Source of the DNA: a bacterium
GTDB lineage: Bacteria > Vulcanimicrobiota > Vulcanimicrobiia > Vulcanimicrobiales > Vulcanimicrobiaceae
Length of the DNA: 32,213 nucleotides
Direction: 5' to 3'
NCBI GenBank assembly: GCA_021794175.1
Contig: JAJYRI010000018.1
Span: 1-32,213, forward strand
This document shows, in pieces, positions 1 through 32,213 of the stretch; positions within the stretch are counted from its first letter, which is position 1; each line of letters opens with the position of its first letter. Both the position numbers and the translations under genes were made by a program. The notes beneath the pieces were generated by a model that made no database searches, had not been told where the DNA came from, and saw only the letters and a list, made by a program, of their open reading frames with translations.

Positions 1-152
1 TTGCAATGCTCGAGGGTGATGCGACGGTGAAGCGCTTCTACCGTGAAGCGGGGCGCGTGCGCTTACAGCCGGAGAACGCGCGCATGCAGCCAATCTATGC
101 CGACGATGTCGTTATCGTCGGGCGCGTCGAAGCCGTTATTCGCCGCCTCTAA
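1..152 (+). CDS. lexA: LexA repressor, C-terminal end (5' truncated by window)
   Basis: Reading from base 3, 49 residues and a TAA stop are visible. They give the end of a LexA-type S24 self-cleaving repressor: AMLEGDATVKRFYRE, then a basic stretch, then the closing DDVVIVGRVEAVIRRL. The Lys in TVKRF is the expected general base of the LexA Ser-Lys dyad, and the final VIVGRV strand is typical of the family. LexA represses SOS genes and inactivates itself when RecA filaments form. The DNA-binding half and the catalytic Ser lie outside the window. The next gene starts inside this one, so the two are probably co-transcribed. UmuD-like peptidases share this fold, but the short tail fits LexA best. 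Confidence 0.85.
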   Translation, partial: AMLEGDATVKRFYREAGRVRLQPENARMQPIYADDVVIVGRVEAVIRRL

Positions 153-1302
153 AATCTCGCGCGCCCTCGCCGGCTTCGCCGCATCGCCGGCGATGCGCGC
201 GCTCAATGCGGCGCTGCCGATCGGTTTTGCCGCGCTGGTCCTAGCGCTCCTGACGATCCTCTTTCTGGAACCCGGCGGATGGCGCATCGCGCCGCATCCG
301 GCGTTCGCGCTCGCTGCAATCGCGGGTGCGATGTTGCCGGCCTTCGGCGCGATGTCGTGCGTTACCGCAATCGCGCTTGCGGTGCAACTCGCACGGCGGC
401 TCGCTTTGCCGCTCGTTCCGCAGGTCGTCGTGACCGCGCTTGCGTTCGCGCTCGCGTTGCCGCATTGGCAGACGGGGACTACGCCGCTGCTCTATCTTCG
501 CGGCGTCGGCGCAAGCGGTTTGCTGGTAGCGATTCTGGTCGGCATGCTCTGTGCCGCGATCGCAAGCGCGACGGCGCGCTACTTGCCCGCGGCGCGGTAT
601 CTCGGTGCACCGCTCGCGCTGCTGCCGTTCATCGCGTTGCATGCGCTCGGCATCGATGCCGGCGCGTTGGTCGCAACGGCGCTCGCGCCGCTCGCCCGGC
701 TCGGCGATAATTACCCGGCGTTGCTGGCGATCGTCTTTGTCGAGACCGCGCTCTGGTGCGTCGGCATACATGGGCCGGCCCTGCTCGCCGGGGTCGTAAC
801 GCCGGTCTATCTCTCATTGCAAGCCGAAAACACCCACGCTTTTGCCGCCCATCAACCGCTCCCGCATATCGTCGTCGTCTCGCTCTTCCTCTTCGTCTTT
901 CCCGGCGGTGCGGGCGCGACGTTGCCGCTCGCGGCGTTGCTGGCGCTATCGAAGATTCCGCGGCTGCATCGTATCGGCCGCGCAACGTTACCGTTTGCGC
1001 TGATCAACGCCAACGAACCGTTACTCTTCACGTTGCCCATCGTGGCAAACCCTTTTCTCGCGCTGCCGTTTATCGGTATTCCGCTGCTTTTGGCGAGCAT
1101 CACGTATGTCGCCGTCGCCTCGGGGTGGGTCGCTCGCGCCGCCTTTTACGTGCCTTCGTCGATTCCGGCGACGCTCTCGGTCTATCTGGCAACGCTCGAT
1201 TGGCGCGCGCCGCTTTTGTTGCTCGTAAATCTCTTAGTGGCGACCTTCTTATGGCTTCCGGCAGTACGTGCATACGAGCGTCACGAAGTCGGGCTTGCAT
1301 GA
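106..1302 (+). CDS. PTS EIIC-like (lactose/cellobiose type) membrane permease, orphan
   Basis: A very hydrophobic protein of about 398 residues with roughly ten membrane segments. Around residues 310-330 it has INANEPLLFTLPIVANP, closely matching the NINEPIIFGLPIVLNP signature of EIIC permeases of the lactose/cellobiose PTS family. The EIIC transports a sugar while EIIA and EIIB supply phosphate; no EIIA, EIIB, HPr or sugar hydrolase is nearby, so substrate and energy coupling are unknown. The start is uncertain. ATG 106 keeps the pre-TM1 helix usual in EIIC but overlaps lexA by 47 bases; ATG 97 is also possible, and ATG 193 would avoid the overlap but lose that helix. Its stop overlaps the next gene's ATG (ATGA). 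Confidence 0.75.
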   Translation: MSLSSGASKPLFAASKISRALAGFAASPAMRALNAALPIGFAALVLALLTILFLEPGGWRIAPHPAFALAAIAGAMLPAFGAMSCVTAIALAVQLARRLALPLVPQVVVTALAFALALPHWQTGTTPLLYLRGVGASGLLVAILVGMLCAAIASATARYLPAARYLGAPLALLPFIALHALGIDAGALVATALAPLARLGDNYPALLAIVFVETALWCVGIHGPALLAGVVTPVYLSLQAENTHAFAAHQPLPHIVVVSLFLFVFPGGAGATLPLAALLALSKIPRLHRIGRATLPFALINANEPLLFTLPIVANPFLALPFIGIPLLLASITYVAVASGWVARAAFYVPSSIPATLSVYLATLDWRAPLLLLVNLLVATFLWLPAVRAYERHEVGLA

Positions 1303-2549
1303 TCGTCGCACTCTGCGAGCGTTTCGGCTTTACCGGGGAACTCGCGCGCGCCGCGGAGCGCGCCTGGCAGCGAATCGAGGCGCTGGAATATCCGGCACAG
1401 CGCTCCGTGACGATGAACGTCCTGCAAGCCTTTCTCGAAGAAGGCATCGCTCAGAGCGATCTCGCCGGGAGCAGCGGCTATGGTTACGACGACGCCGCGC
1501 GCGCGGCGTACGAATCGCTGCTGCGGCGTCTTTTCGGCGCCGAACGCGCGCTCGCGCGCTTGACCATCGCGAGCGGAACGCACGCGATCGCGCTCGCACT
1601 GCGCGCGTGCGTTCCGCGCGGCGGAACGCTCTTGACGATCTCCGGGCGTCCCTACGATACGCTGCGCAATGCGATCTGCGATGCGCCCGACTCGCTCGCC
1701 GCGCTCGGCGGTTTTGCGTATCGCGAGATCGCATTGCTTCCCGACGGCACGATCGACGGCGACGCACTCGTACGCGAAGCAAGCGCGATCGATCGCGGCG
1801 CGATCTTCGTGCAGCGTTCGCGTGGATATGCAACGCGACCGAGCTTGCCGATCGCGGAGCTCGAACGGGCTTTTGCATCGCTGCGCGCCCTTCGCAGCGA
1901 TCTCCCGATTCTCGTCGATAATTGCTACGGCGAACTCGTCGAGGAGCGCGAGCCCACGCACGTCGGTGCCGATCTCGTTATGGGATCGCTCATTAAAAAT
2001 CTCGGCGGCGCGCTCGCGCCGACGGGCGGCTACTGCATCGGCCGCGCCGACCTCGTCGACCGCGTTGCGACGACGCTCTATGCACCCGGGCTCAACGATG
2101 CGCTCGGGCCCACGCTGGGCTTCGGGAAGGCCTTTATTCAAGGGCTTTTCCAAGCACCGAGCATCGTCGAGGCGTCTTTACGAACGCTTGATTTTGCAGC
2201 CGCACTCTTCGCCGAGTTGGGTTACCGTGTCGATCCCGCTCCCGGGGCGCGGCGCACCGATATCGTGCAGGCGATTTCGCTGGGGAGCCGCGAGCGCGTG
2301 CTGCGATTCGCACGGGGCCTCCAGAGCGTTCTGCCGATCGATGCGCGCTTTCGTCCCGAACCGGGCGCGGTGCCGGGCTATCGCGACCCGGTCGTCATGT
2401 CGGGCGGTGCGTTCGTCTCCGGCGCGACCATCGAACTCTCGTGCGATGCACCACTCCGCGAGCCCTACGAGCTCTACTTGCAGGGCGGCGTGAATGCGAT
2501 CCACGGCTATCTCGGCGCGCTCGCCGCGGCGCGCGCGATCCGAGAATAG
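1299..2549 (+). CDS. Methionine gamma-lyase family / aluminium-resistance-type PLP enzyme
   Basis: A 416-residue fold-type I PLP enzyme of the Met_gamma_lyase (YnbB, 'aluminium resistance') family. Visible hallmarks are SGYGYDDAAR near residue 59, the TIASGTHAIALAL cofactor-phosphate region near 89, VDNCYGELVE near 207, and the Schiff-base lysine K233 in MGSLIKNLGGALAPTGGY. The family is annotated as a carbon-sulfur lyase, but true substrates are poorly established and the aluminium link is historical. The ATG at 1299 overlaps the EIIC stop, implying translational coupling and a common transcript from the lexA side. The length matches the family (about 410-430 residues). Family assignment is confident; the reaction is not. 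Confidence 0.85.
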   Translation: MIVALCERFGFTGELARAAERAWQRIEALEYPAQRSVTMNVLQAFLEEGIAQSDLAGSSGYGYDDAARAAYESLLRRLFGAERALARLTIASGTHAIALALRACVPRGGTLLTISGRPYDTLRNAICDAPDSLAALGGFAYREIALLPDGTIDGDALVREASAIDRGAIFVQRSRGYATRPSLPIAELERAFASLRALRSDLPILVDNCYGELVEEREPTHVGADLVMGSLIKNLGGALAPTGGYCIGRADLVDRVATTLYAPGLNDALGPTLGFGKAFIQGLFQAPSIVEASLRTLDFAAALFAELGYRVDPAPGARRTDIVQAISLGSRERVLRFARGLQSVLPIDARFRPEPGAVPGYRDPVVMSGGAFVSGATIELSCDAPLREPYELYLQGGVNAIHGYLGALAAARAIRE

Positions 2550-2610
2550 TCGGCAACGTCGCCTTAACCTAGAGGCTCGTCGCGCCCGACGCAGAAGCGA
2601 ACGAGTCTCC

Positions 2611-2982
2611 GTGAACATACAAGGCAGTCACGCTCAGCAGCGGCGCCACGCCCGCGTCGAGATTGCATTACCGGTGACGTTGATCGTCCCGGGGCTGGAA
2701 CTGGTCATGCCTGCACGTTCGCTCGATTTAGGGGGCGGCGGCATGCGCGTATCGACGCGCGCCGACCTGCCCGCGGGGCAGCATGTCGTGTTACGTTTTT
2801 CGCTACCGGGGGATGACGAACGGCAACTGCTGGTGCGCGGTCGCGTGGTGCTCTCGTTCTACGATGCGACCGCGAAACTCTACGCTCACGGTATCGCCTT
2901 CACGCAGTATTCGGCGCAAGACGGAACGGAGATCGCGCGCTACGTTTCGTCCGCTTCTTCGGAGCCGCCGAGAAAGCCGTAG
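2611..2982 (+). CDS. PilZ-domain protein
   Basis: A small soluble protein of 123 residues, essentially one PilZ domain. It has the N-terminal arginine motif QRRHARVEI (RxxxR type) and a second motif SLDLGGGGMRV, matching D/N-x-S-x-x-G except that the usual Ser is Gly. These are the c-di-GMP contact sites in PilZ proteins, so it is probably a c-di-GMP effector; the Ser-to-Gly change may weaken binding. GTG 2611 is chosen because the residues upstream look non-coding and the RxxxR motif then falls near residue 10. The 3' end overlaps the convergent small gene by about 43 bases. Confidence 0.75.
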   Translation: MNIQGSHAQQRRHARVEIALPVTLIVPGLELVMPARSLDLGGGGMRVSTRADLPAGQHVVLRFSLPGDDERQLLVRGRVVLSFYDATAKLYAHGIAFTQYSAQDGTEIARYVSSASSEPPRKP

Positions 2983-3164
2983 AAAAAGAAGCGATTACCC
3001 TCGGCGGTGGTGAGCACGATACGCGTCTCCTCCACCTCGATATCGGCGATCGTCTTACCGACCAGGTTCTCTAATATCGCCTGCGCCTGAGCGAATTCGG
3101 CTTCGCGCAGGGCGTCGGGCTCTACGTCGACCAGCTGCATTAGCTCGTCGATACGGTCGCTCAT
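2940..3164 (-). CDS. Small acidic protein of unknown function
   Basis: A 74-residue acidic protein, with no signal peptide or membrane segment. A helical N-terminal half (SDRIDELMQLVDVEPDALREAEFAQAQAILENL) precedes a short beta-like region, IEVEETRIVLTTAEGNRFFFYGF. A purine-rich GGAGAAG lies 10 bases before ATG 3164 and about 4 bases before an alternative GTG 3170, which supports a real gene. It is convergent with the PilZ gene and overlaps its end. I do not recognise a family. Confidence 0.55.
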   Translation of the reverse strand: MSDRIDELMQLVDVEPDALREAEFAQAQAILENLVGKTIADIEVEETRIVLTTAEGNRFFFYGFLGGSEEADET

Positions 3165-3272
3165 CGTCACTCTTCTCCAATCATCGGCCCGGCGGCCGGA
3201 TATGTTAGGCTACGGTCAACCCGGGCACGGGGAGCGCGAGGCCCCGAGCGAGAAGCGCCTCCGGCAAGAACG

Positions 3273-3569
3273 ATGTTGGTGCTTGAAGTTGTAAGCGGGC
3301 CGCTCGACGGCCAACGCTGGGAGTTCGAATCGGAGATCACGATCGGTCGCGACGATGCGGCGGCTCAGGCCTGCCTCGCGCTCGACCGCTACGTCTCGCG
3401 CGCGCACGCCCGCATCCGGGTCGCCGAAGGGGGGCTGCTGCTCTCCGACCTCGAGAGCCGGAACGGCACCCGCGTGGAGGGGGCGAAGATCGTGGGGAGC
3501 GTGCGGATCGAGCCCGGGACGCCCTTTATCGTCGGGCGGACCGCGTTGCGCGTTCTCGTGCACCCCTAA
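3273..3569 (+). CDS. Minimal FHA-domain protein
   Basis: A 98-residue protein that is nothing but a forkhead-associated domain. In order it shows TIGR (G25, R26), YVSRAHARI (S42, R43, H45) and SRNGT (N64, G65, T66), the residues that bind phosphothreonine peptides. No kinase, secretion or other effector domain is attached. Its stop codon is one base before the GTG start of panC, so it appears to be the first gene of the CoA operon, and the region 3165-3272 should hold the operon promoter. The phosphorylated partner is unknown; no Ser/Thr kinase lies in the window. Confidence 0.85.
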   Translation: MLVLEVVSGPLDGQRWEFESEITIGRDDAAAQACLALDRYVSRAHARIRVAEGGLLLSDLESRNGTRVEGAKIVGSVRIEPGTPFIVGRTALRVLVHP

Positions 3570-3570
3570 C

Positions 3571-4398
3571 GTGCGCCTGGTAACGACGGTCGAGGAGCTG
3601 CGCGCTTGGCGGCGCGAGGCGCCGCCGACGCTCGGCTTCGTGCCGACGATGGGAGCCCTGCATGAAGGACACCTCGATCTGGTGCGCTTCGCGCGTTCGC
3701 AGAATGCCGCCGTCGTCGCATCGGTCTTCGTGAATCCGCTGCAATTCGGTGCCGGCGAGGATCTTGCGCGTTATCCGCGCGATCTCGCCGGGGACCGCGA
3801 AAAACTCGCCGCAAACGGCGTCGACCTGCTCTTCGCACCGGCGGTCGAAGAGATCTATCCGCAGGGCTTCACCACGACGATCGATGTCGGTCCGGTCGGC
3901 GAGAGCTTCGAGGGCGCCGTACGTCCGGGGCATTTTCGCGGCGTTGCAACCGTGGTCGGGAAGTTACTGCACCTCGTTGCCCCGCAACGTCTCTATATCG
4001 GGCAGAAAGATGCGCAGCAGAGCGCGGTACTGCGCAAACTCGTGCACGATCTCGCCTACGATTGCGGGGTGACGATCGTGCCGACCGTGCGCGAGAGCGA
4101 TGGCCTGGCGATGTCGTCGCGAAATCTCTACCTCGACGAGCGCGAGCGGCGCGCGGCCCCATCGCTGCATCGCATGCTTCGCCGTTTTGTCGAACTCTTG
4201 AAGGCAGGCACGCCGTTCGAGATCGCGCGTACCGAAGCGGCTAACGTACTGGAAGCGCCCGGGACGCTCGATTATCTCGCCTGCGTCGACGCCGAGAGCT
4301 TCGCTCCGCTCGCTGCGCTGCGCGAGAACTGCTTCGTCATCGCCGCCGCGCGCTTCGGCAATACGCGCCTGCTCGACAACGTGTGGCTCCCGCAATGA
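3571..4398 (+). CDS. panC: Pantothenate synthetase
   Basis: A 275-residue enzyme joining pantoate and beta-alanine with ATP to make pantothenate. Signature blocks are PTMGALHEGH (residues 25-34, with the HxGH nucleotide-binding motif), VFVNPLQFGAGEDLARYPR (51-69), GHFRGVATVV, YIGQKDAQQ (141-149; usually GEKD or GQKD) and MSSRNLYL (180-187). The length is normal for PanC. The start is GTG 3571, one base after the FHA gene's stop; the longer upstream reading would run through that gene in another frame. Its TGA overlaps the coaBC ATG (ATGA). panB and panD are not present here. Confidence 0.96.
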   Translation: MRLVTTVEELRAWRREAPPTLGFVPTMGALHEGHLDLVRFARSQNAAVVASVFVNPLQFGAGEDLARYPRDLAGDREKLAANGVDLLFAPAVEEIYPQGFTTTIDVGPVGESFEGAVRPGHFRGVATVVGKLLHLVAPQRLYIGQKDAQQSAVLRKLVHDLAYDCGVTIVPTVRESDGLAMSSRNLYLDERERRAAPSLHRMLRRFVELLKAGTPFEIARTEAANVLEAPGTLDYLACVDAESFAPLAALRENCFVIAAARFGNTRLLDNVWLPQ

Positions 4399-5585
4399 AC
4401 GGCGCGCGTGTGCTGTTGGTGGTGAGCGGCGGCATCGCCGCCTATAAGGCTGCGGCGCTGACGAGCACGTTGGTGCAACGCGGTGCGATCGTCGATGTCG
4501 TGCTCACCGCCGATGCCGAGCGTTTTATCGCGCCGTTGACCTTCGCCGCACTTACCGCGCGCCCGGTCTACACCTCGCTCTGGGATGCGCCCGAGCGGAT
4601 TCCGCACATTCGTCTCGTGCGCGAGGCCGAGGTGGCGATCGTTGCGCCGGCGACGGCGAATCTTATTGCCAAACTGCGCGCCGGCATCGCCGACGATCTG
4701 GCGACGACGGCGTTGCTCGCGGCGCGTATTCCCGTACTGCTCGCACCGGCGATGAACGCGGCGATGTACGAGAACGAGACGACCGCCGAGAATATCGCAA
4801 CGTTACAAGCGCGCGGATACGAGATCGTCGAGCCCGAGGCCGGTTTTCTCGCCGAGCGCGAGCATGGGGTCGGGCGGCTTGCAAGCGAAGAACGGCTGCT
4901 CGAAGCGCTCGAACGCGCGCGTACGCGCCGTCGTTCGCTGCTGGGAAAACGAGTGCTGATCACCGCCGGGCCGACGCAGGAGCCCTTCGACCCGGTCCGT
5001 TTTGTCGGCAACGCATCGACCGGCGCGACGGGGATTGCACTTGCCGAGGAAGCGGCGCGGCGCGGCGCCGACGTCACCCTCTTGCTCGGCCCGACCCTGC
5101 TTGCGCCCCCGCATGGCGTTCGCACCGAACGCTTCGCGACGGCGGAAGATTTGCTCGCACTTGCGTTGCGCGAAGCGCGGAATATCGATCTGACCATCGC
5201 CGCCGCCGCCGTCGCCGATTGGCGCCCGCGCGAAGTATCGGCCGAGAAACGGAAGAAGAGCGACGAAACGCTGCACGTCGATCTGGTGCGTACGCCCGAC
5301 GTGCTCGCCGCACTATCGGCGGCGGGAGGGTCGCGCTATATCGTCGGCTTTGCCGCCGAAACGAGCGAGCACGAAACGCACGCGCGCGAAAAAATGAAAC
5401 GCAAAAATCTCGATGCAATCGTCGTCAACGACGTTCGCGACGGCGCGGGTTTCGGGTTGCAAGAGAACGGCTTTGTATTGCTCGAACGCTCCGGCGCGCG
5501 GATCGATTTAGGGCGAGCGGAAAAACGCGCGCTCGCCGGGCGGCTTCTCGATGCGCTCGAACCGTTACTGAAAGGGAAATCGTAG
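4395..5585 (+). CDS. coaBC: Bifunctional phosphopantothenoylcysteine synthetase/decarboxylase
   Basis: A 396-residue Dfp/CoaBC enzyme. The CoaC half (1-180) has the FMN region VVSGGIAAYKAA, the decarboxylase histidine H71 in PHIRLVREAEV, APATANLIAKLRAGIADDL (84-102) and PAMNAAMYEN (118-127). The CoaB half (185-396) starts VLITAGPTQEPFDPVRF and carries N206 in GNASTGATG and the lysine-rich EKRKK (284-288). Together they convert 4'-phosphopantothenate plus cysteine to 4'-phosphopantetheine. In the substrate clamp, where E. coli Dfp has ACGDIGPGRM with Cys158, this protein reads AEREHGVGRL, putting Glu154 at the Cys position. The start ATG 4395 overlaps panC's stop. Confidence 0.95.
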   Translation: MNGARVLLVVSGGIAAYKAAALTSTLVQRGAIVDVVLTADAERFIAPLTFAALTARPVYTSLWDAPERIPHIRLVREAEVAIVAPATANLIAKLRAGIADDLATTALLAARIPVLLAPAMNAAMYENETTAENIATLQARGYEIVEPEAGFLAEREHGVGRLASEERLLEALERARTRRRSLLGKRVLITAGPTQEPFDPVRFVGNASTGATGIALAEEAARRGADVTLLLGPTLLAPPHGVRTERFATAEDLLALALREARNIDLTIAAAAVADWRPREVSAEKRKKSDETLHVDLVRTPDVLAALSAAGGSRYIVGFAAETSEHETHAREKMKRKNLDAIVVNDVRDGAGFGLQENGFVLLERSGARIDLGRAEKRALAGRLLDALEPLLKGKS

Positions 5586-6358
5586 TGTTGCTCGCGATCG
5601 ACGTGGGAAATACCGAAACAAAATTCGGGATCCTCGACGAAGATGGTTCGGTGCTGCAGATGTGGCGCGTGCGAACGCTGACGAATCGTACCCCCGACGA
5701 GATCGGCGTTTTTATCACCCAGCTCTTCGCGACGGTGAAAATCGACGTTCGCTCGATCGATCGCATCGTGATCGCGAGCGTCGTGCCGAAACTTGATTTT
5801 GCACTGGTCGGGGCGTGCAAGCGATTCTTCAACCTCACGCCGACGATCTTCGAGCCCGATAAACAGCCGCTGATGCCGATCGAGAGCGAACGAGCATCGG
5901 AAGTGGGGGCCGATCTCGTCGCCGCGGCGATCGGGGGCGTCGCGCGCTACGGTTCCCCGCTCATTATCGCGTCGTACGGTACGGCGACGGTCTTTACCGC
6001 GGTCTCGCGCGCCGGGGCATTTCTCGGCGCGGCGATCGCACCGGGGATCAACGTTTCGATCGATGCGCTCGTCGGCCGAACGGCGAAGTTGCCGCAGATC
6101 GCGCTCGACCCGCCGCAACGCGCGATCGGCCGTAATACCGTCGAGGCACTGCAAGCGGGGATTATGCTCGGCGTCGTCGGCGCGACCCGCCTGGTCATCG
6201 AGCGCTTCTGCGAGGAGCTCGGCGGACGTACGCGGGTCATCGCGACCGGTGGCCTCGCCTCCGTCGTCGCGCGCTCGTGCCCGTCGATCGATATCGTGGA
6301 TCCGCACTTGAGCATGCTCGGCCTCTATCTCTTTGCCAACACGCTCCGGACGGTGTGA
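5585..6358 (+). CDS. coaX: Type III pantothenate kinase
   Basis: A 257-residue ASKHA-fold kinase that phosphorylates pantothenate, the first committed step of CoA synthesis. It begins MLLAIDVGNTETKFGI (phosphate-1 motif, Asp6). It also has GADLVAAAIGG (Asp110), the YGTATVFTAV region, GGAIAPGI-like GAAIAPGINVSIDAL, TAKLPQI, GRNTVEALQAG and ATGGLASVVA, all family blocks. Two deviations stand out. The Asp that normally opens the phosphate-2 motif (D-F/L-G-T-A) is Ser130, and the Arg of GADR is Leu111. GTG 5585 shares its G with the coaBC TAG, and AAAGGG lies about 8 bases upstream; TTG 5588 is an alternative. Confidence 0.92.
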   Translation: MLLAIDVGNTETKFGILDEDGSVLQMWRVRTLTNRTPDEIGVFITQLFATVKIDVRSIDRIVIASVVPKLDFALVGACKRFFNLTPTIFEPDKQPLMPIESERASEVGADLVAAAIGGVARYGSPLIIASYGTATVFTAVSRAGAFLGAAIAPGINVSIDALVGRTAKLPQIALDPPQRAIGRNTVEALQAGIMLGVVGATRLVIERFCEELGGRTRVIATGGLASVVARSCPSIDIVDPHLSMLGLYLFANTLRTV

Positions 6359-6405
6359 GCCCTTAATCCGGGTTAACGATCTCCGCCGCTCCGAAACTAA
6401 AGAAC

Positions 6406-6437
6406 TTTACATGTATTTAACAACCTAGGGGTAGAAT
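6406..6437 (+). promoter_or_regulatory. Possible promoter of the 6497 lipoprotein
   Basis: The AT-rich stretch after coaX contains TTTACA at 6406-6411 and TAGAAT at 6432-6437, resembling -35 and -10 boxes. The spacing is 20 bases, longer than the optimal 17, so the call is weak. It is the only plausible promoter in this 138-base gap. Confidence 0.3.
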
Positions 6438-6445
6438 GGTAGCGT

Positions 6446-6465
6446 CGCGAGGCGGGGGCCTCGCG
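6446..6465 (+). promoter_or_regulatory. GC-rich hairpin in the lipoprotein leader
   Basis: CGCGAGGC at 6446-6453 and GCCTCGCG at 6458-6465 form a perfect 8-bp stem around GGGG. No T-tract follows, so it is not a standard terminator for coaX. It ends 22 bases before the AGGAG Shine-Dalgarno at 6488-6492 and would lie in the 5' leader if the promoter call is right. It might stabilise or attenuate the message. Confidence 0.5.
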
Positions 6466-6496
6466 CAACCCACTATTTCTATCACCTAGGAGATAT

Positions 6497-7759
6497 ATGT
6501 TGCAGAAACGTTTCAGCGCTATCGGCCTTTTGATGGCGCTCTCTTTAGCGGCGTGCGGCGGGGGCGGCTCGGCCTCATCCTCGCTTCCCTCCGGCCCCTC
6601 GCGGAGCGTTCGCCCGACGGCCTCGCGACGGATCGCCCTGCCGGCGGCGAAGGCCGTGCGGAAACCCCGTTCGACGGGCTCGACGAACGCCGTCGCAGAT
6701 GGCGGCTTCGAAAGCGGTGGCTTCTCCGTCTGGCAGCAGTGCGGTAGCGTCAACGCTACGATCGTCACGAGTCCGGTCCATAGCGGCAGCTATAGCGAAC
6801 TCAGCGGTTCGACCTCCTCGCCCGAGGTCAACGGCTATGCCGGAGTCTGCCAGCAGGTCACGATTCCCAGCAACGGCGTGCTGACGTTCTGGGTGAACGA
6901 AGGCACCAACGACAGCCTCACCTACGCCGACCAAGAGGCCGATCTTCTCGATTCCTCCGGCAACGTCGTCGATAGCATCTTCAACGAAGCGGCCTCGACG
7001 AACGGCTGGGTGGAGCGCAGTTACAATCTCAGCCAATACGCGGGGCAGAGCTACTGGCTCTTCTTCGGCGTCTACGGCAACGGATGGAACAGCGGGTACA
7101 TCTACCAGTACCTCGACGACGTCAGCCTCACCGCAGGCGGCGTGAGCCCGAGCCCGTCGCCAAGCCCGCAGCCGACATCGACGCCGACTGCCGGCCCGAC
7201 GCCGCAGCCGACGGCAACGCCGACCGCGCAGCCGACCGCGACGCCGACCGCGCAGCCGACGGCAACGCCGACCGCGCAGCCGACCGCAACGCCGACCGCG
7301 CAGCCGACCGCAACGCCGACCGCGCAGCCGACCGCAACGCCGGTGCCGAGCGCCTATGCGTGCGACGATGCGCAATTCCTCAGCGACCAAGCCGCCTTCG
7401 GCGCGGGAACGATCTCGGGCGATCAGCTCGTCGATATCTGCGGCCAAGTCACGCAGGTGTTGCCGTCGAAGGTGACCGCAAGCGGGAATCACGGCTATTT
7501 CTACGTGCAGATCCCCAACGGCGGCACCATCGAGATCGTCTCGAATCTGGACGCAATGGCGCAAGCTCCGACCAACGATCCCCCGAGCTGGCCGTGGGTG
7601 GCAACCGGCAATTACGTCTACGTGCAGGGACGCTACTACTACGACAACGCGAGCAGCCAAGGCATCGATTGGACCGAAGACGATACCGGTTCGTGGCCCT
7701 ATACCGGCTACGTAGCGGTCTGCGATTCAAGCGCCGCCAACTGCGTGAAGTACTGGTAG
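6497..7759 (+). CDS. Repeat-linker lipoprotein with C-terminal DUF3465-like domain
   Basis: A 420-residue exported lipoprotein. The signal peptide ends in the lipobox LAAC (Cys20), followed by a GGGGS-rich tether. Residues about 65-213 look like a jelly-roll carbohydrate- or ligand-binding domain (NAVADGGFESGGFSVWQ start, YLDDVSL end), as in PA14/CBM-like secreted domains. A Pro/Thr linker (about 217-283) contains the octapeptide QPTATPTA five times plus a partial copy. Residues about 285-420 resemble DUF3465 (DICGQVTQVL, then GNYVYVQGRYYYD and GIDWTEDD). A strong AGGAG sits 4 bases before ATG 6497. The neighbouring gene encodes a second DUF3465-like lipoprotein. No catalytic residues are recognised; a cell-surface binding role is inferred. 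Confidence 0.8.
   Translation: MLQKRFSAIGLLMALSLAACGGGGSASSSLPSGPSRSVRPTASRRIALPAAKAVRKPRSTGSTNAVADGGFESGGFSVWQQCGSVNATIVTSPVHSGSYSELSGSTSSPEVNGYAGVCQQVTIPSNGVLTFWVNEGTNDSLTYADQEADLLDSSGNVVDSIFNEAASTNGWVERSYNLSQYAGQSYWLFFGVYGNGWNSGYIYQYLDDVSLTAGGVSPSPSPSPQPTSTPTAGPTPQPTATPTAQPTATPTAQPTATPTAQPTATPTAQPTATPTAQPTATPVPSAYACDDAQFLSDQAAFGAGTISGDQLVDICGQVTQVLPSKVTASGNHGYFYVQIPNGGTIEIVSNLDAMAQAPTNDPPSWPWVATGNYVYVQGRYYYDNASSQGIDWTEDDTGSWPYTGYVAVCDSSAANCVKYW
7205..7342 (+). repeat. 24-bp coding tandem repeat (QPTATPTA)
   Basis: Five complete 24-base units begin at 7205, 7229, 7253, 7277 and 7301, and an 18-base partial unit begins at 7325. They differ mainly by synonymous changes (acg/acc, gca/gcg). 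All are in frame and encode the extended linker between the two domains of the lipoprotein. Copy number may vary between strains by slippage. Confidence 0.9.
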
Positions 7760-7916
7760 GCTAACGCCGACTCGGGCGGCAGAGCACATCGTTCTGTCCG
7801 CCCGCGTCGGAGCCTCCGTCCCCCGAGTAGCGGCGCTGTGACTCCGAGTAGCCCACAAAGTGGGCGTATCAGGGGCGCGCGAGGTGTACGCCGGCCCATC
7901 TGCTGAACCCCCGTCC

Positions 7917-8369
7917 ATGCGATCTGCACATTCGGCCGCCTCGCGCATCATCGTCGCGCTCACTTCGTGCGCGCTGCTCGCGTCCTGCTCCGGACGCATC
8001 GGCAACGGCAAAAGCGGGCTCTGCGATAACGCGGGCTATCTCGCGGCACGAAAAATTGCGCATGCGCGCAGCGAGGTGACCATCTGCGGAACGGTCCTGC
8101 GCGTGCGCGCGGCGCGACGGACGCGCAGCGGATTACATCTCTGGTTCTACGTGCGCGTGGCGCCGCATGTCGTCGCGCGGGTGATCGCCGACGAGAGCGT
8201 GCTCGGCCCGATCCTCGTTCGTGTCGGCGACAAGGCCGAGGTTCAAGGGCGATTTTTTCGCGACCACGACGGCTTCGACGGCATCGATTGGACGCATCGC
8301 ATCGACGGCACGCACAGCTCGTGGAGCACGCCCGGTTTCGTCGTCATCAACGGTGTCGAATATCGCTGA
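7917..8369 (+). CDS. Lipoprotein with a DUF3465-like domain
   Basis: A 150-residue lipoprotein. A short signal peptide (MRSAHSAASRIIVALTSCAL) ends in LASC with Cys24. The mature part has ICGTVLRVRAARRTRSGLHLWFYVRV, then DKAEVQGRFFRDHDGFDGIDWTHRIDG and a closing GFVVINGVEYR, a DUF3465-like layout similar to the C-terminal domain of the preceding lipoprotein. DUF3465 has no known activity. ATG 7917 is preferred over the longer frame from 7860 because it puts the signal peptide at the N-terminus. The 157-base gap upstream holds a small hairpin (gcccac/gtgggc at 7851-7865) but no clear promoter. Confidence 0.7.
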   Translation: MRSAHSAASRIIVALTSCALLASCSGRIGNGKSGLCDNAGYLAARKIAHARSEVTICGTVLRVRAARRTRSGLHLWFYVRVAPHVVARVIADESVLGPILVRVGDKAEVQGRFFRDHDGFDGIDWTHRIDGTHSSWSTPGFVVINGVEYR

Positions 8370-8428
8370 GCCCGCCGCCTTGCCGTCGCCGGACGGAGCG
8401 CGGGCCTCTCGCGCCGAATCTCGCGGCG

Positions 8429-9016
8429 ATGAGCGACATTCAAGATCGTACCGGAGCCCGGCAGCCCGAACTCTTCTCCCCCGAGCGCGCCGCGCGCCTC
8501 GACGACCCCGCTCGTGAGGAATACATGCCCGCAGCGGCGATCGTCGGACGACTTGAGGTTCCTCAAGAGGGTCGGGTCATCGATCTCGGCGCGGGGACCG
8601 GCCGCTATACCTTCGCAATCGCGAAGGCGCACCCGGACGCCTTTGTCGTCGCCGTCGATACGCAGCCGGGATTCGTACGGATCATCGCCGAGCGCTGTCT
8701 CGAGGGGAAATTCGACAACGTCGTTACCGGGGACACCCCTGCCGGCCCGCCCGCCGACCGGATTCTGCTCCTCAACGTGCTCCACGAGATGACCGATCTC
8801 GATCTGAACCCGGTGCGGGCGGCGCTCTCGCCTGAAGGCTGGATGCTTGTAATCGATTGGGATGCCGGCATCGAGCGGCCCGTCGGCCCGCCACGCGAAC
8901 ATTCGCATACGCGCGACGAAGCGGTCGCTCGCCTGCAATCGCGTGGTTTCGCTCGCGTCGAGCCGATCGAGGCGCCGGAGTTTCCATACCACTTCGTGCT
9001 TCGCGCGCGCGTGTAG
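8429..9016 (+). CDS. Class I SAM-dependent methyltransferase
   Basis: A 195-residue protein with a classic Rossmann methyltransferase start: VIDLGAGTGRYTFAIA (motif I, about residues 51-66), the acidic end of beta-2 in FVVAVDTQ, and RILLLNVLHEMTD as motif IV. It belongs to the Methyltransf_11/25 style of small-molecule methylases; the substrate cannot be told from sequence. Upstream, SPERAARLDDPAREEYMP resembles the N-terminal helix of UbiE-like arsenite or quinone methylases, but no arsenite-type Cys residues are present. ATG 8429 is chosen as the first Met before this helix. It lies 35 bases before the M61 protease gene on the same strand. Confidence 0.8.
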   Translation: MSDIQDRTGARQPELFSPERAARLDDPAREEYMPAAAIVGRLEVPQEGRVIDLGAGTGRYTFAIAKAHPDAFVVAVDTQPGFVRIIAERCLEGKFDNVVTGDTPAGPPADRILLLNVLHEMTDLDLNPVRAALSPEGWMLVIDWDAGIERPVGPPREHSHTRDEAVARLQSRGFARVEPIEAPEFPYHFVLRARV

Positions 9017-9051
9017 CAGGGAGGCGTCTGCCGAGCGCGTACCGCGTTCGC

Positions 9052-10911
9052 ATGCGCACTCATCTGATTCGAGGCCTCGGCCTCTCCCTGTTGCTGTGTT
9101 CGTTGGGGTTCGCGCCGTTACGGGCGGCAACCCAACCGATTCAGCTCCAACTCGACGCGCGGCAGGCGCCGACGCAGAACGTCGTCTTCACTCACGAAGT
9201 CATCCCCGCTTCTCCCGGGCCGATGACGCTCTATTATCCCAAGTGGATTCCCGGAGAGCACCAGCCGGTCGGTCCGATCGCCAACGTTTCATCGTTGGTC
9301 ATCACGGCAAACGGAAAGCGGATTCCATGGCGCCGCGATCCGCTGAATATGTTTGCATTTACGTTCGATGTACCGGCCGGTGCTACCGCGATCGACGTGC
9401 ACTTTACCTATCTCGGTGCGACGTTCGGGCATTATTCCTCGTCGCGACTCGCCACCCATAATTTGTTCGTTACGACCTGGAACCAGAACTTGCTCTATCC
9501 CTCAACCGGGACGATTCAAGACACGTTTTTTAAACCGTCGATCGTGCTGCCGGGCCCCGCCTGGAAATTCGCGACGGCGCTAACCGGGGCGAACCGTTCC
9601 GGCGATACCGTTACGTTCGATGAAGTTTCGCTCGAACATCTAATCGATTCGCCGCTCGATGCCGGCACGCACGTGTATCGGAAACGCATTTGGCACCAAG
9701 GAAGCGCGAGCGCCTTTCTCAACGTCTTTGCCGATACGCAGCACGAAGCGAACTCGGCGAAGATCGGCGAACCGCATTACGCGAAGCTCGTCCGCGAGAT
9801 GATGGCAATATACGGTGCCCGCCACTGGCGCAATTACAATTTCTTGTTAACGCTCTCCGACCAAATGCCGGGCGAAGGGATCGAACACCACGAATCCAGC
9901 GACGACGGAGAGACCGGGTCGTATTTTCTCAACCATAAAGATTTCGTTCGCGGCGGCGATTTGCTCTCGCACGAATTCAACCATTCGTGGGATGGGAAAT
10001 ACCGGATGCCGGCGGGCCTCTATCCCGATAACCTGCAGATCCCCTATGACGACTCGCTTCTATGGGTCTACGAAGGCATGACGCAATACTACGGTGACGT
10101 CATGTCGTTCCGCGACGGGATTCGCCCGGCAAAACAGTGGCCCAACCAAGTGGCCGCGATGTATGCCTATTACGACAACGAACCGGGGCGCATGTGGCGA
10201 ACGCTGGGCGACACCGCAACGTCGGCGCCGTTTCTTTACGCCGCACCCTATGGTTACAATGCGGAACGACGTAGCGTCGATTTCTACGTTGAGGGCGCGC
10301 TCATGTGGCTGCGTGCCGACAGCATTATCCGTGCGAAAACAAACGATAAGAAATCGCTCGACACTTTCGCGCGCGCCTTCTTCGGCGGAAAAACGACCGG
10401 TCCGATCGTCGTTACGTATACCCGTAAAGACATCATCGCCGGCCTAAATAAAGTGCTGCCGTATAACTGGGCCGGATTCTTCCATAAGTGGATCGACAAC
10501 ATCGCGCCGCACCCGGCGAACGGGTTCACGCCCGATGGTTGGAAGCTCGTCTACACCACGAAACCGACGATCTGGGTGCCGAAGAGTAACTTTTGGTACT
10601 CGGTCGGCCTGGCGGTGAACGACGGCGAGATCGGCGACGTCCGATTTGGTTCTCCGGCTGCAAATGCAACGTTGGGAATCGACACGCGCATCGTAGCGGT
10701 CGACGGACGCGGCTATACCGCGCCGGTGCTCGCACAGGCCATTACCGACGCAGCGAAAACGAAGCAGCCGATCACGCTGCTCGTCGAGCATAGTGACGTC
10801 TACCGTACGGTCCAGATCCATTACACCGGCGGCCTTCGATATCCGCATCTGGTACGCATGAAAGGCGTGCCCGACCGGCTCTCGCAGGTCGTGAAGCCCT
10901 ACACGAAGTAG
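9052..10911 (+). CDS. Secreted M61-family (glycyl aminopeptidase-like) metalloprotease
   Basis: A 619-residue exported protein with a signal peptide (GLGLSLLLCSLGFAPLRA), then the M61 N-terminal beta domain (WIPGEHQPVGPIANVSSL). The gluzincin active site is HEFNH at residues 307-311 and WVYEGMTQYYGD with the third zinc ligand E341. A PDZ-like C-terminal region (about 500-600) includes GLAVNDGEIGDVRFGSPAANATL and IVAVDGRGYT. The length agrees with M61 peptidases. It probably trims peptides in the periplasm. The PsiE-like gene follows after 9 bases, so the two may be co-transcribed. Start ATG 9052 gives a clean signal peptide; no good Shine-Dalgarno is seen. Confidence 0.9.
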   Translation: MRTHLIRGLGLSLLLCSLGFAPLRAATQPIQLQLDARQAPTQNVVFTHEVIPASPGPMTLYYPKWIPGEHQPVGPIANVSSLVITANGKRIPWRRDPLNMFAFTFDVPAGATAIDVHFTYLGATFGHYSSSRLATHNLFVTTWNQNLLYPSTGTIQDTFFKPSIVLPGPAWKFATALTGANRSGDTVTFDEVSLEHLIDSPLDAGTHVYRKRIWHQGSASAFLNVFADTQHEANSAKIGEPHYAKLVREMMAIYGARHWRNYNFLLTLSDQMPGEGIEHHESSDDGETGSYFLNHKDFVRGGDLLSHEFNHSWDGKYRMPAGLYPDNLQIPYDDSLLWVYEGMTQYYGDVMSFRDGIRPAKQWPNQVAAMYAYYDNEPGRMWRTLGDTATSAPFLYAAPYGYNAERRSVDFYVEGALMWLRADSIIRAKTNDKKSLDTFARAFFGGKTTGPIVVTYTRKDIIAGLNKVLPYNWAGFFHKWIDNIAPHPANGFTPDGWKLVYTTKPTIWVPKSNFWYSVGLAVNDGEIGDVRFGSPAANATLGIDTRIVAVDGRGYTAPVLAQAITDAAKTKQPITLLVEHSDVYRTVQIHYTGGLRYPHLVRMKGVPDRLSQVVKPYTK

Positions 10912-10920
10912 GTCAAAGCG

Positions 10921-11445
10921 ATGGAGCAGCAACCCGAAGAACGCGAAATTATCGAGCACGGCGGGCACGTCGGCACCTTCGACCGATTTGCCGGCCTACT
11001 CGCACTCGGCGAACGGATTATGTTCGTGTTCGTGGGGTTGCTGCTCTTTGTCGCGGCGGTAGCGCTGGCAATTCACGGCGTACGTGAGGCGATCGCGCTC
11101 TTTACCGTCGGTGGAGATACCCTGGTCGAAGCGACCGCACACTTTATCGATCTCGTGCTCCTGATCCTTATGATTTCCGAGATCACCTATACCGTCGTCA
11201 TATCGATTCGCGGGAAAGGGCTTTCGGCGATACCGTTTCTTTTAATAGCCGTTATCGCCACGGTTCGTCGCGTTCTCGTCATCACGATTCAAGAGATCCA
11301 TCCGGCCGCACCGAAAGGCTTGACATGGATATCGAAGAGCAGCGTCGATCTTTTCGTGCTCTCGCTCGTTTCGGTGATCTTTGTAGCGGCGATCGTCATC
11401 CTCCAGCACCGGCGCTCCACAGCGAAGTCGTCGACGGAGCGCTAA
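10921..11445 (+). CDS. PsiE-like inner-membrane protein
   Basis: A 174-residue protein with about four membrane helices (roughly residues 32-52, 70-88, 100-118 and 143-161). It resembles the phosphate-starvation-inducible PsiE family: an N-terminal cytosolic tail, HFIDLVLLILMISEITYTVV, and the charged loop VRRVLVITIQEIHP. Family function is unknown despite the phosphate link in E. coli; no Pho box was recognised upstream. It directly follows the M61 protease gene and faces the acyl-CoA synthetase gene. Confidence 0.75.
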   Translation: MEQQPEEREIIEHGGHVGTFDRFAGLLALGERIMFVFVGLLLFVAAVALAIHGVREAIALFTVGGDTLVEATAHFIDLVLLILMISEITYTVVISIRGKGLSAIPFLLIAVIATVRRVLVITIQEIHPAAPKGLTWISKSSVDLFVLSLVSVIFVAAIVILQHRRSTAKSSTER

Positions 11446-11449
11446 CGCG

Positions 11450-11467
11450 CTGCGCCGTACGGCGCAG
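11450..11467. terminator. Palindrome between convergent genes, possible bidirectional terminator
   Basis: CTGCGCCGTACGGCGCAG is a perfect 18-base palindrome inside the 26-base gap between the stop codons of the PsiE-like gene (plus) and the acyl-CoA synthetase gene (minus). No T-run flanks it, so intrinsic termination is not proven, but the position fits a shared terminator. Confidence 0.45.
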
Positions 11468-11471
11468 TACG

Positions 11472-13088
11472 CTAGACCTGCCCGCTCGCTGCGCTGCGCC
11501 CTTTGCGGTCGAGTTCGCGCCGACGTAGCTCGACGCGGCGAATCTTTCCCGAACGCGTCTTCGGTAACTCGTCGACGAATTCGATCTCGCGCGGATACTT
11601 ATAGGGGGCGGTAACCCGCTTACAGTGCTCTTGTAACTCGCGAACGAGCGTTTCGTCGGCGATAAAGCCGCCGCGCAACACGACGAACGCCTTCACGATA
11701 TTTCCGCGGTCGGCATCGGGGCTGCCGACGACCGCCGATTCGGCGACGGCCGGGTGTTCCAGCAGCGCGCTCTCGACTTCGAATGGGCCGATGCGATAGG
11801 CGCCCGACGAAATGACGTCGTCGGCGCGTCCCACGAACCAAAAATAGCCGTCGGCATCGACGCGTGCGCGATCGCCGGTGAGATACCACTCGCCGCGCCT
11901 GCTCGCCACGCTCTGTTCTTCATCGTGGAGATAGCCCTTAAAGAGCGTCGGCGGATTGCCGCGCAGGCCAATATCCCCGACGACATCGACAGCGCAGGGG
12001 AAGCCGTCTTCATCGACGACCGCGATCTCGTGCCCCGGCGTCGGGCGCCCCATCGCGCCGATACGAAGCTCGTCGCCGGGGAGATTAGCGATCAATAGCG
12101 AGTTCTCGGTCTGTCCGTATCCGTCGTAGATCGTCAGCCCGAACGCAGCGCTCCAACGCTCGATGACTTCGGGGTTCAGCGGCTCGCCGGCGCTAACGCA
12201 ATGGCGCAGCATCGGCAGTTTCCAACGCGTTCCGAGATCGTCGCGCTTTGCTTCCAGACGATACTCCGTGGGCGCTTGGCAGAGTACGGTAACGCCGAGA
12301 TCGCGTAGCAAATCGAGTCGTTCGACAGGGTCGAAGCCGCCGTCGTGCATGACGATCGCGCTGCCGCAGGACCAGGGCCCCAGCAGTACGTTCCAGAGCG
12401 ATTTTGCCCAGCCGGTCGCCGCAGTACTCCAGACCAAATCGTCGGGTGTGCAATCGAGCCAAAAACGGGCCTGCATGCGCTTGGCGAACGTGTACGCACG
12501 GTCGTGAATGACCCCTTTGGGATCTTTCGTCGTTCCGCTCGTATAGATGATGTAGCTCCAATCCCCGATATCGCCCTCGATGCCGACCAGCGGCGTTGCC
12601 GCTTGCGCGCGTTCGTCGAGGCGTTCCCACCCCGGCGCATCGGCCTCGCTCAGATAATAATGAGTGCAGGTCACGGCGCCGGAGCGGATCTCGTCGACCT
12701 CGTCGCGATTGCTCGCGCAGGCAACGATCGCTCGCACCGAGGCATGTTCGGCACGATAGAGGAGGTCTTTTGCGCGGAGTTGCTCGGCGCACGGGATCGC
12801 AACCGCACCGATACGATCGAGCGCGAGCATCGTAAATATCCATGCCGGTCGCTTGGGTAATGCGACCAGGACGCGGTCGCCGCGGCCGATGCCATCGTCG
12901 GCGAACACGCGCGCATAGCGTTGCGAGGCGAGGGCGATCTCCGCGAAGGTGTAGATCTGTCTGCTGCGGTCGCTATCGATGAAGACGAGCGCCCGGCGGT
13001 CGTCGCGCGCGAGTTCGTCGATAACGTCGCGCGCGAAAGAGAAATGCTGCGGAACCTCCCAGCGAAATCCCTCTCGATGCGCGTTCAT
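11472..13088 (-). CDS. Acyl-CoA synthetase (AMP-forming, medium-chain/ACSM-like)
   Basis: A 538-residue ANL-superfamily adenylating enzyme. Motifs in order are the P-loop YTSGTTKDPKG (about residues 183-193), the acyl-pocket region STAATGWAKSLWNVLLGPW, YDGYGQTEN (A5), the aspartate of YLTGDRARVD (A7), the hinge FVGRADDVISSGAYRIGPFEVE (A8) and the catalytic lysine in PKTRSGKIRR (A10). It activates a carboxylic acid to its CoA thioester. The STAATGWAKS block fits ACSM/MACS enzymes rather than acetyl-CoA synthetase, but chain length is not predictable. Its ATG 13088 overlaps rocD's stop (ATGA), so the two are coupled; the pairing hints at amino-acid-derived acids as substrates. Confidence 0.9.
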   Translation of the reverse strand: MNAHREGFRWEVPQHFSFARDVIDELARDDRRALVFIDSDRSRQIYTFAEIALASQRYARVFADDGIGRGDRVLVALPKRPAWIFTMLALDRIGAVAIPCAEQLRAKDLLYRAEHASVRAIVACASNRDEVDEIRSGAVTCTHYYLSEADAPGWERLDERAQAATPLVGIEGDIGDWSYIIYTSGTTKDPKGVIHDRAYTFAKRMQARFWLDCTPDDLVWSTAATGWAKSLWNVLLGPWSCGSAIVMHDGGFDPVERLDLLRDLGVTVLCQAPTEYRLEAKRDDLGTRWKLPMLRHCVSAGEPLNPEVIERWSAAFGLTIYDGYGQTENSLLIANLPGDELRIGAMGRPTPGHEIAVVDEDGFPCAVDVVGDIGLRGNPPTLFKGYLHDEEQSVASRRGEWYLTGDRARVDADGYFWFVGRADDVISSGAYRIGPFEVESALLEHPAVAESAVVGSPDADRGNIVKAFVVLRGGFIADETLVRELQEHCKRVTAPYKYPREIEFVDELPKTRSGKIRRVELRRRELDRKGRSAASGQV

Positions 13089-14305
13089 TTTACAGCATCG
13101 AAGACGACGAGTGCGTCTTGCAGCCGCTCGAGGAAGAGATCGATCTCGGCGTCGGTGATGACCAGCGGCGGCGCGATGCGCAACACGCGTTCGTGGGTAT
13201 CCTTTGCCGCGATGCCGCGTTCGAGCAATGCATACGCTAACGGTCGGGCCGGCCGATCGAATTCGACGCCGACGAGGAGACCGCGCCCGCGCACGTCGCG
13301 GATCGAAGATGATTGCAGCGCTCGTAGGCCCTGCATCAATTTCGCGCCGGCATAGCGAGCCCGTTCGGCGAGACGCTCTTCTATCAGGACATCCATCGCC
13401 GCGAGAGCGACGGCGCTGCCCAGCGGGTTACCGCCGAACGTGCTTCCGTGATCGCCGGGCTGGAAGAGCGACATCAACGGTCGGTCGGCGAGAATCGCCG
13501 AGACCGGATAGAGTCCGCCGCCTAAGGCTTTGCCGACGATGAGAATATCGGGCTTGATCCCATCGTGGTCGAGGCACATCATCGCACCGGTTCGCCCGAA
13601 CCCCGTCTGAATTTCATCGCCTAAGAAGAGCACGTCATGCTCTTTGCAGATCGCCCACGCGCGTTTGAGATATCCCTCGGGGGGGACGATCACGCCGCCT
13701 TCACCTTGAATCGGTTCGATCAACATCGCGCACGTGTTTGGGCCGATCGAGCGCTCGAGCGCGTCGGCATCGCCGTAGGGCACGAGGACGAACCCCGGAG
13801 TATATGGGCCGAACGAACGGCGGTACGCCGGTTCGCTCGAGGCGCTGATCACCGTCGTCGTGCGTCCATGAAAGTTGTTGGTGAAGACGATAATCTCGGC
13901 TCGATCGGGAGCGATGCCCTTGACGTCGTATCCCCAGCGTCGTGCGAGTTTGATCGCCGTCTCCACCGCCTCGACGCCGGTATTCATCGGTAGCGCCATC
14001 TCGAAGCCGCAGAGGCGGGTGAGGCGCTCGAGAAATTCCGGTAGGCGATCGTTGCGCATCGCTCGCGAGGTCAGCGTTACGCGCCCCGCTTGTTCGACGA
14101 GCGCGGCGACGATTCGCGGATGACAGTGTCCTTGGTTGACCGCCGAGTAGGCGCTGATGCAGTCGAGATAGCGCTTCCCTTCGACATCGGTTAACCAGCA
14201 GCCGCGGGCTTCGTCGACGACGAGGTCGAGCGGGTGGTAATTATGGGCGCCGAAATGCTCTTCGGCTTCGATAAGGGAGCGGGAACTTCGGTCGCTCGCG
14301 TTCAT
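13085..14305 (-). CDS. rocD: Ornithine--oxo-acid aminotransferase
   Basis: A 406-residue class III aminotransferase. It has NYHPLDLVVDEARG (22-35), SAYSAVNQGHCHP (51-63, characteristic of ornithine aminotransferases), TNNFHGRTT (142-150), GDEIQTGFGRTG with D230, and the PLP lysine K259 in IVGKALGGG. It converts ornithine and 2-oxoglutarate to glutamate semialdehyde and glutamate in arginine/ornithine catabolism. Start ATG 14305 gives the usual length (about 400); the reading frame continues upstream to 14380, but that extension is not family-like. It is first in the operon with the acyl-CoA synthetase. No arginase (rocF) is in the window. Confidence 0.93.
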   Translation of the reverse strand: MNASDRSSRSLIEAEEHFGAHNYHPLDLVVDEARGCWLTDVEGKRYLDCISAYSAVNQGHCHPRIVAALVEQAGRVTLTSRAMRNDRLPEFLERLTRLCGFEMALPMNTGVEAVETAIKLARRWGYDVKGIAPDRAEIIVFTNNFHGRTTTVISASSEPAYRRSFGPYTPGFVLVPYGDADALERSIGPNTCAMLIEPIQGEGGVIVPPEGYLKRAWAICKEHDVLFLGDEIQTGFGRTGAMMCLDHDGIKPDILIVGKALGGGLYPVSAILADRPLMSLFQPGDHGSTFGGNPLGSAVALAAMDVLIEERLAERARYAGAKLMQGLRALQSSSIRDVRGRGLLVGVEFDRPARPLAYALLERGIAAKDTHERVLRIAPPLVITDAEIDLFLERLQDALVVFDAVK

Positions 14306-14350
14306 TATCTCGAACTCTATAACGCCACGTGTGTTTACCGCTGCGTGCGG

Positions 14351-14382
14351 GAATGCCGGGGCGCGTCTCTCATCCGGCATTC
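14351..14382. promoter_or_regulatory. Inverted repeat in the rocD/hydrolase divergent intergenic region
   Basis: GAATGCCGG (14351-14359) and CCGGCATTC (14374-14382) are perfect 9-base arms separated by 14 bases, so their centres are 23 bases apart, about two helical turns. The element sits in the 114-base gap between divergently transcribed rocD and the hydrolase operon. Position and symmetry suit an operator for a dimeric regulator; a stem-loop is the alternative. Confidence 0.5.
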
Positions 14383-14419
14383 GAGGAACACTTGCTCCTA
14401 GGAGTTAAGGATATCCGCT

Positions 14420-15310
14420 GTGCCGCCCTCCTCGCTCGACGACGCGCTCGTTCGAGAAAAAACCCTCGTCGCGGCCCCTGCGCTGCGACGTTTACTGCAA
14501 CTCGATACGCCGGAGATCGCCGATCGGAGTCGCAGTTTCTTCCTCATGCCTGCCCGGCCCGACGGGCGGGCGGCCTTGCTGCTCCATGGCCTGACGGCGA
14601 GTCCCGGGCAGATGGAACGGCTCGCACGGATCCTCGCCGGGCGCGGCTATGCGGTGGTGGTACCGCGGCTCCCCCGGCACGGCCGCCGCGATCGCTTGAC
14701 CGCGGAACTCGCAAAACTCGATGCCCTCGAACTTGTCGACCGCTGCAATCTCGCCCTGGAGGCAGCGCGCGAGCTCGCCGCGCGGATCACCGTCGTAGGT
14801 TTCTCGCTCGGCGGTACGCTCGCGCTTCGGCTCGCGCATGACGAAACGTTGGAACGCGCGGTGGCAATCGCGCCGTTCCTCGGTTTCGCCTGGCTTCCGA
14901 ATCGAGTCGCACCGGTGCTGGCGCGGACAGTTTTGCGACTGCCGAACGCGTTTGCCTGGTGGGATCCGATCGCGCGAGAGAGACAGTTACCCGCGCATGG
15001 CTATCCGCGCTACAGCACCCATGCCGTCGCGCGCGTATACGGATTGGCCGATGCGTTGCTTGCTGACGCGCGCCTATCTCCTCCGCGCACGCACGATATC
15101 GTCGCCGTCACCAACGATCGCGAAGCAGCCGTCAACAACCGCGCCGTGCGGCGTCTCATGGCGGCATGGAGGGCGTCGGGAGCGGTCGGCCTCCGCGAGG
15201 AGCGCTTGCGAGGCCTACGGATCTCGCACGATATTATCGAACCCGAACGACACCCCGATCTCGCCGATCGAGTGTTGCCGCGGTTGTTGCAGATCGTCAC
15301 CGACGCATGA
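14420..15310 (+). CDS. Alpha/beta hydrolase (esterase/monoacylglycerol lipase-like), copy 1
   Basis: A 296-residue cytosolic alpha/beta hydrolase. It has the oxyanion motif LLLHGLTASPGQM (H56-G57), PRLPRHGRRDRLT near residue 83, the nucleophile S129 in GFSLGG, an acid D233 in VTNDREAAVNN and H270 in RISHDIIEP. The layout resembles Est30/YvaK carboxylesterases and monoacylglycerol lipases. GTG 14420 is chosen because AAGGA lies 8 bases upstream; a 10-base palindrome CTCCTAGGAG (14395-14404) precedes it. The stop overlaps the start of a second hydrolase that shares the WWDP and YPR motifs, so they look like an old tandem duplication. The substrate is unknown. Confidence 0.85.
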   Translation: MPPSSLDDALVREKTLVAAPALRRLLQLDTPEIADRSRSFFLMPARPDGRAALLLHGLTASPGQMERLARILAGRGYAVVVPRLPRHGRRDRLTAELAKLDALELVDRCNLALEAARELAARITVVGFSLGGTLALRLAHDETLERAVAIAPFLGFAWLPNRVAPVLARTVLRLPNAFAWWDPIARERQLPAHGYPRYSTHAVARVYGLADALLADARLSPPRTHDIVAVTNDREAAVNNRAVRRLMAAWRASGAVGLREERLRGLRISHDIIEPERHPDLADRVLPRLLQIVTDA

Positions 15311-16188
15311 ACGAATCCTTCGAAGAAGGGCTCGTCGCGCTTGCGCGAATGCAAGCGCTCGACGGGCCCGATATTCTTGCTACGGCGCGTACCAAGGCGT
15401 GGTTACATGGCGAGCGCCGCCCGCTCTGCGTGGTGCTGCTCCACGGGTTAACGAATAATCCGGCGCAGTTTTCGGCATTCGGTCCGGCGCTGTACGAGCG
15501 CGGAGCGAACGTCATCGCCGTTCGGCTGCCGCATCACGGCGAGAGCGATCGCCTCACGAAGAAACTCGCGTCGTTAAAAAGTACGGAACTCGTCAAAACA
15601 CTCGACGACGCGCTCGATATCGCTGCGATGCTGGGCGAACGCGTTGCGGTGATGGGACATTCGACCGGTGGAACGCTCGCTGCGTACGCAGCGCAGTTCC
15701 GCAACGGCATCGCGCTTGCGATACCGGTTTGCCCGGGCTTCGCGGTATTACGCTTTTCTCGCCCGGTCAGCCGCGCGATCATGCTCGGCGCGCGGATCGT
15801 CCCCAACGTGCACATTTGGTGGGATCCCGATTTGCGCGAGCGTTTCCGTCCGGCTGCAGCATACCCGCGCTTTCCGACGCGTGCGGTCGCAGCGGTGATG
15901 CGTGTCGCCGATGCGACTTTTCGGGCCGCACGGCGAAGCGCTCCGCTCGCGCGAAAAATTCGCGCGGTCGTCGTCGCCCGCGACCCGGCGGTGAACAACC
16001 TTGCGACCCGCAGGCTCGTCGAACGTTGGCGCGAACACGGCGCCGATGCGCGGTACGAAGAGCTGGTAACCGAGCCGTTAAATCACGATCCCTTCGATCC
16101 GGATTCGCCGCGCGCGCGTACCGAGAAAACGTATCCCGTGCTGCTCGCGCTCTTCGATGAATTGCTCGAAGGAGCGCCGCAACGATGA
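15307..16188 (+). CDS. Alpha/beta hydrolase, copy 2
   Basis: A 293-residue paralogue of the upstream hydrolase. It has VLLHGLTNNPAQF (H46-G47), RLPHHGESDRLT (73-84), the nucleophile S119 in GHSTGG, D226 in VVARDPAVNN and H260 in PLNHDPFDPD, a full Ser-Asp-His triad. Both copies keep WWDP and YPRF/YPRY blocks between strands, which supports common descent. Start ATG 15307 overlaps the previous TGA and its own TGA overlaps tag's ATG, so three genes are translationally linked. A lipid or ester substrate is likely; nothing in the sequence ties it to DNA repair apart from the tag neighbour. Confidence 0.85.
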   Translation: MNESFEEGLVALARMQALDGPDILATARTKAWLHGERRPLCVVLLHGLTNNPAQFSAFGPALYERGANVIAVRLPHHGESDRLTKKLASLKSTELVKTLDDALDIAAMLGERVAVMGHSTGGTLAAYAAQFRNGIALAIPVCPGFAVLRFSRPVSRAIMLGARIVPNVHIWWDPDLRERFRPAAAYPRFPTRAVAAVMRVADATFRAARRSAPLARKIRAVVVARDPAVNNLATRRLVERWREHGADARYEELVTEPLNHDPFDPDSPRARTEKTYPVLLALFDELLEGAPQR

Positions 16189-16754
16189 AATCGATCGTAC
16201 GATGTGCCTGGGCCAACAGCGATCTCTCGATTCCCTATCATGACGGAGAGTGGGGCGTCCCCTCGCACGACGATCGACACCTCTTCGAGATGCTCGTGTT
16301 GGAAGGCGCTCAAGCAGGTTTAAGCTGGGAGACTATCCTGCGCAAACGAGAAGCGTACCGCCGTCGGTACGAGAATTTTGAACCCGAGATCGTCGCCGGC
16401 TTCGGTGCGCGACAGATCGAAGCGATGATCTCCGACGCAGGCTTAGTACGGAACCGACGGAAGATCGAATCGAGCATCGAGAATGCGCGTGCGTATATCG
16501 AGATTGCGCGAACCCATGGATCGTTTTCGCAATGGCTCTGGGCGTACGTCGACGGGCGACCAATCGTCACCCATCGGCCCCGCGGCGAAGCATTGCCGGC
16601 GAGTACCGAGCTCTCAACGCGGATCGGAAAGGATCTGCACGCGCGCGGCTTCCGTTTTGTCGGCCCCACGATCGTCTATTCGTACCTCCAAGCGGTCGGC
16701 ATCGTCGACGACCATAGTGCCGACTGCTTTCGCGCCGAAGCGAGCGCAAAGTAG
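16185..16754 (+). CDS. tag: DNA-3-methyladenine glycosylase I
   Basis: A 189-residue Tag-family base-excision enzyme that removes 3-methyladenine from alkylated DNA. It has RCAWANSDLSIPYHDGEWG at the N-terminus, EGAQAGLSWETILRKREAYR (40-59), NRRKIESSIENA and GFRFVGPTIVYSYLQAVGIVDDH. The structural zinc ligands are all present: C7, H19, H177 and C181, matching C4, H17, H175 and C179 of E. coli Tag. The length is normal. Its ATG overlaps the hydrolase stop, making it the last gene of a three-gene unit; expression would be tied to the hydrolases unless an internal promoter exists. Confidence 0.95.
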   Translation: MKSIVRCAWANSDLSIPYHDGEWGVPSHDDRHLFEMLVLEGAQAGLSWETILRKREAYRRRYENFEPEIVAGFGARQIEAMISDAGLVRNRRKIESSIENARAYIEIARTHGSFSQWLWAYVDGRPIVTHRPRGEALPASTELSTRIGKDLHARGFRFVGPTIVYSYLQAVGIVDDHSADCFRAEASAK

Positions 16755-16819
16755 AGGAGCCTTCGAGCGGGCGTTTAACGTTGCGCCTCCTATCGCACTT
16801 CTTTATGAAAGGTCTCTCC

Positions 16820-17578
16820 GTGAAAACGCTCCTACGATGCAGCGCGCTTTTTCTTGTTGTTTTCGCGCTCGCGCGCCCGGCCGGCGCTGCGACCACGCGT
16901 ATCGAGGTACGCGCGCTCCTCGTAAACGGGACGCACGTCGAGAACGGCAGTACGTCGACGGTCTCGTTGGCACCGGCGCCGATGCTCCGGGTAACGACCT
17001 CCGAGAAGCGATGGGCGCTCTTCGCCGAGTTCACTTCATCGCTCGGCCATACGCCGGTCAGTTCGACGGACGCGTTTAATCCTGGCCCGACGAACATCCA
17101 AGCATCCTATCTCAACGCCGCGTTGCGTTATCGCATCAACCCGATGACTTCCATTGGGATCGGGGAAACGATCATCAATCAAGATTCGAATTACCCGCCG
17201 AACGGGTTCTTCGGCGAACCCTTCGCACAGGCATCACGCCTAGTCGGAATGCGCTACGAGATTCGAAGCGAGATTTATTCGACCATCCACTCGCGGTGGC
17301 ACGTCGATCTTGCCGTCAATCCGCACCTCTCCGCGAACCTCGTTCAGTACGAACCGACCAACGATGCCGATGGTGACGAAGGCGTCAGGTTCTCCGCCCC
17401 CGAGGTTGGTTCGCAAGTGGACGCCTCGCTCTCCAATCGCGTTCGCAATCGTCGCTATTCGCTCACCTATGGGATTCGGTACATCAACCTCTCGATGTTC
17501 TTCCCCTATCACCAGCTCGCCGATCGCGATGCCGTGGTCATTCCATTTATCGGCATCGCTCGTTCGTTCGGGCACTAG
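16820..17578 (+). CDS. Secreted protein of unknown function
   Basis: About 252 residues beginning with a signal peptide (MKTLLRCSALFLVVFALARPAGA, then ATTRIEVR). The mature part alternates polar and hydrophobic residues (AALRYRINPMTSIGIGETII, RRYSLTYGIRYINLSMFF), suggesting beta strands and perhaps an outer-membrane barrel, but the C-terminus (FGH) is not a classic barrel end. GTG 16820 is preferred because AAAGG lies about 7 bases upstream; ATG 16805 in the same frame adds only MKGLS. I recognise no family. It is followed after 32 bases by another secreted unknown on the same strand. Confidence 0.65.
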   Translation: MKTLLRCSALFLVVFALARPAGAATTRIEVRALLVNGTHVENGSTSTVSLAPAPMLRVTTSEKRWALFAEFTSSLGHTPVSSTDAFNPGPTNIQASYLNAALRYRINPMTSIGIGETIINQDSNYPPNGFFGEPFAQASRLVGMRYEIRSEIYSTIHSRWHVDLAVNPHLSANLVQYEPTNDADGDEGVRFSAPEVGSQVDASLSNRVRNRRYSLTYGIRYINLSMFFPYHQLADRDAVVIPFIGIARSFGH

Positions 17579-17610
17579 GAGCTCTGCCGGGCGACCCGAA
17601 CGGAGGACGG

Positions 17611-18087
17611 ATGCTTGCATCGCTTGCGCTGGTAGCGGCGGTCGTCGCCCCGGCAAAATCCTCGAACGCGTTCCTCACCGATTTCGCCGGCTCGTGGCGC
17701 TGTAGCGCGAAGGGCGAGCAGCCCTCGCTCTGGCGCATCGGCCGCGTTCCCGGCAGCCGTTGGGTACGCGTCGACTGGGGCATTCGCCCCGACGGCCTTC
17801 CGAGCGGGAGTGCGTTTGTCGGATACATCCCGGCGCGCGGAATCTGGGTCTATCGCGATTTTCACGGTGGCGGTAGTTACGCGAACATGCATGGTACCCG
17901 CGCGAGCGACGGCACCTGGAGCTGGAGCGGCCCGTTCTATCCCTACTCGGCTGCGCGCGGGAGCGCACCGCTCTCCGGCCGTATTACCTGGAAACGCAGC
18001 GATGCGAGGCACGTCGTACGCACCTTCGCATCGTTGGAACGCGGCACGCTCGTGCCGCACGGCGGTGACGTTTGCACCGCGCAGTAA
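17611..18087 (+). CDS. Small secreted protein of unknown function
   Basis: A 158-residue protein. Its N-terminus (MLASLALVAAVVAPAKSSNA) looks like a short signal peptide without a strong basic region. The body is rich in Trp, Gly and Tyr (GSWRCSAKGEQPSLWRIG, RVDWGIRP, WVYRDFHGGGSY, GTWSWSGPFYPY), typical of a lipocalin- or DUF1579-like beta barrel that reads 'GSW.C' near the start, but no confident family. Two Cys (about residues 31 and 155) could form a disulfide. Its stop is 3 bases from the stop of the convergent cytochrome gene. Confidence 0.6.
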   Translation: MLASLALVAAVVAPAKSSNAFLTDFAGSWRCSAKGEQPSLWRIGRVPGSRWVRVDWGIRPDGLPSGSAFVGYIPARGIWVYRDFHGGGSYANMHGTRASDGTWSWSGPFYPYSAARGSAPLSGRITWKRSDARHVVRTFASLERGTLVPHGGDVCTAQ

Positions 18088-18090
18088 CGT

Positions 18091-18585
18091 TTACTTTGCG
18101 ACTGCCTTCACATCGGCGACCGTAACCGGACTCGCTGCGTTCCCCCACGACGAACGGACGTAGGAGATGACGGCGGCGATATCCGCATTCGATAACGTCG
18201 ATCCCCACGGCGGCATCATGCCGTTGTAGCTCTTGCCTTTCACGGTAATCGCACCTTTGAGGCCGTACTTCACGATGTGAATAACCTTCGTTGCATTACC
18301 GGTAACCGTCGGGTTTCCGGCGAGCGGAGGAAAGGCTCCGGCGACGCCTTCGCCCGTTGCTTGATGACAGCTCGCGCAGTTGGTGTTGTAGACCGACGCT
18401 CCCGCGGTATTCGCCGCTGCTGCCGGGCTCGTCGCCGCCATTGGGCTACCGGCCGGCGATGCTGCCGCCGAGCTTTGCGGTGCGGTGCCGGTGGATGATG
18501 AAGAGCTCGTCGTGCTCTTCGAGCATGCGGAGAGGGCGAACAGCAAGCCCGCCGCAACGAAACCGATTTTTCGGAGTGAACTCAT
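18091..18585 (-). CDS. Lipoprotein c-type cytochrome
   Basis: A 164-residue protein with lipobox LSAC (Cys21) and a long Ser/Ala/Thr tether (22-62). A single class I cytochrome c domain follows: heme site CASCH (C70, C73, H74), PPLAGNP near 86, and the axial Met in YNGMMPPWG (M123 or M124). It resembles small cytochromes (CccA-like) that shuttle electrons to terminal oxidases from the membrane surface. AAGGAG lies about 12 bases before ATG 18585. It is transcribed toward the secreted-protein pair and away from aceB; no oxidase subunits are nearby. Confidence 0.9.
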   Translation of the reverse strand: MSSLRKIGFVAAGLLFALSACSKSTTSSSSSTGTAPQSSAAASPAGSPMAATSPAAAANTAGASVYNTNCASCHQATGEGVAGAFPPLAGNPTVTGNATKVIHIVKYGLKGAITVKGKSYNGMMPPWGSTLSNADIAAVISYVRSSWGNAASPVTVADVKAVAK

Positions 18586-18666
18586 ATTCTATCGGCGCTC
18601 CTTTACGCTTAGTACCCCTACGCGTAGCGGTGCCGATTTGCCTGCTGCGGGTGGGGCGTCGGCGTT

Positions 18667-18759
18667 CTAATTATCGTGGCGTACCGTGGGCCAAACGGCG
18701 GCCAGCGAAGCGCGCGGCTCTTGACAGAGGCGAATGGGAAGATCGTCTTCGTACGGCAT
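18667..18759 (-). CDS. Possible small ORF, 30 residues
   Basis: Just downstream of aceB on the same strand, ATG 18759 opens a 30-residue frame (MPYEDDLPIRLCQEPRASLA..., ending VRHDN). The residues look protein-like and the frame stays open back to the end of aceB, though without an ATG, GTG or TTG before TTG 18765. No Shine-Dalgarno is evident. It could be a small protein, the remnant of a longer gene, or chance. This sits in the 214-base gap between the cytochrome gene and aceB, where I see nothing else convincing. Confidence 0.25.
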   Translation of the reverse strand: MPYEDDLPIRLCQEPRASLAAVWPTVRHDN

Positions 18760-18799
18760 TCCCAACGGGTTGCGAAAGCGCGACCTACGGCGCAGCTCG

Positions 18800-20305
18800 C
18801 TAACGCGGATCGAAGGCGCCGGTAAGAATCATCTGCTCGGCGAGCAGGCGTGCGCGCCGATAGCGGGCGATCTCCTCGCGCGAACTCTGCGGCGGGAGCG
18901 AGGTGAGAATCACGTCGAGCTCTTCGTCGAAAGCGTCGGCGAGCGAGCGTGGCGTATAATCGCCCGGGAAACGCAACCGCTGCGCGATCATGAGCCGGTA
19001 GATGCGGTCGGTCGCGAGATCTTCCATGTAGCCGTCGATCAAACTCGCGCCGCGTCCGTCGAGAACGCCCTTCCGATAGCGGATCACCGTGCGAATTGCG
19101 GCGCGCGTTCCTTCCAGCGTCGTCGTCCCGACGCCGACCGGCGCCGGACGCAGATCGGGGTGAAGCTCGGCATCGGGATCGCGAAACGTCAGCTGATTCG
19201 GTTCGGGAAATTGGGCGACGGCGATCGCGTTTTGGTCCGGGTGCCCCGTCCACGCACCGTCCATCCCGCAGAGCGCTTCGTTCCGTTTGTCACGCTCGAG
19301 AACGTCGAGCGCGCGGGCGTTCAGCGCGGCATCCTCGCGGCTGGGGTACAGCGCGGTCATGCCGCCGATCGCCAGCGCACCGTGCCGATGGCAGATCTGC
19401 GGTAAAAGCGTCCGGAGATTTTGGAAAAACGCGACGTCGAGCGGAATCGTATTACGGTCCGGCAGAACCCAGCGAGGATCGTTGAGATTGAAGTGGATCA
19501 GCGACGCCATATAATCCCATCGGCCGAGGTTTAACCCCAGGATCGAACCGCGCAGATTGTAGAGAAATTCTTCGATTTCGTAGGCGAGCGGATGGGCCTC
19601 GACCAATGCCATGCAAGAGATCGCGCTCTCCGGCCAACCGCGCGCGGCGGTGACGGCGGCAAAGAGATCGCGCCAGAAGAGTGCCTCTTCGGCGGATTCG
19701 CTTTTGGGAATATAGAGCAGAAGTCCGTGCGGTAGCTCGGCGAGCTCGAGCGAATATGCTAAAAGGGCGACGTCGAAAACCGAGGCGCTCGCCAATTCCT
19801 CATCGATGATACCCGCTTGTGAAAGGTGCAGCGGGCGAACGCGTGTCCAGACGACCGCATCGCGCCGTGCGATCCTTACCGTTTTCCCGCGCTTGCGATC
19901 TTCGTAGGTCAGCGTTCCGCGTAACGCCGCCGCGACGTTGCGATGGCCGAGGAGAAGATGCTCCCACTCGTTGACCATCGAATCTTCGAGATCGAGCATG
20001 ATCCCGGGCGCGCCGGAATTAATCATTTTCACGACGAGTTCGGCGTCGTCGGCAGGGCCGGTCATTTGATTGCGTTGATCGCTCGCCCATGCGGGAAGCT
20101 CGATCCGCCAATCCGTGCTCGTAGCGGCCGACGGCGGCAGATAGTCGGGGAGATCGCCCGCATGGGCGCGCGCGAGCCGCTCGGCGCGCGCGCGAACCAG
20201 ACGTTGTTGTTCGGGGGTAAAGCGCCGATGGAGCGGGAGAAAGAAGTCGGCGAAACCCTCGGCGAGATCGGCTTTTAGGTCGAACCCGGGTGCGGCGACG
20301 TTCAC
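18800..20305 (-). CDS. aceB: Malate synthase A
   Basis: A 501-residue malate synthase that condenses glyoxylate and acetyl-CoA, the second step of the glyoxylate shunt. It has [19 protein letters not shown] (about 90-108), WTRVRPLHL with the active-site Arg, [61 protein letters not shown] with the expected catalytic-region Asp, and [21 protein letters not shown] near the C-terminus. The length fits the A isoform (about 530 in E. coli), not the 720-residue G form. It starts with GTG 20305 overlapping aceA's TGA, so it is translationally coupled to isocitrate lyase. No aceK follows. Confidence 0.95.
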
Positions 20306-21609
20306 GCGCCGACGGCGATCTGGACGGCGGAGTCGTAGAACTGCTCGCTCTCGGTCGAGCCGTGGAGTGCGGTGGTCGACGATTGCCCTTCGCTCACCAC
20401 CGAGGCAACCTCATCGAAATATCCGGTCCCGACTTCGCGTTGATGGCGCGTTGCCGTGTATCCGAATGCTTCGGCGGCGAACTCGGCTTGTTGGAACTCC
20501 GCATACGCGCTCATGCCGCGTTCTTTGAAATCGTGCGCGAGCGTAAAGAAACTGTGGTTGAGAGCGTGGAAGCCCGCAAGCGTGATGAACTGGAACTTAT
20601 ATCCCATCGCGTTGAGACGGTCGCGGAACTCCGAGATCGTCGTATCGTCGAGTTTGCGTTTCCAGTTAAACGACGGCGAGCAGTTGTAGGCGAGCAATTT
20701 CCCCGGATAACGCGCGTGAATCGCGTCGGCGAACTGCTTGGCTTCCTCGAGATTCGGCTCCGACGTTTCAACCCAGAGCAGGTCGGCGTGCGGTGCGTAA
20801 GCGAGGCCGCGGGCGATCGAGGCCTCGATGCCGTTGCGAACGCGGAAGAAACCCTCGCTCGTACGCTCGCCGGTACAGAAGGCTTTGTCGCGCGGATCGA
20901 TATCGCTCGTGACCATCTGCGCGGCCATCGCATCGGTGCGGGCGATGATAATCGTCGGCACGTCCAAAACGTCGGCCGCCAATCGCGCCGAGATCAGGTG
21001 GCGCACCGCCTGTTGCGTCGGAATGAGGACTTTACCGCCGAGGTGTCCGCATTTTTTCTCGCTGCTGAGCTGATCTTCGAAGTGAACCCCGGCGGCGCCA
21101 GCCTCGATCATCGCCTTCATGAGTTCGAAAACATTGAGCGCACCGCCGAAACCCGCTTCGGCATCGGCGACGATCGGCAGATAGGATTCCGGCCCGCCCT
21201 TGCCCTCGAGCGATTCGATTTGGTCGTGCCGGGCAAGCGCGCTGTTCAGGCGCTTCACGAGGGTCGGCACGCTATTGACCGGGTAGAGCGACTGGTCGGG
21301 ATAGACCTGTCCGCTGACGTTGGCATCTGCGGCGACCTGCCAGCCGCTGCAGTAGAGCGCCTTGAGCCCGGCTTTGGCGGCCTGAATCGCTTGTCCGCCG
21401 GTCATCGTGCCGAGCGCGGCGACCGGCTCGGATTCGTGCAGGCTCGCCCAGAGGCGGGAGGCACCGAGACGCGCCAGGGTCTGTTCGACGACCACGCTGC
21501 CCTGCAGGCGGACGACTTCTTCGGGGCGGTAACGTCGCTCGATGCCCTTCCAGCGATTGGCGGTGGCCCAGTCGGCGGCGATGGCGGCGGCTCTACGATC
21601 GATGCTCAC
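20302..21609 (-). CDS. aceA: Isocitrate lyase
   Basis: A 435-residue enzyme splitting isocitrate into glyoxylate and succinate, allowing growth on acetate or fatty acids. Family blocks are RWKGIERRY near the start, [58 protein letters not shown] with catalytic C187, ARTDA, and [18 protein letters not shown] 21609 is chosen over the upstream ATG 21657 because residues before VSIDRRAAA are not family-like and the region is packed with regulatory repeats; GGGGAGG lies about 13 bases upstream, a long spacing. It leads the aceA-aceB operon from a strong promoter at 21713-21741. Confidence 0.96.
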
Positions 21610-21639
21610 GGTGCGGTTCAATCCTCCCCTGTTCCTACA

Positions 21640-21703
21640 TTGGATGAAAGCAAACATCCATTTGGATCGATCTATTGGATGACATCGAATGAATCGTTGG
21701 ATG
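21640..21703. repeat. Four TTGGAT direct repeats in the aceA leader
   Basis: On the plus strand TTGGATG or TTGGATC begins at 21640, 21662, 21675 and 21697, so starts are 22, 13 and 22 bases apart. The second copy is also half of a small palindrome, ATCCAttTGGAT (21656-21667). All lie between the predicted transcription start (near 21706) and the aceA GTG, so they could be operators that block elongation or repeated elements (AUCCAA) in the leader RNA. Confidence 0.6.
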
Positions 21704-21712
21704 TATGCCAAC

Positions 21713-21741
21713 GTTATACAAAAGTCGAGACGCTATGTCAA
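21713..21741 (-). promoter_or_regulatory. Sigma-70-type promoter of aceA-aceB
   Basis: On the minus strand, TTGACA (21741-21736) and TATAAC (21718-21713) are separated by exactly 17 bases, a near-consensus housekeeping promoter. Transcription would start near 21706 and give a leader of about 97 bases before aceA. Confidence 0.8.
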
Positions 21742-21754
21742 TATAGCGCCTCGA
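21725..21754. promoter_or_regulatory. 30-bp near-palindrome centred on the aceA -35 box
   Basis: Arms TCGAGACGCTAT (21725-21736) and ATAGCGCCTCGA (21743-21754) are inverse complements at 11 of 12 positions around GTCAAT. The -35 hexamer (21736-21741) is at the centre, so a dimer bound here would exclude RNA polymerase. This is a strong candidate operator for glyoxylate-shunt repression. Confidence 0.65.
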
Positions 21755-21788
21755 CAATTTCCCAAGCGAGCCGATGGTGCTCTCGAAC

Positions 21789-24700
21789 CTAACCTTCCGG
21801 TAAGCGGAGGGATGGACGTGCGGTGAGGTCGGGACGAATCTCCACGTGCGCAGCGAGGCTGCGATCCATGAGCTCCAATGCGCGATCGAGTTGCGGATCG
21901 CGATCGTTGCGATAATCGTGCGGTGCGATGTCGACGTCGTAATCGGGATCGGTTCCGTAGTTTTCGACGTTCCAGCCGACATCGACGAACCAAAACGAGT
22001 ACTCGGGTTGCGTCGTGACCGTCCCGTCGACGAGGTGATGGTAGGGATTGATACCGATGACGCCGCCCCACGTTCTCTTTCCGACGAGCGGTCCGAGTTT
22101 GTAGAGTTTGAATGCGTGGCTGAAAATATCGCCGTCAGAACCGGCAAATTGGTTGGTGATGCCGACGATCGGTCCGCCGACCGACTCCGGCGGATACGGC
22201 TCGACCGGCCCGTAGCGCGAGACATCGAAGCCGATGCGTTTTCGGTTGAGTTTTTCCAGCAGTAGCGGCGATACGTGGCCGCCGCGATTATAGCGAATAT
22301 CGACGATGAGCCCGCGCTTATCGAATTCGCTGAGATATCCGCGATGGAACTCCGCGAAACCCCACGGTCCCATATCGGGGACGTGCAGGTAGCCGACCGC
22401 GCCGCCGCTCTTCTCGGCGACATATCGGCGGTTCCGTTCGACCCACGCGCGATAGCGCAACGGCGCTTCGCCGGCGAGCGTTTTCACGACGATCGTGCGC
22501 TCGTCGCCGCGCTTGTTCATCATGCCGAGCGCGACCTCGGTGCCCGCGGTATTCACCAGCAAGCGATCGGGCGTGAGCTCGGCGGTGAGGCGCGTCCCGG
22601 CAATCGCGATTAAGAGATCGCCTTCGCGTACGTCGAGCCCCGGCTCTGCAAGGGGTGAATCGGCGTTGCGATCCCACGAGTCGCCGCGATAGATGCGCTC
22701 GATGCGGTAGCCTTTGCGTTCTTCGTCCCAACGGTAATCGGCGCCAAGAAAACCGCGCCGATATTGCGGCGGAACGCGCAGATCGCCGCCCATCTCGTAG
22801 GCGTGCGAGGTGCCGAGCTCTCCGTGCATCTCCCAGATGAGATCGGAGAGCTCGCTGCGCGTACGCACGCGTGGGAGCACGGCCTTATAGCGGTCGTAGA
22901 CGCGATCCCAATCGACGTCGCTCAAGTCGGCGACCCAGAATTGTTCGGTTTGCAGACGCCATGCCTCGCGATACATCTGCGCCCACTCTTCTTGCGGACG
23001 CACTTCGACGCTCGCGCGGTCGCAATCGATGAAACCACTCTTGCGTCCCGGTTCGGAAGGGGCTTTGCCGTCATCCTCTTCGTCGGGAAGATCTCCGAGC
23101 GCATCGATAACGCGCAGACGTGTCCCGGTGGAATAGAGCAGCGTGCGGCCGTCGGGGCCGAGGCGCATCTCGTCGACGTCGCGGGCGAGCGTTGCGCAAC
23201 GCTGTTGTTCGAAATCGTATGCAAGCAGCAGGCCCCCACCGTGCTCGTCGTCATCGCCGCCCTGCGGTGCGATACCGCGGATCGCATGGCGCGTGAAGAG
23301 CACGCGGCCTTTTACTGCCAGCAATTCGCCGTAGTTGCCCTCATCGACGGGGAACGCCAGCATCCGTCCGGCGATGCCGTCGAAATCGATCTCGATATCG
23401 GGTTGCTTTTCGTCCTTTTTGTCGCGCTCGTCTTCGTGATGGTCGTGATGGTCGCGATGAACCGGTTTCGGTTTCGGGACGAAGGGCGAGGGCACGTCGC
23501 TGCGCAGAGCGATCGCGTACGGGCGCTCCGCTTGGGGGAAGCCGAGATCGAATTGCAGCGCATCGTAGAGCGGCCGGAAATCGCGCGACGCGATGCAGTA
23601 GAGATATTTGCCGTCGGGATCCCAATGCGGCGATCGATCGACGCGCAGCGCAGTCGTGACGTCGTGGATCTTTCCGGATTTCACTTTCACGATGCGCACG
23701 ATCGAAGAATTCGAGTTCGGCGACCAAGAATAAGCGATATAACGCCCGTCGGGTGAGTACGCGATCCCCGATATCGGGCGCCCGAGGCTGCGGTCGAGCG
23801 TGCGGATCGTATTCTCCGAGAGATCGAGCACGCAGAGTTCGTGACGATGATTCGAAAATGCCAACGTTTCGCCGTTGGGAGAGAGCTCGAATTCGATCGG
23901 ACGCCCGATGTCGCCGACGGTGAGTAATTTCGGCTCGTCGTTCTCTCCGGTATCCCAGCGAGCGATCTGTTCGTATCCCTTACGATCGGTGACGCCGACG
24001 AGATGCTTCCCGTCGCGCATCCAGCGCAGGAGCCGAATGCGCGAACGACTGCCCTCGCCGTACCGCACGACCGGCCCTTCGAAAAGCGGCATCGAGAACG
24101 CTTGTCCGCGCGATACGAAGGCGACGTGCGTCCCGGCCGGGGAGCTTTCGAAATCTTCCAGCATCTCCGAGGCGTCGTCGAAGCGGCGGACGCTCTGCGG
24201 TGCAGAGGAATGCGTGGAGATCTCGATCGTCCGCGTGGTGCGCTCGAGCGTATCGAAAAGCGCGATGGTGCCGCCGACGCCGTAGACGATGCGGCTGCCG
24301 TCGGTGGATGGGAAGCGCGCGTAATACTCCGAGTCGTTACTCTCGGCGCGAAGATCGCTACCGTCGGGCGTACAGGAATAGATCTTGCCGATACCTTCGT
24401 GATCGGTCAAAAGATAGATGCGTTCGCCGATCCACATCGGCCAGACCGGGTTGCCGGCGGGAAGCGGAAGGCGTTCGAAATCGCCGTTTCCGGCCGCATC
24501 GATCCAAATTTCGCCCGCGGTGCCGCCGCGGTACCGTTTCCAGCGTGCAGGGTCGTCGGCGTTGCGTCCGATCGCGGTGCGACCGCGCTCGTCGCGCGAG
24601 AGCGCTCGGACGTGTCCGAGCCGTAACTCCTGCGGTGTCCCCCCGGCGGCGGAGATGGAGAACGCGCGCATCTCGCGCTCGTACCACGCCGACGGATTGG

Positions 24701-25013
24701 CGGAGAAATAGATCTCGCTACCGTCGCTGCTCCAACCGGAGATCGAAGCAAGCGTTGCGCCGAGAAAGGTCAACCGCGTCGGGACGCCGCCTTCGGCGGG
24801 CATGACGTAGAGCTCGGGGTTGCCGTCGTCGTTGGAGATGAAGGCAATCGAGCGGGCGTCGGGAGAGAGCCGCGGGAAGGTTGCCGATCCGAACCCGGTG
24901 GTGAGGCGACGGGCCGAGCCGCCCTCGAGCGGGACGCTCCAAAGATCGTCCTCGCAGACGAAGACGAGAAGATTTCCCGCGATGGTGGGATAGCGATAGT
25001 AACCTTGACTCAT
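21789..25013 (-). CDS. Tricorn protease homologue
   Basis: 1074 residues, matching Thermoplasma tricorn (about 1070). The N-terminal 640 residues are two beta-propellers full of WD/TolB-like blades (LSPDARSIAFISNDDGNPELY, YSPDGRYIAYSW). The C-terminal core has a PDZ-like segment (about 790-880) and an S41-type catalytic region. The tetrad is visible: S736-H737 in GTSHAYEMGG, nucleophile S959 in AGSDGD, and E1017 in NVENYGTDPD. It degrades peptides from upstream proteases in the cytoplasm; no signal peptide is present. A His/Asp/Glu/Lys-rich insert (about 515-540, VHRDHHDHHEDERDKKDEK) lies between propeller blades. The start ATG 25013 begins MSQGYYRYPTIAGN, as in homologues; earlier codons are not family-like. 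Confidence 0.95.
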   Translation of the reverse strand: MSQGYYRYPTIAGNLLVFVCEDDLWSVPLEGGSARRLTTGFGSATFPRLSPDARSIAFISNDDGNPELYVMPAEGGVPTRLTFLGATLASISGWSSDGSEIYFSANPSAWYEREMRAFSISAAGGTPQELRLGHVRALSRDERGRTAIGRNADDPARWKRYRGGTAGEIWIDAAGNGDFERLPLPAGNPVWPMWIGERIYLLTDHEGIGKIYSCTPDGSDLRAESNDSEYYARFPSTDGSRIVYGVGGTIALFDTLERTTRTIEISTHSSAPQSVRRFDDASEMLEDFESSPAGTHVAFVSRGQAFSMPLFEGPVVRYGEGSRSRIRLLRWMRDGKHLVGVTDRKGYEQIARWDTGENDEPKLLTVGDIGRPIEFELSPNGETLAFSNHRHELCVLDLSENTIRTLDRSLGRPISGIAYSPDGRYIAYSWSPNSNSSIVRIVKVKSGKIHDVTTALRVDRSPHWDPDGKYLYCIASRDFRPLYDALQFDLGFPQAERPYAIALRSDVPSPFVPKPKPVHRDHHDHHEDERDKKDEKQPDIEIDFDGIAGRMLAFPVDEGNYGELLAVKGRVLFTRHAIRGIAPQGGDDDEHGGGLLLAYDFEQQRCATLARDVDEMRLGPDGRTLLYSTGTRLRVIDALGDLPDEEDDGKAPSEPGRKSGFIDCDRASVEVRPQEEWAQMYREAWRLQTEQFWVADLSDVDWDRVYDRYKAVLPRVRTRSELSDLIWEMHGELGTSHAYEMGGDLRVPPQYRRGFLGADYRWDEERKGYRIERIYRGDSWDRNADSPLAEPGLDVREGDLLIAIAGTRLTAELTPDRLLVNTAGTEVALGMMNKRGDERTIVVKTLAGEAPLRYRAWVERNRRYVAEKSGGAVGYLHVPDMGPWGFAEFHRGYLSEFDKRGLIVDIRYNRGGHVSPLLLEKLNRKRIGFDVSRYGPVEPYPPESVGGPIVGITNQFAGSDGDIFSHAFKLYKLGPLVGKRTWGGVIGINPYHHLVDGTVTTQPEYSFWFVDVGWNVENYGTDPDYDVDIAPHDYRNDRDPQLDRALELMDRSLAAHVEIRPDLTARPSLRLPEG

Positions 25014-25089
25014 AGCCCGAGGGTCTTGGCGATTGCGACAGCCGTTTCCGCTTGCAACGCGCCGCGAAGGATGACGGTTATAGCGGCCT

Positions 25090-26304
25090 ATGAACGTCCG
25101 AGAGGAAGCGATGCAGCGACTGGAATCGCTCGATTTACGCAATTATGCCGAGCATGGTGCGTACCTCGACGGAAACGTGACGCACCTCTCCGCGTACATC
25201 CGGTTCGGGATCCTCTCGCTTGCCGAAGTACGCGACCGCGCGTTCGTCGTCGATTGCGACCATGCATCGCGGGCGCTATTTCTTCAGGCGCTTGCAAAGT
25301 ACGATTACGCTCGCCGCGTGCTTGCATTGCTCGGGGACGAGATTCATCTCGCTATCGAGCCCCTGAAGACCGGATGGGCGGTCGATTCGTACGAGCGTTC
25401 GCTCCCCGAAGATATTCGCGCTGCATCGACCGGGCTTTCTTGCATCGATGGCTTCGTCGCCGAATTGCGCGAGACGGGATATCTGCACGAGCGCGCGCGC
25501 CGGTGGCTTGCGGCATATATCGTCCATTGGCGCCGCATTGCGTGGGAGGCCGGGGCGAATTTCGTTCTCGAGTATGCAATCGACGGGGACCGCGCCGTCA
25601 ACGATCTTGCTTGGCAGTCGGTCGCGTCGAGTTTTTCCGACGCGCCCTATACGTTCGATCGCACCGAACTCGAACGGTATTCGCGGAGACGCTTTTGCAG
25701 TGCGTGCCCCAAACGCGTAGACGGGTGTCCTTTCACAGGTGAGAGCGAACGCATCGCCGAGAGGCTCTTTCCCGCGAGGGGCGACGAGAGCATCGTCGCG
25801 CCGGAATTGCGCGCAGCCGCCGATACGCGCGCACCTGCGGTGCAGCTCCCCGCGCGGCCGATCCTGTTGCATCACTTCGGCGCGATGCGTCCCACGCACC
25901 CGGCGGCGCGTCTCGCACCCGATGCTCCCGCCGTGTTCGTGAACGATGCCGCGCTCTACGAAGAAGCAGGCGTCAATCAGGTCGGGCGTACGATCGTCTA
26001 CGCAGCGCTCGGCTCGATGCGCGCGGAGTATCGCGCCGGCGATTTTGTCGAAGAGACACTCGCGTTTGCACGCTTGCACGAAGCGGACGGCATCCTCGTA
26101 ACGGAGAGCGCCGAGCCCGCGCTTCGCCGCCGATTTCGCGGGCTCGGCGATGCTCTTCCGGTCACGGTCGTTCCCGAGGATCCATTCGTGTCTCTCGAGG
26201 AGGCTCCCGATCTGCGTCGATTCTCGCGCTACTGGGCGCTCGCGCGTCGCTCGCTCAATGCGGTGTCGAGCGCGGCGAATAGCGTACCGCTATTTTCGAA
26301 CTGA
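25090..26304 (+). CDS. Photolyase/cryptochrome-like protein with apparently reversed domain order
   Basis: 404 residues. Residues 1-200 match the helical FAD-binding domain of photolyases: YLDGNVTHLSAYIRFGILS, a DYARRV block, STGLSCIDGFVAEL, TGYLHERARRWLAAYIVHW, then EYAIDGDRAVNDLAWQSVAS. The Asn four before Trp in NDLAW corresponds to the N5-facing Asn of E. coli photolyase, and Trps equivalent to W359 and W382 are present, but the W306 position looks like Ile. The usual N-terminal alpha/beta antenna domain is missing in front. After a Cys cluster (C203, C206, C213; CSACPKRVDGC), residues about 258-380 look like an alpha/beta domain (RPILLHHFGAMRP, APAVFVNDAALY, ADGILVTESAEPALRRRF) reminiscent of that antenna domain. 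ATG 25111, with AGAGGA upstream, is an alternative start. DNA repair or light sensing is inferred. Confidence 0.7.
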   Translation: MNVREEAMQRLESLDLRNYAEHGAYLDGNVTHLSAYIRFGILSLAEVRDRAFVVDCDHASRALFLQALAKYDYARRVLALLGDEIHLAIEPLKTGWAVDSYERSLPEDIRAASTGLSCIDGFVAELRETGYLHERARRWLAAYIVHWRRIAWEAGANFVLEYAIDGDRAVNDLAWQSVASSFSDAPYTFDRTELERYSRRRFCSACPKRVDGCPFTGESERIAERLFPARGDESIVAPELRAAADTRAPAVQLPARPILLHHFGAMRPTHPAARLAPDAPAVFVNDAALYEEAGVNQVGRTIVYAALGSMRAEYRAGDFVEETLAFARLHEADGILVTESAEPALRRRFRGLGDALPVTVVPEDPFVSLEEAPDLRRFSRYWALARRSLNAVSSAANSVPLFSN

Positions 26305-27632
26305 ACGATCGGCGAGACCAAGGTCGGCGTTTCGGCGATGCGGTGTCGCCCCACCAGCGTACCGAACGGGAGCATCGGCGGTTGTCGAAAGGTCGCGATC
26401 GAGCGAAAAAGGAGCTCGGCGTACAGTGCGTTAGCCCATCCGAAATCGGCGCGCGTATACCGCCACCAACCGTCGACGTAAAAACTTTCGTGAATCAGCC
26501 CGGAGCTGCCGTCGGTCTCGGCAAGTTCGGTGATCGCTTCGGCGACCTCCGGCGATGAGGTCGAGGTAAGTGCGCGCGTGATAATGGAGAGCGGCCAGAC
26601 GTTGTCGTACGGAGTATGCGGGCTTCCGATTCCGGCGGCGTAGCGCCCCGAAAAGTAATACGGGTTTGCACGGCTCAGGACGAAGTTGCGCGTACGAATA
26701 TAGAGCGGATCGTCGGTGCTGCACCAGCCGATATAGGGGAGTCCGAGGAGGCTCGGAAGATTGGCATCGTCCATTAATTTTGCGTGGCCGAGTCCGTCGA
26801 CTTCGTACGCGTAAATGCGTCGCCCGGTACGCGGATCGCGAACGATGCCGTAGCGGACGATGCCGGCATAGACGCGCTCCGCTAAGGCGATCGCTCGTGC
26901 TGCCAGGGCGCGGTCGTGCCAGCCGCTTCCTGCAAGCGATGCGAGTTCTTCGAGTGCGACGACCGCCAATGCGTTTTGCGGAATATTATAGCGATAGACG
27001 ACCGGATCGTCGGACGGACGAAACGCACTCCAGATCATGCCGGTATCGGGGTTATAGGCCCGGTGCGTCGGGACGTTGTAGGGATAGCGATACGTGCTGC
27101 GGGTCGCATGGCGACGTTCGCAGTTATAGGTGGCGACGATCGTCGCGAATGCGCGGTGCAGCGAGGGCGTAAAGATGCGTCGATCGTGGGTTTCGTTATA
27201 GTACGTCCACGCTAAAAGAACCGGCCAGGCGAGCGAATCGATCTCCCACTTGCGCTCCCAGATATGAAAGTCGGCTTGAAAGGCGTTGGCATACGGGTCG
27301 GTCTCGATATCGAGCGCTTCGCGAGCGAGCGCACCGCGGACGCGCACCGCGACCGGTTCGTAATAGCGCGCAAAAGGAATATACGGAATCGTTTGTGCCG
27401 CCGAATCGCGCAACCACATCGCCGGAATATCGCCGGTCTGCACGTAGGTCGTGCCGTCGGACTGCGGGAAAAAATCGGTTAACAGGGTGTGAAAAAGGGT
27501 GCGCGGATCGATCGTCCTCTGCCGGTGCCCGGTGAGGGGGACGATCAGTTGCCAGGCAAAAACCGGCCGCGGAACGAGCGCGATCGATAACGCGAAAAGC
27601 AGCGTCCAGGCAACGGCGCGGCGTGCGATCAC
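26229..27632 (-). CDS. Secreted glycoside hydrolase family 125 (exo-alpha-mannosidase-like)
   Basis: A 467-residue exported enzyme of GH125 (formerly DUF1237), whose characterised members remove alpha-1,6-linked mannose. The signal peptide is MIARRAVAWTLLFALSIALVPRPVFA. It is followed by QSDGTTYVQTGDIPAMWLRDSAAQ (57-80), WERKWEIDSLAWPV, GMIWSAFRPSDDP, DGLGHAKLMDDANLPSLLGLPYIGW, PYDNVWPLSI and ESFYVDGWWRYTRADFGWANALY, all GH125 landmarks. GTG 27632 overlaps the TGA of the upstream hydrolase gene (GTGA), so the pair is coupled. The 3' end runs 76 bases into the convergent photolyase-like gene. No other glycan-degrading genes are near; host-like or fungal mannans are possible substrates. Confidence 0.9.
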   Translation of the reverse strand: MIARRAVAWTLLFALSIALVPRPVFAWQLIVPLTGHRQRTIDPRTLFHTLLTDFFPQSDGTTYVQTGDIPAMWLRDSAAQTIPYIPFARYYEPVAVRVRGALAREALDIETDPYANAFQADFHIWERKWEIDSLAWPVLLAWTYYNETHDRRIFTPSLHRAFATIVATYNCERRHATRSTYRYPYNVPTHRAYNPDTGMIWSAFRPSDDPVVYRYNIPQNALAVVALEELASLAGSGWHDRALAARAIALAERVYAGIVRYGIVRDPRTGRRIYAYEVDGLGHAKLMDDANLPSLLGLPYIGWCSTDDPLYIRTRNFVLSRANPYYFSGRYAAGIGSPHTPYDNVWPLSIITRALTSTSSPEVAEAITELAETDGSSGLIHESFYVDGWWRYTRADFGWANALYAELLFRSIATFRQPPMLPFGTLVGRHRIAETPTLVSPIVQFENSGTLFAALDTALSERRASAQ

Positions 27633-28708
27633 TGCAGAGGGTCGTGAATGTCGAGCACGCGTGCGACGATGCTGCGCGCCAACGGCGTCAGATCGACCCG
27701 GTCGGCGTTGGTAAGAATCACCAGATCGATATCCTCGCGTCGGAGATGCACGGCGATGCTCGAATACCCCGCAACGTAGCCGCGCACCAGCCAAGCCGAG
27801 CGACCGAAAATATGCGCCGCTACGAGACCGTCACCGAAGGCGCTCTCGCCTCCGTCCGGCAGGGTGACCGGCGGCAGCGTCGCTGCGAGTCGCTTCCTCG
27901 ATACGATACGGCCGCCGAAGAATGCGGCGTACCAGCGTAAGAGATCGGGAACGTTCGATGCAAGATCGGCGGTGCCGAACCCGAGCGTCGGTGAGCCTGC
28001 GGGCACGTTCCCGCGCGCGTTGGTTCTCGACGACGAAAATGCCGGCCAAGCGACCGCCGTTGCATCGAGGTGGAGCGGCGCGAGAATCGCGTGCTGCAGG
28101 AACGATTCGTAGGGGCGGCGCTCGGCGTTCTGCACCGCGAGCGCGAGTGCGAGGTAATCGCTGTTCGAATAGGCACCGCGGGTCCCCGGCGCAAAGCTGC
28201 GCGGCGCGCGCAACGCCGATGCATAGAGCGTAAACGGCGAGACCGGCTCGCTGCGCGCGGACGAGAAGCCGGGAAGATCGGCGTAATCGGCGAGCCCGGC
28301 AGCCATCGCCAGCGCCTCGCGAACGGTTGCCGCCGCATCGTCGGGAAGCGGCGATGAAAACGCGAGCGCTCCGGAGCGTATCGCTGCGAGCGTTGCCGCT
28401 GCAGTAAAGGTTTTCGTCAGCGAGCCGATTGCGAAGATCGTCCGCGGAGAGACGCGCGCGCGCCCGCCCGCTCGCATGACGCCGTAGCCGCGCAGGTAGA
28501 GCGGCACGCCTCTCCGCGCGATGCCGAGGGAGAGTCCGGGAATCGCGCGGTCGCGCATCACGTAACGGACGATGCGGTCGATGCGCACCTCGCGCACCGG
28601 GCCGAGCCCCGTCGCCGCGGCGGGAACGCACGGAACCCCGAAAAAAGCCGCGACCAGCACGGCGACGGCGGCAAAGGTGCGGCATCCAGGTCGCGAAGAG
28701 CCTTGCAT
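27629..28708 (-). CDS. Secreted serine hydrolase, beta-lactamase/PBP (class C-like) fold
   Basis: 359 residues. The signal peptide is MQGSSRPGCRTFAAVAVLVAAFFGVPCVPAAA. The fold motifs are S96-L-T-K99 (SxxK nucleophile and base) in FAIGSLTKTF and Y180-S-N182 (YxN) in GAYSNSDYLAL. Where class C enzymes have HxG or KTG, this reads RGYVAGYSS, so a true beta-lactamase is unlikely; an esterase or D-aminopeptidase role in the envelope is more plausible. It is the promoter-proximal gene of a coupled pair with GH125. Its ATG shares the tetranucleotide CATG with the start of the divergent gene, leaving no intergenic promoter space. Confidence 0.85.
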   Translation of the reverse strand: MQGSSRPGCRTFAAVAVLVAAFFGVPCVPAAATGLGPVREVRIDRIVRYVMRDRAIPGLSLGIARRGVPLYLRGYGVMRAGGRARVSPRTIFAIGSLTKTFTAAATLAAIRSGALAFSSPLPDDAAATVREALAMAAGLADYADLPGFSSARSEPVSPFTLYASALRAPRSFAPGTRGAYSNSDYLALALAVQNAERRPYESFLQHAILAPLHLDATAVAWPAFSSSRTNARGNVPAGSPTLGFGTADLASNVPDLLRWYAAFFGGRIVSRKRLAATLPPVTLPDGGESAFGDGLVAAHIFGRSAWLVRGYVAGYSSIAVHLRREDIDLVILTNADRVDLTPLARSIVARVLDIHDPLQ

Positions 28709-29528
28709 GGTTCACCGCCGCTTTGCGCTCCTCTGCGCGCTGCTCCTGGTCGGCATCGCCTCGGGGCCGACGCCGAGCCCGTCTCCCGCGCCGACACGGC
28801 CGCCGAGCCTTCTGCGGCGACTGGGGAACTTCTTTATGGCGCACGGTGTCCACCCGGCCCCGCGTCAGCGACCGACGGGCCCGGCGCTACCGAAGAGTTA
28901 TCCCATTCATGGGTCGATGATCGTGCGTCCGAATGCCGTCGTGCGGGTGAGTTGCGGGCGCGGATTCGTTGCCTGTTACATTCACGCGATCGCGACCTCG
29001 CAAAGTAATGCGCGCTTCGAAGGCGTGCTGTGGGGACCGAAGGCCGCGCTCGTGCACCTGCACGTCACCGGATCGCCGAGGTCACCGCATTTTTGGCTCG
29101 GTGTCGATAATCGCTATGCATCGCGTGCCGACGCGCATGCCTATCTTCGTGCGCGTTTGTATCTTCCGCTCGATGCGTCGATCGACGCCACCGGCATTAC
29201 CGGCGCATACGACGTGAGCGGGCTTCGCGGCAGCTGCATCTTCAACGTCGCGTCGATGGAGCTCGGCATTCGCGGGTGCTCGAAAGTCGATGCGATGACG
29301 GTTGCCGGCGGCGTCACCCTTCAACTGCTGCCCGGCATCTGGCCCGACGTTCGCGTGCGGACCGAGAGCGGGAGCATCACGTTGCTCTTGCCGCGCGGCT
29401 TTACGGGGCGGGTGCATGCGCGGACACTGGAGGGGAATCTCCGCAATCCGTTCGATACCGGTTTCGACGAGGGACGGCTCATCTTGCAATCGCTCTCGGG
29501 AAACATCGAGGTACGCGCGAATCCCTGA
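28707..29528 (+). CDS. Secreted DUF4097-like (putative adhesin/beta-helix) protein
   Basis: 273 residues with a signal peptide (MVHRRFALLCALLLVGIASG), a Pro/Ser/Thr stretch (PTPSPSPAPTRPP), then mostly short beta strands. The C-terminus (GSITLLLPRGFTGRVHARTLEGNLRNPF, then SLSGNIEVRANP) has the repeated S/G-N-I strand pattern of DUF4097 proteins and closely matches the tail of the next gene's product. Several Cys pairs (VSCGRGFVACY, GSCIFN, RGCSK) may form disulfides. ATG 28707 is the only start giving a signal peptide and overlaps the divergent hydrolase's ATG. Function unknown; surface or periplasmic location inferred. Confidence 0.65.
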   Translation: MVHRRFALLCALLLVGIASGPTPSPSPAPTRPPSLLRRLGNFFMAHGVHPAPRQRPTGPALPKSYPIHGSMIVRPNAVVRVSCGRGFVACYIHAIATSQSNARFEGVLWGPKAALVHLHVTGSPRSPHFWLGVDNRYASRADAHAYLRARLYLPLDASIDATGITGAYDVSGLRGSCIFNVASMELGIRGCSKVDAMTVAGGVTLQLLPGIWPDVRVRTESGSITLLLPRGFTGRVHARTLEGNLRNPFDTGFDEGRLILQSLSGNIEVRANP

Positions 29529-29572
29529 AACATTCCTGCGCCTCCCGCGTAGAGTAAGCGGAGGTTGAAGAA

Positions 29573-30343
29573 ATGAACGCTACCGCAACGCCCGATCGCA
29601 GTACCCTGCTCCGCTCCGTCGCCTTGGCCGCGATGCTCGGCACCGCCGCCGTGGGCTTGGCGCGCGGCGCCGTCGATCGCACGCTCCACCAAACAGCGGC
29701 CGTCGCGCCTTCGCAACGGGTCGTCTTCGATTGTTCGAAAGCCCGCGTCTCCTGCGACATCGTCGCCGTCGGCTCGGCGACCGATCGCGTAGAGGTGACG
29801 GCGAACGTCTCGGGGCCCGATGCCGCGAATCTGGAGATTCTCCGCAGACCGGGAAGCGCGCATTTTGTCGTCGCGCTCAAAGACCAACCGCAGGAGCAAA
29901 AGTCGATGTGGTCGATCGTGCGCGGAATCTTTCATCCGTCGCGTTGGTATCGTCCGAACGCGTATGCGACGGTACGATTGAACGTTCCGAGCGGGAACCA
30001 ACTCGATCTCTCCAATACGAACGATCGCATTCACGTGCGCGGCGTACACGCCCGCCTCTCGCTCTCCGATGTCAACGGCAGCATTTGGGCGCGCGATAGC
30101 ACGAACGTTCGTGCCTCGACGGTGAACGGCTCGCTCTATCTGACGCTCCCGTCGGCGACACCGGCTGTTCGCGCGAGCAGCGTGAACGGCGACATCCAGC
30201 TCACGCTCGACGGCGCCTTCAATGGGCACGTTTCGACCTCGACGGTGAACGGCCACGTCAGCAATCCATTCGGTAACGGAGACGGGCCCGGGCTGCTTCA
30301 TCTCTCGACGGTCAACGGCAGTATCACCCTGCAGCGCGGCTAA
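29573..30343 (+). CDS. DUF4097-family secreted protein with VNG repeats
   Basis: 256 residues. An N-terminal hydrophobic segment (LLRSVALAAMLGTAAVGLARGA) anchors or exports the protein. The second half is a right-handed beta-helix-like stack with five repeats of the type S-x-VNG-x-I/L (VNGSIWARD, VNGSLYLTL, VNGDIQLTL, VNGHVSNPF, VNGSITLQR), the hallmark of DUF4097 'putative adhesin' proteins. GGAGG lies 8 bases before ATG 29573. It follows the related secreted gene by 44 bases and shares its 'NPF' tail, so the pair looks like a tandem duplication in one transcript. Role unknown. Confidence 0.8.
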   Translation: MNATATPDRSTLLRSVALAAMLGTAAVGLARGAVDRTLHQTAAVAPSQRVVFDCSKARVSCDIVAVGSATDRVEVTANVSGPDAANLEILRRPGSAHFVVALKDQPQEQKSMWSIVRGIFHPSRWYRPNAYATVRLNVPSGNQLDLSNTNDRIHVRGVHARLSLSDVNGSIWARDSTNVRASTVNGSLYLTLPSATPAVRASSVNGDIQLTLDGAFNGHVSTSTVNGHVSNPFGNGDGPGLLHLSTVNGSITLQRG

Positions 30344-30397
30344 ATCGCGGCGCGCGGCAGGTGCCCGCGAACGACGGATAGCACCGAAGCCGACGAG

Positions 30398-31303
30398 ATG
30401 CTCAGCCTCGATACTTTGCTTGTGGAATTCGATGCCGGTCGCCCGCGCGGGCTCGCGCGGGCGATCACGCGTGCGGAATCCGGCGAGGGCGCCTCGCTGA
30501 TGCGCGCGCTCTACGCACGTACCGGAAAAGCGTTGACGATCGGCCTGACCGGCCCGCCGGGGGTCGGCAAATCGACGCTCACCTCGGCATTGGTGAAGAA
30601 GGCGCGGAGCCTCGGGAAAAGCGTCGGCGTGATCTCGGTCGATCCGTCCTCGCCGTTCTCGCATGGGGCCTTACTCGGCGACCGTATCCGGCTGACCGAG
30701 CATTTCGTCGATCCCAACGTTTTTATTCGCTCGATGGCGGCGCGCGGACATCTCGGCGGTGTCTCGGGTGCGACCGGCGATGCGGTGCTGCTGATGGACG
30801 CCTTCGGGCTCGACGTCATCATCATCGAAACCGTCGGCGTGGGACAGAGCGAGATCGAGATCGCCGAACTCGCGCAGAGCACGTTGGTCGCCTTGCAACC
30901 CGGCAGCGGCGATTCGATTCAGGTGCTCAAGGCCGGCATTATGGAGATCGCCGACATTTTCGTCGTCAACAAAGCCGACCATCCGATGGCGAATCAGCTC
31001 AAACGCGAGATCCGTTCGATGATGGAGATTCTGCAGTATGGTGCGTGGGTGCCCGAATTAGCGATGACGCAAGCGCTGGAGGGCACGGGAATCGACGAAC
31101 TCTGGAGTGCGATCGAACGCCACCGTGCCTATCTCTTCGAGACCGGAGAGATCGAGCGCAAGCGGCGCGCGGCATTTAACCATCAGGTGCGCCAACTCGC
31201 GCTCGGGAAGCTCCAGCATCGTCTCGATGCCGCGATCGCCGCGCACCCCGATCTTTCGATCGATCCGTACGCGGCGTCGGAGCGGATACTTGCGGAGTTT
31301 TAG
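30398..31303 (+). CDS. meaB: MeaB/ArgK-type P-loop GTPase (methylmalonyl-CoA mutase chaperone)
   Basis: 301 residues of the G3E-related MeaB family, which loads and protects the adenosylcobalamin of methylmalonyl-CoA mutase. It has Walker A GPPGVGKST (52-60), the DPSSPFSHGALLGDR switch block (about 82-96), MAARGHLGGVSGAT, the G3-like IETVGVGQSE and the guanine-specificity motif VVNKADH (about 194). The length is slightly below the usual 310-330. No mutase gene is in the window, so the partner must be elsewhere. The older ArgK name (arginine transport kinase) is the same family and is not supported as a function. Confidence 0.92.
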   Translation: MLSLDTLLVEFDAGRPRGLARAITRAESGEGASLMRALYARTGKALTIGLTGPPGVGKSTLTSALVKKARSLGKSVGVISVDPSSPFSHGALLGDRIRLTEHFVDPNVFIRSMAARGHLGGVSGATGDAVLLMDAFGLDVIIIETVGVGQSEIEIAELAQSTLVALQPGSGDSIQVLKAGIMEIADIFVVNKADHPMANQLKREIRSMMEILQYGAWVPELAMTQALEGTGIDELWSAIERHRAYLFETGEIERKRRAAFNHQVRQLALGKLQHRLDAAIAAHPDLSIDPYAASERILAEF

Positions 31304-31482
31304 CGGCATTAGGTTCGACGGAGAAGGAAGCCGAAGCACCCGGCCATACTGGTGGCAGCCCAGGCATGCGATCATTGGGCTATGCCGTTAGAAGTGTCCT
31401 TGAGGTTTAGATCGGGCGCCCCAGCCGAGCGCATACCGCGTTTGCGAGGCGTGAGAGGAGATTGGGACCCCAAACGCCGACC

Positions 31483-32082
31483 ATGGAGCCAATGGCCGAA
31501 GATTTTGTCCCTGAGTCCGTCCGCGAGCATTACGAAATCCACCAATGGCGGCATGCAGTGCCGCTTCTGGCAACGGTGCATCCGGAGGAATGGAGAGACA
31601 TCGTCGAGGTTCTCAGCACCTTCCGAATTAGGCACTCGGCGATCGTCGTTGGGGGCGGGCGGAAATCAGAAGTTGCAGGATGGCTCGATTCTGCGTGGGA
31701 GAGCCGGGGTTGGCAAGAAAAAAAATTCGAAACGGCGATCGTTGTTGATGATCGACGCATGGAGTCTCCAACGCACAAGGTCGATTGCTACAAGGCTGGT
31801 GTCGCTCTCGAAATCGAATGGAACAATAAGGATCCATTCTTCGACCGCGACCTCAATAATTTCCGCCTTCTATTCGACCTCCGCGCAATCGATGTTGGAG
31901 TCATCGTTACTCGCTGTGACGAATTGCAATCGTTGTTTGAGTCGCTTGGGCGAGGAGCATCTTTTGGAAACTCAACGACACATATGTCAAAACTCATTCC
32001 CAGAGTTGAAGGAGGCGGTGGCGGAGGATGCCCAATAGTCGTGTTCGGAATGCGGTCGAGCCTCTACGACCCGAACTCCTAG
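31483..32082 (+). CDS. Type II restriction endonuclease, BglII/BstYI family
   Basis: 199 residues, close to the 203 of BstYI. The core reads THKVDCYKAGVALEIEWNN, then KDPFFDRDLNNFRLL, then VGVIVTRCDEL, followed by GNSTTHMSKLIPR and GGGCPIVVFG, all typical of this family. D101, E110 and E112 reproduce the spacing of the BglII active-site D84, E93 and Q95, with Glu in the Gln position. BglII cuts AGATCT and BstYI cuts RGATCY; the target here is likely a GATC-centred palindrome but is unknown. ATG 31483 is chosen; TTG 31462 in frame is too close to AGGAG (31456-31460). Base composition is visibly more AT-rich than the rest of the window, suggesting transfer. Confidence 0.88.
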   Translation: MEPMAEDFVPESVREHYEIHQWRHAVPLLATVHPEEWRDIVEVLSTFRIRHSAIVVGGGRKSEVAGWLDSAWESRGWQEKKFETAIVVDDRRMESPTHKVDCYKAGVALEIEWNNKDPFFDRDLNNFRLLFDLRAIDVGVIVTRCDELQSLFESLGRGASFGNSTTHMSKLIPRVEGGGGGGCPIVVFGMRSSLYDPNS

Positions 32083-32213
32083 AACTTCCTCCGGCGGAAT
32101 CGCTATTGGCGTACGCCGGCGACAAGAAATTTCGCACCATTTATGCGGATCCACCGTGGCGCTTTCAGAATCGAACCGGGAAAATGGCTCCTGAACACAA
32201 GCGCCTATCGCGC
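32028..32213 (+). CDS. MT-A70-type adenine-N6 DNA methyltransferase, N-terminal part (cut by window end)
   Basis: ATG 32028 opens a frame that runs off the window after 62 codons. Residues 35-46 read FRTIYADPPWRF, the DPPW catalytic motif of the MT-A70 family of N6-adenine methylases. It overlaps the last 55 bases of the endonuclease gene in another frame; GGAGG lies about 12 bases upstream. A methylase next to a BglII-family endonuclease is the expected protective partner of a type II system. The SAM-binding remainder is outside the window. Confidence 0.85.
   Translation, partial: MPNSRVRNAVEPLRPELLELPPAESLLAYAGDKKFRTIYADPPWRFQNRTGKMAPEHKRLSR

Follow-up and report, generated by a model that had tools for sequence, protein, structure and literature searches.

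A conserved photolyase-like gene

We analyzed a 32,213-nucleotide stretch of DNA (the window) from a bacterium of the family Vulcanimicrobiaceae, and found a gene for a photolyase-like protein (the window protein) with the following main features.

25090..26304, + strand: gene of 404 aa, almost certainly of the SPL/NewPHL class (FeS-type subgroup, lesion-pocket-less branch)
25144..25659, + strand: helical FAD-binding half (residues ~19-190), corresponding to the domain that canonical photolyases carry at their C-terminus (Pfam, profile match)
26229..26304, no strand assigned: 76-bp convergent overlap between the 3' ends of the SPL gene and the GH125 gene; a remnant persists in genome G065

Seven species of the genus carry the gene intact and in synteny; identity is 66-74% across all 404 residues, and pairwise dN/dS among congeners is about 0.1-0.25. 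Therefore, 25090-26304 is a real gene. It is flanked by a divergent gene for a tricorn-like S41 protease on one side and by a convergent gene for a GH125 mannosidase on the other, and nothing in this gene neighbourhood points to a role in light signalling. The N-terminus of the window protein can be aligned with those of all its congeners, and the intergenic sequence is also conserved. We found no antenna domain upstream of the ORF, where the divergent neighbour begins about 75 bp away.

Residues 107-189 of the single window protein match PF03441 (FAD_binding_7) in Pfam (E=4.8e-15), and the protein also matches photolyases in the PDB (E=1.5e-9). A profile built from the window protein and its full-length homologues aligned residues 18-190 with residues 227-407 of 1owl_A (E=2.6e-26). 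The FAD-domain landmarks named in the original prediction, HLSAYIRFG (32-40), STGLSCIDGF (113-122) and IDGDRAVNDLAW (164-175), are present as claimed. To place the functional residues, we aligned the protein with E. coli Phr (equivalences are given in mature E. coli Phr numbering).

25543..25545, + strand: W152, equivalent to E. coli W359, the middle electron-transfer Trp (alignment)
25600..25623, + strand: residues 171-178, with N171 (N378) and W175 (W382) kept and W384 replaced by S177 (alignment)

This alignment agrees with the claim that the photolyase Asn and two of the three electron-transfer Trps are kept (N378=N171, W382=W175, W359=W152) and that the outer one is lost, the residue aligned with W306 being V98. 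Another Trp, W96 (residues 95-98 lie at 25373-25384), occurs in this genus only, in both of its branches, two residues off the W306 position. It might act as a stand-in outer electron-transfer Trp.

Reversed domain order

25852..26253, + strand: C-terminal alpha/beta domain, residues ~255-388, related by permutation to the antenna-type domain found at the N-terminus of photolyases (PF00875, hhalign)

The original prediction placed the FAD domain first and an antenna-like domain last, and offered as its alternative a short photolyase with a new domain fused to it. Pfam gave no match in the C-terminal half of the single window sequence, as this alternative would have it. Structure prediction is also compatible with it: the C-terminal domain predicted alone gave a weak model (pLDDT 52, pTM 0.51), for which Foldseek against the PDB returned generic alpha/beta matches, none at E<=0.001, with PhrB in 47th place. 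AlphaFold2 on the full protein, from a 3-sequence alignment, reached a pLDDT of 35, and viral contigs yielded no relatives for a deeper alignment.

However, the homologues argue for the antenna-like domain. PF00875, the photolyase N-terminal alpha/beta domain, was matched by Deinococcus C-terminal domains, and it was the best-supported Pfam family among isolated homologous C-terminal domains (matched by 4 of 9, the strongest at E=3e-5), followed by PF04244, the N-terminal domain of FeS-BCPs (3 of 9). Both are photolyase N-terminal domains, and since their matches lie under the Pfam gathering score where it is printed, they are only suggestive by themselves. In hhalign, the C-terminal domains of the family matched canonical antenna domains with a probability of 95.3% (P=2.4e-8) in an alignment that is colinear from its first strand onward, compared with 0.3% for the FAD half as a control, at most 4.3% in 100 column shuffles and 0.12% for the reversed alignment. 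Restricting the query to the window's genus gave 75.7%. The domain permutation is thus real at the sequence level, a result to which the structure models are too weak to contribute. We set aside a new, unrelated C-terminal domain, which this Pfam and hhalign profile evidence makes very improbable.

In Deinococcus sp. QL22, the plasmid NZ_CP097153.1 (L034:2890-4181) carries the FAD half and the antenna-like half as two genes with a four-base overlap, and the split falls exactly on the SPL domain boundary. These split genes, together with the profile match between the C-terminal and antenna domains, bear on the assembly of two-domain photolyases.

Putative iron-sulfur ligands

25441..25443, + strand: C118, putative first [4Fe-4S] ligand (TGLSC); invariant, aligned with the cysteine of the FeS-BCP motif T-x-M-x-C
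25696..25734, + strand: C203-x2-C206-x6-C213-PF, the other three putative [4Fe-4S] ligands (alignment)

C203, C206 and C213 lie where the original prediction put them. It read CxxCx6C as a linker; together with C118, a fourth putative ligand that it had not listed, the motif instead matches the four-Cys [4Fe-4S] ligand set of FeS-BCPs. All four cysteines are invariant in eleven homologues, and in profile alignments (probability 97.5-98.4%, with FeS-BCP FAD domains drawn from the same phylum) they and the CPF following them fall on the FeS-BCP cysteines. The literature on the class reports an iron-sulfur cluster for SPLs. We consider it very likely that the window protein holds a [4Fe-4S] cluster, and from its sequence we infer both its FAD and its Fe-S cofactor.

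The window protein shares with the FeS-BCP/prokaryotic (6-4) photolyases (PhrB type, PF04244) the four aligned cysteines, in the motifs T-x-x-x-C and CxxC...CPF. It differs from them in that they have the canonical domain order and CxxCx12C in place of CxxCx6C, and its FAD half is otherwise nearer to class I. No N-terminal PF04244 domain, as an FeS-BCP would have, was found in the window protein.

Membership in the SPL/NewPHL class

The inverted architecture is that of the SPL (short photolyase-like) or NewPHL class, whose founding papers are reportedly Emmerich et al. 2020 and Xu et al. 2021. The expectation that this architecture lay outside the known classes does not hold, since it has been published as NewPHL/SPL (PMC13274461, PMC9649867), one of the outcomes that the original prediction had itself named as refuting it. 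Class members have the FAD domain first, the C-terminal domain last and no N-terminal alpha/beta domain, together with a Trp dyad, a flavin-adjacent Asn and, in some members, a reported Fe-S cluster (PMC13274461, PMC9649867, PMC8948257, PMC12083526). A dyad in place of the triad is typical of the class (PMC8948257). We found the same layout in the window protein: its FAD domain is N-terminal, without a preceding antenna domain, the C-terminal domain follows the FAD half, and the absence of the outer Trp leaves a dyad.

In a maximum likelihood tree, in which the class was represented by Ruegeria, Asticcacaulis, Deinococcus and other relatives rather than by characterized NewPHL/SPL sequences, 25 short proteins split from 8 canonical ones (100/100). 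A branch without the cysteines unites alphaproteobacteria and some members of the phylum (99/98), and the branch with the window protein holds four-Cys proteins and one Persicobacter protein (96/91). The window protein thus differs from the alphaproteobacterial type in having the Cys set. Taken together, this data places the window protein in the SPL/NewPHL class almost beyond doubt.

Loss of the lesion pocket

25288..25299, + strand: residues 67-70, ALAK, where the E. coli E274-x-x-W277 motif is lost; ELAW in sister species (alignment)
25489..25503, + strand: residues 134-138, ERARR, against HNHxRM/L elsewhere; N341, H/R342 and M345 changed, FAD-side R137 kept (alignment)

In the E. coli enzyme, E274, W277, N341, M345 and W384 hold the flipped-out CPD. 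The equivalent residues are A67, K70, E134, R138 and S177 in the window protein, A/R/Q/V/S in L004 and A/Q/R/V/S in L005, the orthologues from two other species of the genus. The same five positions read E/W/N/L/W in the four other intact congeneric orthologues and E/W/N/M/W in relatives from Deinococcus, other families and alphaproteobacteria, the sole exception being the split QL22 protein, which has Q in place of the Glu. Thus, the CPD-contact residues are lost in the window protein, L004 and L005 only, and these belong to the class by descent, not by active site.

R226 is also replaced, by G23, in all three pocketless species. Of 27 residues that never vary among the other aligned SPL/NewPHLs, the pocketless branch has changed 9. 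These 9 include all six that we take to be lesion or DNA contacts by comparison with the photolyases of E. coli and A. nidulans and with PMC6126647 and PMC6378743 (R226, E274, W277, N341, position 342 and W384); M345 is changed as well. The probability of this by counting is p=2.8e-4, which is indicative only, because the contacts were assigned after the list was seen. In class II enzymes the CPD is contacted by a comparable set of residues, one Glu, one Asn, one Met and a pair of Trps (PMC6126647). The FAD residues, the Trp dyad and the Cys ligands are all kept in the pocketless branch.

The loss arose once on the tree (100/99). Sequencing error is ruled out as its cause, as three separate assemblies agree. 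In the literature searched, we found no description of pocket loss within one genus; the SPL/NewPHL class is known, and the pocketless branch is apparently new. Judging from these replacements, the window protein has in all likelihood lost CPD repair. The suggestion that its substrate may differ from those of known classes therefore stands in that the lesion-binding residues are gone, but the reason lies there and not in the domain architecture from which it had been proposed.

Compared with class I CPD photolyase (E. coli Phr), the window protein shares the homology of the FAD domain and N378, W382 and W359, and differs in its reversed order, in lacking W306 and in the loss of E274, W277, N341, M345 and W384. 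It differs from other SPL/NewPHL members in lacking CPD/DNA-contact residues that aligned members outside the genus almost always keep. Plant cryptochromes, which have the photolyase fold, likewise have the lesion-contact Trps replaced (Leu296 and Tyr402 in CRY1; PMC6378743). In contrast to them, the window protein is of independent origin, with reversed order, Fe-S cysteines and Asn rather than Asp at the flavin N5 position, and has no C-terminal signalling tail.

Selection, gene loss and redundancy

We compared substitution rates within the pocketless branch with those in sister pairs (YN00 and NG86 estimates of dN/dS, without a formal test). The whole-gene dN/dS in the pocketless branch was 0.17-0.22, and a value of about 0.2 indicates that the gene is still constrained. 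Specifically, the FAD half had a dN/dS of 0.18-0.30 in this branch, and sister pairs with a comparable dS gave 0.10-0.11. The value for the C-terminal domain was not raised, and the neighbouring GH125 gene stayed at 0.07-0.10 in both sets of pairs. The FAD half evolves faster, yet stays constrained.

Two genomes have lost the gene. In G065, which GH125 identity places in the pocketless branch, the SPL gene is deleted save for the tail that overlaps the convergent GH125 gene (L067:3214-3343). G064, outside the pocketless branch, carries an SPL pseudogene (L066:3484-4290). The deletion and the pseudogene together indicate that the gene is dispensable. The window's own genome also encodes a canonical class I photolyase, on contig C100, with all contact residues present, and redundancy with such an enzyme probably let the pocket go. 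A PF00875 fragment at a contig end of the same genome (G000:C4:8-229, L051) may be the beginning that the C100 photolyase lacks, or else a gene of its own.

Interpretation of the pocketless branch

The architecture, the homology, the residue losses and the purifying selection can be read directly from the compared sequences. The reading that we favour, with a probability of about 0.7, is that the window protein is an SPL in which CPD repair was lost and which turned into a cryptochrome-like flavin/Fe-S protein. It would consist of an FAD domain, four cysteines that probably bind a [4Fe-4S] cluster and a diverged antenna-type alpha/beta domain probably capping the FAD side. The contacts to lesion and DNA have been dismantled in this species and in two sister species, while the FAD pocket, the flavin-N5 Asn, the dyad and the Fe-S ligands remain. 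The protein most likely still binds FAD and the Fe-S cluster and would be photoreducible through W175/W152. CPDs would no longer be repaired by the SPL, their repair being left to the separate class I photolyase, and the SPL would then be a cryptochrome-like light or redox flavoprotein. The loss of nearly all lesion-gripping residues makes a job other than DNA repair probable. A cryptochrome-like role is nevertheless proposed tentatively, and a signalling or redox function is a guess.

The same losses bear on three other explanations. The protein could still be a regular CPD photolyase of the SPL/NewPHL class that works despite the substitutions, for instance on ssDNA with a remodelled pocket. 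This would account for the retention of the FAD half, of the Asn, of both dyad Trps and of the Cys ligands, and NewPHLs do repair CPDs in ssDNA (PMC13274461). We regard it as improbable: the two lesion-stacking Trps have become Lys/Arg/Gln and Ser, the Glu has become Ala, and N341 and M345 are changed too, whereas all aligned SPL/NewPHLs from outside the genus keep both Trps, the Asn and the Met, and all but QL22 keep the Glu. A photolyase-type enzyme with its pocket rebuilt for another substrate (another lesion, or not DNA) would fit A67, S177 and G23, which are identical in the three pocketless species. But the equivalents of W277, N341 and M345 are unconserved in the branch, whose members therefore show no new binding site in common, and this explanation also has little probability.

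Against the reading that we favour, the gene is dispensable, no neighbour hints at light signalling, and the lost positions differ inside the branch (K/R/Q, E/Q/R). Such variation is more in keeping with relaxed constraint than with the making of a new binding site. It would also be expected of a former photolyase in decay, redundant with the canonical enzyme present in the genome and with its gene on the way out; the deletion in G065, the pseudogene in G064 and the roughly doubled dN/dS of the FAD half point the same way. Against decay stand an intact ORF in three species with a dN/dS of about 0.2, conserved Fe-S cysteines, FAD residues and C-terminal domain, and changes clustered in the lesion and DNA contacts. 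We consider decay rather unlikely.

If a cryptochrome-like protein did arise by loss of CPD repair, the branch could be a separate photolyase-to-cryptochrome-like transition in the inverted-topology Fe-S class, within one genus and with intact sister orthologues at the same locus; we hold this as a possibility short of even odds. With intact orthologues kept at the same place in neighbouring species, it would be a small-scale natural experiment in the conversion of photolyases to flavoproteins without a repair function, and it would bear on the job of the Fe-S cluster once repair is gone. SPL/NewPHL proteins have been proposed to lie near the root of the photolyase/cryptochrome family.

Other photolyase-like genes

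Plasmid-borne alphaproteobacterial NewPHL-like genes (L028-L030, L035) adjoin or sit near a gene for an AarF/UbiB kinase, and the NewPHL-like gene of Asticcacaulis lies directly 3' of an NAD(P)/FAD oxidoreductase gene.

We also found a second photolyase-like paralogue, of canonical order, in the window's family (L002 at G000:C43:19177-21051, L022, L024, L025 and L044). In it E274 is changed to A/S, W277 to R/E/M/Q, N341 to P, M345 to A and N378 to A/S, and W384 is changed to S in the window's own genome. From its sequence, this paralogue looks like another non-repair or altered branch.
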